The notes under the pieces were generated by a model that was given only the letters and a program-made list of their open reading frames with translations, had not been told where the DNA came from and did not search any database. The translations under genes were made by a program, and so were the position numbers. Of a stretch of DNA of 64,000 bases, positions 1 to 64,000 are shown in pieces (positions within the stretch are counted from its first letter, which is position 1; each line of letters opens with the position of its first letter). The stretch comes from Bacteroidetes bacterium endosymbiont of Geopemphigus sp. (GTDB lineage: Bacteria; Bacteroidota; Bacteroidia; Flavobacteriales; Blattabacteriaceae). The stretch lies in assembly GCF_002904345.1 (NCBI RefSeq), contig NZ_PEIH01000005.1:550449-614448 (forward strand), given 5' to 3'.

Positions 1-261
1 TTCTATAATTATTTTTATTTGTTCATTAGACTATATTTAAAAAAAGTTTTTATGTGGTAAGCAACCAGGGTGGTTAAGCTAAAAAAAGTGCATATAATTA
101 ACATAAAAGACTTCTCTAAGAAAAACGCATTTCTAAAACACAAAGCTTTATATGATAATATTCCTACTAACAATAAATGAAAAGATGATCTCTACCTTAG
201 TAGGTATACACATGTGGAAATATATATTTTCAGTCCTGTTGTTGATTTTCATAGAGCGAAA

Positions 262-652
262 CGGGCAATAAATAGCGATAATGGGAGTGGAAAATTGGAC
301 CTTCCCGCGCCCTTTCCACAATACGGAACCTCGAGAAGGCTAGTAAGGGGCTCGATAAGAAAATATTTAAGATCCTTCTATCGCATGATCCCAGCTATTT
401 CAATGCGAAGGTAAAGAAATTCCCTAAAAACATTCACCTTATTCTTGCGTGCCACACCCACGGTATACAATTCGAAATTGAAATACCAAGCTAGATCAAA
501 TGGAGCCCCATAAAATATCGTTATCCTAAATGGGAAGGGCTTTATGAAGAAAACGATCGGTACTTATATGTCAATAGCGTATTCGGTTATTTGACCTTTC
601 CGGGCAGAGTAGGAATATGGCTGGTAATCACGGTTTGACGCTCAAAAGTCAA
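262..652 (+). pseudogene. relic of a metallophosphoesterase (YkuE-like)
   Basis: Translation shows the C-terminal half of a calcineurin-like metallophosphoesterase. Visible blocks are GVENW, PFPQYG then LEKASKGLDKK, the histidine motif KILLSHDPSYF, and the second metal motif as ACHTHGIQF (family form GHTHG), followed by WSPIKYRYPKWEGLYE, YLYVNSVFGY and FPGRVGIW. Known members are membrane-associated phosphoesterases. The N-terminal metal motifs (DxH, GNHD) are not visible upstream. A one-base shift lies near 340 and stops interrupt the frame after the EIEIP segment and near the end. Many in-frame fragments survive, so the damage looks recent. Substrate unknown. Confidence 0.75.
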
Positions 653-691
653 TTAAGCGTTTAGTAAGGGTTTTGTGTAAGAAATTAACTT

Positions 692-2410
692 TTAAAGTTT
701 CAATTCATCAATAATATCTTGAATTTTATCATTAAGCTTTTTTTTCACCCGAGGGTAATCTTCCACACTGGACAAGGGGGATTTTACACAGAAATAAAAT
801 TTGATTTTAGGTTCCGTTCCTGACGGTCGCAAAGCAATCTTTGTATCGTCCTGAGTATAATAGATCAACATATTAGAAGGGGGAAAACGCAAAGCAATCT
901 CTTGCTTATCGGGAAATATTTTTCTTGTAGAATTTTGATAATCTTCAACGGCGATCACTCGAGAGCCTCCGATGCTTTGCAGCGGGTTTATACGCCAGCT
1001 TTTCATGATCTCAGCGATTTCCTTAGCTCCCGAGGCGCCTTTACGCGTGAGCGTAATAAGTTTTTCTTCATGGCAATCCAGATGTACGTAAATTTCTAGT
1101 AATTTTCGATAAGCACTGGATCCTTCGGCTTTGGCAGCGGAAGCTAAATCAGCCATAAGCAACATAGAGGTAATAGAGTCTTTATCACGCACAAAATCTC
1201 CTACCATGAAACCGTAACTCTCTTCCCCTCCCCCTATAAATAAGGCTTGTCCTTCACGTTCACGAATTAATTTTGAGATCCATTTAAATCCTGTAAACAC
1301 TTTCTCATAATCGACACCGTATTTACCGGCCAATGCTGAAAAAATATCTGAACTTACCAAAGTAGAGGCTATAAACGAAGGTTGATTCAGACGGCCTTTG
1401 ATTTTCAATTGTTTTAACAGGTAGTCTATCAACAGAGTGTTGGTTTGATTGCCGCTAAGCAATACAAACTCTCCCTGTTCATCGCGAAGAGCTACTCCCA
1501 GACGATCGGCATCCGGATCCGTAGTAAAAACAAGATCTGCCTGCTGCGCCCTTGCTTGCTCAATGGCCATAAAAAAGGCAGAGGGTTCTTCGGGATTAGG
1601 TGAGCTTAACGTAGAGAAATTCCCATCGGGAATTGCTTGCTTCTCTACCACAGAAAAGCTTTCAAAGCCGGCGCGACGAAAGGCCTCCGGGGCTATGGCG
1701 ATAGCAGTTCCATGTAATGGACTAAGCACAATGCGCAAATCTTTCTTTCCCAAAGCACTGAATGAGGAGTTATTTATAGCCGTTTTTATAAAAGCTTCAT
1801 CCATAGCAGTACCTAGACTATGAATAAGAGAAGAATTGCCTTTAAAATCGATATCTTCAACAGAGATTTCTTGAATTTCCTTTAAAATATATTGATCATA
1901 AGGAGATACCAGCTGCGCCCCGTCTTCGCCATACACTTTATAACCATTATATTCAGGTGGATTGTGCGAGGCGGTAATCATAATGCCGGCAAAGCACTGT
2001 AATTGCCGAACTGCATAAGACAACTCCGGAGTAGGGCGAAATCCTTCGAATAAAAAAACTTTTACTCCCTGAGCTGAAAGAACCGAAGCGGCGCTTTGGG
2101 CAAAAAAATCACTGTTTTTGCGCACATCGCACGCAATAGCCACACGGAGTTCCTTTTTGTCGGAAAAACGTTTTTTAAGATACCGAAACAAACCCAGGGC
2201 AGTGGCTCCTACCGTGTAACAATTTATACGATTAGTACCCACTCCCATAATGCCTCTTATGCCACCGGTACCAAATTCCAGGTCTTTATAAAAAGCTTCC
2301 ACAAGTTCTTGAGGTTGACTTTCAATAAGTTCCCTTACCCTCTGGCGTGTAGTTGAATCATAAGATTGTGAAAGCCACCTCCGGGCCCTTTTAAGTATAT
2401 CTGGGTTCAT
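692..2410 (-). CDS. phosphohexomutase (phosphoglucomutase/phosphomannomutase)
   Basis: A complete 572-residue alpha-D-phosphohexomutase that interconverts hexose 1- and 6-phosphates, feeding sugar nucleotides for envelope glycans. Visible in order: FGTGGIRGIMG near residue 46, the phosphoserine loop TASHNPPEYNGYK with the active serine near residue 148, the metal loop DPDADRLG near residue 300, the sugar-binding loop GGGEESYGF, and the phosphate-binding RPSGTEPKIKF near the C terminus. Length and motifs fit the larger PGM2-like subfamily common in Bacteroidota. It stands between two relics on its own strand. Glucose versus mannose preference cannot be told from the sequence. Confidence 0.93.
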   Translation of the reverse strand: MNPDILKRARRWLSQSYDSTTRQRVRELIESQPQELVEAFYKDLEFGTGGIRGIMGVGTNRINCYTVGATALGLFRYLKKRFSDKKELRVAIACDVRKNSDFFAQSAASVLSAQGVKVFLFEGFRPTPELSYAVRQLQCFAGIMITASHNPPEYNGYKVYGEDGAQLVSPYDQYILKEIQEISVEDIDFKGNSSLIHSLGTAMDEAFIKTAINNSSFSALGKKDLRIVLSPLHGTAIAIAPEAFRRAGFESFSVVEKQAIPDGNFSTLSSPNPEEPSAFFMAIEQARAQQADLVFTTDPDADRLGVALRDEQGEFVLLSGNQTNTLLIDYLLKQLKIKGRLNQPSFIASTLVSSDIFSALAGKYGVDYEKVFTGFKWISKLIREREGQALFIGGGEESYGFMVGDFVRDKDSITSMLLMADLASAAKAEGSSAYRKLLEIYVHLDCHEEKLITLTRKGASGAKEIAEIMKSWRINPLQSIGGSRVIAVEDYQNSTRKIFPDKQEIALRFPPSNMLIYYTQDDTKIALRPSGTEPKIKFYFCVKSPLSSVEDYPRVKKKLNDKIQDIIDELKL

Positions 2411-2474
2411 AAATATGCTATTATATTTTTCAAATAACTTTCAATGCAATAAATTGAATTTTATATAGTAAAAT

Positions 2475-3953
2475 TTACTTTTTAGAGGCTCTTAAAAAGT
2501 AAAGCACTTCATCAAACTTACTAATGGTTTCTTTATCAGTTTTTTTTACTTAAAGGACTTACTGTAATAATTACTAAAGAAGCCGATAAAATCCGGGAAT
2601 AATCTCATAAAGCATATCCTTAAAAAGACGGAATATTAAGCCAAAATAAAACGGTGAGGACTCCCGTGACCATTCCGAATAAAATGCCTAAACCGCTTGT
2701 TCTCTTCCAATATAAAGAAAACAACACCACAAAAGGTCCGAACGTCACGATAAAACCTACCCAAGCATGGGCCACCAAACTTAAAAAATTCTCATTGGTG
2801 CGCAGGGAAAGTAAAATAGCGATGATCGCCACAAGCAGAACTGCCATACGACCTATTAACACAAGTTCTTTATCAGAGGTCTCTCAACGAAAAAAGGATT
2901 TGTAAAAATCTTCCGTGATAACCTTTAGGTTACCAATAGTTGCGAGGAAATTCTGCTCATAACCGCTGCCAAAATAGCTGAGAGTAGAAAACCTCCGATA
3001 AACGGCTGAAACAGCCATTGTGAAAAATGAATAAATAATCTCCGGATTGTTCAGGGTAAATTTATATCTATCCACGTAGGCAATTCCTATAAGTCGGACA
3101 CATACTTCCAACTACAGAAAATATCATCCAAGAAATACCGATTCTACGGGCTGAGGTCATTTGCTTAACAAAGTGAATGGCCGTAAAACGCACAAACAAT
3201 GATATAAGGTTGTCCAAAATAACACAATCTCCAGGGTTGTCAAAGAAACAATAGCCAAAAGATTTTTTTACCTAAAAAACTGAGCAGATCAGCATTGAAC
3301 TCTTTTATAATTTGCATTGAAGGGACAATACCTCCGATATCCGTAAGGGCAATGATGGGAACAATAACCACTGCAAGAACCAATAAGAGATCCCTGAATA
3401 ACATCAGTTAAGCTAACAGCAAGAAAACCCCCTAAGAAAGTGTAAAAAAACTACCACACCTGCTGTTAAAAACAAACCCATATGGTAGCTCAATCCAAAG
3501 ACTGATTCGAAGAGGATGTCTCCCGCTACCATACCGGAAGAGGTATAAAGAGTAAAAAAAAAGAAAATAATAGAAGCCGATGTCAAACGCAACCATCGAC
3601 CGTAGTTTTGAAAGCGATTTTTGGAAAAAATCTGGTATAGTAATGGAATTACTGGCTAACTCTGTATATACAAGAAGTCTGAGTACTACAAGAAGATAGT
3701 TAAAATAGGTACCTATAAGTCCTACGGAAATCCACATAGCCGGGAGACCCGATACGTATATCGCACCGGGAAAATCCATTAACAACCAGTTGCTCATATC
3801 GGAAACCCCTACTGAAATCTTCGTTACCAGTAGACTCAAAGAGCGCCCGCCCAACATATCTTCTGAAAGATTAGCTGTAGATTTTTTATAAGTGTAGTAA
3901 CCTACCGAGATCATAATCATGTAAAGACTTATAGAGAGGGATTCATAAGACAT
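2475..3953 (-). pseudogene. putP: relic of sodium/proline symporter
   Basis: Fragments in several frames match a sodium:solute symporter of the PutP type. The N-terminal 150 residues are nearly intact: LGGRSLSLLVTKISVGVSD, then MSNWLLMDFPGAIYVSGLPA, then a segment ending TIPDFFQK. The C-terminal part carries AHAWVGFIVTFGPFVVLFS, then SLYWKRTSGLGILFGMVTG, and ends with DKETISKFDEVLYFLRASKK at the expected stop. Several frameshifts separate these blocks, so no functional carrier can be made. The family imports proline with sodium. The pruA gene for proline oxidation is also broken in this window, so the loss is coherent. Confidence 0.88.
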
Positions 3954-4231
3954 TTGTTAAAATATTTTTAGATGAATTATACGGATAATTTGTTCTGCTT
4001 GAGCTTTTTCAAAGCTATAGCTCTTATTAAAAAATTTGATATCGCTCGCTTTTGTGTACTAGTAAGAAAAATATCATGAGATTTTAAAATTAATTATGTT
4101 AATTCTCGAGGCTATCGGGCACGTAAGGTAGAAGAAAATTCAGATAGAATATCAATAAATATCTCTCTCTAATTTACTTGGCTTAATAAAATGAAAATAA
4201 CCTCTATTTAAATTGCATGGAAAAGCATTCT

Positions 4232-4239
4232 TATATTTG
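4232..4239 (+). promoter_or_regulatory. -7 promoter box TATATTTG before pssA
   Basis: TATATTTG matches the Bacteroidota TAnnTTTG box exactly and ends 12 bases before the ATG at 4252, which implies a very short leader. A clear -33 TTG element at the usual spacing is not obvious. Confidence 0.55.
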
Positions 4240-4251
4240 CAAAAACTCTCA

Positions 4252-4968
4252 ATGAGAAAACATCTGTCCAATTTGCTTACACTAGCGAACCTATTTTGTG
4301 GATGTATAGCTGTAGTTCTTTTGTTGCGAAGACCTGATTATGAGAAAGTTGCCTTATTAAGTTTTGTATCATTAATTCTAGATTTTTTTGACGGATTCTT
4401 GGCGCGCTTGCTCAATGAAAAAAGCCAACTTGGAGGAGAACTCGATTCACTGGCAGATCTGGTTTCTTTCGGATTAGTGCCCGCGCTTATCGTTTTTAAT
4501 TTTTTAGAAGAATCCACTTTTATATATCCTTCCTTTTCGTTGTGTAAATGGAGCGCTTTCGCTATTGTATTATGCTCGGCGTGGCGTCTGGCGAATTTTA
4601 ATCTAGATAAGACTCAGAGGCATGATTTTAAAGGATTAGCTACTCCTGCTAATGCGCTTTTTTTTACCGGAATATCTATAGTAACACCTGAACACATAGG
4701 TTATAACTGCTGGAAATTTATTCTCAGCTCACCTGTCTTGTTATTTCTCATGTTATTTTTCTCATGCATACTTCTCGTTTCAAAATTTCCGATGTTTTCT
4801 TTAAAGTTTTCATCTACTCTCTGGAGCGAAAATTTCCCACGTTATATATTTTTAACATTAGCTTCTTTGCTTTTTATCAGCCTTCGCCTAGCAGCGATTC
4901 CCTGGGTGATAGTTCTATATATATTATTATCATTACTTTATAAAAAACATTTGTTTACTCACTTATGA
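4252..4968 (+). CDS. pssA: CDP-diacylglycerol-serine O-phosphatidyltransferase
   Basis: Makes phosphatidylserine from CDP-diacylglycerol and serine, the first step to phosphatidylethanolamine, in the inner membrane. The CDP-alcohol phosphotransferase signature is complete: DFFDGFLAR, eight residues, then GGELDSLAD (near residues 45-70). About six to eight hydrophobic segments follow. I chose the ATG at 4252 (MRKHLSNLLTLANLFCG) over an in-frame TTG at 4213, because family proteins begin with this sequence and a TAnnTTTG box lies between the two. The last four bases overlap the next gene as ATGA, so the pair is probably co-translated. Confidence 0.93.
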   Translation: MRKHLSNLLTLANLFCGCIAVVLLLRRPDYEKVALLSFVSLILDFFDGFLARLLNEKSQLGGELDSLADLVSFGLVPALIVFNFLEESTFIYPSFSLCKWSAFAIVLCSAWRLANFNLDKTQRHDFKGLATPANALFFTGISIVTPEHIGYNCWKFILSSPVLLFLMLFFSCILLVSKFPMFSLKFSSTLWSENFPRYIFLTLASLLFISLRLAAIPWVIVLYILLSLLYKKHLFTHL

Positions 4969-5726
4969 ATCTGCATCTGCATCGCCCTATTTGTTTTTTT
5001 GACATAGAAGCAACAGGCATCAATTTGGTCAAAGACCGTATTGTAGAGATATCTATTATTAAAATCTACCGGGAAGGTGTACAAGAGGAAAAAACTTGGC
5101 GCATCAATCCCGAATACCCTATTTCAGCCGAAGCGAAATCTATTCATGGTATTACAAATGAAGATTTAGCCGATAAGCCAATTTTTAAGGACATTGCTCC
5201 ACAAATCTGCAAAATGATTGAAGGAGCTGATTTGGCTGGATACAATTCGAATCGGTTTGACATTCCTCTCCTGGCTGAAGAGCTTTTACGGGCAAGCTAC
5301 CCCTTTGAGAGCGAAAAACATAAGAGTATCGATGTGCAAGTGATCTTTCATAAGATGGAACCGCGTACTTTATCAGCCGCCTATAAATACTACTGTGATA
5401 AAGACTTAAAGAACGCACATAATGCCAGTGCTGATGCCTTAGCTACCTATGAAATTCTGGAAGCACAGCTGAAAAAATATTCTGAACTTGATAAAGACGT
5501 AAAAAAGCTGAGTGAGTTTTCCCGTCAGAAAAATACAGCTGACCTGGCTGGGTTCATCGGCTTCAGTCAAGATGGGAAAGAAATCTTTACTTTCGGTAAA
5601 TATAAAGGGCAAAAAGTGCTTGAAGTGTTTAAAAAAGACCCTCATTACTATAACTGGCTCCAAAAATCAGACTTTCCCCTATATACTAAAAAAGTCCTGA
5701 CTCTTTTAAAGCTCAAGGATTTCTAA
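4965..5726 (+). CDS. DnaQ-like 3'-5' exonuclease
   Basis: A 253-residue DEDDh exonuclease related to the DNA polymerase III epsilon subunit. The three motifs are present: FFDIEATGI (ExoI, near residue 11), AGYNSNRFDIPLL (ExoII, near residue 88) and HNASADALATYEIL (ExoIII, near residue 150). A C-terminal module FTFGKYKGQKVLEV with YYNWL resembles the small domain at the end of exodeoxyribonuclease X-like proteins. Its ATG overlaps the pssA stop. It may proofread or degrade DNA ends. Whether it is the replicative epsilon subunit cannot be decided, since a second exonuclease-domain gene in the window is broken. Confidence 0.85.
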   Translation: MNLHLHRPICFFDIEATGINLVKDRIVEISIIKIYREGVQEEKTWRINPEYPISAEAKSIHGITNEDLADKPIFKDIAPQICKMIEGADLAGYNSNRFDIPLLAEELLRASYPFESEKHKSIDVQVIFHKMEPRTLSAAYKYYCDKDLKNAHNASADALATYEILEAQLKKYSELDKDVKKLSEFSRQKNTADLAGFIGFSQDGKEIFTFGKYKGQKVLEVFKKDPHYYNWLQKSDFPLYTKKVLTLLKLKDF

Positions 5727-6899
5727 ATATAGAGTTTGTCTTTTTTATACAACTATATAATAAAAGTTGTCAACATACTATTCAATGGTTGACCTGCAGT
5801 GAGCGATATTTATTTTCTTTGTCAGGAGTAAAGAAAATCCTTCATACATCCCTTAAGTTATTCAACAGAGTAAAATTCTGTGCTACCGTTATTGTGAACA
5901 TTCTTATCAGTCTCGAAATACTAGGATAATAAAAAGCAAGACGTGAGAAATATAGCTCAGGTTTTTTGATAAGGATATGATCAACGCTAATTTTGAAAAA
6001 CTTTCAGCTTATCTTTTTTAAGTTCGTGAATGAGGGTCATATAAAAAGATATGTTATCAATCTGGATAATAGGTAAAAGAACGTTAGCCGAACTATACGA
6101 TGGATCTTGAGAGGAACAAAATCATCTCTATGAAAAGGTAGATATAAGAATTTATAGAGAAAACTCTCAATTTAATTGAAGAATTATAACGAAATTCTCA
6201 TTTCTCAAAGCTATAGAAAGCTATAAAACAACTACCTTGGACGAGCTTAAAACTTTTTAAGGATATGAGACACCAGGTCGAAAATCACTGATATAAACCT
6301 TTCCTTTCATAAATAATTTATAGAACAAAGGCTTTATAAGAAAAGTTTATATAAAGCTATTATTATATTATATCACTTAGTAAAACCTCAAATTCTTTAC
6401 CATCATATATTTACTAAAAAAGAGTGATTAAAAAAATCAAGCAAAAAATGTCTGGTTTTTAATTTGCACCTCTTTATCTTTTAAAGATATCAAATCGAGC
6501 ACTTGAAAAAAAATAAAGCAGACTTAAACTTATTTAAGAAAGCAGGTGGAACCTGACAAAGAATTATCACTTAAAAACCCTGTATGTTTAAAAAGAAAAG
6601 TCCTATATATTAAGCCAAAAAATGATCTTATAGAAAAAATATAAGCGACATTTATATAAATTGCATTAAGTCATGACACTTAATTATGTTTGAATCTTAA
6701 AAAGAAACATATACCTTTTTGGTATATTCTTATTGTTTTTTTACACCTCCTCAATGGCTGACAAAAGTAAACCAATTAGTGATTACCAAGCTGTTTTTAT
6801 ACCCATGTATAAAATGAGCTTCATTACTTGCTGGTTGATCCGAAAACTTTTTTGACAGAAACAGATAAAGCAATAAAATTCAGATCCCGAAGGTTATCG
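5727..6899. other. long stretch without recognisable gene
   Basis: About 1.2 kb, strongly AT-rich, with stops in all frames on both strands and no clear protein fragment or RNA. It lies between an intact gene and two relics, so it is probably eroded coding DNA. I could not identify what it held. Confidence 0.5.
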
Positions 6900-6904
6900 A
6901 AACC

Positions 6905-7622
6905 TAAGACCCCAGAGTATTTTACTCCCAAAGAACTGAAAATACACCGTATTTAATAGCGTTAAAATATTTTTCTTCTCCTTATATTCTACAGAATTAT
7001 CGATTGACTCAGGCTGAGCATGATATTGACGGGATGTTTCTTATCGTAGATTTATTCCCTTCTGTCAAAAAAATTGAAACCAACTTTTTTGATAAGATAG
7101 CTATGCAGTCCAATAAAAAAGAACAACCTCTTCCCGTAGCGATATACATAAGTGGTTTATGGCTAGGTAATCACCCACGAGAATTTAGCTTACTGGGGGA
7201 TCAGAAAAACAAATTAAATATTACTTGGTTAAACCATTCTTTTAGTCATCCTTATTACAAAGGACGTCCACTTGAACATAACTTTTTAAACTCCTGGGAC
7301 GATGATGAAAAATGAAGTTTTCATGACGGAAAAACTTTTATTGAAAAGAAATGAAATTTCTTCAGTTCTTTTTCGATTTCCTGGGTTGGTTTTGAATGAA
7401 AAGACAGTGAAAGAATTAAATGAATTGGGATTGATCTCTGTTGGTAGCAACGCCTGGCTTGCAAAGGGAGAAAAAGCCAAAACAGGAAGCATAGTTTTGA
7501 TTCACGGTAACAGTAATGAACCTAAAGGTGTAGAAGAAACCTTGAGGCTAATAAAAAATGATATTCGCTGGCTACCGTTAAATAAAGCGCTCCAATTCAT
7601 GAATCTCAGAGTTTGTATTTAG
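6905..7622 (+). pseudogene. relic of a polysaccharide deacetylase family protein
   Basis: Two open segments in different frames join near 7310. The first reads HDIDGMFLIVDLFPSVKKIE, then PVAIYISGLWLGNHPREF, and contains TWLNHSFSHPYY, which fits the H-S-x-x-H-P metal motif of NodB-type polysaccharide deacetylases. The second reads ISSVLFRFPGLVLNEKTVKE and then LGLISVGSNAWLAKG, fitting the RxPxG region and the barrel that follows. A one-base shift separates them, and upstream code is lost in stops. Family members remove acetyl groups from cell-surface or wall glycans. The assignment rests on motifs only. Confidence 0.6.
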
Positions 7623-7639
7623 GCAACAACAGAGTAAAT

Positions 7640-7995
7640 ATACTTTTTTTAGTTGCTACTCGGCCGTTTGCTGACATTCATCCAGCAATACAATCGCCCC
7701 TATCGGGTCGACACAAATGTTTGTTTAATTTCTTGCCTCAGTTCGCTGCTTGCCAGGTTAATTACCTTGGTTGTTGAATCCTCATGTTAAATTCTTTCTC
7801 CGGGTCTTTAATACAATACCGTCTATTAATCCCACTGGGAATGAAAACAAGGTTGTGAAAATTTCTCTGACCGTTGTGAGTCAGATCAAAAATTTTCACG
7901 TCCGTGTCCCCCGGCATGATTTCTGACCTTGTGAGAAGATACGAAACGGGAAGAGAGCTCTTTAGTACTTAAATAAAAAGACTTTAACTAAAAAA
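7640..7995 (-). pseudogene. unidentified relic, base composition unlike flanks
   Basis: This stretch looks less AT-rich than its neighbours. The minus strand translates into a coding-like segment with MPGDTDVKIFDLTHNGQRNF, then LVFIPSGINRRYCIKDPEKE and FNMRIQQ. Stops and shifts flank it. I do not recognise the family. It is either the remains of a native gene between the deacetylase and hydrolase relics or a foreign fragment. Confidence 0.4.
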
Positions 7996-8367
7996 GTCTC
8001 GCCACAAAGCCAAAGCTACCAAATAAAATGGTCTCTGTTCAATTCTTGCTGGAGGTAGGCATAAAGAACTCGTATAAACCCGTACCTATTAATCATATAA
8101 GATTATAAATGGAAAGACCAATAAAAGATAAACTCTTACAGAAATAGATTAAAAGTTTCTAAAGAGACTCAAAAGAAGTTATGTAAAGAGATCATAGATA
8201 AAAATAACAGTAGAACAGAATAAGTTTTTATTTATTGGGCTAATTTTATGTTTAATTTAACAAGGAGTTAAAAAAGAAATATTGAGTTCTGTACTGTACA
8301 GATATCTGTATATATTTATTTTTAAAATTTTATAAATAAATCTGATACAATTAACATATTTCTATTC

Positions 8368-8995
8368 ATGAAAATTCTTTGCGTTGCAAAAAAATTATAT
8401 TGGCCATATGCAGGAAACAGATAAAAGGATTTAAAAAAAGAAGTACCTGAAGAACCTATATTCTTTCTCAAACCTGATACAGCTTTACCCCGCAAAGGGG
8501 AAGAATTTATCATTCCAAGATTTACCAATGAAATAGATCACGAAATAGAAATCGCCCTAAAAATGAGCAAATCGGGTAAATATATTTAGAAAACCTTTGT
8601 TCATCGTTATTACAACGAGATAAGTGTAAGAATAGATTTTACTGCTTGTGATCTTCAAAAGACGTTCAAGGAAAAAGGCTTTCCCTGGAAAAATTAAAGA
8701 CTTTTGATCAATCAGCTGTCGTAGGAAAATGGGTTCCTAAGGAAAAATTTGATGATAATATTTTTGATTTTTCCCTGAAAAAAAACGATGAAGTCGTACA
8801 AAGAAGTAAAACCAAGGACATCATTTTTTCATTCGATGTATTGATTCCAGAGTTCTCAAAGTATTTCTAACTAAAAATAGGTAATTTAATTTTTACCGGC
8901 CCGCTTTTGGGCGTAGGAGTTGTAAAAGAAAATGATGTATTAAAAGGTTTTTTTAGAAAAAATTCTGCATCTACAAATCGCATAAATTTTAGAAG
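8368..8995 (+). pseudogene. relic of a fumarylacetoacetate hydrolase family protein
   Basis: Starts with MKILCVAK, loses frame, and resumes as EEPIFFLKPDTALPRKGEEF, then IPRFTNEIDHEIEIALKMSK, HRYYNEISVRIDFTACDLQK, QSAVVGKWVPKEKFDDNIF and GNLIFTGPLLGVGVVKENDV. These blocks follow the order of FAH-family (2-hydroxyhepta-2,4-diene-dioate isomerase-like) proteins, including the FLKP and ExE metal regions and the TGxxxGVG loop. At least three frameshifts and internal stops break the frame. The family acts on beta-keto acids. The gene next downstream is rpmB; any gene once between them is gone. Confidence 0.85.
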
Positions 8996-9058
8996 AAGGC
9001 ATTTGCCAAAGAGAAAAAATATACGTTAATTCGCCTTTCCATTTGTTAAAACGGAAAA

Positions 9059-9295
9059 ATGTCAAGAATATGCCAAATCACAGGCAAAAGACCTATGGTA
9101 GGAAACAAAGTTTCTCATGCGAATAACAAAACCAAGCGCCGTTTTCATATTAATCTGATGAAAAAGCGTTTCTATCTTCCCAAAGAAGATCGCTGGATTA
9201 CGCTAAAAATAACTGCAGCGGGTATTAAAACCGTGAATTCTATAGGAATCGAAAAAGCGCTTAAGCAAGCTCAGAAAAAAGGCCTGATTAAATAG
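9059..9295 (+). CDS. rpmB: 50S ribosomal protein L28
   Basis: A 78-residue protein beginning [20 protein letters not shown], the standard start of bacterial L28, followed by [13 protein letters not shown]. It binds 23S rRNA in the large subunit. It is the first gene of a tight cluster with rpmG and a DUF4295 gene, the usual Bacteroidota arrangement. A near match to the promoter box (TCCATTTG) lies about 20 bases upstream. Confidence 0.97.
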
Positions 9296-9304
9296 TGGGA
9301 GAAA

Positions 9305-9487
9305 ATGGCAAAGAAAGGAAATAGAGTACAGGTCATTTTAGAATGTACTGAGCATAAAGAAAGTGGCAAACCAGGTACCTCTCGTTACATAAGTACAAAA
9401 AACAAAAGAAATACACCTGATAGAATAGAATTAAGAAAATACAACCCGATTCTCAGGAGATATACTCTTCACAAAGAGATTAAGTAA
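9305..9487 (+). CDS. rpmG: 50S ribosomal protein L33
   Basis: A 60-residue L33 with [20 protein letters not shown] and the C-terminal [18 protein letters not shown] block. The cysteine knuckle of the zinc-binding form is absent (one Cys only), so it appears to be a zinc-independent form. It begins nine bases after rpmB and is followed closely by the DUF4295 gene. Confidence 0.97.
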
Positions 9488-9498
9488 AAACTTATCAC

Positions 9499-9654
9499 AT
9501 GGCAAAAAAAACTGTAGCAACTTTACAGACAGGTGCTTCAAAAAAGACAACCAAGGTAATACGCATGGTTAAATCACAAAAATCCAAGGCTTACGTTTTT
9601 GAAGAGAAAATCGTAAACGCCGAAGAGGTAAATGATTTTTTAACGAGACGTTAA
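9499..9654 (+). CDS. small DUF4295 family protein
   Basis: A 51-residue basic protein, MAKKTVATLQTGASKKTTKV followed by IRMVKSQKSKAYVFEEKIVN and a C-terminal FLTRR. In Bacteroidota this small conserved protein almost always follows rpmG, and that position is the main reason for the name. Its function is not established; the basic composition and location suggest a ribosome-linked role. It starts 11 bases after rpmG and ends before a hairpin terminator. Confidence 0.88.
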   Translation: MAKKTVATLQTGASKKTTKVIRMVKSQKSKAYVFEEKIVNAEEVNDFLTRR

Positions 9655-9680
9655 ACGATCTTCACATATCATTTTTCGAT

Positions 9681-9715
9681 GCTACCGCCTGTGGAATGGT
9701 AGCTTTTTATTTTTT
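9681..9715 (+). terminator. intrinsic terminator after the ribosomal protein cluster
   Basis: Stem GCTACC / GGTAGC around an 11-base loop, followed by a T-rich run TTTTTATTTTTT. It lies between the DUF4295 gene and ftsY and probably ends the rpmB transcript, with some read-through into ftsY. Confidence 0.75.
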
Positions 9716-9720
9716 ACCCG

Positions 9721-10668
9721 ATGAGTTGGTTTAAAAAAATATTTTCCAGCGAAAAAAAAGAAATCCTCGACAAAGGCCTGCAAAGAACCAAAAACTCTTT
9801 TTTCTCAAAAATCGGACGGGCTATTGCAGGGAAAACAAAAGTGGATGAAGAAGTTCTCGATCGACTTGAAGAGGTGCTTATCTCTTCTGATGTTGGAGTG
9901 AATACTACCTTAAAAATTATTAATCAAATTGAGGAACGAGTAGCACGGGATAAGTACATGAACGTGCAAGAGCTTCATTCTATACTTCGTGAGGAAATTG
10001 GGGTGCTCCTAAAGGAACCAAAGGAAGAAATGCAATCGGTACAACCCTGGGTGATCATGGTCGTGGGTGTTAATGGTGTGGGAAAAACAACCACTATAGG
10101 TAAACTAGCTCATCGATTCGAAAACTCTGGGAAAAAAGTCACCATCGGAGCAGCCGATACTTTTCGCGCAGCAGCAGTAGAGCAGCTCAGTCGTTGGGCT
10201 GAAAAATCCAATGCAGAACTTATAAAACAAGGTCAGGGGGCAGATCCGGCTTCTGTAGCTTTTGATGCATTACAAGCTGCTATTGCCAGACAATCCGACG
10301 TGGTATTAATAGATACTGCCGGACGTTTGCACAATAAAATTAATTTGATGAATGAGCTCTCAAAAATTCAACGGGTTATGAAAAAGCTCATCCCTGAAGC
10401 TCCTCATGAGGTTCTTCTGATATTGGACGGTTCTACAGGACAGAATGCTTTTGAACAAGCCCGGGCCTTTAAATTCGCTACACGAATTAGCGGACTTACC
10501 GTTACAAAACTCGATGGCACAGCCAAAGGTGGTATGGTGATAGGTATTTCGGATCAGTTTCAAATTCCAGTCAAATATATTGGTTTAGGAGAAGGTATTG
10601 AGGATTTACTACCCTTTGATAAAGATGCTTTTATAGCATCTTTCTTCGACAATTCCTCTATAGCATAA
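9721..10668 (+). CDS. ftsY: signal recognition particle receptor FtsY
   Basis: The 315-residue SRP receptor GTPase, which docks SRP-ribosome complexes at the membrane. Short N region with MSWFKKIF, then the four-helix N domain (VDEEVLDRLEEVLISSDVGV), then the G domain: P-loop GVNGVGKTTTIGKLA near residue 117, DTFRAAAVEQL, DTAGRLHNK, TKLDGTAKGG and GLGEGIEDLLPFD at the end. The long acidic A domain of E. coli FtsY is absent, as usual in Bacteroidota. SRP RNA is also in this window, so the co-translational route is kept. Confidence 0.97.
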   Translation: MSWFKKIFSSEKKEILDKGLQRTKNSFFSKIGRAIAGKTKVDEEVLDRLEEVLISSDVGVNTTLKIINQIEERVARDKYMNVQELHSILREEIGVLLKEPKEEMQSVQPWVIMVVGVNGVGKTTTIGKLAHRFENSGKKVTIGAADTFRAAAVEQLSRWAEKSNAELIKQGQGADPASVAFDALQAAIARQSDVVLIDTAGRLHNKINLMNELSKIQRVMKKLIPEAPHEVLLILDGSTGQNAFEQARAFKFATRISGLTVTKLDGTAKGGMVIGISDQFQIPVKYIGLGEGIEDLLPFDKDAFIASFFDNSSIA

Positions 10669-11197
10669 TAAATAATCTATAGTTCTTGCTATCATCTTAT
10701 ATGATAAAAAATTCATTAAATCACTTACTTAGTTAAATTTATTGTGTGCATATAAGTAGAATTATAGGCATATTGCGTTGTGCAAAGCAAGTTGTTCACA
10801 AACAAAGACAATTTCTTTTTATTTTCTGTAGCAAATTCATTCTTTCATCTATCTCAGGTCTTGTAAAAGTAGAATCCCAGATGTTACTTTAAAGATAAAA
10901 TCCTATGTCAATCCTAAACACTCTGACCAACGTATTAGCTTAAGGGGAATATTTAAAATATGACCTATCAAATATTTTGAGATGAATATATGTATAAGCA
11001 AATAAAAATATATACATTGTGTATAACAATTTATAATTATATTATTAATATAAATAATTACAAATTATCTAAACATAGATATTTATAATTAATGTATTTT
11101 TATTTGTAATAAAAATGTAGAGATCTCTATGAACTCTATATCCTCTGAAGGAAATGCGTAAAAAAGAAGAGTATATTTTTATATAAATAAGATTTAC
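10669..11197. other. intergenic stretch, nothing recognised
   Basis: About 530 bases, very AT-rich toward its right half. In related genomes rimO often follows ftsY, but I see no trace of its cysteine motif here. No RNA or repeat structure was found. Confidence 0.5.
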
Positions 11198-12154
11198 CTA
11201 AAAAGCATATCCTATACGAAAAGACCCCCACTGGTGTTTTTTTGCCCAGCTCTCCAACTCCTTGGTATTAAAAACCATCGTGACTTCAAATGTCCAGGGA
11301 CCGTAAGAAGAGCCGAGGCCATAATTCTGAGAAAAAACAAAAGGTTTCGCTTCGAATACTACAGGTCCTTTATCTTTTCTAAACAAGCCCCCTTGTATAG
11401 TGGCGTCATAAGCTACATACTTAAGTATAGGTTTAACAAAAAAATAAAACTCTTGCTTTCCAGGCGATACCTCAAGTGAGTTGAAATAACCTATTCTGCT
11501 AGCGTTAATCAAGGAATTGTATAAAGGAGAGAGCCATCCTACACGGATTAAACAGGCCAGGTCAGCCCCTGAAAACGTAGTACCCAGATTTAAAACACCT
11601 ACTGCTGCAAAGTCAACAAGTTTTTTTCTAAAAATCAGCTTGGTACAAGCGGCTGAAAGATTAAGGCCCCACTCGCTTTTTAACTGGTATTTCCAGCCAT
11701 TAACGTCGTAGAATTGAAAAAACCGATGAAAACTGCTCTGTACCTCTTCACCCAATGCATCGGGGCCTATGGCACCTACCTCGGAGGAATACTTTACAAA
11801 AGCTTCATCTTTATAAAATATTGAAATAGAAGTCTGAGCGTATAAATAAGCTGTGAAGGGCCTGTCTACATATTTCTGTGCAGGTATAGCCCCCGATTGA
11901 GGGGTATAAAGACGTTGCCCTATTTCAAAAGCAAGGATTTTTTTTACAATTGAGGAACTTTTTAAGTTTTTGTGGTCAAGCGTATACCGAAATGCTAAAA
12001 AAAAGCCATTAGTGTAATAACGATCCGAATACTTCCATAAATAAGAATCATTATCTGTTCGTAATTCAAATTCATAGAGACGTATTTTTTTTTGAGCAAA
12101 AAGCTGTGAAAAACAGCCAAATATCATTAAAAAAAATATCGACCGGATATGCAT
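11198..12154 (-). CDS. outer-membrane LpxR-like lipid A deacylase family protein
   Basis: A 318-residue protein with a signal peptide (IRSIFFLMIFGCFSQLFAQ). Blocks match the LpxR/DUF2219 family: the N-terminal FELRTDNDSYLWKYSDRYYT motif (the Asn-Asp pair corresponds to active-site residues), FEIGQRLYTPQ, DRPFTAYLYA and GAIGPDALGEEVQSSFHRFF, where the His fits the catalytic histidine. LpxR removes the 3'-acyloxyacyl chain from lipid A and forms a 12-strand barrel. The gene starts three bases after the ychF stop and is probably cotranscribed with it. An LPS-modifying role is inferred from the family. Confidence 0.8.
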   Translation of the reverse strand: MHIRSIFFLMIFGCFSQLFAQKKIRLYEFELRTDNDSYLWKYSDRYYTNGFFLAFRYTLDHKNLKSSSIVKKILAFEIGQRLYTPQSGAIPAQKYVDRPFTAYLYAQTSISIFYKDEAFVKYSSEVGAIGPDALGEEVQSSFHRFFQFYDVNGWKYQLKSEWGLNLSAACTKLIFRKKLVDFAAVGVLNLGTTFSGADLACLIRVGWLSPLYNSLINASRIGYFNSLEVSPGKQEFYFFVKPILKYVAYDATIQGGLFRKDKGPVVFEAKPFVFSQNYGLGSSYGPWTFEVTMVFNTKELESWAKKHQWGSFRIGYAF

Positions 12155-12157
12155 AAA

Positions 12158-13249
12158 TTACACATTAAAGCGAAAATACATAATGTCTCCATCTTGCACT
12201 AAGTATCCCTTACCTTCCACAGACATATGTCCAGCTTCACGAGCTTTACTCTCAGAGCCAAAATTAATAAAATCATTATAGTGTATAACTTCAGCCCGAA
12301 TAAAGCCCTTCTCAAAATCACTATGGATGACCGAAGCCGCCTGAAGAGCTGTCCAACCTCTTTGAATAGTCCAGGAACGTACTTCTTTCACGTCTGCTGT
12401 GAAATAGGTTTGAAGATTAAGCAAATGATATACTTTACGAATCAATTTGTTTACGCCAGGTTGTTGTAAGCCTAAATCTTTCAGAAACAGCGCTCGTTCT
12501 TCATAAGTAGTTAACTCAGCAATATCAGCCTCAGTTTGCGCGGAAAGCATTAAAATTTCAGCCTTCTCCGCAGCTGCCATGGATTTTACCTTATCAGTAT
12601 AAATGTTTCCATCTTTTAAGCTTTTTTCATCGACATTACATAGATAAATTACGGGTTTAGCGGTCAGGAGTTGTAAATTTTTCAGTTGTACTTCTTCTTC
12701 TGTAGAAAAAGAAAGGCCTCGTATATTTTCTCCATTATTAAGCGTTTTAGAAACACGCTCAAGGAATGCTAAGGATTTCATTGCCTGTTTATTTCCAGAT
12801 TTGGTTAACTTTTTTGCTTTTTCCAGATACCTGGTAATGGTGTCCAAATCTTTAAGTTGCAATTCAGTATCTACAATCTCTTTATCACGAAAAGGATCAA
12901 TACCTCCCTCTACATGTATAATATTAGAATTTTCAAAACAGCGCAACACATGGACAATTGCATGAGTCTCACGAATATTAGCTAGAAATTTATTTCCCAG
13001 ACCTTCACCTTTATGAGCTCCTTTAACAAGACCGGCAATATCCAGAATTTCTACCTCAGCAGGTATTATGCGCTTCGATAGAAGTAATTCCTGAAGTTTT
13101 GTAAGACGCTCATCCGGGACTTGAACAGAGCCTACATTGGGCTCTATAGTGCAAAAGGGAAAATTGGCCGACTGAGCCTTAGCGCTTGATAGACAATTAA
13201 AAAGAGTAGACTTGCCCACATTAGGTAATCCAACAATACCACACTTCAT
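12158..13249 (-). CDS. ychF: ribosome-binding ATPase YchF/OLA1 family
   Basis: A 363-residue Obg-like P-loop protein. Visible: GLPNVGKSTLFNCLSS near residue 6, DIAGLVKGAHKGEGLGNKFL, VHVLRCFEN, the altered specificity motif NVDE (typical of YchF, which prefers ATP), and a C-terminal TGS domain containing AFTADVKE-like QTYFTADVKEVRSWTIQRG and ending GDIMYFRFNV. It binds ribosomes and the translation machinery. Full length for the family. Confidence 0.97.
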   Translation of the reverse strand: MKCGIVGLPNVGKSTLFNCLSSAKAQSANFPFCTIEPNVGSVQVPDERLTKLQELLLSKRIIPAEVEILDIAGLVKGAHKGEGLGNKFLANIRETHAIVHVLRCFENSNIIHVEGGIDPFRDKEIVDTELQLKDLDTITRYLEKAKKLTKSGNKQAMKSLAFLERVSKTLNNGENIRGLSFSTEEEVQLKNLQLLTAKPVIYLCNVDEKSLKDGNIYTDKVKSMAAAEKAEILMLSAQTEADIAELTTYEERALFLKDLGLQQPGVNKLIRKVYHLLNLQTYFTADVKEVRSWTIQRGWTALQAASVIHSDFEKGFIRAEVIHYNDFINFGSESKAREAGHMSVEGKGYLVQDGDIMYFRFNV

Positions 13250-13316
13250 AAAATTCCTGCTTATCTAAATTAATATCTTTATAATGGATGAAAAAACACG
13301 GTAATGAAAAATAGAC

Positions 13317-15506
13317 CTAATTGGCTATTTCACTAATAAAATGTATGCGCAAAAGACGCATTTCTTCTTCTGTATATTCTTGATCAAAAGCAGCTAATGC
13401 ATCGCTTATTTTATCTGATCGGGCATTCATAAAATATTCAAAAATTTCATCAATATGTTCCTGATCAAAATTTTCATCGAGTTGGTACGCAATATTCAAA
13501 CGCGTTCCCTGATAAACAATGCTTTCCATCTCGGAGATAAGCTCTTGCATATTTAACCCTCTAGCCTTAGCAATATCTTCTAAATGCAGTTTTCGATCTA
13601 CATTTTGAATGATAAAAACTTTATGTGTAGATTTATTAGGCAATTGTTTCACCACAAGGTCTTCTGGACGAATGATCTGATTTTCTTCTACATACTTGGA
13701 GATAAGATCGAGAAATTCCTTACCCCATTTCCTGACTTTTCCCTTGCCCACCCCATAGATTTGCTGTAGCTCTGAGAGAGTGATAGGATATTGCGTAACC
13801 ATATCGTTAAGGCTTGATTCCTGAAAAACGGCAAAAGGAGGAATTTTATTTCTACGTGCAATTTCTTGTGTAAGCTCTTTTAAAAGTCTTAAAAGTTCCA
13901 CATCGAAAACCTGGTTAGCCGTTGCAGGATTTGTTTCAATTATTTTCTGAGTCTTGCTATAATCATGATCTTTAAATATCTCAAAAAAACAAGGAGAACT
14001 AAGGAATTCTTGACCTTTAAGTGTCATTTTTAAAACGCCATAACTCTCTATCTCTTTCTTTAAAAAATTATGTACAATAGCTTGTCGAATCAATGCTTTC
14101 CAAAAAACCTCACCTTTATTTGCGCCTGCACCAAAAAAATCTCTTTCAAATAACTTATGCGTCTTAATCATCACATTAGATTTTCCGAGAAGCACTTGAA
14201 TTAAATCTTTTGTTTTAAGTCTTTGGTGAGTTTTTTCAACTATATCGAGCAATTGGGAAAGTTCTTTAGTGGCCTGGATCTTTTCGTTTGGATAACGAAC
14301 GTTGTCATCCATATCTGAGCATACACCTGTGCTCATATCAAAATCTTCACCAAAATAATGCAATAAATATTTGCGCCTGGAAATGCCTGTCTCAGCATAA
14401 GCTACCACCTCTTCAAGCAGTTGCATTCCGATTTCGCGTTCAGCCATATTTTTATTGGACATAAATTTTTTTAGCCTTTCAATATCTTTATAATCATAAA
14501 AGGCAACACACTCACCTATACCTCCATCCCTGCCGGAACGACCTGTTTCTTGATAGTAACTTTCAAGACTTTTAGACATATCATAATGAATTACAAAACG
14601 TACGTTGGACTTATCAATACCCATTCCAAAGGCTATAGTAGCTACTATAATCTGCGCTTCTTCAGCTAAGAATATATCCTGACGCTTAGCACGAAGTTTT
14701 GCATCTAAACCAGCGTGGTAAGAAAGCGCATTGATTCCGTTGATGCACAAAAGCTGAGTGAATTCTTCTACTTTTTTTCGGCTAAGGCAATAAATAATAC
14801 CTGAAGCCCCTGGACGATCTTTGATATACTTAATAATTTGTTTATCTACATCTATCTTAGATCGTACTTCATAGTAAAGGTTTGGACGATTGAAAGAGCT
14901 TCTGTATACTTTTGCCTGACCCATTCCTAAATTTTTCTGTATATCTTCCTGAACCTTCGGTGTAGCAGTAGCTGTAAGTCCTATAATAGGCGCTCTTCCC
15001 ACTCGTTCAATTATAGCGCGTAAATTACGATACTCGGGACGAAAGTCATGTCCCCATTCAGAAATACAATGAGATTCGTCTATAGCAAAAAAAGAAACAC
15101 AAATATCTTTAAGAAGATGCAGATATTCTTCTTTAGCGAGGGTTTCAGGCGCCATATAGAGTAACTTGGTAGTTCCAGAACGCACATCGCCAACGACTTC
15201 CTTAATTTCAGATTTGTTTAAAGAAGAATTTAGTACATGTGCCACACCCTTGTCAATAGAGATGCCTCGTATAGCATCCACCTGATTTTTCATCAGTGCA
15301 ATCAATGGAGAAATTACAATAGCCGTTCCCTTGCTAATAAGCGCAGGCAATTGATAACATAAAGATTTTCCTGCCCCTGTAGGCATGATGACAAATACAT
15401 TTTCTCCCTGCAATAAACTATTAATGATTTTCTCTTGATCACCTTTAAAATTTTCAAAGCCAAAATATTGTTTAAGGGCTGATCTTAAATCTCTTTTATC
15501 AGACAT
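13317..15506 (-). CDS. recQ: ATP-dependent DNA helicase RecQ
   Basis: A 729-residue superfamily 2 helicase. Visible: FENFKGDQEKII, Walker A PTGAGKSLCYQLPA, DESHCISEWGHDFRPEYR (DEAH-type box), TATATPKVQEDI, VATIAFGMGIDKSNVRFVIH and YYQETGRSGRDG. An RQC region follows, with RRKYLLHYFGE but only one cysteine where the zinc-binding set usually lies, then an HRDC domain near residue 560 and a C-terminal extension. I chose the ATG at 15506 (MSDKRDLRSALKQYFGFENF) because homologues start there and a TAnnTTTG box ends five bases before it. It repairs DNA and restarts forks; recF, a partner in that route, is broken in this window. Confidence 0.94.
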   Translation of the reverse strand: MSDKRDLRSALKQYFGFENFKGDQEKIINSLLQGENVFVIMPTGAGKSLCYQLPALISKGTAIVISPLIALMKNQVDAIRGISIDKGVAHVLNSSLNKSEIKEVVGDVRSGTTKLLYMAPETLAKEEYLHLLKDICVSFFAIDESHCISEWGHDFRPEYRNLRAIIERVGRAPIIGLTATATPKVQEDIQKNLGMGQAKVYRSSFNRPNLYYEVRSKIDVDKQIIKYIKDRPGASGIIYCLSRKKVEEFTQLLCINGINALSYHAGLDAKLRAKRQDIFLAEEAQIIVATIAFGMGIDKSNVRFVIHYDMSKSLESYYQETGRSGRDGGIGECVAFYDYKDIERLKKFMSNKNMAEREIGMQLLEEVVAYAETGISRRKYLLHYFGEDFDMSTGVCSDMDDNVRYPNEKIQATKELSQLLDIVEKTHQRLKTKDLIQVLLGKSNVMIKTHKLFERDFFGAGANKGEVFWKALIRQAIVHNFLKKEIESYGVLKMTLKGQEFLSSPCFFEIFKDHDYSKTQKIIETNPATANQVFDVELLRLLKELTQEIARRNKIPPFAVFQESSLNDMVTQYPITLSELQQIYGVGKGKVRKWGKEFLDLISKYVEENQIIRPEDLVVKQLPNKSTHKVFIIQNVDRKLHLEDIAKARGLNMQELISEMESIVYQGTRLNIAYQLDENFDQEHIDEIFEYFMNARSDKISDALAAFDQEYTEEEMRLLRIHFISEIAN

Positions 15507-15511
15507 GCATA

Positions 15512-15519
15512 CAAATGTA
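15512..15519 (-). promoter_or_regulatory. -7 promoter box TACATTTG before recQ
   Basis: The minus strand reads TACATTTG, exact for TAnnTTTG, with only five bases between box and recQ ATG. Transcription from it would begin at or beside the start codon, giving an almost leaderless mRNA. It faces the kpsF promoter box. Confidence 0.55.
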
Positions 15520-15535
15520 CTTATAAAACTATCTT

Positions 15536-15543
15536 TAAATTTG
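15536..15543 (+). promoter_or_regulatory. -7 promoter box TAAATTTG before the kpsF relic
   Basis: Exact TAnnTTTG match ending 15 bases before the kpsF ATG at 15559. It may still drive tatC, whose start overlaps the end of the broken gene. Confidence 0.5.
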
Positions 15544-15558
15544 TTGAAAGCAAAAATA

Positions 15559-16527
15559 ATGTCACAGTATTTAAAAATACTATACTCAGCAAAAAAAAAC
15601 CTTGAAAAGGAAGTAAATGCACTGAAAATCACGGCAGAAAACTTAAATGATCAATTTACTCAGGCAGTACTAAATATTAATAAATGTGAAGGAAAAATCA
15701 TATGGACTACTATAGGAAAAAGTGCTTATATCGCTCAAAAATGGTAATCTCTTTTCATTCAATAGGTCTGGCTTCACAATTTCTGCACGCTTCCGAAGCT
15801 CTGCATGGTGATATAGGAATGCTCAATCAAAAAGACATCGTAATCTGCCTTTCCAAAAATGGAAGCTCGACAGAAATACATGCTTTGATTCCTCCTGTCA
15901 GAAAAAAAGAAGCTTACTTTATCGCAATTACCGCAGAGAAACAAAGTGAACTGGCCAAAAAATACGATAGTATTTTACTTATTTCTGAAAAAAACGAAGC
16001 TGATAAACAAAATCTAATCCCTACAATAAGTACTACTTCTCAACTGGCCTTAGGAGATGCACTTTTAATTGCCCTTACAGAGCTCAAAAAAAATTCCAGA
16101 GAGGATTTTTCGCACGCTATCATCCCGGAGGAGCTTTAGGGAAAAAATTACTTTGGACAGTAGATGATATTATGAAATGTAGCGAAAAACCTTCGGTAAA
16201 TCCTGAGGTTCCTATTAAAAAAGTTATTATATATCTCAAAAGGACAATTGGGAATGACGACAGTAATAAAATAAAATCACGTTATCCGGAGTAATTACCG
16301 ACGGTGATTTGCGTAGAATGCTTGAAAAAAATATCGATTTTTCTCATTTGAGCGCCCAGGATATCATGTCACAAGAGCCTAAATCTGTTCAAAGGAAATC
16401 CTTAGTCATAAAGGCAGCCGAACTTATACAATTGCATAATATTGAACATCTCATTGTTATGGAACGAAAAAATTATTATGGAATCATTAATTTTCATGAC
16501 TTGCTAAAAGCAGGAATACATTTATGA
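15559..16527 (+). pseudogene. kpsF: broken arabinose-5-phosphate isomerase
   Basis: The family (KdsD/KpsF: SIS domain plus two CBS domains) makes arabinose 5-phosphate for Kdo in LPS. Blocks in order: GKIIWTTIGKSAYIAQK, then in a second frame FLHASEALHGDIGMLNQKDI, VICLSKNGSSTEIHAL and TTSQLALGDALLIAL, then RYHPGGALGKKLLWTVDD in another frame, and GVITDGDLRRMLEKNIDF to the end. Frames change near 15740 (A5 where A6 would restore), near 16115, and more than once near 16230-16290. Residue conservation is high, so inactivation is recent. Its end overlaps tatC by four bases. Confidence 0.9.
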
Positions 16528-17333
16528 ATAACCTATCCTCAAAAAAGGAAATGCCTTTTTTAGCGCATCTCGAAGAACTTCGAAATCATCTTTTACGAGC
16601 TTTTCTCAGTATTGCTATAGGAACTGGACTTATGATGATCAATCGAACGCTGGTATTCGATTATATCTTATTTGCACCAGCCAAATCGGATTTTATTACC
16701 TATCGTTTATTCAACTTTTTTGGACATTTTTTTCATCGAGAAGATTTAATCATTTTGCCTAGTGATCTGCATATTCAAAATCGACAACTTTTGGGTCAGT
16801 TCAACACTTACATATGGGTAAGTTTACTAGGAGGAATTATACTAGCATTCCCTTATATATTTTATGAATTATGGAGCTTTATCCGTCCGGGACTTTCGGC
16901 AAAAGAACGAAATTATTCGCGAGGCGTTGTATTAGGAGCCACCGTTTTATTTACCTGTGGACTCCTTTTCGGATATTTTGTGTTATGCCCTATGGCCATA
17001 CAATTCAGTTATAGCTTTCGCATCAGCGATTTGCCCGAAAATATATTTGATTTAACTGACTATATATCTATAGTAACGCACTCTACATTGTCCATGGGTT
17101 TGGTCTTTCTATTTCCGTTGGCAGTATTTTTTCTAACCAAGATAGGTCTAATTAGCCCTAAATTTTTATGCACCTATAGAAAGCATGCCTTATTAATTAT
17201 GCTGGTAGTAGCAGCGGCTATCACACCCTCAGACTTATTAAGCATGATCATCGCTACTATTCCGCTCATTGCTCTTTATGAACTTAGTATAGTAACCTGC
17301 ATCATTGTTTCAAAAAAAAGAGTACATAGATGA
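16524..17333 (+). CDS. tatC: Sec-independent protein translocase TatC
   Basis: A 269-residue polytopic membrane protein with the TatC start MPFLAHLEELRNHLLRAFLS, then FGHFF, PYIFYELWSFIRPGLSAKER (the conserved cytoplasmic loop with FxxPGL), and further membrane segments ending with AAAITPSDLLSMIIATIPL and LYELSI. TatC binds twin-arginine signal peptides. The start overlaps the end of the broken kpsF gene as ATGA, so kpsF transcription and perhaps translation still reach it. No tatA gene is seen in the window. Confidence 0.95.
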   Translation: MNNLSSKKEMPFLAHLEELRNHLLRAFLSIAIGTGLMMINRTLVFDYILFAPAKSDFITYRLFNFFGHFFHREDLIILPSDLHIQNRQLLGQFNTYIWVSLLGGIILAFPYIFYELWSFIRPGLSAKERNYSRGVVLGATVLFTCGLLFGYFVLCPMAIQFSYSFRISDLPENIFDLTDYISIVTHSTLSMGLVFLFPLAVFFLTKIGLISPKFLCTYRKHALLIMLVVAAAITPSDLLSMIIATIPLIALYELSIVTCIIVSKKRVHR

Positions 17334-17342
17334 AGTAGATTT

Positions 17343-17891
17343 ATGAAAACCACCACTTTTAAAATTGGGGAACGTGTATCAGTAATCGATGAAAATCTTA
17401 CAGGTTTAGTGGTTAAAATTTTAGGATCAAAAGTTTGGATATCAACTAATTTTGGATTTGAATACTGCTATGAAGCCAAAGAATTAATACGGGTTTACGG
17501 CAATTTTTTTAACGATAAATCTGTCGATCTACTTCTAGAAGCTAAAGAGAGAAAAAAAAGAAAAGAATTGCTTATCAAGAAAGTTAAAAAACTTAAGCAT
17601 AAGGGGATTTTGGAGATAGATCTGCATATAGAAAAACTGCTTGACTTTCGCGGAAAATATACTCAAAGAGAGTGGTTATCTATTCAGCTAATTGAAGCGC
17701 ACAAAGCAATCAGAAGTTGTATGAAAAAAAATCGAAAACAACTGATTTTTATCCACGGACAAGGAGAGGGTATTCTTAAAAAAGCATTACATGAATTACT
17801 AGATGAATATCCTAATATAGAATATTTTGATGCATCTTATAGGAAATATGGAACAGGCGCTACGGAAATTTATATTCATTATCGCTTATAA
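17343..17891 (+). CDS. Smr domain protein
   Basis: A 182-residue protein. The N-terminal 70 residues form a small beta-rich module (KIGERVSVIDENLTGLVVKI), followed by a lysine-rich linker and a C-terminal Smr domain: ILEIDLHIEKL (LDLHG-like start), IFIHGQGEGILKKALHELL (HGxGxG motif) and YGTGATEIYI. Smr domains act as nucleases or RNA-binding modules, and in Bacteroidota short Smr proteins of unknown role are common. It lies 9 bases after tatC. The LDxHG motif is degenerate here (LHIEK), so nuclease activity is uncertain. Confidence 0.85.
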   Translation: MKTTTFKIGERVSVIDENLTGLVVKILGSKVWISTNFGFEYCYEAKELIRVYGNFFNDKSVDLLLEAKERKKRKELLIKKVKKLKHKGILEIDLHIEKLLDFRGKYTQREWLSIQLIEAHKAIRSCMKKNRKQLIFIHGQGEGILKKALHELLDEYPNIEYFDASYRKYGTGATEIYIHYRL

Positions 17892-17908
17892 ACAATATAA
17901 TAGTATAT

Positions 17909-17944
17909 AATTAAAAGGCCTCAAAAATGAGGCCTTTTAATTAT
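17909..17944. terminator. bidirectional terminator between the Smr gene and ompA
   Basis: A perfect stem AAAAGGCCTCA / TGAGGCCTTTT with an AAAA loop and A/T-rich ends on both sides, located between two convergent genes. It can act for either strand. Confidence 0.85.
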
Positions 17945-17954
17945 AAAGTTAAGC

Positions 17955-19202
17955 TTATTTTATTTTTTTGATAACTTCCTTTTTAGGAAATACCTTAGCT
18001 TTATCAACTCTCTTCTTTGAATAATGCTTTACTTTAGATTTCTTCGGACGATAAGTAGTCACCTTGGTGGCATTACTTGGGGTTCTGCAATCACCATCAC
18101 GAATTTGAATCTCAACACGTCTGTTTTTCTCCTGACCTTCTTTAGTATTGTTAGGAGCAACAGGATTTTCAGGTCCTAGTCCCTCAACTGCCAAACGACT
18201 CACATCAACACCTTTGTTAATTAAAGCCACTCTGACCGCATGAGCACGCCGTTTAGAGAGTTCATAATTGTAGGCAGGCGTTCCTGTTGCGCTGTCTGTA
18301 TAACCATATATACAGAAGTTATGAGATTTCATTCCTTCTTGATTCATAAGCTCAACAGCATGCTCTATATGCTTATCGGATTGAGGACAAATTGTAGCTT
18401 TATTTAAGTCAAAGAAGACATCTTTAAAGTCATGGTTCACCTTAGCCACCACTTCTTTTTGAGGTTCAACCACAGGAGGAGGCGTAGGTTCAACCACAGG
18501 AGGAGGCGTAGGTTCAACCATAGGAGGTTCAACAATTAGGGGAAGAGGTATGACAACAGGCTCTTTTTTCTTACCAAATCGGAATACCAAACCAGCGCTA
18601 TGTTGGAAAAAGTTCAAATAGTCTTTTTTCCCTTGTGGAATCCAGTTGTAATTACTCTCTATGTTAAGGCCAAAATTTTCAGCAAGCCATATATTAAAAC
18701 CTAATCCACCATCAGCCACAAAGAAATCTTTCTTTTTAGTTCTGTATACACCATCTTTTTTAGTGGTAAGAGTTTTACCATTATAACTGAATTTATTGTA
18801 ATTGGTGCCTGCGCGCAAATATGGATCAAACCAAGCATTTCGGGCGAAAGGATAAAATCGAAGCCCCAAACCGGTCTTCAGAAAAAATTCATCCTTGAAA
18901 TTCCATCTGGAATTATCGATTGCACCAACGCTGGCTGTCATATCTACTGCCAGATTATCTGAAATACTGTGCCCAACTGTTAATTTGGATAAAGGCGGTA
19001 CAACGCTCCAGTTTTTAGTTTTAAAGAATTTATTAAACGATAATTTATTAAACGAAAATTTATTAAACGCGGGATTTACAGAAGAATGATCAACAGCGTG
19101 AGCTCCCACACCTATGAACCATCTATTCTGTTGATTCTGAGCATCCAGGGCACCCGAAGCAAGGACGACGAGCCCAGCAACAAGAAGCTTAACTTGTTTC
19201 AT
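17955..19202 (-). CDS. OmpA family outer-membrane protein
   Basis: A 415-residue protein: signal peptide (VKLLVAGLVVLASGALDAQ), an N-terminal eight-strand barrel of about 200 residues, a proline-rich linker with PPVVEPTP repeats, and a C-terminal OmpA domain that binds peptidoglycan (KDVFFDLNKATICPQSDKHI, YGYTDSATGTPAYNYELSKR, RRVEIQI). A lysine-rich tail of about 45 residues follows. Two sets of short tandem DNA repeats lie inside the gene: 24-base units in the linker and a 15-base period near the N terminus giving FNKFSFNKLSFNKF. A TACCTTTG box lies 38 bases upstream. Likely an abundant envelope anchor. Confidence 0.93.
   Translation of the reverse strand: MKQVKLLVAGLVVLASGALDAQNQQNRWFIGVGAHAVDHSSVNPAFNKFSFNKLSFNKFFKTKNWSVVPPLSKLTVGHSISDNLAVDMTASVGAIDNSRWNFKDEFFLKTGLGLRFYPFARNAWFDPYLRAGTNYNKFSYNGKTLTTKKDGVYRTKKKDFFVADGGLGFNIWLAENFGLNIESNYNWIPQGKKDYLNFFQHSAGLVFRFGKKKEPVVIPLPLIVEPPMVEPTPPPVVEPTPPPVVEPQKEVVAKVNHDFKDVFFDLNKATICPQSDKHIEHAVELMNQEGMKSHNFCIYGYTDSATGTPAYNYELSKRRAHAVRVALINKGVDVSRLAVEGLGPENPVAPNNTKEGQEKNRRVEIQIRDGDCRTPSNATKVTTYRPKKSKVKHYSKKRVDKAKVFPKKEVIKKIK
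18463..18526 (-). repeat. tandem 24-bp repeat in the ompA linker
   Basis: Two perfect copies of a 24-base unit (plus-strand start GGTTCAACCACAGGAGGAGG) followed by a partial third. It encodes the repeated Pro-Val-Val-Glu-Pro-Thr linker. Copy number could vary between strains. Confidence 0.85.
19027..19071 (-). repeat. 15-bp period repeat near the ompA N terminus
   Basis: AATTTATTAAACG occurs three times at a spacing of exactly 15 bases. It encodes consecutive N-K-(F/L)-S-F units after the signal peptide region, an in-frame expansion. Confidence 0.8.
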
Positions 19203-19239
19203 AATAAACTACTATTTTTTTCTTAATTTCCAGTGGAGT

Positions 19240-19247
19240 CAAAGGTA
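19240..19247 (-). promoter_or_regulatory. -7 promoter box TACCTTTG before ompA
   Basis: The minus strand reads TACCTTTG, exact for TAnnTTTG, ending 37 bases before the ompA start codon. The same octamer precedes the SRP RNA gene. Confidence 0.6.
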
Positions 19248-19255
19248 TATAAAAA

Positions 19256-19711
19256 TTATCTATACTTCAAAGCGCTAGCGCTTTGTATTTTCATTTCTCT
19301 TTTCCGTATAACATCACGTTTATCGTATATTTTTTTTCCTTTTGCTAAAAATATTTGAAGCTTGGCAAGTCCTTTTTCATTGATAAATAGCCTTTTGGGA
19401 ATCACAGTAAGTGCAGATTCTTTGAGTTTGCGCTTGAGTTTTCTCAACTCAGAATTTTTTAATAGAAGCTTTCTTTCTCTTCGAGAGTTATGATTGGCAT
19501 GAGTGCCGAATTGATATTCGGCTATATACATATTAATAACATACAACTCCCCATCTTTAATTTGACAAAAGCTCTCGGCAATGGAGGCCTTGCTGCCTCT
19601 GATAGATTTAATTTCAGTACCTAATAATGCCAAACCGGCAGTGTATTCGTCCAAAAGCTCATACTCAAAATGAGCCTTTCGATTCTGGATATTTATCGAT
19701 GTTTTCTTCAC
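19256..19711 (-). CDS. smpB: tmRNA-binding protein SmpB
   Basis: A 151-residue SmpB with all expected blocks: IQNRKAHFEYELLDEYTAGL, ALLGTEIKSIRGSKASIAES, YIAEYQFGTHANHNSRRERK, LLLKNSELRKLKRKLKESA, PKRLFINEKGLAKLQIFLAK and the C-terminal GKKIYDKRDVIRKREMKI tail that enters the decoding site. Together with the tmRNA in this window it forms the trans-translation rescue system. Typical length. Confidence 0.97.
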   Translation of the reverse strand: MKKTSINIQNRKAHFEYELLDEYTAGLALLGTEIKSIRGSKASIAESFCQIKDGELYVINMYIAEYQFGTHANHNSRRERKLLLKNSELRKLKRKLKESALTVIPKRLFINEKGLAKLQIFLAKGKKIYDKRDVIRKREMKIQSASALKYR

Positions 19712-19735
19712 AGCTTATGGATGGTTTTTATTAGC

Positions 19736-19743
19736 TAATTTTG
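19736..19743 (+). promoter_or_regulatory. -7 promoter box TAATTTTG before the ABC-F gene
   Basis: Exact TAnnTTTG match ending 24 bases before the chosen ATG at 19768. It lies between divergent smpB and the ABC-F gene. Confidence 0.5.
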
Positions 19744-19767
19744 GATAAATTTAAAAAATCACTGAAT

Positions 19768-21411
19768 ATGCTAACGGTATCGAAGCTTTCCTTGCAATTT
19801 GGCAAAAGAATACTTTTTGATGATGTGAATATTAAATTTACAAAGGGGAACTGTTATGGTATTATCAGCGCTAATGGCGCGGGAAAATCTACATTTTTGA
19901 AAATTCTATCAGATCAGATAGATCAAACTTCTGGTCAGATACACATCGAAGCCGGTAAACGCATGTCTGTACTCAATCAAGACCATCATGCCTTTGATCA
20001 TCATAGTGTGCTTGAAACGGTGATTATGGGCAATAAAAAACTCTACGAGGTCAAACGAGAGATGGACGCGCTCTACAGCAAAGCAGATTTTTCAGAGCAA
20101 GACGGTATTAAAGCAGGAGAACTGGGACTTATTTATGAAGAAATGGATGGGTGGAATTCAGAAACCGATGCGGCCACCCTGCTTTCCAATCTAGGAATTA
20201 AAGAAGACGATCATCAAAAAAAATTAAATGAGCTCGATGGCAAGATAAAAGTACGCGTATTACTAGCGCAGGCCTTGTTTGGAAATCCCGATATATTAGT
20301 ACTTGATGAACCTACAAACGATCTCGATACAGAAACCATCAGCTGGCTGGAAGATTTTCTCGGAGGTTATGAAAATACCGTTATCGTCGTTTCCCATGAT
20401 CGTCATTTTCTTAATGCGGTATGTACACATATCTGCGATCTAGATTTTTCGAAAATCCAGCTTTTTACGGGAAATTACGATTTTTGGTACCAGACCAGTC
20501 AGCTCGCCGCACAACAGCGATCTCAGCAAAATAAGAAGACTGAAGAAAAACGCAAAGAACTCCAGGAATTCATTCGAAGGTTTAGCTCGAATGTGGCTAA
20601 GGCTAAACAAGCCACAGCCCGAAAAAAAATGCTTGATAAGCTAAATATCGATGATATTAAACCTTCCTCAAGGCGTTATCCTGCCATCATCTTTGAACAA
20701 GAACGCGAAGCAGGAGACCAAATTCTTGAGATTGAAAAACTTTCTCAATCTTCTGAAAAAGAAGATTTTTTTCAGAATGTCTCCTTAAAAGTAAACCGCG
20801 GAGATAAAATTGCCGTTATTTCAAGAAATAGCAAAGCAACTTCGGCTTTTTATGAGATTCTTTCGGGTGTTAAACAGCCCAAAAGTGGAAGTTTTTCATG
20901 GGGTGTTACAACAAAGCAATCGTATTTGCCCGCAAATTACGAGGAGTTTTTCGAAAGCGATCTCGATTTGGTCAACTGGCTACGGCAGTATACACAAAAG
21001 GAAGAAGAGCGACATGAAGAATATATACGTGGATTTTTAGGGAAGATGCTTTTTAGCGGAGACGAAGCCCTTAAAAAAGCCCGTGTACTCTCAGGAGGCG
21101 AGAAAATGCGCTGTATGTTTTCGCGGATGATGTTGTTAAAAGCCAATGTGCTGATGTTTGATGAACCTACTAATCATCTTGACCTGGAGTCCATCACGGC
21201 TTTAAACAACTCGCTGAGCAATTTTAAGGGGACCATTGTAATCAGTTCACAAGATCATGAACTGCTTCAAACGGTTTGTAATCGAGTTGTTGAGTTAGGC
21301 CCTCAAGGGAGTATTGATCGTCAAATGAAGTACGATGAATATCTCAATGATATAAAAGTAAAAGAACTTAGGAAAAAAATTTATGCATCAGCTGATGTAA
21401 GCGAAGGATAA
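19768..21411 (+). CDS. ABC-F ATPase of the YbiT type
   Basis: A 547-residue protein with two ABC domains and no membrane part. Domain 1: ISANGAGKSTFLKILSD (Walker A), DILVLDEPTNDLDTETISWL (Walker B). Domain 2: a Walker A degenerate to VISRNSKATSAFYEIL, signature VLSGGEKMRCMFSRMML and VLMFDEPTNHLDLESI. The first signature motif is degenerate too (LDGKIKVRVLLAQAL), as in E. coli YbiT. ABC-F proteins bind the ribosomal E site and relieve stalled or slow translation. I chose ATG 19768 (MLTVSKLSLQFGKRILFDDV) over the in-frame TTG nine codons upstream, since homologues start there. Confidence 0.93.
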   Translation: MLTVSKLSLQFGKRILFDDVNIKFTKGNCYGIISANGAGKSTFLKILSDQIDQTSGQIHIEAGKRMSVLNQDHHAFDHHSVLETVIMGNKKLYEVKREMDALYSKADFSEQDGIKAGELGLIYEEMDGWNSETDAATLLSNLGIKEDDHQKKLNELDGKIKVRVLLAQALFGNPDILVLDEPTNDLDTETISWLEDFLGGYENTVIVVSHDRHFLNAVCTHICDLDFSKIQLFTGNYDFWYQTSQLAAQQRSQQNKKTEEKRKELQEFIRRFSSNVAKAKQATARKKMLDKLNIDDIKPSSRRYPAIIFEQEREAGDQILEIEKLSQSSEKEDFFQNVSLKVNRGDKIAVISRNSKATSAFYEILSGVKQPKSGSFSWGVTTKQSYLPANYEEFFESDLDLVNWLRQYTQKEEERHEEYIRGFLGKMLFSGDEALKKARVLSGGEKMRCMFSRMMLLKANVLMFDEPTNHLDLESITALNNSLSNFKGTIVISSQDHELLQTVCNRVVELGPQGSIDRQMKYDEYLNDIKVKELRKKIYASADVSEG

Positions 21412-21415
21412 AAAG

Positions 21416-21423
21416 TATATTTG
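21416..21423 (+). promoter_or_regulatory. -7 promoter box TATATTTG before transketolase
   Basis: Exact TAnnTTTG match ending 17 bases before the ATG of the N-terminal transketolase subunit. Confidence 0.6.
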
Positions 21424-21440
21424 TACAAACAAGTCCACCC

Positions 21441-22295
21441 ATGAGCAATATTGAATCCTTAAAAAGGATTTGCACACAGACCCGAAGGGATATTTTACGT
21501 ATGGTGCATGGCGCAAAATCAGGACATCCCGGGGGCGCCTTAGGAGCTACAGAATATTTTGTGGCCCTTTTTCATGAAATTCTTCATTATGACTCAAAAA
21601 ATTTTCAAATGCAGGGAAAAAATGAGGATCTTTTTTTTCTTTCCAATGGACATCTCTCTGCTGTTTTATATAGTACGCTGGCACGCGTAGGTTATTTTTC
21701 CATCGATGAATTGAAGACCTTCAGAAGACTAAATTCGAGATTGCAAGGCCACCCCAGTCCGCATGAGGGATTACCTGGAATACGCATTGCTTCAGGATCC
21801 TTAGGACAAGGGATGTCTGTAGCTATAGGAAGCGCACAAGCCAAAAAACTCTCTAAAGATCCTTTTTTAATTTATAGTCTGCATGGTGATGGCGAACTTA
21901 ATGAAGGGCAAAACTGGGAAGCTATTCTCTATGCCGGTGCTAAAAAAGTAGACAATTATATCACTACGATAGATTATAATAGCCAGCAAATAGATGGATC
22001 TACCGAATCGGTTATGCCTTTAGGAGATCTTAAAGCAAAATTTGAGGCTTTTGGATGGTATGTACTTCAGGAAAGGCAGGGCAACAAACTTGAACAGGTA
22101 ATTCATAGCCTGAAAGTAGCCAAAACGCAGAGTGGAAAGGGCAAACCCATAGTTTTGATTCTACATACTGACATGGGCCACGGGGTAGATTTTATGAGTG
22201 GTACACATCACTGGCATGGCAAGGCGCCAAATGATGAGCAGCTTGAAAAAGCCCTATTCCAATTACCAGAAACCCTAGGAGACTATTCTCTATGA
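21441..22295 (+). CDS. transketolase, N-terminal subunit
   Basis: A 284-residue subunit carrying the pyrophosphate-binding half of transketolase. Visible: GAKSGHPGGALGATEYFVAL, FFLSNGHLSAVLYSTLARVG, ASGSLGQGMSVAIGSAQAKK, and the thiamine diphosphate motif GDGELNEGQNWEAI with DYNSQQIDG about 25 residues on. Transketolase moves two-carbon units in the non-oxidative pentose phosphate pathway, supplying ribose phosphate and erythrose phosphate. The C-terminal half is the next gene, a split that is normal in many bacteria and archaea and not a break here. Confidence 0.94.
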   Translation: MSNIESLKRICTQTRRDILRMVHGAKSGHPGGALGATEYFVALFHEILHYDSKNFQMQGKNEDLFFLSNGHLSAVLYSTLARVGYFSIDELKTFRRLNSRLQGHPSPHEGLPGIRIASGSLGQGMSVAIGSAQAKKLSKDPFLIYSLHGDGELNEGQNWEAILYAGAKKVDNYITTIDYNSQQIDGSTESVMPLGDLKAKFEAFGWYVLQERQGNKLEQVIHSLKVAKTQSGKGKPIVLILHTDMGHGVDFMSGTHHWHGKAPNDEQLEKALFQLPETLGDYSL

Positions 22296-22361
22296 TAGCA
22301 TCGAAAAACATTCATGCCATGAAAAACATTATATATAAGTTAATATATTTTATAAATACTC

Positions 22362-23315
22362 ATGAAGATCTATAAAGGCGAAGAACTAAAAGAAACCCGT
22401 GCAGGCTTCGGAGCTGCCTTACTGGAGCTGGGGAAAAAACAGGAAAACATAGTAGCGCTTTGTGCTGATTTGACAGGATCTCTTTCGATGACAAAATTTT
22501 CTGAGACTTTTCCTGAGCGTTTTTTTCAGATAGGCATTGCTGAGGCTCATATGATGGGAATGGCCGCGGGTTTGGCTATTGGAGGTTATATCCCTTTTAC
22601 AGGTACTTTTGCTAATTTTTCTACAGCACGTGTTTACGATCAGATACGTCAATGTATTGCATACTCAGAAAAAAATGTAAAAATATGTGCCTCACATGCC
22701 GGTCTTACCTTGGGAGAGGATGGGGCAACGCATCAAAGTCTTGAAGATATCGGAATGATGAAAATGCTACCTGGCATGATGGTGATCAATACCTGTGATT
22801 TCAATCAAACTTATGCCGCTACATTAGCTATAGCTAAGTATAAGGGCCCCGTATACTTGCGCTTTGGAAGACCTGCAGTACCTAATTTTACCAATAAAGA
22901 TCAAGATTTCCATCTTGGAAAAGGTTTATTACTTGTAGAAGGAAAAGATGTGACGATTGTATGCACAGGTCATCTGGTATGGGAATCTTTAAAAGCAGCT
23001 AAAGGACTTCTGCGAGAAGGTGTATCTTGTGAGGTGATCAATATTCACACCATCAAACCCTTAGATGAGGAACTTATACTTAAATCCGTATCCAAAACCG
23101 GATGCGTAGTGAGCGCTGAAGAACACAACTTATGGGGAGGTTTAGGTGAGAGCATTGCACGATTACTAAGTACAAAATTACCCAGAGCGCAAGAATTCGT
23201 TGCAGTATGTGATACTTTTGGAGAAAGCGGAAAGCACATGGAACTCATGAACAAGTATAATATCGATCAAAAGACTTTAATTGAGAAGGTCCGGAAAGTT
23301 ATAAAAAGAAAATAA
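22362..23315 (+). CDS. transketolase, C-terminal subunit
   Basis: A 317-residue subunit with the pyrimidine-binding and C-terminal domains of transketolase: CADLTGSLSMTKFSETFPER, QIGIAEAHMMGMAAGLAIGG (with the catalytic glutamate of the IAE motif), ASHAGLTLGEDGATHQSLED, LRFGRPAVP, and the C-terminal VINIHTIKPLDEELIL with EEHNLWGGLGESIA. It follows the N-terminal gene after 66 bases on the same strand and must pair with it to form active sites. Confidence 0.94.
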   Translation: MKIYKGEELKETRAGFGAALLELGKKQENIVALCADLTGSLSMTKFSETFPERFFQIGIAEAHMMGMAAGLAIGGYIPFTGTFANFSTARVYDQIRQCIAYSEKNVKICASHAGLTLGEDGATHQSLEDIGMMKMLPGMMVINTCDFNQTYAATLAIAKYKGPVYLRFGRPAVPNFTNKDQDFHLGKGLLLVEGKDVTIVCTGHLVWESLKAAKGLLREGVSCEVINIHTIKPLDEELILKSVSKTGCVVSAEEHNLWGGLGESIARLLSTKLPRAQEFVAVCDTFGESGKHMELMNKYNIDQKTLIEKVRKVIKRK

Positions 23316-23518
23316 AATTTTCATTGATCAAAAAATAGCACCGGTTCAGTAAAATGAATCCTACTTTGACTTCTTGTAAAGCTAGTAAACAAGCGTGGAA
23401 ATCAGGTAGGTAATATCAGAATTTTTATCAAAGAGCACTTATATAAGACTACATATGTGGCATTTACTCCCACTTCTAGTTTTAATATCTTTATTGTCTT
23501 AAGTAAAAATAACATAAG

Positions 23519-23824
23519 AAAAGCAGGCCTGTAAGCCGGATTCTGTACCTAAAAAAGGTCTTTATCATTTATCTGGGCTGAGCGTTACCGCTAAGCTCAA
23601 GCTGCCTACCCCCCGGCTACGATCGAGCCGATCTTAGCTACCGGTATACATGACATTTCACCGCATAGAGTTTACCTGATTTCACTACAGCCGAACTGTA
23701 CTTGCTTTCTGTTGCACTGGTCCTCGTCTCACGACGGACGGGCGTTACCCGCTATGCTGCCCTAAGGTGTCCGGACTTTCCTCATCTCATCTATGATGAA
23801 ACGCGATAAAGCAGCCTGCTTTAA
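23519..23824 (-). ncRNA. rnpB: RNase P RNA
   Basis: The minus strand shows the universal core: 5' AAAGCAGGCTGC, the GAGGAAAGTCCGGACACC block, ACAGAAAGCAAGTACAG-like P4/P5 region with CAGTGCAACAGAAAGCA, GGTAAACTCTATGCGGTG, and a 3' end with AATCCGGCTTACAGGCCTGC that pairs with the 5' end. It is the catalytic RNA that matures tRNA 5' ends. A TAAATTTG promoter box directly upstream overlaps the stop codon of the pruA relic. End positions are approximate by a few bases. Confidence 0.95.
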
Positions 23825-23832
23825 TTGTTTTA

Positions 23833-23837
23833 CAAAT

Positions 23838-23840
<3 letters not shown>
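23833..23840 (-). promoter_or_regulatory. -7 promoter box TAAATTTG before rnpB
   Basis: The minus strand reads TAAATTTG, exact for TAnnTTTG, eight bases before the RNA 5' end. Its first three bases are also the TAA stop of the pruA relic. Confidence 0.6.
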
Positions 23841-25483
<1,643 letters not shown>

Positions 25484-25545
25484 ATTATTCTTTAATTAAG
25501 TTGCGGAAACTTAATTCCTTAGTATACAGGCTCTCGAGAATTCAG

Positions 25546-26460
25546 TTAAGATTTAATAAAATCATCCATAAGCTTTGATAACTTTTTTAACCAATGGATG
25601 GCGGATGAAATCTGATTCTTTAAGAAAAATAAAAGATATGCCTTTTGAATATTCAAAGCCTCGGAAAGTCCTGAAAGTTCTTTAGGGGGCAAATCCACCT
25701 GACTTGGATCTCCAATAACAATAAATTTAACATTTTTCCCCATACGAGTAAAGAACATTTTCATTTGGGCATGAGTAGCGTTTTGGGCTTCATCAAGTAT
25801 TATAAAAGCATCATTTAGTGTAGGACCCCCGCGCATAAAAGCCAAAGGCGTAATTTCAATGATTCTTTTATCGATAAAATCAGCAAGTTTTCAGAGGGAA
25901 TCATCTCGCGCAAAGCATCATAAAGAGGCTGCAAATAAGAATCAAGCTTTTCTTTAAGATCTCCAGGAAGAAAACCTAAATTTTCACCTGCTTCTACTGT
26001 ACTCAACTGCTTGTCCTTAAGTGCTTTCACAGCCAAAGCCACGCTTGTATAGATCTTACGAGTTCCAGCTGGTCCAACGGTAAAAATCAGATCTTTTTTA
26101 GCCTCCTCCACCAGCTGGGCCTGGACCATACGTTTTGGCGCGTACAAAATGTCCTTAAGGTCCCATGTACAAGGACAGATTCAGACTTCTCGAAAGAGAT
26201 CTTTTTTAGTAAAAAATTTTTTCAACAATGCTCTCATCTAAATGTTGATAATTCCAGAGATATTCCTTTAAAAATTGTATTTTATATTAAAAGTTTTCAA
26301 GAAACTGATCATCACCTGATGCCTTAAGCTGATTTCCACGGGCGATAATTTTAAGTCCAGAAAAATAATTACGGATACGCTTTAAGTTTTTGTTTTTTTT
26401 GGCCATAAAATTCATGAAGCAAAACATCTGAAAGATCTATATTTAGGTCATTCAAAATAG
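25546..26460 (-). pseudogene. phoH: broken PhoH family ATPase
   Basis: The PhoH-like P-loop protein of the RNA-processing region of many bacteria. N-terminal traces HEFYGQKKQKLK and ARGNQLKASGDDQFLENF are out of frame. Then QAQLVEEAKKDLIFTVGPAG continues into TRKIYTSVALAVKAL, where the Walker A GTGKT is changed to GTRKI; the following strand is shortened (KQLSTVEAGENLGFLPGD, with a block of about seven residues missing). A further one-base shift comes near 25855, after which [20 protein letters not shown] and [25 protein letters not shown] complete the Walker B region. Changed P-loop, deletion and frameshifts all say pseudogene. Confidence 0.88.
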
Positions 26461-26527
26461 TGTTTTTTTGAATTACTATTGTCTCTGTACAAGATTAGGA
26501 ATAAATCTCTTCATTGTTTTGCTCTCG

Positions 26528-27355
26528 ATGGCCGTCATTACACTTACCACAGACTGGGGATATAAAGACCCTGCGGTAGCTTTAATCAAAGGAGCTATCT
26601 ATAATGAATTGCCTAAAGCAGCGATAGTAGATATCTCACATGAAATCGACCCTTTCGATATGGAAGAAGCTGCTTATATTTTAAAGAATTCTTATAAAGC
26701 TTTCCCAAAGGAAAGCATTCATATCATAGGTATAGACAACGATACTCGTTTGCATACAAGATATCTTGCCGCAATGATTCAAGGACATTACTTTCTGTGT
26801 AGCGATAACGGGATTATTTCACTTATAACTGAGGATTACCATCCGGTAAAAAAATTCGAAATCAATATCCGTCACCCTAATGATTTATCGTTATTTCCTG
26901 AAAAAGAACTACTTGTAAAAGTAGCCTGCCATTTGCTTAGAGGGGGAAAAATTGAACTAATTGGCCGAAGGATAGAAAAATTAAAATCTTATAGAAAGCT
27001 CAACCCAAAGATAAAAGAAAATGGATTGATCACAGGTAATATAATCTATATAGACCATTTTGGAAATGCAGTAACTAATATTACAAGAGCACTCTTTGAT
27101 AAAATTGGAAAAAAACACACTTTTGAAATAAAGATCCGACAACATATTTTTAAACAAATCAATAACTCTTATTCTGGGGTAGTAAAAAACATAAAAAACG
27201 AATCTTTTTACCATGGAGATGGCCTGGCGCTCTTTAATTCGGCAAATCATCTGGAAATCGCTATTTATAAAAGCAACCCCAGAACGGTAGGAGATGCATG
27301 CTCACTACTAGGTCTGAGACGGGGCGATTCTATATACATTCAATTCAATGTATAA
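26528..27355 (+). CDS. SAM hydroxide adenosyltransferase (DUF62)
   Basis: A 275-residue member of the SAM chlorinase/fluorinase/hydroxide adenosyltransferase family, which splits S-adenosylmethionine into adenosine and methionine with water. Visible: MAVITLTTDWGYKDPAVALI with the SAM-binding Asp, KAAIVDISHEIDPFDMEEAA, AMIQGHYFLCSDNGIISLIT, IYIDHFGNAVTNITRALFD (the DxFGN motif) and a C-terminal GLRRGDSIYIQF. I chose ATG 26528 since homologues start MxxITLTTDFG; the in-frame ATG 20 codons upstream adds a tail not expected in the family. Its stop overlaps the hemJ start (TAATG). The biological role of this activity is unclear. Confidence 0.88.
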   Translation: MAVITLTTDWGYKDPAVALIKGAIYNELPKAAIVDISHEIDPFDMEEAAYILKNSYKAFPKESIHIIGIDNDTRLHTRYLAAMIQGHYFLCSDNGIISLITEDYHPVKKFEINIRHPNDLSLFPEKELLVKVACHLLRGGKIELIGRRIEKLKSYRKLNPKIKENGLITGNIIYIDHFGNAVTNITRALFDKIGKKHTFEIKIRQHIFKQINNSYSGVVKNIKNESFYHGDGLALFNSANHLEIAIYKSNPRTVGDACSLLGLRRGDSIYIQFNV

Positions 27356-27909
27356 TGACTTTATATTCTACAATTTTTAATATTATAAAAGCCTTGCACA
27401 CCATTTTTATAGTGAGTTATTTCGCAGGTATTTTTTACATTGTTCGCTTATTAATTTATCACATAGAAACTTTAGAAAAAAAAGATTCGGAGCGATCTAT
27501 ATTACAAAATCAATATATATATATGGAAAAAAAACTCTGGAATATCATTATTTTACCAGCTTCCTGGATGGTTTTAATCACTGGATTAACAATGATTCTA
27601 ACAGAAGTGAATTTTTATTTTAGCAGTACATGGATGCAAATAAAAATTGCCTTAGTTTTTCTATTGATCGTTTATCATCTATGCTGTTTAAAATTACTTC
27701 GGGATTTCAAAAAGAACTTATTCCAATACACCTCTCTGCAATTGCGCCTGTGGAACGAAATAGCTACGCTTTTACTCATCAGTATAGTACTTGCTGTTGT
27801 GTTAAAAACAGATTTTGTGCGTTTATGGCTAAATATTTTTGGGAGTTTGATTCTCTTGGGACTCTTAATAACGTATATTGTGAAAAGGATTAAAAATTTG
27901 AAAAAATAA
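27355..27909 (+). CDS. hemJ: protoporphyrinogen oxidase HemJ-like membrane protein
   Basis: A 184-residue protein with four to five membrane helices. Motifs of the HemJ/CopD-like family: ALHTIFIVSYFAGIFYIVRL (His-containing helix 1), MEKKLWNIIILPASWMVLIT, TWMQIKIALVFLLIVYHLCC (WxxxK and YH) and LRLWNEIATLLLISIVLAVV. HemJ oxidises protoporphyrinogen IX in haem synthesis and binds haem through conserved histidines. The ATG overlaps the stop of the preceding gene by one base, so they are co-translated. The preceding in-frame extension belongs to the shadow of that gene and is not used. Confidence 0.85.
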   Translation: MTLYSTIFNIIKALHTIFIVSYFAGIFYIVRLLIYHIETLEKKDSERSILQNQYIYMEKKLWNIIILPASWMVLITGLTMILTEVNFYFSSTWMQIKIALVFLLIVYHLCCLKLLRDFKKNLFQYTSLQLRLWNEIATLLLISIVLAVVLKTDFVRLWLNIFGSLILLGLLITYIVKRIKNLKK

Positions 27910-27959
27910 AAAACCATTGACTCCTTTTTAAAAAAGAACTCTTAGTTAGTCTAAATTGA

Positions 27960-28540
27960 TCTTTTGGACGTTTAGTTCTGATCTTTTTTTATTTGATCAG
28001 AAGACTTTTTGTGTAGATTATCAACAATAATTATCATATTTTTGATATATACCTAGATTTTCCGAACGTTTTTTTAAACTGAATCCATGGATATTTGTTT
28101 TTCTGATACCAGCTCTAACAATGAGATATGAAGCCGAGGAACTGAGTGCATAACATATAGCTTCTCTAAACGTATCTCTAAAGAAGATTAGCTTTACAGG
28201 GGTAAATTTATGTATGTATTTATTCTTTCCTATTACTCTGTTTAATTGCCAAAATTGCTTTACTCTTATACGATTTGTTAATCTTAAACATGAAGATCTC
28301 ATTTCATATAGAAAGAGACGCAGTATCCTATTTCTATTTTTTTACAAACCTGAAGACCTGACTTATTATTAATAGCTAGGTGAAGTAGATTATTATAAGA
28401 AAAGATGAAGTGCTTATAATCATCATTTTCCTTTTACAGAAGGAATAGTGGATACTAGAGTAATGAATTTATTCTCTGCTGGTCATATTTCTAACGTTGA
28501 GTGGGTCTATTCCTTACTTAAAAGGCAGAAAATTTTACTA
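27960..28540 (+). pseudogene. gldF: relic of gliding-motility ABC permease GldF
   Basis: The best block lies near 28075: LNPWIFVFLIPALTMRYEAE followed by ELSA, then a stop, matching the GldF segment (APWxFLFLIPAxTMRSFxEE). Near 28440, in another frame, EGIVDTRVMNLFSAG fits the SRGVIDTRDxxYF segment. The rest is eroded and the length is far below the usual 240 residues. GldF is the membrane part of an ABC transporter needed for gliding in many Flavobacteriia. A gldG relic follows directly, supporting the call. Confidence 0.68.
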
Positions 28541-29116
28541 AAGACTTATTATTTACTGCTGGCTTCACTATCATTATACACCTTATTCGATTCAGTCTAC
28601 TAATCCCATAAATACACTATAGATAATAGATATTCGGAATTTTTTTCGAGTCAGAGCCGTCTAGAAGCTTCCATGAATCAGATAAATCTTTATTATATGG
28701 TCGATAAAACCCAGACGAATAAAAATACTCATACATTAGCTGTATTACTCAAGAACAGAATATCAAGGATCAGAATGAAAAATTTTAAAGAAAAAAGTGA
28801 ACTAAGTAGGATAGTTGTAATTGACAATAGCGACATAGCTCTTAACGATATAAAACAAGTCCAGCTACTGACTTTAAATTATAGATAAATGGACAGGCGA
28901 TACTATGAAAATGAAATCTTTATGCTCAATTTCATGGAATATTTTTCTGGATGAAAATGGATTGAGGGGATATAAAGAAAATACATCATCGAAAAAAAAC
29001 TATGGAAATTCGCACATCTACTTTCATCTTTAATTTTATCAAGCTTACTAAGCGTAGTTAATGTTTTATTGAGAAAAAGAAAATATGGACGTCCATTAAG
29101 AAAATTAAATATCTAA
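28540..29116 (+). pseudogene. gldG: relic of gliding-motility protein GldG
   Basis: The C-terminal part of GldG is readable in shifting frames: KNRISRIRMKNFKEKSELSR, RIVVIDNSDIALNDIKQV, then YENEIFMLNFMEYF (family form YGNxxFLLNxxNYLLDD), DENGLRGYKE, and a final membrane helix LLSSLILSSLLSVVNVLL with RKRKYGR before the stop. GldG works with GldF in an ABC complex required for gliding and for type 9 secretion-linked motility. Several stops and shifts break it. The gldF relic lies immediately upstream. Confidence 0.72.
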
Positions 29117-29823
29117 AAAATTTTCTTAAAAGCATTTTCTTTATAAAAATCCTCTATATGCTCCAGAACTTCTTGCGGGGTATCTACTATGTGAAACAAC
29201 TTCAAATCTTCTTCACTTACGTTTTTCATCGAAAGTAAGCTTTCTCGAATCCATTGAAAAAGCCCGCTCCAAAAGTCAGTGCCAACCAAAAGAATAGGAA
29301 AACGAGCAACTTTATGCGTTTGAATGAGTGTGATCGCTTCAAAAAGTTCATCAAGTGTTCCAAAACCTCCGGGCATGACGATAAATCCTTGAGAGTACCT
29401 CACAAACATAACCTTACGAACAAAAAAGTGATCAAATAAAAGACATCGATCTGGATCGATGTAAGCGTTTCCATGAGCTTCAAAAGGCAGCCGAATATTG
29501 ACTCCCACCGAGGTTCCGGAACCTTTACGAGCACCTTTATTAGCCGCTTCCATAATACCTGGGCCGCCTCCGGTGATAATTCCGAATCCTTTTTTAGAGA
29601 GCAAAAAAGCAATCTTCTCGGCAAGGCAATAATATTTTTCATGTGACGGGATGCGCGCAGAGCCAAAAATAGATACGCAAGGACCTATATGAGACATTTT
29701 TTCATAACCCTGCACAAATTCAGCCATAATCTTAAGCAAAGACCAGGCATCGCGAGCTTTAATATCGTAAGGATTGTTTTGTGAAGATTTTATTCCTTCA
29801 TCAAGAGATATATTTTCTTCCAT
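29113..29823 (-). CDS. LOG family protein (TIGR00730)
   Basis: A 236-residue Rossmann-fold protein with VSIFGSARIPSHEKYY, GFGIITGGGPGIMEAANKGA, GVNIRLPFE, FVRKVMFVRYSQGFIVMPGG and the signature PGGFGTLDELFEAITLIQT. LOG-type enzymes release the base from nucleoside monophosphates; bacterial TIGR00730 members are nucleotide 5'-monophosphate nucleosidases or of unknown role. I chose the ATG at 29823 (MEENISLDEG) rather than 18 codons upstream. The C-terminal four bases meet the end of the gldG relic on the other strand. A nucleoside-salvage role would suit a cell that has lost de novo purine synthesis, but that is inference. Confidence 0.85.
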   Translation of the reverse strand: MEENISLDEGIKSSQNNPYDIKARDAWSLLKIMAEFVQGYEKMSHIGPCVSIFGSARIPSHEKYYCLAEKIAFLLSKKGFGIITGGGPGIMEAANKGARKGSGTSVGVNIRLPFEAHGNAYIDPDRCLLFDHFFVRKVMFVRYSQGFIVMPGGFGTLDELFEAITLIQTHKVARFPILLVGTDFWSGLFQWIRESLLSMKNVSEEDLKLFHIVDTPQEVLEHIEDFYKENAFKKIF

Positions 29824-29877
29824 AGATCTTGCTTTTAAACTCCCAGAAATGTAATATTTTTTAAAAAGAAATAACAA

Positions 29878-30375
29878 TAACTTTTTGAAGTTAAAAAATA
29901 ATAAAAAACTCTATTATTGAAAATCTCTTTATAACCATCAAATCAAATCCAGATAATATACTAATTTTTTGTTCCATGACACATGTCTTAAAAGGCTGAT
30001 TTTAAAATTAAAAGAGTTTTAGATTTATAAAATCTAAATAAAAGAAACTACTTAAAATTGAGTACAACTCAAAATTATAAGTAACCTTATAAGGAAGTGA
30101 GTAGGTTTTTTTGGTTATATCGCATGGTTTATAAAATTATATAAACTTGTCATCTGAGGTCTTTTAAATTTTGAAATGACCATTTAAAGCATATTTATAC
30201 CCATTTAAAAATATAGCTACAATCTTTCAGTGGATTTTTTTATCGTTACGATTGAAGTTGAACAAAAATGAAACAGACTTATTTATTTAACAGATCCTCA
30301 TATAGGTAAAAGTATAGCACATATAGAGATTTCGTTTTTTTAGATCCAGGTATTTATTTTAAAATAAATAATATT
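29878..30375. other. intergenic stretch, nothing recognised
   Basis: About 500 AT-rich bases with no coherent reading frame, no RNA and no repeat that I could see. Confidence 0.5.
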
Positions 30376-31562
30376 TCAAGGTAAATCAATATCCATAAGT
30401 ATATATTTATGAATATACTGATCAAATTTGACCCTCTTTCCTGAAGAGAAGAGAAATTCATCTTTTATAAAATTATCTTCATAAGTACTTTTTTGAAAAG
30501 TAATCAACAAACGTTGAAATTTTTCACGATCGGGAAGCATTCATGAAGAGTAATAACTATATAGCTCTTGATTTCTTTTCCTTTTATCCATACAAAATGA
30601 TTTTTCTCTTTCTGAACGTCCTTTATCTAGCAACAAAAGATCTTTATCAGAAATGAAATTCTGAATATTTCTTATAAGTTTTTCTTGGGAAATTTCTCTA
30701 ACTGACTCTACAGACAAAAATTTAGAAAACATCGGTTTGAGAGAATATTTTTCTTTTTTTCCATCACAAAAAGTCGATAAGAGCTGTTCCGGTAAACTCT
30801 ACATTAATTATGTAACTTTGTACAAGGAGACCTTTTACATGCGAAAGCCTCAGAAACCTGAAGATTTCCCAACGAAGATTTCTGGCTGCGCCCATATAAA
30901 TCAACCGTCCTTTAATATTATAAAAATAAAAAAGACCGATACCTTCAGGTAAATGATCTGTAAGAATCTGTATTCGCTTTGCATTTTTTATCATCGTCTC
31001 TTCAGAGAATTCCTTTATAAGAAAATAAGGCAATTCTTTAGAGAGATCTTTTTGAAGAAGCAATTGAAAAAGTTCGAGGGTAGCGCGAGCATCTCCCAGA
31101 GCTCGATGTCTATCAGTTATTGAAATACCAAGAGCAGACGCCAATTTTCCCAAAGAATAAGACTTTTCCTCAGGCAAGAATCTTCGGCTTAAAGCTAATG
31201 TTTCTATCCTGCTTTTCTTATAATCGAAACCTAGTCGACTAAATTCTAGTCTTAGTATATAATAATCAAAAGATACGTTATGACCTACAAGCACTGCTCC
31301 ATTAGTGATCTCAATGATGCGTCGTGCTATTTCATAAAACTTAGGCGCTGAATGCAATGATTTGGGAAATATACCAGTGGAGTCTCTGCACATAAGGAAG
31401 TACTTCTCTTTCGGGGTTGACTAAAGAAGCAAAACAATCGATAATATCACGACCGTCATATTGAAAAATAGCAATATCCATGATGCCTTCTTCACCTCTT
31501 TTTCCTCCTGTGCTCTCAATATCAAGAATCGCATATCGCACACTAAAAATATTTAACGACAA
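30376..31562 (-). pseudogene. broken exonuclease domain plus GIY-YIG protein
   Basis: In order: YAILDIESTGGKRGEEGIMD (ExoI motif), a frameshift near 31370, EIARRIIEITNGAVLVGHNV, SFDYYILRLEFSRLGF (ExoII), RHRALGDARATLELFQLLLQ (ExoIII), then a GIY-YIG-like segment LPEGIGLFYFYNIKGRLIYM with GAARNLRWEIFRFL, then after another shift further fragments ending KFDQYIHKYILMDIDLP. In Bacteroidota such proteins of about 450 residues join a DnaQ exonuclease domain with a UvrC-like nuclease domain; their role in repair is presumed. At least three frameshifts break it. The middle 209 residues remain open. Confidence 0.8.
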
Positions 31563-31754
31563 TGTTCATTTTTAAATAGTACAAATAATAGACACCAGAC
31601 CTATAGGATAATTGCCCAGATAATATCTTTAGCTGATGGCTTTTCAAAGGTCTATAGATTCGATTTGCTTTTTCTTTTAAATTTATAAGAAAAGTCCTTT
31701 AGGGTTTCCCCTGTAAAAACGCTTATACTAATTACAGAAATGCTCTGGCATTTT

Positions 31755-32240
31755 AATACCAGTAAAATCGCATATCCAGGGTAGCCCATTCTGATTCGAA
31801 TAATACTTTCCTATTGAAAGAAGGCACTACAAAATAAATGTGTGCTAAGCGCACAGGAATCCTTCTTTCATTCAAAACAGCGATCAATGTTTTTCCTACA
31901 TCAAGCAATTCAATAAGCTCAGGGATATTATAAAATGTGCTAATAGAATACTTTTCAACAGCTTTGCAGATCCCTCTCCAATATTTAGCTCTCGAGCAAC
32001 GAAAAGCATGTTGTATTTTAATAATCAATTGATTAAACACTCCTTAGCGCCGGGAAGCTGAGTGCGGAAATAGATGCTTATTCCTCTAGAGCGAATCAAC
32101 TGAACTATGGTTTCTATTTTATAGAAAAACATCTTTGAAGTATTGTTAAAAACCAAATGCACTAGATCAATAAATAATTCCATATCAGGGCATGCCTTAT
32201 AATGAATTTTCGGAAAGTGACTATAAATTTTCGTAAGAAG
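31755..32240 (-). pseudogene. relic of a HerA/YjgR-type helicase (DUF853), C-terminal part
   Basis: Two open segments carry DMELFIDLVHLVFNNTSKMF, YKIETIVQLIRSRGISIYF and LIIKIQHAFRCSRAKYWRGI, then ISTFYNIPELIELLDVGKTL and VPSFNRK. They line up with the end of DUF853 proteins (DEAHLLF, DKIExxVxLIRSKGVGxYF, LGxxxQHALRAFTPKD, LGTGEAL). The Walker A half is gone, and the frame changes near 32030. The function of the family is not settled; it is related to HerA DNA translocases. Confidence 0.72.
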
Positions 32241-32479
32241 GTTTTGACATAAAAATAGAAAACAATTATGACATATTTTGAATGTCAATAAGCTGAAAAA
32301 TATTGATAACACCATAAGCTAATGAATTGACACTTTAAATAAAAGTTCTATTCAAAGAAGTGTCGGCTCCTGAAAAATTGTAAGCCTTACAAGTAGACTT
32401 TATGAACAAGGAATCATTTGACATATTTTATCACTGATGAATTTAAAAATGATTACTTTATCTCGAAAAAGAGATACTT

Positions 32480-33230
32480 TGAATCTTTTCACGAAGATTT
32501 TTTTCGTTTAGACTTAAACCATCGTATCCTGAATAAGAAATCTTTTCAAGAATTCGGTCAATTTTCTGAACAGAGTTGCTAAATCTGCTAAATTTATCTT
32601 TCTTTTAAAGAAATAGCCAACTACCGAAAGGATCTTTTCCCAGCTCAAAAAACTTCATATAGAAAAAGCCAACTATTTCCCCTCAATATGAGAATGATGA
32701 CCTCCAGTATTAGAACTGTTCAATAATAGAAAAAATCTATACAAAAAAAACAAAGCGATATGTTTTAAAAGAATTTTCCCAAGAACAGGAATAAGAAAAG
32801 AACGTTCAATTTTATAGGAAACTAAAGTAAAAAAAAGCGACACAGTAGCTGCTAAAGAACTATACAAATAAATATAAGTTTGACCTGTCAAGTAACATGC
32901 CTAATAAATAGACTAAGGCTGCGCCAAGAACGCCTGTTAAATAAAATTTAAAAAAGGTAAACCTGAGAGACTGTAAAACTGCACGTCCTACAGTCCATAA
33001 AAACAAAGAATTGAATAATAAATGAAATACATGTATAGTGTACAAACGAATAAGTAAGAATACTCTAGAAATGCCTTAAGATATAATTCCAATGAACTGA
33101 GAGCGCAAAATCCAAACGAAGAAAATCTAAATGAAGGAAGGTAGATATCAAATATATCAGAATATTGATTGCAAGAATTTTTTCACTATATCAGTAGATA
33201 AAAAGCGAGTTTTTTCTTAAAAAATCATTT
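32480..33230 (-). pseudogene. broken rhomboid family protease (second copy)
   Basis: Segments in different frames: IHVFHLLFNSLFLWTVGRAV, FYLTGVLGAALVYLLGMLLD, LGKILLKHIALFFLYRFFLL and GGHHSHIEGK (family form GGHFAHLGG). Near 32520-32580 the C-terminal extension typical of Bacteroidota rhomboids survives: QKIDRILEKISYSGYDGLSL followed by NEKNL. The catalytic serine loop GASGAV reads SSLAATV, so the nucleophile position is lost as well as the frame. An intact rhomboid gene follows upstream in the same direction; the pair is common next to mutL in this group. Confidence 0.8.
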
Positions 33231-33240
33231 TCAAGGATTT

Positions 33241-33945
33241 TTAAAGCGCCCCGCGTAAGTAATAACCTGCAATACTATAGCCAGCTATAGTACCACCAAT
33301 ATGCGCAAAATGAGCCACTCCGGAAGAGAGATTAAAAAGTGCTAATACCAAACTTATAACGACAAAAAACATAAGCGCTTTACGGACCGCTATCGGAAAA
33401 GGAAAAGGCATAATGAAAATCTTATTGTCAGGAAAAAAACGAGCAAAGGCGCCTACTACACCAGCTACCGCACCAGAAGCACCCATCATGGGAGCGTACA
33501 TAGCTAGTTGCAAAGCTGCACGCTGTTTATCGCTTAGGGCATTATAGAGAATTTCGTCATGGCTAATTTGAGAGAAATCCAGAGTTCCGGCATAGTTATA
33601 AATAATACCCATATTAAAAAAAATTTGAAAAAGACCTGCCGCGATTCCAGAAATAAAATAAAGGACTAAAAACTTACGACTTCCCAGAATTTGCTCCATC
33701 TTTGCCCCAAACATCCAAAGAGCTAGCATATTGAAAAGAATATGTACGAACAGCTCTCTTGAGTGCACAAACATATGTGTTAAGGGCTGATAAAATTCAA
33801 AACTCACATCGAAAGGATTGTACAAGGCCAGTAACATATCAAGGCCATAACGCGAAAACACAAAAATTCCTGCGTATACTACAATATTAATGCTTATGAG
33901 ATGCTTAACCGCATCAGAAGATGAACGTGAAGAAATAGTATTCAT
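33241..33945 (-). CDS. rhomboid family intramembrane serine protease
   Basis: A 234-residue six-helix membrane protein. Motifs: QPLTHMFVHSRELFVHILFN (the loop 1 region and helix 2 His), LALWMFGAKMEQILGSRKFL, MMGASGAVAGVVGAFARFFP with the GASG nucleophile Ser, and SSGVAHFAHIGGTIAGY with the catalytic His. It cleaves membrane-spanning substrates, which are unknown here. The ATG overlaps the mutL stop by four bases, and a broken second rhomboid lies downstream. Confidence 0.92.
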   Translation of the reverse strand: MNTISSRSSSDAVKHLISINIVVYAGIFVFSRYGLDMLLALYNPFDVSFEFYQPLTHMFVHSRELFVHILFNMLALWMFGAKMEQILGSRKFLVLYFISGIAAGLFQIFFNMGIIYNYAGTLDFSQISHDEILYNALSDKQRAALQLAMYAPMMGASGAVAGVVGAFARFFPDNKIFIMPFPFPIAVRKALMFFVVISLVLALFNLSSGVAHFAHIGGTIAGYSIAGYYLRGAL

Positions 33946-35762
33946 TTAAATTGTTTTTCAATAAAATCGGAACTTACAGTAATAAAAACTGCTTTTCCTG
34001 AAGGTGTACAATTAGGTTGACTGCAAGCAAAAAGTTCATGAATTAAATGAGTCATCTCATCTAATCCTAGTGCCAGTCCATGTTTGATGGCCATAGTACG
34101 GGCCATAGTACGGGCCATAGTACGGACCAATAACTTCATATGATTCGACACATCGGGAGTATCACCTGAGAGTATTTCCTGAAAAAAATCATTAATTTGA
34201 TTCTGATCCATGTTGCCAGGAGCAGCCTTTATTAAAAGCGTATCCCTCTGAAAACTCAATACAAAGCCCATGAGGTGTAAATCTTTCTCAAATGATTGAA
34301 TAAAAATCAATTCAGTGTTTAAAAAAGAAAGAACTACCGGGAATAAAAACCTTTGACTAACCACATTTTTTTTATCAGGCAAACGCATAAAATATTCATA
34401 TAATATTCGCTCGTGGGCGCGATGCTGATCGATAATAATAAGTCCTGAGTGTAGGGTACTCAGAATATACTTTTTATGCAATTGAAAGGCTAGGATGTCT
34501 CCATCTATCTCTTTATCGAAAAGCATTTGGACCTCCAAATCCGACGTTTCCTGCTCCCAGGCTATAGATGACTGACGGATTTGCTCGTAAAGGTTCTGGG
34601 TGGAAACAATTTTCTTCGCTTTAACAGGCATCTTTTTCAGTATATGATCACCAGATTTAAAAGGATTGTACCCAGAATCGACAGTGATTTTAGGTGTCTT
34701 GATAAGAGCTTTATCTTTAGAAAGAGTGGGTTCCCAGACCATATTTTTTTCAAAATCCAAAGTAGATGTTATCTGGTATTGGCCCAATGCACGTTTTACA
34801 GCAGCACGAAGAATTACATATATCGTTCCTTCATCATCAAATTTGACCTCGGTTTTGGTGGGATGTATGTTAATATCAATATGCTCGGGATCGAGTTTTA
34901 AAAAAATAAAATAGGAAGGATGATAAGCTGCAGGCAAGAGTCCTTCAAAAGCATCCAAAATAGCCTTATGCAGATAAGGACTTCTAATAAAACGGTGATT
35001 AACAAAAAAAAATTGCTCACCACGATATTTTTTTGAATGAGAAGGTCTGGCTACAAAGCCTTCCAGACCAATTTTTCCAGCCTGCTCACTCACCGGAATA
35101 AGTTGTTCATTGATTTTATGTCCAAAAATTCCTGTGATACGTTGCCTAAGTGATACGGGGGAGAGATCGAAAAAACGTTGCTGGTTATTATACATCCGAA
35201 AACGAATCTTCGGATGTGCCAGAGCCAATCTATGAAATTCATCCAAAATATGACGAAGCTCTGCTTGAGGTGACTTAAGAAAATTTCTTCGCGCCGGAAC
35301 ATTGTAGAAAATATTTTTTACCGAAACAGAGGTACCTTTGTTAGATTGTACAAATGACTCCTGTTTAAGTTCATTTCCTTCAATAAGCAAACAAATTCCT
35401 AGCTCGTCACTTTCCCTACGGGTACAAATCTCTACTTGTGCAATAGCGGCTATGGAAGCTAAGGCTTCTCCACGAAAACCCATCGTTTGGATCTTAAAAA
35501 GATCCTCTGCGCTCTGTATTTTAGAGGTAGTATGCCGATCAAAACTCCTGTGAGCATCAGCAGGACTCATACCCTTGCCATCATCGATTACACGAATGAG
35601 AGATTTTCCCGACTCTGTGACGATGAGCTCAATTAATTTTGCATCAGCATCTAATGCATTCTCAATCAATTCTTTTACAGCCGAAGCCGGTCTCTGTACT
35701 ACCTCTCCGGCGGCAATTTGATTAGCTACATGTTTAGGTAACAGTCGTATAATATCTGACAT
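33942..35762 (-). CDS. mutL: DNA mismatch repair protein MutL
   Basis: A 606-residue MutL. GHKL ATPase motifs at the N terminus: NQIAAGEVVQRPASAVKELI with ENALDADA, DDGKGMS, HTTSKIQ and TMGFRGEALASIAAIA. C-terminal dimerisation and endonuclease domain contains IIIDQHRAHERILYEYF and HELFACSQPNCTPSGKAV. An in-frame triplication of a 12-base unit near the C terminus gives Arg-Thr-Met-Ala three times before IKHGLALG, extending a helix by eight residues relative to a single copy. It mediates strand incision after MutS. Otherwise full length; probably functional. Confidence 0.94.
   Translation of the reverse strand: MSDIIRLLPKHVANQIAAGEVVQRPASAVKELIENALDADAKLIELIVTESGKSLIRVIDDGKGMSPADAHRSFDRHTTSKIQSAEDLFKIQTMGFRGEALASIAAIAQVEICTRRESDELGICLLIEGNELKQESFVQSNKGTSVSVKNIFYNVPARRNFLKSPQAELRHILDEFHRLALAHPKIRFRMYNNQQRFFDLSPVSLRQRITGIFGHKINEQLIPVSEQAGKIGLEGFVARPSHSKKYRGEQFFFVNHRFIRSPYLHKAILDAFEGLLPAAYHPSYFIFLKLDPEHIDINIHPTKTEVKFDDEGTIYVILRAAVKRALGQYQITSTLDFEKNMVWEPTLSKDKALIKTPKITVDSGYNPFKSGDHILKKMPVKAKKIVSTQNLYEQIRQSSIAWEQETSDLEVQMLFDKEIDGDILAFQLHKKYILSTLHSGLIIIDQHRAHERILYEYFMRLPDKKNVVSQRFLFPVVLSFLNTELIFIQSFEKDLHLMGFVLSFQRDTLLIKAAPGNMDQNQINDFFQEILSGDTPDVSNHMKLLVRTMARTMARTMAIKHGLALGLDEMTHLIHELFACSQPNCTPSGKAVFITVSSDFIEKQFK
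34089..34124 (-). repeat. three tandem 12-bp repeats in mutL
   Basis: Three perfect copies of GGCCATAGTACG on the plus strand, in frame with mutL and coding for Arg-Thr-Met-Ala on the minus strand. Such repeats can gain or lose copies by slippage without shifting frame. Confidence 0.95.
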
Positions 35763-35793
35763 AGGTAATCTGCAGCAAAAGAGACTTTAAAGA

Positions 35794-36276
35794 TTATAAA
35801 AAAAGGGATCTTCTAAAAAGCGCCATCTCTATAGCCGTATCGGCGCACTCAACTCCTTTATTTCCTTTCTTTCCTCCAGAGCGATCAAGAGATTGTCGCT
35901 TATTTTCGTCAGTAAGCACGCAAAAGATAACAGGCACATCATAGCGAAGGTTAATGTCCTTAATTCCTTGTGATACAGCTTGAGAAATATATTCAAAATG
36001 ATGAGTTTCTCCCTTAATGACAGCACCTATTACTATAAGTGCATCTATAGAGTGTGTTTTACATATCTTATCTGCTGCATAAACAAGCTCAAAACTACCG
36101 GGCACTTTCCAATGAAAAATATTTCCCTCACGAACACCCCGGGTGATGAATTTCTCATAAGCACCTTTTTTAAGATTTTCAGTTATATCGTAATTCCATG
36201 AAGCAGTAATGATACCAAATCTGAAATGGACTATATCAAGAGGTTCTTTATGTGTATAAGAGGGAGAAAACTTCAA
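35794..36276 (-). CDS. ribH: 6,7-dimethyl-8-ribityllumazine synthase
   Basis: A 160-residue lumazine synthase, the step before riboflavin. Blocks: FRFGIITASWNYDITENLKK, KVPGSFELVYAADKI, VIGAVIKGETHHFEYISQAV with the catalytic His, PVIFCVLTDENKRQSLDRSG and GGKKGNKGVECADTAIEMA. Length and motifs are complete. The enzyme forms 60-mer or pentameric shells in the cytoplasm. It sits between mutL and the TPR protein gene, an arrangement common in flavobacteria, and starts 9 bases after that gene's stop. Confidence 0.95.
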   Translation of the reverse strand: MKFSPSYTHKEPLDIVHFRFGIITASWNYDITENLKKGAYEKFITRGVREGNIFHWKVPGSFELVYAADKICKTHSIDALIVIGAVIKGETHHFEYISQAVSQGIKDINLRYDVPVIFCVLTDENKRQSLDRSGGKKGNKGVECADTAIEMALFRRSLFL

Positions 36277-36285
36277 AGGATAAAA

Positions 36286-37005
36286 TTATTTTTGTGATTC
36301 AGCATCCATCAAAGATAAATATTTATCTGTTTCTTCGGCAAAAGCACTTTTAGGATATCTCTCGTTGAGATAAATAAAATACTTCCTTGCTTGATCATAT
36401 TTCCCCATACTAAAGGATATCATAGCGGCCCTATGAAAATAAAGCGGGGTAGTAAAATCATTATCTCTAGCTTCAGCGGCTTTTATATAATACGTAAGAG
36501 CCTGGTTATTCTTATCAAGCTGAACATAAGTATCTGCCATAATGCCGTATTTCATAGGAAAAAGAAATTCATCTTTAGCAGAAAAACCTTTCCACAATTC
36601 TAGAGCTTTTTCATAATTTCCCAAATTATAATTTGAGAGACCTGCATAGAAGTGAGCAATATTAGCTGCCGGAGTAGAAGAGAAATTCTCAATAATGTCA
36701 GCAAAACCCATATACCCTCCTTTTGTTAAAGAAGGATCTCCACCTAAAGCTTTTTTTATTTCGTTACGCGAAAAATATTGCCGCGCATAAAAAAGATGAT
36801 TTAGCGCTTTTTCCTGACGGACCTCTACATAAAACTTACTGTAGGCGAAATATCCTATGATAATTAACAACAAAACACCTAATACAAAAAAAAGTTTTTT
36901 AGAATTTTGCAGCAAAAAGACCTCAGAGTTATAGGTCACCTGATTGATTTTTTTTAAAACTTCCTGAGAGACCCGGTTGCTTTCAGATGATTTTTTATTA
37001 AACAT
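36286..37005 (-). CDS. membrane-anchored tetratricopeptide repeat protein
   Basis: A 239-residue protein with a short N region, one membrane helix (KLFFVLGVLLLIIIGYFAYS) and a C-terminal periplasmic TPR domain: NIAHFYAGLSNYNLGNYEKA, MKYGIMADTYVQLDKNNQAL, FHRAAMISFSMGKYDQARKY. It resembles the YfgM-type ancillary proteins. I chose the ATG at 37005 (MFNKKSSESNRVSQEVLKKI), as the frame upstream runs into the divergent recF relic. Function is not established; a role in envelope protein assembly is a family-level guess. Confidence 0.78.
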   Translation of the reverse strand: MFNKKSSESNRVSQEVLKKINQVTYNSEVFLLQNSKKLFFVLGVLLLIIIGYFAYSKFYVEVRQEKALNHLFYARQYFSRNEIKKALGGDPSLTKGGYMGFADIIENFSSTPAANIAHFYAGLSNYNLGNYEKALELWKGFSAKDEFLFPMKYGIMADTYVQLDKNNQALTYYIKAAEARDNDFTTPLYFHRAAMISFSMGKYDQARKYFIYLNERYPKSAFAEETDKYLSLMDAESQK

Positions 37006-37159
37006 CTTATTAGATTGAAACCGGGTAAATTTAGCTTTTTCATCTAAAACAATGGAACTATTTGATAAGTTGCTGGTGATTTTATCACTAAATTTGCTTG
37101 AGATGATCAATAAAAACAGTTGTTTCTTAAAAATATACATACGCTTCATTTCAAAAATT

Positions 37160-38170
37160 TAAAAGAAAAAACCTTTAAATTTTCATCTAAGCTCAATTTC
37201 GTTTCTTTTAGATAGCATTCATTATTTAGCCTTTGGAAAAAGATTTTTTAGCTTAAATAATCAGAAAAATATAAATTTTAGAGAAGATTTTTTTTCTGAT
37301 TAAAGGATTTTTTAATAGAAAAGAGCAAGAAGAATCGGTAAGTTGTGCTCTGAAAAGAGAAAAAAAAGATCTTAAAAAAAGATGACAAGATCTACGAACG
37401 CCTGGCAGAACATATAGGAAAATATCCTTTGGTAGTGGTTTCACATTATGATCGAAGCATTATTAACGAGAGTAGCGATATGCGCAGACGATTCATGGAT
37501 AATTTCATCTCATAATCCGACAAAACTTATCTTCAATTTTTTTTAAGCTATTATAAAATCTTTCTTCAGCGCAATAGCTTGCTTAAGCAAATTCGCAGGA
37601 AAAATTTCACGAGAAACCATCAGATTCTCGATATATATAACTACCAGATGGAAGAGACGGGAAGTGAAATTTATCAAAAGAGAAAAAATCATTCAATACT
37701 TTGCCATATTTTCAAAAGCATTATGAAAAAATTTCTACCAAAGACGAAAAGGTGTCTTTAAAATATAAAAGCACATTAAGCAGTCGAAATCTGTACGAGT
37801 CATTACAAGAAGATCTTCAAAAAGATCTTACACTAGAATATACCTCAGTGGGTATTCATAAATATGATCTGGAATTATTAATTGAAGATTCATCTATAAA
37901 ATGTGGCTCACAGGGACAACAAAAATCTTTTTTAATTTGTTTAAAACTGGTGCAATTTGACTTTATAAAAAAACAATTAAATACCTCCCGAATTCTTCTG
38001 CTGGATAATATTTTCGACAAACTCGATGAAATACGCATTAATCATCTCGTAACATTTGTGAATGAAGAATACTTTGGATAGATTTTCATTTCCGATACTC
38101 ACCTTGAGTGCATGCGCGAAGTCATGGGAAGAATGAACAACGTAAATAAAATTTTTGAGATGAAGAGATG
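37160..38170 (+). pseudogene. recF: broken DNA repair protein RecF
   Basis: Traces in several frames follow RecF order: NFKEKTFKFSSKLNF, then a gap, AFGKRFFSLNNQKNINFRED, DKIYERLAEHIGKYPLVVVS, DMRRRFMDNFIS, YNYQMEETGSEIYQKR, LTLEYTSVGIHKYDLELLIE, KCGSQGQQKSFLICLKLVQF (ABC signature) and RILLLDNIFDKLDEIRINHL (Walker B). The segment that would hold the Walker A loop is deleted, and several frameshifts follow. RecF loads RecA at gaps with RecO and RecR. The DUF721 gene still follows, as in intact relatives. Confidence 0.9.
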
Positions 38171-38455
38171 AAAAAAAACGGACAGACTCTCAAAGAGGTT
38201 TTGCGTCTTTTTCTCGCTAAACAAGGCTTACAAGAAGGTTTTATGGCAGCTAAAGCAAAATTTTCATGGGGAGAAATTATGGGAGAGCTTATCGAACGTT
38301 ATACTGAAAAAATTTCGATAAAAGATCAAGTGTTATATATAAAGTTAAAATCCCCTGAACTTCGAGAAGATCTTTCTTATCAAAAGAAAGAGATCACAGG
38401 TAAGATCAATAAAAATTTGGGACAAGATTTCATCAGAGACATCTTTTTTTATTAA
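38168..38455 (+). CDS. DUF721 (DciA-like) protein
   Basis: A 95-residue protein: GQTLKEVLRLFLAKQGLQEG, KFSWGEIMGELIERYTEKIS, VLYIKLKSPELREDLSYQKK and INKNLGQDFIRDIFFY. Proteins of the DUF721/DciA family are found beside recF in Bacteroidota, and DciA in other bacteria loads the replicative helicase DnaB. The N-terminal KH-like domain is seen; little else. It starts right at the end of the recF relic and remains open although recF is broken, which suggests independent selection. Confidence 0.8.
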   Translation: MKKNGQTLKEVLRLFLAKQGLQEGFMAAKAKFSWGEIMGELIERYTEKISIKDQVLYIKLKSPELREDLSYQKKEITGKINKNLGQDFIRDIFFY

Positions 38456-38651
38456 ATATAGTACTGTAAAAAGTTACTACCTTACGTTACTTTCAAAGTC
38501 AAATTATAGCACGTATTAATTGTTGCAGTAAAACACAAATCATAGTGATGATTACGCTTCTAGTAACTGGTTTAAGAATCTTAGCAAGATATTTTATAAA
38601 AAATATATACGGGGAAAATATTAATCACTTAAAAAGTGTAAGATACAGATT

Positions 38652-38684
38652 AAGAAAAGCCACTTTTTTAGTAAGTGGCTCTAG
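38652..38684 (-). terminator. terminator after the tonB relic
   Basis: Stem GCCACTT / AAGTGGC with a 7-base loop. Read on the minus strand it is followed by TTTTCTTAAT, so it would end transcripts coming from the tonB relic. Confidence 0.6.
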
Positions 38685-38701
38685 TTTTAAGACGATGATT
38701 T

Positions 38702-39390
38702 TTATTCTTTTAAACGGAAAGTAATCATCTGTATTCTATAGGTCTTTACCTTTTTTCCGATTTGTTCAGAGGGAATCCATTTTCCACTTTTTTTTATGGC
38801 GCGTTCAGTTTCTTTTCTTAACTCTTTAGGTCCGGAGACAACCGCTACATTATTAACTGTTCCATCTATATCTACTAAGAAACGAAGGATGATAGAACCC
38901 TGGATTCCTTCATCTTGAGCTTCTTCAGAATATTCAAGTGTATTACATAAAATCCTCTCCAGTCTCCGTGATATCTGGCTTCGACTTCAACATTTGACAA
39001 AGGGTTTTCTTCACCTTTAGAAGTCTGAGAGTCTCCAACGTTAGGAACCGGAGGTGATGGTAGATCAACACCCTTTATTCCTTCAATTTTCTTTATTCCG
39101 ATAGCTTGATCTCTAACATCTTCCTGCCTTGGACGAATCTCTTGAGGCTTGACTTCATTATCCGGTACTATTTTAGGAGGTGTGAATTTTTCTACAGCCT
39201 GCTTACAAAGCTATTTAACCTCACGAGGTTAATGTGGTAAAGGTGGAAGTTTAGATCCTTCTATTTTGATATCCTCAAGTTTCACTTCTCTTATGTGAAT
39301 GGAGGTTTTATTGTATAACTCTTTTTTATTGGAGCTGAATAAAAAATAAAATACCTAAAACCGGAATAGTGCTGAAATTAAAAAGGATAA
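38702..39390 (-). pseudogene. tonB: broken energy transducer TonB
   Basis: The C-terminal domain is clear: EYSEEAQDEGIQGSIILRFL, VDIDGTVNNVAVVSGPKELR, and the ending KVKTYRIQMITFRLKE at the stop. Before it lie proline-rich and charged segments (PPKIVPDNEVKPQEIRPRQE, VDLPSPPVPNVGDSQTSKGE) typical of the periplasmic span. Frameshifts near 38950 and upstream, plus stops in the N-terminal part, break the gene. TonB transmits membrane energy to outer-membrane receptors; a receptor relic lies further right. Confidence 0.85.
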
Positions 39391-40262
39391 TCTAAGTCTC
39401 GTGCCTTTCTCACAACAAAGGGTATTCGAACAGGAGCTAACTGAGATTTCTTAAAGATGAGCTGTCCTTTTTCATAACGCATAAAATTGGCAAAGCCTCG
39501 GGCAATACCAGCACAATTTTCTTTAACGACATAATATATGCGGCGTATCCAAGGATATCTACCAGAGATAATATTGGCTTAGTAAGGTTGCAGAAAAACC
39601 TCTTCTCGGGAGAATCTATATGTTTCAAGGCAGCTACACTGATCGTTTTTAAAATTCAAGGATTGAGAATTTTTCTCGTTCATCAGTCAGCTTAACCCAA
39701 CGAAACCTATAGCTTTAAGGTGAATCGCTACGTAATCTATTACCGATTTGCTACTTTTGGCTCCCAAAACCTCTTTAGAAAAAAAAGCCTTGACTACCTC
39801 ATCAAGCAAATAGCGTACCGTTGCGGTAGCTTTAGTCTCATCCATGACAGCCTGCTATCTTTTCTTGTTATTACCCTTCAACAAAGAACGAAGCTCTTCT
39901 ATTTTAAATCGCTTTTTAAGAGCTTTTGGATGAACAATAACGGCCAATGCATCATAAGATATTAGCTCAAATTTAGGCACGTAATAAGAATTTTTCGCTT
40001 GCATGAAAGTTTCCTCTTTAGGAGTCAATCCCCTTGAAATAATCATCATCTGTATGCAATTATCTAAAAGATCTCGAATGCATTTGGATTCACGTTTGTA
40101 TATAACCTTGATTTTAACATCAGGATTCTGAGATAAAAAAACTTTGATTTGTTCTTGAATGACAGGTTGAAAAGATTCATCTGCGCCCAGTCTTAAAACA
40201 CCTCTTGGAAGTTCCGCCGGAGGGAAAGGTATTTTTTATAACAAGAGAAAAGTACAAGGAAA
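39375..40262 (-). pseudogene. broken phosphate-binding (PstS-like) protein
   Basis: Fragments of a PBP-type substrate-binding protein: LGADESF-like start, FLSQNPDVKIKVIYKRESKC, MIISRGLTPKEETFMQAKNS, YDALAVIVHPKALKKRFKIE, then after frameshifts IISGRYPWIRRIYYVVKENC, GIARGFANFMRYEKGQLIFK and KSQLAPVRIPFVVRKARDLD. The order and the GFANFxxxEKGQLI block fit PstS proteins of Bacteroidota. Several shifts and stops exclude function. It precedes tonB on the same strand, and the two probably formed one unit. Confidence 0.82.
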
Positions 40263-40344
40263 CTTTCTATAAAAAGGCTATAAATGAAATAAACTAATAC
40301 AGGTTTTGCTTGATAAATACGAACAGAGAAATAATTTTTAAATT

Positions 40345-40853
40345 AAACGAATTACCCCTCAACCTTTTCTGGAACCGGAGGCGCCAGTGGGTTGAGTAGT
40401 AAAATCATCCTGTTTTTCATGTATAATAACAGATTTTCCTACAATATTTTTTCCGGATCATTACATTTTATACACCATCTATCAGTCACTAGAGCATAAA
40501 AAACCTTTACCCTTCGTGTTGATATAGAGGTTGCCAATATCACCATTATGAAACTGCCCACTCCCCCATTTTCCATGGGGGGGTGATGTTGTGGAATTCC
40601 AGTGGCCACCGGAAGAGATTCCATCTGCTGCGCTGCAATCACCTTTTTCATGAATATGCATAGCCCGAGTTCCCCGACCGGAGCCGCTCACGAAAGCACT
40701 CATGAAGACTTTTCCATTTTTTTCTTGTACAAACTTTACCTCTCCTGAAATTCCATATTTGCCTAATGGGCACAAAAGTGCAATAGCAACAGGTTTACAA
40801 CTAAAAAACAAGGCTATAAAAAATACAAATAAAAGCCTCTGAAAACATTTCAT
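40345..40853 (-). pseudogene. sodC: broken Cu/Zn superoxide dismutase lipoprotein
   Basis: Begins with a lipoprotein signal (LLFVFFIALFFSCKPVA), then the Cu/Zn SOD core: GTRAMHIHEKGDCSAADGIS with the copper histidines, SGGHWNSTTSPPHGKWGSGQ and FHNGDIGNLYI. Near 40500 the frame changes, and WCIKCNDPEKI continues in a second frame and GKSVIIHEKQDDFTTQPTGA in another, with SGSRKG then a TGA in place of the final cysteine codon before GVI. These changes remove the last metal ligands. The enzyme would have detoxified superoxide in the periplasm. Confidence 0.88.
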
Positions 40854-40892
40854 GCTTAAAAAATTAGTTGATATAAAGTTTAAGATACCAAA

Positions 40893-42353
40893 TTACTGGT
40901 AATAATTTGGTGCTTCCTTGGTGATGATCACATCATGCGGATGACTTTCCTGCAAACCTGAATTAGTGATCCTTATAAAACGTCCTTTTAACATAAGATC
41001 GGCAATAGTAGGTGTTCCACAATAGCCCATACCAGAGCGCAAACCGCCACATAACTGATAAATAACATCAGAGAGTTTTCCCTTATAAGGTACACGTGCT
41101 TCAATACCTTCAGGAACAAGCTTTTTATTTCCAGATTGAAAATAACGGTCTTTACTTCCGCGTTTCATAGCGGCCAATGAGCCCATACCCACGTAGGTTT
41201 TAAACTTTCGGCCCTGATAGATAATTTCTTCACCCGGGGCCTCATCAGCGCCTGCCAGCAAGCCACCGATCATCACACATCCCGCACCTGCGGCAATGGC
41301 TTTAACAATATCTCCTGATAGCTTTATGCCCCCATCAGCAATTACAGTGACCTTTTTGATTTTAGCATATTCATATACCTCGTTAATAGCCGTAACCTGG
41401 GGCATGCCTGTGCCAGCTACTACCCGCGTTGTACATATAGAACCTGGACCCACTCCTACTTTTAGAATATTGGCACCGGCCTCTATAAGATCCTTAGCGG
41501 CCTCGGCTGTAACAATATTTCCACCTACCAGGGCAATTTTAGGATAAGCCAAACGTATCTCTTTAATTTTTTTTAATACCCCAATGGAATGGCCATGAGC
41601 AGAGTCCAGGGTAATAACATCTACACCCGCTTTTATAAGGGCTTTGACACGTTCCATAGTATCATCGGCTATACCTACGGCTGCACCCACACGCAGTCTT
41701 CCACGATGATCTTTACAAGCTTGAGGATACTCTACAAGACTGTCAATATCTCGTATTGTGATCAGGCCAAAAAGACGCCCCAGTTCATCGACAATAGGTA
41801 ATTTTTCAATACGATTTTGCAATAAAATTTCCTTAGCTTGCTCCAGAGTAGTATGCTTTCCTGAAGTAATCAGATTTTTTTTGGTCATGACCACTTCCAC
41901 ATAGGTGTCAAGATCTGTGCGATACTTAATGTCTCTGTTGGTAATAATCCCTACCAAAGTCCGGTCGGATTTTATGACGGGTAGACCCGATATGCGATAG
42001 TGCGTCATAATTCGATGCGCATCCCCAAGGGTAGACTCAGGCGAAAGGGTGACAGGATCATCAATCATACCGTTTTCGCTACGTTTTACACGATCCACCT
42101 TAGCTGCTTGCTCTGCAATAGTCATGTTCTTATGAATAAACCCCAAGCCACCTTCTCTGGCAAGAGCAGCTGCAAGCGAAGCCTCGGTAACTGTGTCCAT
42201 AGCTGCACTTACAATGGGGATATTCAGTACAATATCAGAAGTAAGAGGGCTTTGCAGGCAAGCTTCAGAGGGTAAAATCTTAGAAAATGAAGGAACGAGC
42301 AGTACGTCATCGAAGGTAAGGCCTTCTTTAATGATTTTATTGTATAATGACAT
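40893..42353 (-). CDS. guaB: IMP dehydrogenase
   Basis: A 486-residue IMPDH that oxidises IMP to XMP, first step to GMP. TIM-barrel with GLTFDDVLLVPSFSKILPSE, a two-CBS Bateman insert (LVGIITNRDIKYR, LFGLITIRDIDSL), DSAHGHSIGVLKKIKEI, KVGVGPGSICTTRVVAGTGM with the catalytic Cys, and the flap region MGSLAAMKRGSKDRYFQ with YKGKLSDVIYQLCGGLRSGM. I chose the ATG at 42353 (MSLYNKIIKEGLTFDD) over one five codons upstream. Together with intact guaA it gives a complete route from IMP to GMP. Confidence 0.96.
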   Translation of the reverse strand: MSLYNKIIKEGLTFDDVLLVPSFSKILPSEACLQSPLTSDIVLNIPIVSAAMDTVTEASLAAALAREGGLGFIHKNMTIAEQAAKVDRVKRSENGMIDDPVTLSPESTLGDAHRIMTHYRISGLPVIKSDRTLVGIITNRDIKYRTDLDTYVEVVMTKKNLITSGKHTTLEQAKEILLQNRIEKLPIVDELGRLFGLITIRDIDSLVEYPQACKDHRGRLRVGAAVGIADDTMERVKALIKAGVDVITLDSAHGHSIGVLKKIKEIRLAYPKIALVGGNIVTAEAAKDLIEAGANILKVGVGPGSICTTRVVAGTGMPQVTAINEVYEYAKIKKVTVIADGGIKLSGDIVKAIAAGAGCVMIGGLLAGADEAPGEEIIYQGRKFKTYVGMGSLAAMKRGSKDRYFQSGNKKLVPEGIEARVPYKGKLSDVIYQLCGGLRSGMGYCGTPTIADLMLKGRFIRITNSGLQESHPHDVIITKEAPNYYQ

Positions 42354-42467
42354 GAAGATTTTTACCAAGCAAATTATACAAAATCAATTATATTTTCCGT
42401 TAAGAAAATGTCTAAAAATCAGCATTGTGCCAAAAGGTTTATTTTAGCCTTTGCTAAAGAACCTGAT

Positions 42468-43214
42468 ATGCATACTCTAAGAAACATCGGTCAATATTTT
42501 CTGCTTTTGGGAAAAGTGTTCAAAAAACCTGAAAAAAGGAAAATTTACCTACAAATGACCCTGCGTGAGATCGACAATCTAGGTTCCAGCTCGCTGGGTA
42601 TTGTCGCATTCATCTCTTTATTCATGGGATCCGTAGTAGCCATACAGATGTACAATAACCTTAAGCAAGCCACTATTCCTATCCCCAACGACTACATAGG
42701 ACATGCCACAAAAATGATCTTGATTCTTGAGTTCTGCCCTACTATAATATCAATCATCTTAGCTGGTAAGGTAGGCTCATTCATCGCCTCTAGTATTGGA
42801 ACTATGCGTACTACTGAGCAAATCGATGCTTTGGAAGTTATGGGGGTAAATTCTGTTTCATTTTTAATCCTGCCTAAGGTTACGGCCTGTGTACTTTTTA
42901 ATCCGATATTAATTCTAATCAGCCTTTCACTGGGAATTTTTGGAGGCTGGTTTACCGGTGAACTCACCGGTAAATGGGCCAGCGCTCAGTACATTACAGG
43001 TCTGCAAATGCAAGAAACTCCATGGTTTTACTGGTATTGCATTACAAAAACCATAGTCTTTGCCTTTGTTATCGCTACAGTACCTGCTTTTTTTGGATAT
43101 TATGTAAAAGGCGGCTCGCTCGAGGTAGGCAAAGCCAGCACACAGGCCGTGGTATGGACCTGCGTTCTTATAATCGTTTTGGATTTGGTTATCACTCAAA
43201 TGATGCTAAGCTGA
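42468..43214 (+). CDS. mlaE: MlaE-type ABC transporter permease
   Basis: A 248-residue membrane protein of the MlaE/YrbE family: LREIDNLGSSSLGIVAFISL, FMGSVVAIQMYNNLK, LEFCPTIISIILAGKVGSFI, ASSIGTMRTTEQIDALEVMG and the C-terminal helices. The Mla system moves phospholipids between outer and inner membrane to keep outer-membrane asymmetry. I chose ATG 42468 (MHTLRNIGQYFLLLGKVF), which fits homologues. Its stop overlaps the ATPase start (TGATG). The lipid-binding mlaD gene is not adjacent. Confidence 0.9.
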   Translation: MHTLRNIGQYFLLLGKVFKKPEKRKIYLQMTLREIDNLGSSSLGIVAFISLFMGSVVAIQMYNNLKQATIPIPNDYIGHATKMILILEFCPTIISIILAGKVGSFIASSIGTMRTTEQIDALEVMGVNSVSFLILPKVTACVLFNPILILISLSLGIFGGWFTGELTGKWASAQYITGLQMQETPWFYWYCITKTIVFAFVIATVPAFFGYYVKGGSLEVGKASTQAVVWTCVLIIVLDLVITQMMLS

Positions 43215-43978
43215 TGATTAAAGTATGTGATTTAAAGAAATCTTTCCAAGATATAGAAATTCTTAAGGGTATATCAATAGACCTTGAGGAAGGAAAAACC
43301 AATCTTATCATCGGACAAAGCGGATCGGGTAAAACGGTATTTGTCAAATGTTTACTTGGACTACTCATTCCCGATTTTGGACAAATCTTTTATAAAGGAA
43401 TCGATAGCAACGCTATGAATCTTGAAGAGCGGAGGAAACTCCGAGCAAAAATAGGAGTGGTTTTTCAAGGAAGTGCTCTCTTTGATTCGATGAGCGTAGA
43501 GGAAAACGTGATGTTTCCTTTAAAGATGTTCACAGAGCAAAGCCCAAAAGAAATGAAAGAAAATGTTAACCGAGTACTTGAGCGAGTGAAACTTGAGAGC
43601 GCTCATCAAAAATATCCTTCTGAGCTCTCAGGAGGCATGCAAAAACGCGTAGCTATAGCGCGAGCCATTGTGAACAATCCAGATTTTTTATTCTGTGATG
43701 AGCCCAATTCAGGACTGGACCCTAAAACAGCCATCGTTATCGATCAACTTATTCAGGAGCTTACAAAGGAATACAGCACCACCACGGTTATCAACACCCA
43801 TGATATGAACTCAGTAATGGAGATCGGAGAGAAAATTATCTTTCTTAAAAACGGCTTTAAACAATGGGAAGGTAGTTCTAATAAAATTTTAACAACTACT
43901 AATGAATCTGTGTTAGATTTTGTGTACTCTTCTAACTTATTTAAAAAAATTCGTTCAAATATTATTAAAAATAATTAA
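43214..43978 (+). CDS. mlaF: MlaF-type ABC transporter ATPase
   Basis: A 254-residue ABC ATPase. Walker A LIIGQSGSGKTVFVKCLLGL near residue 32, Q-loop VVFQGSALFDSMSVEENVMF, signature ELSGGMQKRVAIARAIVNNP, Walker B FLFCDEPNSGLDPKTAI and switch VINTHDMNSVMEIGEKI. The start is the ATG overlapping the mlaE stop; frame upstream of it is only a shadow of mlaE. Works with MlaE in phospholipid transport at the inner membrane. Confidence 0.92.
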   Translation: MIKVCDLKKSFQDIEILKGISIDLEEGKTNLIIGQSGSGKTVFVKCLLGLLIPDFGQIFYKGIDSNAMNLEERRKLRAKIGVVFQGSALFDSMSVEENVMFPLKMFTEQSPKEMKENVNRVLERVKLESAHQKYPSELSGGMQKRVAIARAIVNNPDFLFCDEPNSGLDPKTAIVIDQLIQELTKEYSTTTVINTHDMNSVMEIGEKIIFLKNGFKQWEGSSNKILTTTNESVLDFVYSSNLFKKIRSNIIKNN

Positions 43979-43989
43979 AATCAATTCTT

Positions 43990-44589
43990 ATGAAAGAAAT
44001 TAAATGGGGATTGCTCGTCATCTTTATAAGTTTATCAGTGAGCGCGCAGAGGATCTCTTATGGTCTTAAAGGCGGAACGCTTTATAATTTTAAAGGAAAA
44101 TTAAAAGAAATCGGAAAGCTTTACAGCGATAAAGGCAGCGGTAACATCGGCTGGCAAATCGGAGGTTATGCGCGCATTTCACTACCCTTGCTTCATCTGC
44201 AACCGGAACTCTCATTCACAAAATTTTCCCGTAACTACCAAACTTCTTCCAATGAAGCTTTCGAAGAGAAAATTTCCAAACTGGACTTGCCCATGCTTGT
44301 AGGTTTTTATCCATTTGTTATGACACGCCTTTATATCGGTCCAGTACTCTCATTCAACTTAAACTCTAAAGCTACTCTTAAAAACATAAGCAATTATAAG
44401 GGAAGCGATTTCAATATGGGTTTGCAAGTCGGCGTAGGCATAGATTTCTCAAGATTGAGTTTTTATTTTCGTTGGGAAACGAGCGTGAGTCCTTCAGAAA
44501 TCAAATTTGTTCAGGAAAGTCTCAATACAAGATTATCTATTGATAATCGACCTTCGATGCTCTTACTTACGGAAAGCTATCGCTTATAG
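43990..44589 (+). CDS. PorT-like outer-membrane beta-barrel protein
   Basis: A 199-residue protein with a signal peptide (WGLLVIFISLSVSAQ) and alternating strands: RISYGLKGGTLYNFKGKLKE, NIGWQIGGYARISLPLLHLQ, PELSFTKFSRNY, LDLPMLVGFYPFVMTRLYIG and FNMGLQVGVGIDFSRLSFYF. This is the pattern of the eight-strand PorT/OMP_b-brl_2 family. Some members assist the type 9 secretion system; most have no known role. It follows mlaF by 11 bases and is probably in the same transcript. It is one of the few intact surface proteins here. Confidence 0.8.
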   Translation: MKEIKWGLLVIFISLSVSAQRISYGLKGGTLYNFKGKLKEIGKLYSDKGSGNIGWQIGGYARISLPLLHLQPELSFTKFSRNYQTSSNEAFEEKISKLDLPMLVGFYPFVMTRLYIGPVLSFNLNSKATLKNISNYKGSDFNMGLQVGVGIDFSRLSFYFRWETSVSPSEIKFVQESLNTRLSIDNRPSMLLLTESYRL

Positions 44590-44594
44590 AAAAC

Positions 44595-44622
44595 AAAGCG
44601 GCCCACCAGCCGCTTTTATAAT
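44595..44622. terminator. terminator between convergent genes
   Basis: GC-rich stem AAAGCGGC / GCCGCTTT with a six-base CCACCA loop, followed by TTTTATAA on the plus strand and GTTTTC on the minus side. It sits between the PorT-like gene and the convergent receptor relic. Confidence 0.75.
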
Positions 44623-46893
44623 CCTATGTCAACAGGTGCTTTTCCTTCTCCTGAGTTAACAGGTTTAAATTCTACTTTTTTAATTTTTCCACCCATGTTA
44701 TAAAAAAATCCTACAAATATTTCCGGAAACTGCGGAGGACTAAATTTAATTATTTGTCTGTAAGTATGGTCAACTTTAGATCTAAAGCGAAATGTATTAA
44801 GTATATAGATTAAACGAAGAGTAAAGTCGCTTTTCCCCTGAAAAACAGAGGCGCGCAGAGTTATATTGACTTGAAAAATAGATTTAAAATAACCCTGCAA
44901 AGAAAAGTTTAAATCTGTTTCCAGTATTTAAATCCCATTGGTTAAGCCTTTGAGAGCTTAAGTCGTGAAATCCATCAATATATGAATTATAAAGTTCAAA
45001 ACCTCCGCTAACAGACTACCATGAAAACGGTTTATAAGTGCCATGATTTTTATACCATAAGACTGCTGCTTTCCATAATTACCCCAACCGATGATAGTCA
45101 ATATGCCAGGATCAGGTCCAGCAGCACTAGAATTCGCTTTAAATATACGATGCATAGCATGTTTGTATGGCGATAAAATAAGCCAGAGTTAAGATCTCCT
45201 TTTTTAAATCGACGCATATAATTCCACTCTATCGAACTTGCATATTGCGACTTAAGATCGGAATTTCCTATAAGTATAATATTTCGTCGGGAAGAGTCCG
45301 GTGATGGATTTAACATATCATTATTAGGACGACTCACTCTTCGGGTGTAATTTAAAGAAAACTGGTCTTTATCATTGATATCGTAGATAAGATGCACCGA
45401 TGGATAAAGAGAAAAAGATTTTTAGCTTTGAAAGATGATTCAAATAATGTATGTTCCTTTGAACTTACTCTTCTCTAAGGCCTAACTGCAATCCCAAGTG
45501 CTCCCACTTAGAAGCATAGGTAAGGTATCCCGAATAAATATCCCTGGAGAAATCTAATAAGAAAATAGAGTGTGACGATCATTACTAAAACTATTTCGTC
45601 TGTATTGCAAGCCGTTTTCAAGCTTAGCGCCTTTTGAGAGCGGTAAAGTATAATCAAGTTGAGCCTTCCGGTGGTGCGCATTTATTCCCTTGAAATTTCG
45701 ATTTTCTTTCAGCCAATCGGTAGCTTGTAAATAAATAACGTCGAAAATCAACTCGTGCTCTTCTTTCTCAAAACTATGCTTAAAATTTAAACTGTAGTTC
45801 TGATTGTAAGAGTTGTTCTTTTCCGAAAAAGAATGATCTTTTAGCCTACTACCATCTCTGTAAAAAGTAAAAGATTTTTTCTCAGTTCCATCATAAGGCA
45901 AAATAGTATGCATACTAGAAAAAGTGAGTTCATTTTTTTCATCTTAATATAATCAAAACCGGCTTTAATAAAATGAAATTCATTTATCAAGGTCGAAAGA
46001 CTTTCATAAAATTAGTTTCGATCCAGACGCTCACCGGTCATCTTATAATGACGTCGAGCTTTGTTATAGCCGTAATTAGTGAAAAAATTGAATTTTCCTA
46101 TGTTAAGATTAGTACTTACAGAGGTGTTGTACGACATATGTTTTGAAAGGTCAACCCACTGTTCAAATTAATATGATAGCCTTTTCGTTTGCTCTTTTTT
46201 AAGATAATATTAATTATACCATGACACGCCTTCAAAATTATATTTGCTCGAAGGAGAAGTGATAAGCGCTACTTTATTATAGCATCCGAGGAGAGAGGAG
46301 AGTTGCTTTAAAAGTTGCTCGGCAGGGTATATTCGAAGGCTTTCTATCAACGAGAACCATAGCATTAGAATCCCCCTGGAGGCTTAAAGCACCAGTTTGT
46401 TGGTACTACGTTTACCGAGATGTGTGATATTGTTAAGCACATCAGTTGCTGAAGAACCTGCCGATATAAAGTCTTTTCCAACGTTCACCTACTTTACGGT
46501 CTATTTTATTAACTATGGTAGTACGCTCTTCCATCTTAACGACTTCATCAGAGGCGTAGGCCTTTAGAAAAATATCTTTTAAAACAATGGGTTTATTAAA
46601 AATCTCTATCTTCTGGCTGTACGACTGAAATCCAGACATTCCAACTTGCAAAACATACGTTCCGTTTGAGAGGTTCTTCAAATGAAAAATGTCCTTTTCA
46701 TCGCTGAGCGTTTCAGCTGTGATTCGACCATTTAGATCTTTAAGCTCTATGCGAATATATGGAAAGGGATCTGAAAGGGGCTCATCTAATATACGCCCGC
46801 TGACTTCTGTCGCGGACTCTTGCGCATAAAAATATAAAAAAGGTAAAAAAATAAAAAGACAAATAATCGCATATAACTTAATAATAAGGTTTT
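44619..46893 (-). pseudogene. broken TonB-dependent outer-membrane receptor
   Basis: N-terminal part: signal region AIICLFIFLPFLYFYAQ, then a carboxypeptidase-like regulatory domain (SATEVSGRILDEPLSDPFPY, LSNGTYVLQVGMSGFQSYSQ) and KMEERTTIVNKIDRKV, the usual start of the plug in the outer-membrane barrel family. Further left, barrel strands appear in changing frames: HTILPYDGTEKKSFTFYRDG, YSLNFKHSFEKEEHELIFDV, LEWNYMRRFKKGDLNSGLFY and a C-terminal RQIIKFSPPQFPEIFVGFFY. At least eight shifts or stops break it. The substrate cannot be inferred. The tonB gene needed to energise it is broken too. Confidence 0.88.
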
Positions 46894-46938
46894 AATGAAA
46901 CATTGGTGATAATATGCTTTATGATGTCATACCATTAC

Positions 46939-47778
46939 TTAATGAAGAGGCCGTTTTTTTACCATACCCCCACGAATATCTTTGATGCTTTGTGTAATTA
47001 TAAAAGCTTCGACATCTATGGAGGACACTTCACTTTTAAGCTTAGCGATTTCCAAACGTGTAATAATGGTGGATAAAATTTCCAATTCTTTAAGATTATA
47101 ACCGCTTTTACCACTGTAAATGGTCACTCCCCAACCGAGTTTTTCAGTAATCATATTGCGTACCTCAACAGGAGAGGCGGTTATAATGGTTACCTCGGTA
47201 TATTCTTCTATACCGTTAATAATAAAATCTATGGTCTTTGAGGCGATCAGATAAGTAAGAATCGAGTATAGAGCTGATTCAACCGAGAGTATCATGGCAG
47301 CTACAAGGAAAATAACTACGTTGATAAGCATGATCACATCGCTTACCGAAAGACTTATGTTACGACTGACATAAACGGCAAATACTTCTGTTCCATCAAG
47401 AACACCTCCACCACGTATAGCCAACCCTATACCCGCTCCTAAGAAAAAGCCGCCAAATACCGAGGCCAATAATTTATCCTTTGTTACTAAAGGAAAATCG
47501 ATAAAAGTCAATACCAGGGCGAGAGCTAGAATGGCAAATAAGGTTCTCAGAGCAAAGCCTTTTCCGATTTGCCTGAGCGCAAGGATAATAAATGGAATAT
47601 TAAGAATAACTAAAAAAAATTGTAAAGACCAAAAAGGAGGAGTAATTTTATCGAGTAGTAATGAGATTCCGGTAATGCCCCCATCTATAAAGGAATTTGG
47701 CAGTAAAAAGCTTTCCATACCGAAAGCCGCACTTACCACACCCAAAGCAATACTGATATATTGTCTTGTAAATTTCAT
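46939..47778 (-). CDS. YitT family membrane protein
   Basis: A 279-residue protein with five to six membrane helices (ISIALGVVSAAFGMESFLLP, DGGITGISLLLDKITPPFWS, FLGAGIGLAIRGGGVLDGTE, IMLINVVIFLVAAMILSVES) and a C-terminal cytosolic DUF2179 domain (EVTIITASPVEVRNMITEKL, GVTIYSGKSGYNLKELEIL). The family is widespread and of unknown transport role. ATG 47778 (MKFTRQY) is chosen; another ATG lies four codons upstream. A TAAATTTG box lies about 50 bases upstream. Confidence 0.88.
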   Translation of the reverse strand: MKFTRQYISIALGVVSAAFGMESFLLPNSFIDGGITGISLLLDKITPPFWSLQFFLVILNIPFIILALRQIGKGFALRTLFAILALALVLTFIDFPLVTKDKLLASVFGGFFLGAGIGLAIRGGGVLDGTEVFAVYVSRNISLSVSDVIMLINVVIFLVAAMILSVESALYSILTYLIASKTIDFIINGIEEYTEVTIITASPVEVRNMITEKLGWGVTIYSGKSGYNLKELEILSTIITRLEIAKLKSEVSSIDVEAFIITQSIKDIRGGMVKKRPLH

Positions 47779-47828
47779 CCCAAGCACCATAATATATTTT
47801 TCTTGTAAACGAACAAAATAATTTACGC

Positions 47829-47836
47829 CAAATTTA
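47829..47836 (-). promoter_or_regulatory. -7 promoter box TAAATTTG before the YitT gene
   Basis: Exact TAnnTTTG match on the minus strand, 50 bases before the start codon. It stands back to back with the tmRNA promoter. Confidence 0.5.
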
Positions 47837-47858
47837 CATCTACGTTATATAAAAAACT

Positions 47859-47866
47859 TAGATTTG
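47859..47866 (+). promoter_or_regulatory. -7 promoter box TAGATTTG before tmRNA
   Basis: Exact TAnnTTTG match, 26 bases before the mature 5' end of the tmRNA, leaving a short precursor leader for RNase P to remove. Confidence 0.6.
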
Positions 47867-47892
47867 TGTTCTCTAAACATTATTTATTTTAA

Positions 47893-48295
47893 GGGGCTGA
47901 AACGGATTTGACAGCAAGGTCAATAAATAAGTAAGCATACTGTGCCATGTGAAGCAAGCACGTAAATCTGGCATCACAAAACACAAACGGCAACGAAAAC
48001 TATGCTCTCGCTGCTTAGTTCTGAAGTTTAGCAAGAATTAAAGCCATGTTGACATTAGATGTCGAGGTGAGATATTCCTCAGAAGCCCTGCCTATCGGCG
48101 TCTGATCAAGGAGTACCGTAAAAGAAAGGCTAGGAAAGTTAATTCCTCTGAAACTTTCCAAAATTTTACGAGGATAAGGCCTCTATAGAATGCTCTTCTT
48201 CAGTAGATGGTTGAAAATCAATGAAGAGATAAGTATGTAGAAAGCTTGTTAAGTTGCTTGTATGGACGCGGGTTCGAATCCCGCCAGCTCCACCA
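47893..48295 (+). ncRNA. ssrA: transfer-messenger RNA
   Basis: Starts GGGGCTGAAACGGATTTGAC and ends GGTTCGAATCCCGCCAGCTC plus CACCA, the tRNA-Ala-like domain with the G3-U70 wobble in its acceptor stem; the 3' CCA is encoded. The tag reading frame shows AACGGCAACGAAAACTATGC and then codes LAA before TAG, giving a tag ending NGNENYALAA. tmRNA with SmpB frees stalled ribosomes and marks the product for proteolysis. The exact resume codon (ACA or the codon after it) is not certain. Confidence 0.96.
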
Positions 48296-48807
48296 AATTT
48301 AGCCGGGGCAATGAAAAATATAAAGGCTTTTAAAGTACTTTTGGCTGAATTTTCTGATATTTCAGAGCTTGAAATAATATAAAAATATAGGCAAAAAGCT
48401 GCTTCTAAGCTCTGAAATAAAATTTACAACATTTTTTAATGATTCTCCTGCTTAAATTAAGTCTCAATATATAGGGTTTACAAGAAGCTTAACGGGAAAA
48501 AGACAGATTACCTGCCGTTAAAAAGAAAAAATTCAGGCGTTTTTGAGTAAATCTGCAAAAATATTATATATACTAATCTAGTATTTATTTAGAGTCGTGT
48601 TTGAATAAACAAAATTTATTAATCGCGCATACGATTCTTAATCTCTGAAAAATTGAAATAAGAACCCATCAAATAGGCCAGGAACCTAAAACATCTTAAT
48701 TAAAGGGATAAAAAATTCTAATAGATATCTATATATATAATAATTATTATTTTTAATTTGTTTTTTTATTACTAATTTACTGTGGTAATAATTAAAATGT
48801 ATTTTTG
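48296..48807. other. intergenic stretch after tmRNA, nothing recognised
   Basis: About 510 AT-rich bases. No coherent ORF, no second RNA and no strong hairpin; CAGAGCTTGAAATAATATAA and a later AAGCTCTGAAATAA form only a weak inverted pair near 48365-48420. Confidence 0.5.
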
Positions 48808-49462
48808 ATGAAACTATTTACTTTTTTACTTCTTCTAGCTACGCTTACGCAGGCACATAGATAGGAATCGGCACCTAAGACTCCAGAGAGCAAGATGGAT
48901 ATCATCGGAGATATCAGAATTGGCAATCAAAGCAGGGAAAATGATCAGTTCAAGCCATAAACTTTGAGATGGAATACAGGTAAAGATTGTTTTGAAGGGG
49001 GATCCATGGAAAAGAATAAAAAATACCTTAGAATAAAAGAAAATTACTTCTTCTTCGTAATTTTCTCAGCAAAATATCATGCTTTACATACTTATGGAAA
49101 AGGTGGTTGGGAAGACGGAAAATCAATACGCGTTAAATTTACTCCTATAAGAGGGAAATAGTGATATAACGAAAATATCGGAGATTTTACCATACCTGAA
49201 GACGACTTTTATAGAATTAACGGAAGAATACGTTTACATGTCACCAATAAGAATAAAGGTTCTTTTAATGAAGACTTTAGTGATTTTATAGTAAGTATAG
49301 AAGACAGAAGTACACTATTTGCGCATAAAGTATTTAATATATTATAAAAGAGACTGGGAGAGTATTACCTGTTCCTTGTGAACAAGGAGAGGCTGCCCCT
49401 GGAGAGTTTTGTACGCCCTATCTTAGAAAAGGGAAAAAGCTTGGACTATCAATACAGATAAA
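48808..49462 (+). pseudogene. degraded secreted protein with in-frame stops
   Basis: From the ATG one frame reads a signal peptide (KLFTFLLLLATLTQAHR) and then stays coding-like across several nonsense codons: SAPKTPESKMDIIGDIRIGN, stop, RWNTGKDCFEGGSMEKNKKY, FAKYHALHT-like text, two adjacent stops, GDFTIPEDDFYRINGRIRLH, DFIVSIEDRSTLFAHKVFNI. Near 49350 the frame shifts to ETGRVLPVPCEQGEAAPGEF with CTPYLRKGKSLGL. I do not recognise the family. Damage is mostly point nonsense changes, unlike the frameshift pattern elsewhere. Confidence 0.55.
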
Positions 49463-49701
49463 ATGTCTTTGAACCCTAAAAAAAATATTTCGATATAATG
49501 AAATTAATTTGAAGCTCAAATTCAATAAAGGCATTATCTCTTTTATAAAGTACATATTTTTGGAAATCTTAAGAGACAAGGCAAAGGCCTTGTCTTAATT
49601 ATTCAAAATTAGCATGTATCAATTGCAGAATATCATCTCTATGGCAGGTATAATTACAGACTAAGGAGGGATTTAACTTTACAAGGTGTATAAAGAAAAG
49701 C

Positions 49702-50151
49702 TTAGGTTTGTCTTTCTTTAAAAAGAACTCTTTTTTGTGAAGCGGTTATTGAATATCGAGCTAATGTAACTTCTTCGAGCTCCTTAGCCAGACTGTGCAA
49801 TCCCTCCGTAATTTTCTTTACGCGCTGATCCGATATAGGAACGAGACTCTTGGTGTATTGCCTGAAAAGAATCGGATTGATACCTATATAACGCGCAAAG
49901 GCACTTTTATTAATCATTTTGTAGTAACCGAAAAACTGCTCGATATCTATCACAAAGTTCAGTTTTGCTTTTTTCCAGCGACTTACATCCTTACCTGCAG
50001 CCTGTAAAGACAAAATATGGTCATTCAAAACTTCCTGAAAACTTGCCTTTATCTGACTTATATTTTGCGCAGCTGTAATGAGATGATCGATTTCTCTAAA
50101 ATAACCTGTAAATCCCTCAGAGGTCTTTTCTATAATGGCAGTGAGTTTCAT
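49702..50151 (-). CDS. HicB-like protein with helix-turn-helix
   Basis: A 149-residue protein. The N-terminal part (MKLTAIIEKTSEGFTGYFRE, NISQIKASFQEVLNDHILSL) resembles the partial RNase H fold of HicB antitoxins, and the C-terminal part (INKSAFARYIGINPILFRQY, SDQRVKKITEGLHSLAKELE) reads as a helix-turn-helix. HicB proteins bind and block the HicA mRNA interferase and repress their own operon. No hicA-like frame is seen on either side, so this is an orphan antitoxin or a regulator of similar build. Confidence 0.6.
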   Translation of the reverse strand: MKLTAIIEKTSEGFTGYFREIDHLITAAQNISQIKASFQEVLNDHILSLQAAGKDVSRWKKAKLNFVIDIEQFFGYYKMINKSAFARYIGINPILFRQYTKSLVPISDQRVKKITEGLHSLAKELEEVTLARYSITASQKRVLFKERQT

Positions 50152-50396
50152 ATAATAAATAGTTTTTTTTTTAATTTTTTATTGACAAGAAATGCATTTT
50201 ACATTTTAAGTAAGTCTGTTATTGTCATTTGCGATATCATAATATTACTTTAGGTTATTTACCATCATATCTCATTTTCGTGTGCTTCACATCTCCTCTT
50301 AAAAGAGGGCTGTTCTTTGATTGTTTTTAGATTTAGGTCTTTTACATTCCCATTTCTTTTGGATGAGTTTCTCGAAAGAACTGTTAGAAACAGAAG

Positions 50397-50912
50397 TCAT
50401 GAGAGGATTTTGATGTCTAAAAGACAAATTTGATAATAACGCTCTTCAATGAAAAAGAACGGTATTTCGAAAGTTGCATTAGCGGACTTCGAAGATCGTA
50501 ATAGATGGGATATTTTATCATCAGATATTCCGAGCTTTTCTGATAAGTTATGCTCACTTGGACGTATGTCTTCATCCTCTTTATAAACCAAACAGGAAAC
50601 ATCGACATCTGGAACGATCTCATCATAACGTTCTTGAAGAGAGCAATAGGTCCTAAAACCCGGAAGTTCTTTTTTAGCCGTAAAACGCTCTTTAATTTTC
50701 CTAATTCCATAAGGAAGAAAGCTTATCCATGAAAAAAAATAAATTTTCTTTTTCTGAGTTCGCCCTGTCCCCTGCGGTGTAAAAACAGGTACGATACTTT
50801 TATACCTGATTTGCTTAATTCTAGGTAAAGAAATTTTTGCTTTAAAACGCGAATATTTATCAAGAAAAACTTTCTCTATTAAGAGATATTTTATTTTACT
50901 AATTTTATTCAT
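50397..50912 (-). CDS. hypothetical protein, possibly a relic
   Basis: An open frame of 171 codons with a lysine-rich N-terminal half and a segment RPSEHNLSEKLGISDDKISH followed by LLRSSKSANATFEIPF. That segment recalls region 3 of sigma-70 factors (a small helical bundle before a short D/E-x-P-F turn), but the other sigma regions are missing and the match is weak. A competing open frame overlaps it on the same strand. It may be a chance ORF or an eroded gene. Confidence 0.3.
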   Translation of the reverse strand: MNKISKIKYLLIEKVFLDKYSRFKAKISLPRIKQIRYKSIVPVFTPQGTGRTQKKKIYFFSWISFLPYGIRKIKERFTAKKELPGFRTYCSLQERYDEIVPDVDVSCLVYKEDEDIRPSEHNLSEKLGISDDKISHLLRSSKSANATFEIPFFFIEERYYQICLLDIKILS

Positions 50913-51471
50913 AATATTTTAAAAATAAAAGTTAACAAATATTAAATTAAATCAAAGATACAACTTTAATGAAAATTTTAAAAATAATCTTAAAATTTAA
51001 TATAAAATACTGATATTCAGAAATTTTAAAACACTATGGTAGGTATAAAAATTAATGTATATTGAAAATATATATTACAAGCAAATATATTTAATAACTA
51101 TTAATTAATATAAAAAATTATATATAAGATAAATCAAATTGACTTATGAAAGTCTCCTGATAATAAGTTGTTAAAGTTAAAAAACTTATTTTATAGGTTT
51201 AAAATTTTTATTTTTAATAATATTCATCGGAATATATTTACTAAAATTTGATAAAAAATTTATTCCCTTTTCTATAAAAGAAGTTTTTTGCATAAAAAGC
51301 AATAGTAAAATTCATGAACAAATAGCATTTTAATCAAAAAAAACTTATAAATAAAGTAAATAATATTTATTATATGCAATATAAAATACCATAATTTTTA
51401 TAAAAAATTTTTTTATACAATAATAAAAAAATGAAACATTATATTTAAATAAATGTTAAAATTTAAATTTT
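50913..51471. other. very AT-rich intergenic stretch
   Basis: About 560 bases, almost only A and T, with long A- and T-runs. No gene, RNA or clear repeat was seen. It separates the hypothetical ORF from a small lipoprotein gene. Confidence 0.5.
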
Positions 51472-51692
51472 ATGAAAAAATGGATATTTTTCTTACTACT
51501 CGTTATATCCTTATCATGTGATAATAATTTAACATCAAAACACTTATTCCATTCAGAAAATAAAAGATCTTTGGAGGGATTTATAGAAGAAAACACAGAT
51601 AAAGAAAATTAAGATTCTCTCCTAAAAAGGACGATACGAATACAGAAGCTGAACTATATGAGGCATGGTTTGAAAGAGAGTATCGATGGTAA
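51472..51692 (+). pseudogene. small lipoprotein, probably frameshifted
   Basis: The ATG opens a 46-residue frame: MKKWIFFLLLVISLSCDNNL with an ISLSC lipobox, then HSENKRSLEGFIEENTDK and a TAA at 51610. A neighbouring frame then continues coding-like as RKLRFSPKKDDTNTEAELYE and AWFEREYRW before a stop at 51690, so the original was probably a 72- to 75-residue lipoprotein with one shift near 51600. The short form could still be made and lipidated. Family unknown. Confidence 0.5.
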
Positions 51693-51724
51693 AGGGTAAA
51701 CTTAAGTTATTTCTATTTCGGTTT

Positions 51725-51746
51725 TAACAAGCGTTAACGCTTGTTA
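51725..51746. promoter_or_regulatory. 22-bp perfect palindrome
   Basis: TAACAAGCGTT followed by its exact reverse complement, with no spacer. It lies in the gap between the small lipoprotein and the convergent glycosyltransferase gene. There is no T-run after it, so it is not a classical terminator; a protein-binding site or cruciform is possible. Function unknown. Confidence 0.5.
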
Positions 51747-51979
51747 CCACTATCATATCATTCTTATAAACTTTCTTATTTTTATTGGTAAAAATAAAAA
51801 ACTAGAAGCTAAGTTTATCAAACTTCTAAGTTTACGATTATTTTACTTGCGGTAAATTTCTGAGAAATCAGAGATTTCACCCCTGACTATAGATAATTTT
51901 TGATATTTTACACAATAAAAAAATATAAATGAAAATTTCTCGCTTTATCAACTTTATAAAAAGATTCAATAATTCTTCT

Positions 51980-52963
51980 TTAATTTTCTAATACGTTACT
52001 TCTAGATCCTATATGGGTCTCTATAATTTTGCAAATATTCACCCGGCGGTATTTAGTCTGGATCAACATTTCTCCCAGAAAACCCGCTAAAAAAAGCTGT
52101 GTGCCTATAATCATGCATGCCAATGAAATATAAAACCATGGATTTTCAGTAACTGAAGTTACTTGCTTCCGTAATGAAAGTTTATAAAGATTATGAGTGC
52201 CAATATAAAAAGAAGAAAAAAAACCCAGCAGAAAAACAAAGCTTCCTGCTATGCCGAAAAAATGCATAGGACGTTTTCCAAAATGAGAAATGAACCATAA
52301 GGTCAAAAGATCTAAAAAACCTTTCAAAAAGCGATCATTACCGAATTTTGACTGGCCATACTTTCTGGGTTGATGCTGAACAATTTTCTCGGTGATTCGT
52401 AAAAATCCTGCTTGCTTTACCAAAATCGGAAGATAGCGATGTTGCTCGCCATACACATCGATATGCTTAATCACATTAGACTTATAAGCTTTTATACCGC
52501 AGTTAAAGTCATGTAGAGGTAATCCGGAAGTCTTTCGAGCTACCCAATTGAAAAATAAAGAGGGAAGAATTTTAATCAACCATGGATCTTTACGTATTTT
52601 TTTCCAGCCGCAGATCAAATCATAATCTTCTCGAGTAATTTTCTCATAAAGCTCAGGAATCTCTTCTGGAAAATCTTGTAAATCAGTATCCATAGTAATT
52701 ACTACTTGTCCGCGCGCCTCTTGAAAGGCCAATTGTAAGGCATAAGACTTGCCAATATTCTTGCGCAAACGTATAGCGCGCACCTGCTGATCCTGCAAAC
52801 TCAAGGTCTGGATCTTACACCAGGAACTATCTGTGCTGCCATCATCGATAAAAAGAAGTTCATAGGTGTAATCATGCGCGGAGACTACCTTCTTAAGACG
52901 CTCATAGAGCTCCTCTATAGAAGATTCTTCATTAAATAAAGGAAGGATGACCGAGAGATTCAT
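51980..52963 (-). CDS. family 2 glycosyltransferase (DPM1/ArnC-like)
   Basis: A 327-residue membrane glycosyltransferase. GT-A domain: SVILPLFNEESSIEELYERL, LLFIDDGSTDSSWCKI, GQVVITMDTDLQDFPEEIPE (DxD as DTD), and HRYLPILVKQAGFLRITEKI with QHQPRKYGQSKFG. Two C-terminal membrane helices follow (FFGIAGSFVFLLGFFSSFYI; WFYISLACMIIGTQLFLAGF). Such enzymes charge polyprenyl phosphate with a sugar for envelope modification. The ATG overlaps the stop of the DUF4199 gene by four bases, the usual pairing in flavobacteria. Confidence 0.92.
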   Translation of the reverse strand: MNLSVILPLFNEESSIEELYERLKKVVSAHDYTYELLFIDDGSTDSSWCKIQTLSLQDQQVRAIRLRKNIGKSYALQLAFQEARGQVVITMDTDLQDFPEEIPELYEKITREDYDLICGWKKIRKDPWLIKILPSLFFNWVARKTSGLPLHDFNCGIKAYKSNVIKHIDVYGEQHRYLPILVKQAGFLRITEKIVQHQPRKYGQSKFGNDRFLKGFLDLLTLWFISHFGKRPMHFFGIAGSFVFLLGFFSSFYIGTHNLYKLSLRKQVTSVTENPWFYISLACMIIGTQLFLAGFLGEMLIQTKYRRVNICKIIETHIGSRSNVLEN

Positions 52964-53505
52964 GTGGAATGCTTTCTAAAGAACAGGCCAATCAATAATG
53001 AAAGTACAAAGTAATAGAAAAAACAGAAAATCACGTAAAGAAAAAAGCTCCAGATATTAAAAAGAGTATTCCTATCGATGGCTTTAACGCGCTGCTTATA
53101 CGCTTGCAAACCGTAGGTCTGGACCATTTCGGCTTTATTTCGTTCAAACCAATAGGAAAAAATCCCTTTTTTAAGTAAGTTTTCTGCCTGAGGGTCTATA
53201 AAATTGAAAAACAAAAATATAGCAGCTAAAGAAAGTATTCCTCCGGTGCAAAGAGTCAAAAAGGGCCATCCAAAAGACTGCAACAAGGATAATTCTTGAT
53301 GTTTTGTACTTTGTACATAAGCAACCATTACCGCAAAAATCGCATAGAGCAAAGGCATAATAAAAGCGCTAGAAAGCACCGAGGAATAAAAATAATCCGC
53401 TTGCTTGAAAAATGCGTAAGTGACTAAAAAAATGAGGATACTCATGAATGCCAAAACCGCACCGGCCCTTAAGGGAGATGAAATGAATTTATTACCTACA
53501 GACAT
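52960..53505 (-). CDS. DUF4199 membrane protein
   Basis: A 181-residue protein with four membrane helices (VLAFMSILIFLVTYAFF; SSAFIMPLLYAIFAVMVAYV; FLTLCTGGILSLAAIFLFFN; IWSFFLYVIFCFFYYFVLSL) and a soluble loop between the third and fourth. The topology and its place before a family 2 glycosyltransferase fit DUF4199 of Bacteroidota, which may support glycan export. Function unproven. It is transcribed away from the SRP RNA gene. Confidence 0.78.
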   Translation of the reverse strand: MSVGNKFISSPLRAGAVLAFMSILIFLVTYAFFKQADYFYSSVLSSAFIMPLLYAIFAVMVAYVQSTKHQELSLLQSFGWPFLTLCTGGILSLAAIFLFFNFIDPQAENLLKKGIFSYWFERNKAEMVQTYGLQAYKQRVKAIDRNTLFNIWSFFLYVIFCFFYYFVLSLLIGLFFRKHST

Positions 53506-53539
53506 AAAAGACCTTTACTAAAATTACAGATAAAATGAC

Positions 53540-53547
53540 TACCTTTG
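53540..53547 (+). promoter_or_regulatory. -7 promoter box TACCTTTG before SRP RNA
   Basis: Exact TAnnTTTG match ending about four bases before the start of the RNA helix. Confidence 0.6.
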
Positions 53548-53551
53548 GACC

Positions 53552-53651
53552 TGGCAAGTCCCGCACAACCAGCTCCTTTTGAATCCTCCAGGGTGGGAAC
53601 ACAGCAAAGGTAGAAGGTTGTAGCGGTGTGATGCGGGTCGCTTGCCTTTTT
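53552..53651 (+). ncRNA. ffs: signal recognition particle RNA, small bacterial type
   Basis: About 100 bases folding into one long hairpin: GGCAAGTCCCGCACAACC at the left pairs with GTGATGCGGGTCGCTTGCC at the right. The apical part has CCAGGGTGGGAACACAGCAA and AGGTAGAAGG, the Bacteroidota version of the conserved GGAA tetraloop and the asymmetric internal loop bound by Ffh. A T-run follows the stem. It acts with Ffh and FtsY in co-translational targeting. Confidence 0.85.
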
Positions 53652-53673
53652 CATTTCAATTTTATCCTTTTGA

Positions 53674-55212
53674 TTATTCCCATTCTATGGTAGCCGGAGG
53701 TTTGGGGCTGATATCGTAAGTCAGACGATTGATACCTTCTACTTCATTAAGTATCCTGGAGGAGACCTTTTCTAAAAATTCATAAGGCAAATACGACCAA
53801 CGCGCTGTCATAAAATCACTTGTGTCCACAGAACGCAACACAGCCGTATAAGCATAGGTACGCTCATCACCCATTACCCCTACGGATTTCACCGGTAGTA
53901 AAACCACAAAAGCTTGCCCTAGTTGATCGTAGAGCTCATGTGCTTGCAATTCATAGATAAAAATTTGATCAGCTTGTTGTAAAATATTAAGTTTTTCCTG
54001 TGTGATCTCACCTAAAATACGCACTGCCAAGCCAGGTCCGGGAAAAGGATGACGATATACCATCTCTTTGGGTATCCCCAAGCTCATTCCTAATTTTCTT
54101 ACTTCATCTTTAAATAAATCACGTAAAGGCTCGATGAGCTGTAAAGACATCTTCTCAGGTAGACCGCCGACATTGTGATGGGATTTAATGGTTGATGAAG
54201 GACCTTTTACGGAAATCGATTCGATCACATCTGGGTAAATGGTTCCCTGGGCTAAAAACTCAACTCCTTTGATCTTCACGGCCTCTTCGTTAAAAATCTC
54301 CACAAATTCCTTGCCGATGATCTTGCGTTTGGTCTCAGGATCGGAAATTCCAGCTAAAGCAGATAAAAAGCGCTTGCTCGCATCTATCATATGAATATCC
54401 ATGTGGAAATGTTTTCCATAGGTATCCATAACTTTTTGCGCTTCATCCTTGCGGAGCAAACCCGTATCAACAAAAATACAGCTTAGTTTTTCACCGATAG
54501 CTCGATGGATCAATACAGCTGCTACAGAAGAATCCACACCACCTGACAGGCCTAAAACCACTTTTTTATTCCCCACCTTCGTCCTGATCTGCTCAATAGC
54601 AGTTTGAGAAAAATCCCCGATTTTCCAGTTTTTCTCGCAATGACAAATTGCGAAAATAAAATTTTGCAAAATTTCTCCACCATAGGTGGTATGGGCTACT
54701 TCGGGATGAAATTGTACCGCATAAATTTTATCGTGCTCATTAGCCAAAGCGGCACTGCAGACAGCGGTATGTCCGATGACATTAAAATTTCCAGGCACAT
54801 GGTTTACCTCATCGAAATGACTCATCCAAACATTAGATTTCTCAGGCAAGCCTTTTAATAAAGGGCTTTGAGGGTCATCCACAATAAAATCAACCGGGCC
54901 ATATTCAGCTTGCCTGCCACGCGATACTTCCCCTTTAAAAACGTGTGCTATAAGCTGCATTCCGTAACAAATACCTAAAACAGGTATACCCTGCTTAAAC
55001 AGGTTTTGAGAGAGTATACAGGCATTTTCTTCATTAATCGAGGAAGGACCTCCCGATAGTATAATTCCACGTGGCGAGTGAGCAAGAATTTCTTCTAGTG
55101 GAATATCATAAGGTAATAATTCGGCATATACTCCCATCTCGCGGATACGGCGGGCGATAAGCTGGTTGTATTGTGAACCAAAATCTAGTATCAGTATGGA
55201 TTTGTGTTTCAT
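53674..55212 (-). CDS. guaA: GMP synthase (glutamine-hydrolysing)
   Basis: A 512-residue bifunctional enzyme converting XMP to GMP. Glutaminase domain: LILDFGSQYNQLIARRIREM, VLGICYGMQLIAHVFKGEVS with the catalytic Cys, and AVQFHPEVAHT with His and Glu. Synthetase domain: VVLGLSGGVDSSVAAVLIHR (PP-loop), IFVDTGLLRKDEA, and a C-terminal dimerisation domain with RHPFPGPGLAVRILGEIT ending NRLTYDISPKPPATIEWE. It is the last gene of the minus-strand purine cluster and starts 8 bases after purD. Confidence 0.97.
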   Translation of the reverse strand: MKHKSILILDFGSQYNQLIARRIREMGVYAELLPYDIPLEEILAHSPRGIILSGGPSSINEENACILSQNLFKQGIPVLGICYGMQLIAHVFKGEVSRGRQAEYGPVDFIVDDPQSPLLKGLPEKSNVWMSHFDEVNHVPGNFNVIGHTAVCSAALANEHDKIYAVQFHPEVAHTTYGGEILQNFIFAICHCEKNWKIGDFSQTAIEQIRTKVGNKKVVLGLSGGVDSSVAAVLIHRAIGEKLSCIFVDTGLLRKDEAQKVMDTYGKHFHMDIHMIDASKRFLSALAGISDPETKRKIIGKEFVEIFNEEAVKIKGVEFLAQGTIYPDVIESISVKGPSSTIKSHHNVGGLPEKMSLQLIEPLRDLFKDEVRKLGMSLGIPKEMVYRHPFPGPGLAVRILGEITQEKLNILQQADQIFIYELQAHELYDQLGQAFVVLLPVKSVGVMGDERTYAYTAVLRSVDTSDFMTARWSYLPYEFLEKVSSRILNEVEGINRLTYDISPKPPATIEWE

Positions 55213-55220
55213 AAAATATT

Positions 55221-56129
55221 TTAAGACAGACCTATGCCCTTTCTATAGAAGGTGTCTGTAAAAGAAATTTTCTTTACTGCTTCGTAGGCGTTTTTATAAA
55301 CCTCCTGAGCAGAGGTGCCTATACCTATAATATTCAATACACGTCCTGCAGAGGTGATCCAACGATCGTTCTCTTTCTCAGCCCCGGCGATATAATAGGA
55401 TGTATGTAGTGTCTCGAGACCGGTGATCTCATATTCCTTTCTGTAAGGTCTTGGATAGCCTCCAGAATCCATAACCGCAACACAAGAGTGGGCGGGCTTC
55501 GAGGAAATTTCTATGGATTCTCGTTTTATAGCCTTTTGTATCGTCTCCAAAAAATCACTCTCCATAAGAGTAAAAATAGACTGTTTCTCTGGATCTCCCG
55601 TACGTAGATTATCTTCCAAAAGATATACCCCTATTTCGGTAATCATCAGTCCAACAAAGATCACACTGGCAAAAGAAAGATTTTCAGCAGATAAACCTTG
55701 CAGGATGGGGGTCAAAATATTTTCATCAAAATCCTGCCAGATGGCCTCACTTATATGAGGATTGGTCGCAACTACCCCAATACCTCCTGTATTAGAACCG
55801 GTTTCTCCTTCACCGATTTTTTTATGATCTTTAGCAGAGAGAAAAGGGGAAATTTCCTTACCATTAAATACTGATAAAACCGAAGCTTCCTTGCCTTGCA
55901 AGCATTCCTCGATAATTACTTCATCCGCGGCACCGGGGCTAAAGATTTTATCTTTCATCATCAACTCTAGAGCTTTAAAAGAAAATTCTTTATCTTGAGT
56001 TATAATCACTCCCTTTCCCGAGGCTAAACCACTGGCTTTAATCACTACTGGATAATTCAACTCATCGAGGTAAGCTACGGCATCGGAAAAATAGGCATAA
56101 GCTGCCGTGCGCACTCCATATTTTTTCAT
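55221..56129 (-). CDS. purD: glycinamide ribonucleotide synthetase, ATP-grasp part of a split gene
   Basis: The larger piece of purD, 302 residues. It begins MKKYGVRTAAYAYF, which in intact PurD follows the N-terminal domain, and carries the full ATP-grasp and C-terminal domains: PVVIKASGLASGKGVIITQD, EVIIEECLQGKEASVLSVFN, GEGETGSNTGGIGVVATNP, the metal site as LEDNLRTGDPEKQ (E, N, R and GDPE kept) and TSAGRVLNIIGIGTSAQEVY. Its ATG overlaps the TGA of the N-terminal piece as ATGA. One extra A in the other piece's last codons would restore a single protein. It could be translated by coupling. Confidence 0.85.
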   Translation of the reverse strand: MKKYGVRTAAYAYFSDAVAYLDELNYPVVIKASGLASGKGVIITQDKEFSFKALELMMKDKIFSPGAADEVIIEECLQGKEASVLSVFNGKEISPFLSAKDHKKIGEGETGSNTGGIGVVATNPHISEAIWQDFDENILTPILQGLSAENLSFASVIFVGLMITEIGVYLLEDNLRTGDPEKQSIFTLMESDFLETIQKAIKRESIEISSKPAHSCVAVMDSGGYPRPYRKEYEITGLETLHTSYYIAGAEKENDRWITSAGRVLNIIGIGTSAQEVYKNAYEAVKKISFTDTFYRKGIGLS

Positions 56130-56449
56130 AAAATCTTTGCAAACACCTTACTGCCTTTAAGCTTCGCTGCCTGTTTATGTGGTCCGCATATGGGCAAACC
56201 TCGCTGTAGAAAAACATCTACAATGCCCTCTACCAAAAGCACTTCCGATCTCACTATGGTGAGATCTATACCTTTTTCAAGAGAAAAATCAGCTAATGCC
56301 TCAGAATCGCTCAGGAAAACATTTTCACCCATTTGAGCTGTTTCTCCATTGCCGGGAGCAAAATAGAGTCGCTCTAATTGAGGGTTTTCTAGTAATTTTT
56401 TCCCGATGGCATGTTCTCGTCCACCACCGCCTATAACAAATACCTTCAT
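56126..56449 (-). CDS. purD: glycinamide ribonucleotide synthetase, N-terminal part of a split gene
   Basis: A 107-residue frame starting MKVFVIGGGGREHAIGKKLL (the PurD glycine loop), continuing YFAPGNGETAQMGENVFLSD, DLTIVRSEVLLVEGIVDVFL and ending PHKQAAKLKGSKVFAKIL. Intact PurD reads FAKDFMKKYG here: GCAAAGATTTTATG needs one more A. The frame ends with TGA within the ATGA that starts the larger piece. In the intact enzyme this point is the link between the N domain and the ATP-grasp domain. I chose the ATG at 56449; the 19-codon extension upstream is not family sequence. Either a pseudogene in its first stage, a two-part enzyme or a sequencing error. Confidence 0.8.
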   Translation of the reverse strand: MKVFVIGGGGREHAIGKKLLENPQLERLYFAPGNGETAQMGENVFLSDSEALADFSLEKGIDLTIVRSEVLLVEGIVDVFLQRGLPICGPHKQAAKLKGSKVFAKIL

Positions 56450-56536
56450 GAATAAAAATTGGCAAAAGCGCTCAAATATAAGTAATTCCAAAAGGGAAAA
56501 TTGCAAGTCACAACAGCTCTTTTTTTATCTTGGTTC

Positions 56537-58048
56537 TTAATGTTTAAAATGCCGCATGCCACTCATAATCATAGGAAGACCGTAGGCATCACAGGCAGCT
56601 ATCGAATCGGCATCGCGCAGAGACCCTCCTGGTTGAATAAAAGCTGTAATACCTTTAGAAGCTGCTTGATCTATCACATCCCTGAAAGGGAAAAAAGCAT
56701 CTGAAGCCAGCACCAGATTTTCAGATGATTTTTCCAAGGCTCGCCCTATCGCCTGAGAGCTTGCCCAAATGCGATTGGTTTGACCACCGGCAATCCCCAG
56801 AGCTTGGGTGGAACGAGCTACCACTATAGCATTAGATTTGACATGCTTAACCACTCTCTGCGCAAAACACAAAGCCTTTATCTGATCAACTGTAGGCTTG
56901 GCTTTTGTCACTACCGTATAATCGGTAAAAAAGTGCTCATCACGCTCTTGAACGAGAATGCCACCGTCTGTTTTAAAGTATTCGAGCTTATCTGATATGG
57001 GGGTTTTTATACGGATAAGACGTAAATTCTTTTTTATCTTAAGTATTTTTAATGCTTCTGCGCTAAACTCAGGCGCTAATATGATCTCTAAAAAAATATC
57101 CTTCATCAGCTCAGCGGCAGCTTTATCCAAAGGGCGATTTACCGCTATGATACCTCCAAAAATAGATATCGGATCGCATGCATAAGCTTTTTGATAAGCC
57201 TTTGAAATATCTTTACCTAGAGCTACACCGCAAGGTGTAGCATGCTTTAGAGCGCAAGCGGCTGGATCAGAAAATTCCGACATCAGTTTCCAGGCGGCAT
57301 CCATATCGCGAAGATTATTAAAAGACAATTCCTTACCCTGTATTTGTTCAAAATCACAAAAAGCGCCTGATCCGGTGGTACTGGTATAATAAGCTGCTTT
57401 TTGATGAGGATTCTCCCCGTATCGCAAATCAAAACGCTTTTTATAAGAAGCATTGATAAAGACAGGGAAATTCTCTTGTAAAAGCCATTGGGAAACAGCT
57501 GCGTCATAGGCAGCGGTAAGATTAAAGACTTTTCCGGCAAGCTTCTTTCGCAGATCTGAAGAGAACTCCTTTTTTTGAGAGAGTTCATCCTGAACGATTT
57601 GATAATCTGCTATGTCGGTAATCACTAGCACATCAGAAAAATTCTTTGCCGCGGCGCGCAACATGGTCGGGCCGCCGATATCGATAAATTCAAGCTTTCC
57701 ATGAAAGGGAAGATTTTCATTAGCTTTCTCAAAAAAAGGATACAAATTGACCACAACCATATCCACAGGAGCGATATGATGCTCAGAGAGCGTATGCATA
57801 TGATCCTTATTCTTACGCTTAGCCAGAATTCCTGCATGGATAACAGGGTGTAAGCTTTTGACGCGTCCCTCTAAGATTTCCGGAAATTGAGTAAGCTCAG
57901 CGATCTCCAAAGGCCGTAATCCAGATTCCTGAAGATATCGAAAAGTTCCGCCTGTAGAGAGGATTTCATACCCCTGGGTCTCTAAAAATCGAGCAAATAC
58001 AAGTAAACCGGTTTTATCAAATACGCTGATAAGGGCTCTTTTTTTCAT
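56537..58048 (-). CDS. purH: bifunctional AICAR transformylase/IMP cyclohydrolase
   Basis: A 503-residue PurH. N-terminal IMP cyclohydrolase (MGS-like) domain: RALISVFDKTGLLVFARFLE, ILSTGGTFRYLQESG, LEGRVKSLHPVIHAGILAKR, VVVNLYPF. C-terminal AICAR transformylase: YGENPHQKAAYYTS, LSFNNLRDMDAAWKLMSEFS, ALKHATPCGVALG with the catalytic Lys-His, AIVVARSTQALGIAGGQTNR, SDAFFPFRDVID and IQPGGSLRDAD. It is uninterrupted and performs the last two steps to IMP. With purM broken its substrate could only come from AICAR made elsewhere, such as in histidine synthesis. Confidence 0.96.
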   Translation of the reverse strand: MKKRALISVFDKTGLLVFARFLETQGYEILSTGGTFRYLQESGLRPLEIAELTQFPEILEGRVKSLHPVIHAGILAKRKNKDHMHTLSEHHIAPVDMVVVNLYPFFEKANENLPFHGKLEFIDIGGPTMLRAAAKNFSDVLVITDIADYQIVQDELSQKKEFSSDLRKKLAGKVFNLTAAYDAAVSQWLLQENFPVFINASYKKRFDLRYGENPHQKAAYYTSTTGSGAFCDFEQIQGKELSFNNLRDMDAAWKLMSEFSDPAACALKHATPCGVALGKDISKAYQKAYACDPISIFGGIIAVNRPLDKAAAELMKDIFLEIILAPEFSAEALKILKIKKNLRLIRIKTPISDKLEYFKTDGGILVQERDEHFFTDYTVVTKAKPTVDQIKALCFAQRVVKHVKSNAIVVARSTQALGIAGGQTNRIWASSQAIGRALEKSSENLVLASDAFFPFRDVIDQAASKGITAFIQPGGSLRDADSIAACDAYGLPMIMSGMRHFKH

Positions 58049-58138
58049 ATATCTGATGTCTTTTACGAATCATTTTTGCAATGGGCCTTGATTTACCGAA
58101 ACCTATTCAAGATCTTTGATAAGAAGCTTATGCTCGAG

Positions 58139-58651
58139 TTAATGGATTTTTTTGGCCAAAGACTCAGGAGTTTCTACGGGATCTATGGTGCAAGATTTTT
58201 GAAGAATGATCTCGCTGGCATCGACCTCAGGAATCACATAATGCACTGTAGCTGCTGATTGAGTTTCCTTGTTTTTCAAAACAGCTCGGTAAACTTTCAT
58301 GTCATACATGTCCATACCTCCGTATTTAGACAAAAGAGACGGATGCAAATTTATGAGCTTTCCGGCCCATTTTTGACAAAAGTCGCCATCTAAAATGGAA
58401 AGAAAGCCAGCCATAAGGATCAAGTCAGTATCCTTTTGAAGAATACTATCGATATTTTTACAAAATTCAAGGCTTCGATCAAGACAAAAGTTTGGTATTT
58501 CTTCTTTTACATAATGCGCTAAGGCAAAACAATCTCTATCGGAAATCATCTTATAAATATTCAGATATGGAAGACGTCCATCTTCTATAGCCTGCAAAAG
58601 ATTTAGTAGATTACTCCCTTTTCCCGAAACCAAAACAGCTGTTTTAATCAT
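58139..58651 (-). CDS. purN: glycinamide ribonucleotide transformylase, shortened
   Basis: A 170-residue PurN: AVLVSGKGSNLLNLLQAIED, DRDCFALAHYVKEE, LILMAGFLSILDGDFCQKWA, LINLHPSLLSKYGGMDMYDM (the catalytic region, with the Asn-His pair) and SAATVHYVIPEVDASEIILQ. The frame stops at AKKIH, after which the same frame reads LEHKLLIKDLE and then stops again. Homologues continue in that way (LEHxLLPxxIE), so a TAA has replaced one codon and removes about 11 C-terminal residues. The active site is intact. It may still work or be read through. Confidence 0.85.
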   Translation of the reverse strand: MIKTAVLVSGKGSNLLNLLQAIEDGRLPYLNIYKMISDRDCFALAHYVKEEIPNFCLDRSLEFCKNIDSILQKDTDLILMAGFLSILDGDFCQKWAGKLINLHPSLLSKYGGMDMYDMKVYRAVLKNKETQSAATVHYVIPEVDASEIILQKSCTIDPVETPESLAKKIH

Positions 58652-58653
58652 TT

Positions 58654-59450
58654 TAAAGTGGATGTTTTTTTGAATAAAGTCTATTTAAATAATCTATAGC
58701 CTCTGACCTAGCTTGTTTCCCTGCAATAAGCGTCGGTTTTTTTTCATACTCGGCGTAATGAGCAAAAGCATACAAGTTCCCCCTTGCTTTTTTATCCATT
58801 CTATAAACCAGTACGCTTGATAGTAGCCGCTCTACCGGTCTTTACATAGAACTCCCATGCATCGGACAATTCCTCAGAAAAGAGAATATTTTGAGTATGC
58901 CTATGAGCCTCTTTGGAAACGTGCAACTGATTCTGTAATAATTTGCTAAGAAAATCCACTTGTTCCATTACAGATATCTGAAGGTTGCTTACAAGCCAGG
59001 AACGAGTAAGACCATCATTTTTTCCGGGATTTCGCGAAAGATCGCGATTTCCATAATTCCATTGATTGACATAATTCTGAAATTTCTCCCGGCCAAGCTT
59101 TTTAATGATTTCCTGCGAATACCATACGGTACTACGATGCGTCCAAATACCAGGATAAGCCTTCACATGCCACATAGGAAATCTCGCTTTATATTCTTTT
59201 TTATAAGACCACTCAGGATGAAATTCATCATAAAGGATACCGTTGTCAAAGCCCATATAAGGCAATAGGAATTTTAAAAATAGAACAAAGCGAATGGAGT
59301 ATTTGTATATCACCTTTTTCAGTAAGCAATCGCCCGTTTTGATCTTGTAAAAGGAAAGCGCTCCTTTGAGCGAAAAGAACTTCGCTTAATAAGATAACGA
59401 GCCAAAGGAAGATGAAATTTTTAATTATAGTTTTTAAATAGTACATCATT
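58654..59450 (-). pseudogene. broken class D beta-lactamase family protein
   Basis: Fragments fit a class D (OXA-type) enzyme. N-terminal: signal region NFIFLWLVILLSEVLFAQ, then SLCSIFKIPIALYGL with the S-x-x-K motif (SIFK). After a frameshift near 59270: NGILYDEFHPEWSYKKEYKA, WNYGNRDLSRNPGKNDGLTR with the YGN motif, EQVDFLSKLLQNQLHVSKEA, and VKTGRAATIKRTGL with KTG. A stop at 58801 replaces an expected Trp, and NLYAFAHYAEYEKKPTLIAG continues in another frame to a stop just before purN. The start ATG is now in frame with purM. Class D enzymes hydrolyse beta-lactams; relatives act as penicillin sensors or transpeptidase-like proteins. Confidence 0.82.
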
Positions 59451-60459
59451 TTTTTAAAACTAATCTTCTCAGGACCTTTTTCAATAGATCCTATTACAAA
59501 AAACTTCTCACCAAGCGATCTCATATATTGAAAAACACCATTCCGATCCTCAGGAGAAACCACTACAACCATACCTATGCCCATATTAAATGGACCACAC
59601 ATCTCCTCTTGAGGTATTTTACCTATGGATTGAATAAGCTCAAAAACAGGCTGTACCGGAATTTTCAACACATCGATAAGTGCATATAAACCCTCTAGTA
59701 TAATTCTGGGAATATTTTCAAGAATCCAGCCACCGGTAATATGCGCCAAACCATGAATAGTAAAACGCTCTAAAAGCCTATGGACAATATCGTTATAAAG
59801 TCGTGTAGATTTTAGTAGCGCTTCATAAAGAGAATACCCATGAAAATCTTTTAAAAGATCTTCACGTGAAAAAATCTTGCGAATAAGTGAATAGACATTG
59901 CTGTGTACCCCTGAGAAAAGCAAGCCTATGAGAATATCCCCTTGCTGAACACTCGCTGTGTCATCAATAATCTTTTCGCGCTCAACCACGGCTACGCAAA
60001 AACGGGCCACATCGTAATCGACCGATTAGTACATGCTCGGCTCTCTGAAGTTTCCCCTCCGATAAGGGCTGTACCGGTAGCCTTGCAAGCGCCCGCCATT
60101 CCGGAGATGATCTGCACAAGGCGATATCCGCGTTGAGCTTGCTACAAACGGTATAATCCAAAAAAAACAAAGTCTTGGATCCATTACATAAAATATCATT
60201 AGCACACATAGCAAAACAGTCAATACCGATAGAGGAGTATTTTTTATAATCCAGAGCAAGACGCAATTTAGTACTTACTCCATCGGCTCCCAAGACCAAT
60301 ACAAGATTTTTGTATCCCGAGAGTTGATAAAAAGCACCAAATCCTCCCAAGCCATTGAGAACATTTACATTGTGTGTCTTTTCTACGGCTTTTTTTTATT
60401 TTCGCTACTGTTCGATAGCCTTCTTCTTTATCTACACCGTCCTGCTTGTAAGTACTCAT
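59451..60459 (-). pseudogene. purM: broken AIR synthetase (purM)
   Basis: PurM closes the imidazole ring of the purine precursor. Start STYKQDGVDKEEGYRTVAKI, then a shift to MGGFGAFYQLSGYKNLVLVL, SIGIDCFAMCANDILCNGSK and LNADIA. A shift near 60130 leads to GMAGACKATGTALIGGETSE, another near 60035 to DYDVARFCVAVVEREKII after a nonsense codon. The end LAHITGGWILENIPRIILEG, PQEEMCGPFNMGIGMVVVVS is open. Some residues are altered in the glycine loop (GVHSNVYSL). The original stop is lost too: the frame runs on through SFKKMMYYL into the beta-lactamase relic. Its start overlaps the purF end as ATGA. Confidence 0.92.
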
Positions 60460-61199
60460 AAAGCCATATTTTCTTTAATAGAATTATTTTTTTGAACAGG
60501 ATAATTTTCTATAAAAAATCCAAAATAATAATCAGTACCCTGCAATATCTTCTTAAGATTCTTCACGCTCAAAAAAACCAAACTATCTACACCTAATATC
60601 TTAGCGATTTGTTTATCGGTTAAACGAGCTGAGATTAAGTGTTTCTTATCAGGGGTGTCTATCCCAAGAAAACAAGGAACTACAATAGGGGGCGAGGCGC
60701 TGCGGAAATGGATCTCCAGAGCGCCGGATTTTCGGAAAAAATCCACTAGTCGACAACTGGTAGTAACGAGTACTATGGAATCATCAATGATCACTATGCG
60801 TTTACCTTTGACTTCGCTCATTATGGAATTGAGCTTCAAATGTACACTGACAGTTCCCGAAGCTCTTGAGCAGGCGCTATAAAGGAGCGGTTGATAAACT
60901 TCTGCCACATGGGTAGTGGCCAGACGAATCTGGTTGTCACAGGTACTATAACCACGGGCGGCCTCGGTGGTTATTTTTCTCTGAGGTAGCTTTCCTGGCA
61001 AGGTCTGCTCTAGGGGTTCATTAGGATCAGCCGATCCGATTAATCGCATTGCCTGATAGACAAAAGTCCGTCCTGAAAGTGGATCACATATAGCTCCTCC
61101 AAGGCAAGTGGAGGCTCCGCCAAAAGGTTTGATTTCAGTAGGATGGTTATGTATTTCGTTTTTAAAAAGCAGTTGCCATTGCTGGATTTCGTCATCCAC
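60456..61199 (-). pseudogene. in-frame deletion fusion of purL and purF
   Basis: One open frame of 247 codons made of two genes. The first 85 residues are PurL (FKNEIHNHPTEIKPFGGAST, DPLSGRTFVYQAMRLIGSAD, LPGKLPQRKITTEAARGYST, IRLATTHVAEVY). Then a 20-residue junction leads into the C-terminal half of PurF: VSVHLKLNSIMSEVKGKRIV, DDSIVLVTTSCRLVDFF (PRPP-binding loop, with the usual RG changed to LV), FRSASPPIVVPCFLGIDTPD and YYFGFFIENYPVQ. The deletion removed most of PurL and the glutaminase half of PurF. Neither activity can remain. The original gene order was therefore purL-purF-purM. Confidence 0.92.
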
Positions 61200-61204
61200 C
61201 TTGA

Positions 61205-62062
61205 TATCGATATCTAGCGTGCAAGCATTGATCTCATCAGAAATAACCCAGTCTCTCTAGATATCCTTCAGCACGAAGAGTTTTGGAGGTGATAATGACG
61301 AGATCCATAAGTGTCACAGGTTTTTCTTCCCTTTTTAATAACGCTTGGGTGTTTTGATAGTTTTGAAAGATATTTTGCAGCGTCTCCTGAAAAATTCCCT
61401 CAAAAGCAATATTTTTTAAACAAGTAATAAAGCTCGTATGTCTACAATGGTCGGACCAGTATGTATCGAATACCCGCAATTCTGTCTCAAAAGGATCGCG
61501 TCTTTGTTGCTGAAAATAATTTTGGATAAAAGAAAGATCTTCATAGCTCATCACAAAGCAATGGACTTTATAAAAACGCTCCAGTTCATCAGATGAAAAT
61601 TGCCGAATTTTATCTATAATAGGAATTTTCATAGGAGCCGAATGGACGGGAAGCTCGAGCAATCTCAAGCCCTTCTCACGAGCCTCAACGGCGTTTATAC
61701 AATATTTTTTGACTTTATCTAAATCTTTATGGAGGTAAGTCTATCAATTCGATAAGGCGTCCGCTACGTACAATAGCATCTGCTTCTGGAGCGATGATTT
61801 TGATATATTGCGTAGCGGAATCAGCTCGTTGACCATACTGACCAGGAAGATATTCAATAGTGAAGTAAGGATACGTTGAATAAAAATTTTCATGTACCGT
61901 ATCGGTGACCTTATCGGAAAAAACGCGATAAAGCACCTTATCATAGTGCGCCTCATCAAGCTGAAAAATATCGTATATGTCGTATATACGAAGATCTTCA
62001 AAGTGTTTTCGTGAAGAGACATCAAAAGAAGTTTTTTTTTGAATATAAATTCTTTGATTCAT
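61205..62062 (-). pseudogene. purL: N-terminal remains of FGAM synthase
   Basis: Starts with an intact 111-residue segment (MNQRIYIQKKTSFDVSSRKH, FTIEYLPGQYGQRADSATQY), which matches the long single-chain PurL of Clostridia and Bacteroidota. A frameshift near 61735 is followed by YLHKDLDKVKKYCINAVEAR, SDELERFYKVHCFVMSYEDL, FDTYWSDHCRHTSFITCLKN and PVTLMDLVIITSKTLRAEGY. Another shift near 61240 leads to DEINACTLDIDIKV, the start of the fused frame. The large catalytic part downstream is deleted. PurL makes formylglycinamidine ribonucleotide. Confidence 0.9.
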
Positions 62063-62151
62063 GATGTTTTCGAGAAAATAAGAGGAAGTGTAAATAAAAA
62101 TCCAAAAATATAGTTCATATCAATATATTAAAAAATAAATTCTTAAAAATT

Positions 62152-63582
62152 TCAAACACTGAGGTCTTCATTAGGTGTATCGATTAAATCTTTATGTCTT
62201 TCCAAGAGCGGATCTACCTGTTCCTCAATAAAATTCACCGTCTGCTCAGAAGCAAAGCCTGTAAAATTTTTTGGATAAAGCAAATCCATTAGTTGCTTTT
62301 TATCGATGTTGATTTTGTTATCGTTTACTATTCGCCCAATCAAATCATTTTCTTTCCCCCGAATTTTCACTACCTGAGCAGCTTGCATGGAATGAAGACG
62401 AATACGCTCGTGCAGCCATTGACGGTCCCCTCCATTTTTTACGCCTTCCATAATAATATATTCGGTAGCCATGAAAGGAAACTCTTCCTTTATATGTTTT
62501 TCAATCATTTTAGGGTAAACCACCAGGCCGTCCATAATATTATTCCAGATTAGCAAAATAGCATCTATAGCGAGAAAAGCTTGAGGTATCACCAAACGTT
62601 TATTGGCCGAATCGTCCAGTGTGCGCTCTAACCATTGGCTAGCAGCTACCATAGCCGGGCTCGAAGAAAGCGATATGGCAAATTTCGCCAAAGCTGCGAT
62701 GCGTTCACTGCGCATGGGATTGCGCTTATAGGCCATAGCACTTGAACCAATCTGATCTTTCTCAAAAGGTTCTTCGATTTCTTTAAGATTTTGCAATAGT
62801 CGCAAATCATTGGTAAACTTATGGGCCGATTGAGCGATATTGGATAGTAAATACAATACTTGAGCATCGAGCTTACGGTCATAGGTCTGACCGGTGACGG
62901 CAAAACGTTTTTGAAAACCAAAGCGTTTTGAGAGTTGATCATCCAGCTTTTTTACTTTCTCAAAATCGCCATTAAAAAGCTCCTTAAAGCTGGCTGCAGT
63001 TCCTGTAGTACCTTTCACACCTCGAAAACGTAAGTTTTCAAAGCAAAACTCACATTCCTCAATATCCAGTAAAAGGCTTTGTAGCCAAAGGCTAGCGCGC
63101 TTGCCTACCGTGGTAAGCTGAGCCGGCTGGTAGTGTGTAAAACCCAAAGTGGGAAGTTCTTTATACTCCAAAGCAAAGTCGCGAAGGCGCTTAACAAGTC
63201 GTACCATTCTTTTAAAAAGAATCTGCATACCATCACGAATCTGAATCAAATCGGTATTATCTCCTACAAAGGCACTGGTAGCACCCAGGTGAATAACAGG
63301 CCGGGCCATGGGAGCCGCATCAGCAAGAGTATGTACATGAGCCATTACATCATGACGAAACTTTTTCTCATAATTCCTTGCTTTTTCAAAATCAATATCC
63401 TCAAGATGTGCTCTTAACTCTTGAAGCTGTTCCTCGGAAATATCCAAGCCAAGGGTCTTTTGTATCTCAGCTAAAGCCAGCCAAAGCTTGCGCCAGGTGG
63501 TGAATTTTTTGTGTGGGGAAAAATTGTAAAGCATATCTAAACTTGCATAACGCTCTACTAAAGGATTTTCATATCGATTCAC
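62152..63582 (-). CDS. purB: adenylosuccinate lyase
   Basis: A 476-residue lyase that cleaves SAICAR and adenylosuccinate. Visible: MNRYENPLVERYASLDMLYN, HDVMAHVHTLADAAPMARPV, IHLGATSAFVGDNTDLIQIR, TLGFTHYQPAQLTTVGKRAS (catalytic His), and the signature IGSSAMAYKRNPMRSERIAA. Codon one is GTG, the only initiation codon that fits the family start. With purA it gives the complete IMP to AMP branch. The active-site signature differs from SSAMPYKRNP by one residue (Pro to Ala). Confidence 0.96.
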   Translation of the reverse strand: MNRYENPLVERYASLDMLYNFSPHKKFTTWRKLWLALAEIQKTLGLDISEEQLQELRAHLEDIDFEKARNYEKKFRHDVMAHVHTLADAAPMARPVIHLGATSAFVGDNTDLIQIRDGMQILFKRMVRLVKRLRDFALEYKELPTLGFTHYQPAQLTTVGKRASLWLQSLLLDIEECEFCFENLRFRGVKGTTGTAASFKELFNGDFEKVKKLDDQLSKRFGFQKRFAVTGQTYDRKLDAQVLYLLSNIAQSAHKFTNDLRLLQNLKEIEEPFEKDQIGSSAMAYKRNPMRSERIAALAKFAISLSSSPAMVAASQWLERTLDDSANKRLVIPQAFLAIDAILLIWNNIMDGLVVYPKMIEKHIKEEFPFMATEYIIMEGVKNGGDRQWLHERIRLHSMQAAQVVKIRGKENDLIGRIVNDNKINIDKKQLMDLLYPKNFTGFASEQTVNFIEEQVDPLLERHKDLIDTPNEDLSV

Positions 63583-63606
63583 AAAGAATGATTTTTGATT
63601 TTTGAA

Positions 63607-64000
63607 TTAAAACAAGTCTAATTTTTTGATGATGTTTTGCCGACGCTCTGGCCCTACAGAGATGATGTCTAATTCTATTCCCATAAACTTTTCTATAAAT
63701 CTCAGGTACTCCTTACAATTTTCAGGAAGCGCTTCATAAGAGGTCACCCGTGAAATGTTCTCTTGCCATCCCGGTAGGTCGATATATACAGGTCGCATCT
63801 TTTCAAGGGCCTCGCTTGAAGCAGGAAATTGATCTGTTCGGGAGTGATCTGTTTTTTCATAGGCGATAGCTATGCGAAGTCTTTCAAATCCAGTAAGTAC
63901 ATCGAGCTTGGTCATTACCAGGTGGTTAATACCGTTAATCATACAAGCATAACGCAAGGCCACCAAATCGAGCCATCCGCAACGTCTTGGTCTTTTAGTA
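63607..64000 (-). CDS. purA: adenylosuccinate synthetase, C-terminal part
   Basis: The frame enters from the right edge of the window and ends at 63607; 131 codons are seen. Visible: RPRRCGWLDLVALRYACMIN, MTKLDVLTGFERLRIAIAYE, PVYIDLPGWQENISRVTSYE, LRFIEKFMGIELDIISVGPE and RRQNIIKKLDLF. These are the GWxDxxxLRY, TKLDVL and GPxR blocks of PurA, which joins IMP and aspartate. No break is seen in this part. It lies directly upstream of purB on the same strand. Confidence 0.95.
   Translation of the reverse strand, partial: TKRPRRCGWLDLVALRYACMINGINHLVMTKLDVLTGFERLRIAIAYEKTDHSRTDQFPASSEALEKMRPVYIDLPGWQENISRVTSYEALPENCKEYLRFIEKFMGIELDIISVGPERRQNIIKKLDLF

Follow-up and report, generated by a model that had tools for sequence, protein, structure and literature searches.

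In this Flavobacteriales endosymbiont, purD, the gene for phosphoribosylamine--glycine ligase, which catalyzes the second step of purine synthesis, is very probably a pseudogene within a collapsing purine operon. Its frame is disrupted by one −1 shift relative to intact orthologs in the same synteny, and selection on it appears relaxed in comparison with intact neighbors of the same genome (P = 1e−4). The window, i.e., the whole 64,000-nucleotide stretch analyzed here, comes from an insect-symbiont-like relative of the cockroach symbiont Blattabacterium that is midway through genome reduction, with a genome of 1.32 Mb in five contigs in a family containing genomes of 200 to 600 kb. The purD case is ordinary reductive genome decay.

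purD is interrupted by a single lost base

Two minus-strand frames meeting at an ATGA, as described in the original prediction, were found to match PurD end to end, as follows.

56126..56449, minus strand: purD 5′ fragment, 107 aa, N-domain; its TGA end lies within ATGA; carries E98K and G67R
55221..56129, minus strand: purD 3′ fragment, 302 aa, ATP-grasp and C domains; several invariant residues altered
56126..56140, minus strand: site of the single −1 frameshift, GCAAAGATTTTATGA

The first frame (56449..56126) translates as MKVFVIGGGGREH...GSKVFAKIL and closes with TTA TGA, while the second (56129..55221) opens at the ATG of the ATGA and translates as MKKYGVRTAAY...YRKGIGLS. Positions 1 to 109 of the NCBIfam purD profile TIGR00877 correspond to the first piece (99.8 bits) and positions 112 to 421 to the second (259.7 bits). 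Neither piece reached the cutoff of 288 bits, so the one genome searched holds no single-frame match above it. A tblastn search with Blattabacterium PurD placed its residues 1 to 106 and 106 to 411 in neighboring frames, and frameshift-aware alignment to the same protein required just a single −1 shift in purD, at 56133, without any stop codon, confirming that one lost base accounts for the split. purD is a single frame in all 110 relatives examined, none of which has the same split. A search of the genome contigs with the C-terminal piece as the query matched no relatives, and one with Blattabacterium PurD did.

The original prediction had also viewed the two frames as coupled through the ATGA. 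The overlap is real, but coupling is not needed to explain it. The methionine encoded by its ATG is present in 95 of 101 PurDs and is followed in this genome by AAA, so that a −1 shift just upstream terminates there automatically. The overlap thus appears to be a by-product of this Met codon after the shift, and no coupling need have evolved. The position of the break, six residues past Lys103 (Aquifex numbering) and within the conserved LEGSKxFxKxFM block, suggests that the cut does not fall cleanly between domains. Since this block bears Glu100 and Lys103, the second piece alone would be without part of the ATP/Mg site.

In Aquifex PurD, Mg2+ is recognized by Glu100 and Lys214, and ATP is recognized by Lys103, Lys143, Glu185, Glu192, and Lys214 (PMC8880213). 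According to the alignment, Glu100 corresponds to residue 98 of the purD product studied here, which is now a lysine (E98K) and is glutamate in 101/101 relatives. Lys103 corresponds to residue 101. Both residues lie in the first piece, and the earlier suggestion that every metal and nucleotide motif is kept by the second is thus wrong. The second piece retains the equivalents of Asp212, Lys214, Arg287, and Glu292, and the charged substrate contacts reported for the Aquifex enzyme appear to be largely retained.

Invariant residues of PurD have changed

Fifteen of 83 invariant residues are altered in purD. This raw count, considered at one point as decisive for decay, is weak alone, as the presumably functional Blattabacterium PurD departs from free-living relatives at 12 to 14 of 85 invariant positions. 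Neighboring genes were consequently taken as controls, and the argument for decay rests on the contrast with them and on the kind of change. purD departs at 13/81 family-invariant positions, compared to 11/333 for purH, guaA, and purB together (16% versus 3.3%; Fisher P = 1e−4; 5/120 in purH, 6/168 in guaA, and 0/45 in purB). The same contrast in Blattabacterium was not significant (P = 0.58). The changes were also harsher in purD, with a mean BLOSUM62 score of −0.54 versus +1.80 in purH and +0.33 in guaA. The branch ratio for purB was not used, its tree being poorly rooted.

The departures at invariant positions include G67R, E98K, G171S, G262S, Y280D, and D405G. The positions of G67R, E98K, A157S, G171S, G262S, and D405G are without exception in the 101 one-frame PurDs, and the residue replaced in Y280D, like those of G67R, G262S, and D405G, is invariant or nearly so in these relatives. 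F107L results from the shift itself and need not be counted. At the 82 positions conserved in at least 95% of the 101 PurDs, this purD departs at 17, whereas among the others the median is 0 and the maximum 9. These comparisons point to relaxed selection on purD, independent of the frameshift. That the gene is decaying, as had been proposed, is therefore upheld, but to call this a first step is too mild for a gene with a frameshift and about a dozen altered invariant residues, including an active-site glutamate.

The purine operon is deleted, shattered, or shortened above AICAR

As a reference, we used the intact operon of family genomes of about 620 kb, assigned to Blattabacterium cuenoti by inference from evidence that included operon and sequence. 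Its order is purB-purL-purE-purC-purF-purM-purN-purH-purD-guaA, and the surviving genes stand in the same order in the window. purD occupies the same operon position in B. cuenoti (purN-purH-purD-guaA), with about 51% amino acid identity over the full length; there, a single-frame purD sits in a complete operon, whereas here the gene is frameshifted, with altered invariant residues, in a wrecked one. The state of the remaining purine genes was as follows.

40893..42368, minus strand: guaB, intact; IMP dehydrogenase, 611.7 bits (cutoff, 481.5)
53674..55212, minus strand: guaA, intact, 512 aa
56537..58048, minus strand: purH, intact, 503 aa; AICAR user
58139..58651, minus strand: purN, premature stop at 58139-58141, with homology continuing to about 58088
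59453..60386, minus strand: purM remnant with two frameshifts and one stop
60456..61199, minus strand: purL′-′purF in-frame fusion created by a deletion, a 247-aa open chimeric frame
60894..62062, minus strand: purL remnant, residues 1 to 389 of about 1236 in three frames; two shifts and a truncation
62152..63582, minus strand: purB, intact, 476 aa
63610..64000, minus strand: 3′ part of purA, a gene intact across the window edge

The deletion that joined purL to purF took out purE and purC entirely, together with the 3′ two thirds of purL and the 5′ three quarters of purF; of PurF, the final 122 aa alone survive. No match to purE or purC was found anywhere in the assembly. A second PurF match in the assembly (31% identity over the amidotransferase part) lies in a 617-aa frame that is probably GlmS. 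purN scored 108.6 bits against TIGR00639, under the cutoff of 150.1 bits. The expectation that upstream pathway loss would favor decay of purD was thus borne out, and the loss is wider than had been stated, with purF, purL, and purM broken and purE and purC absent. The assembly is 92% complete, and a second purine locus might sit outside the assembled part.

Frame-aware comparison with the Blattabacterium operon detected no disruption in purB, purH, or guaA. In purL, purM, and purN, six events in 2.59 kb give a damage clock of 2.3 disruptions per kb. By a crude Poisson estimate, the absence of events from the 4.39 kb of purB, purH, and guaA has a probability of 4e−5; for purD, 2.8 events would be expected, and one or fewer has a probability of 0.23 by the same crude estimate. 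The lighter damage to purD therefore needs no special explanation. Counting against a pseudogene, the two purD fragments together span almost the whole gene and contain a single shift without any stop inside them, and the apparent retention of most charged substrate-contacting residues weighs the same way.

Other features were noted in and beside the operon. The 247-aa purL′-′purF chimera could be taken for a real gene by automatic annotation. Between purM and purN, a class D (OXA-type) beta-lactamase gene survives as remnants in more than one frame (58801-59520, minus strand; NF000270, 180 bits; cutoff, 280), which are missing at that spot in Blattabacterium. purA was suspected of being broken because it crosses the window edge, and it was found intact. 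Upstream of purA, an ABC-F-like ATPase gene is broken into several frames (1-2777 of the adjoining stretch).

The retained genes suggest AICAR recycling and salvage

From these gene states, we infer that de novo purine synthesis from phosphoribosyl pyrophosphate (PRPP) to AICAR has been lost, purF, purL, purM, purE, and purC being deleted or shattered and purN shortened. Because loss of PurF would remove phosphoribosylamine, the substrate of PurD, selection on purD would then have ceased, and the purD pieces, if translated, would probably be nonfunctional fragments.

hisG, hisD, hisC, hisB, hisH, hisA, hisF, and hisIE all read open (hisG was named by NCBIfam, and those other than hisG and hisF were assigned from sequence and gene order). 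The histidine operon therefore probably continues to make AICAR. hpt (TIGR01203, 151.1 bits; cutoff, 150) and prs are intact. Together, the his operon, purH, purA, purB, guaA, guaB, and hpt point to probable AICAR recycling combined with salvage. Judging from this gene content, the cell would most likely take purines in through hypoxanthine phosphoribosyltransferase, and histidine-derived AICAR would be recycled by PurH, PurA/PurB, and GuaB/GuaA to AMP and GMP, which could explain why purH, purA, purB, guaB, and guaA stay intact beside broken genes. Such recycling yields no net purine, and a host supply would therefore be needed. The ATP/ADP translocase family PF03219 had no match in this genome, nor in any control genome, and the negative result therefore carries little weight.

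Reduced insect symbionts of the Buchnera type have lost de novo purine synthesis and keep purH, purA, and purB to recycle AICAR derived from histidine synthesis. The present genome resembles them in that the genes from AICAR to IMP and on to AMP and GMP, as well as the his operon, are intact and the upstream purine genes are lost; it differs in that the loss is caught midway, with recognizable remnants in place. Literature searches on endosymbiont purD pseudogenes, Buchnera AICAR recycling, and 1.3-Mb Flavobacteriales symbionts found no paper that combined all the terms of a search. The window offers a snapshot, of modest value, of a symbiont shedding purine synthesis gene by gene while genes below AICAR are kept, in a genome about twice the size of that of Blattabacterium.

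Alternative explanations for the split

A sequencing or assembly error in a truly single-frame purD is improbable, even though the shift concerns a single base within a short stretch of As. About 7,000 codons (21 kb) of the long conserved genes in the window are without a shift, and such errors must therefore be rare in this assembly. The other lesions of the operon comprise deletions and stops, beyond single-base slips, and the substitutions at invariant residues are independent of the shift. Moreover, a corrected base would not revive the gene, with PurF (the maker of its substrate), PurL, PurE, PurC, and PurM gone.

A working two-polypeptide glycinamide ribonucleotide (GAR) synthetase produced by translational coupling at the ATGA is extremely unlikely, despite both frames being open, the ATGA overlap, and the retention of most nucleotide-binding residues. 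The purine pathway is lost above and below purD, the Glu100 equivalent in the first piece is a lysine, and G67R, Y280D, G262S, and D405G fall at invariant or near-invariant residues, while the cut lies inside a conserved block that contacts ATP and Mg. The split is private to one genome, in contrast to the one-frame purD of all 110 relatives. Naturally divided purine enzymes exist, e.g., PurL/PurQ/PurS, with one enzyme's sequence spread across adjacent frames as in purD here. Such divisions, however, are conserved across species with active sites intact, whereas this one is private and degraded. As this case warns, an ATGA junction and long open frames do not amount to evidence of a split enzyme where the pathway around them has been lost.

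A −1 ribosomal or transcriptional slip restoring one PurD protein has a similarly minute chance of being correct: a slip at the TTA ahead of the TGA would yield a protein of ordinary length, but the junction holds no in-phase canonical X XXY YYZ heptamer and no single-base A or T run of at least 8, and the altered invariant residues and pathway loss weigh against it as well. Assembly of the two pieces into a protein with leftover or altered ATP-grasp ligase activity useful outside purine synthesis is likewise barely conceivable. The pseudogene reading is by far the most probable.

Elsewhere in the window, phoH is also split over two frames (25546-26147, minus strand), with PF02562 in both, and represents a further pseudogene. 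Three structural RNAs scored well above their gathering thresholds, namely, the class A RNase P RNA (23516-23822, minus strand), transfer-messenger RNA (tmRNA; 47893-48295, plus strand), and the Bacteroidales small signal recognition particle (SRP) RNA (53545-53651, plus strand).
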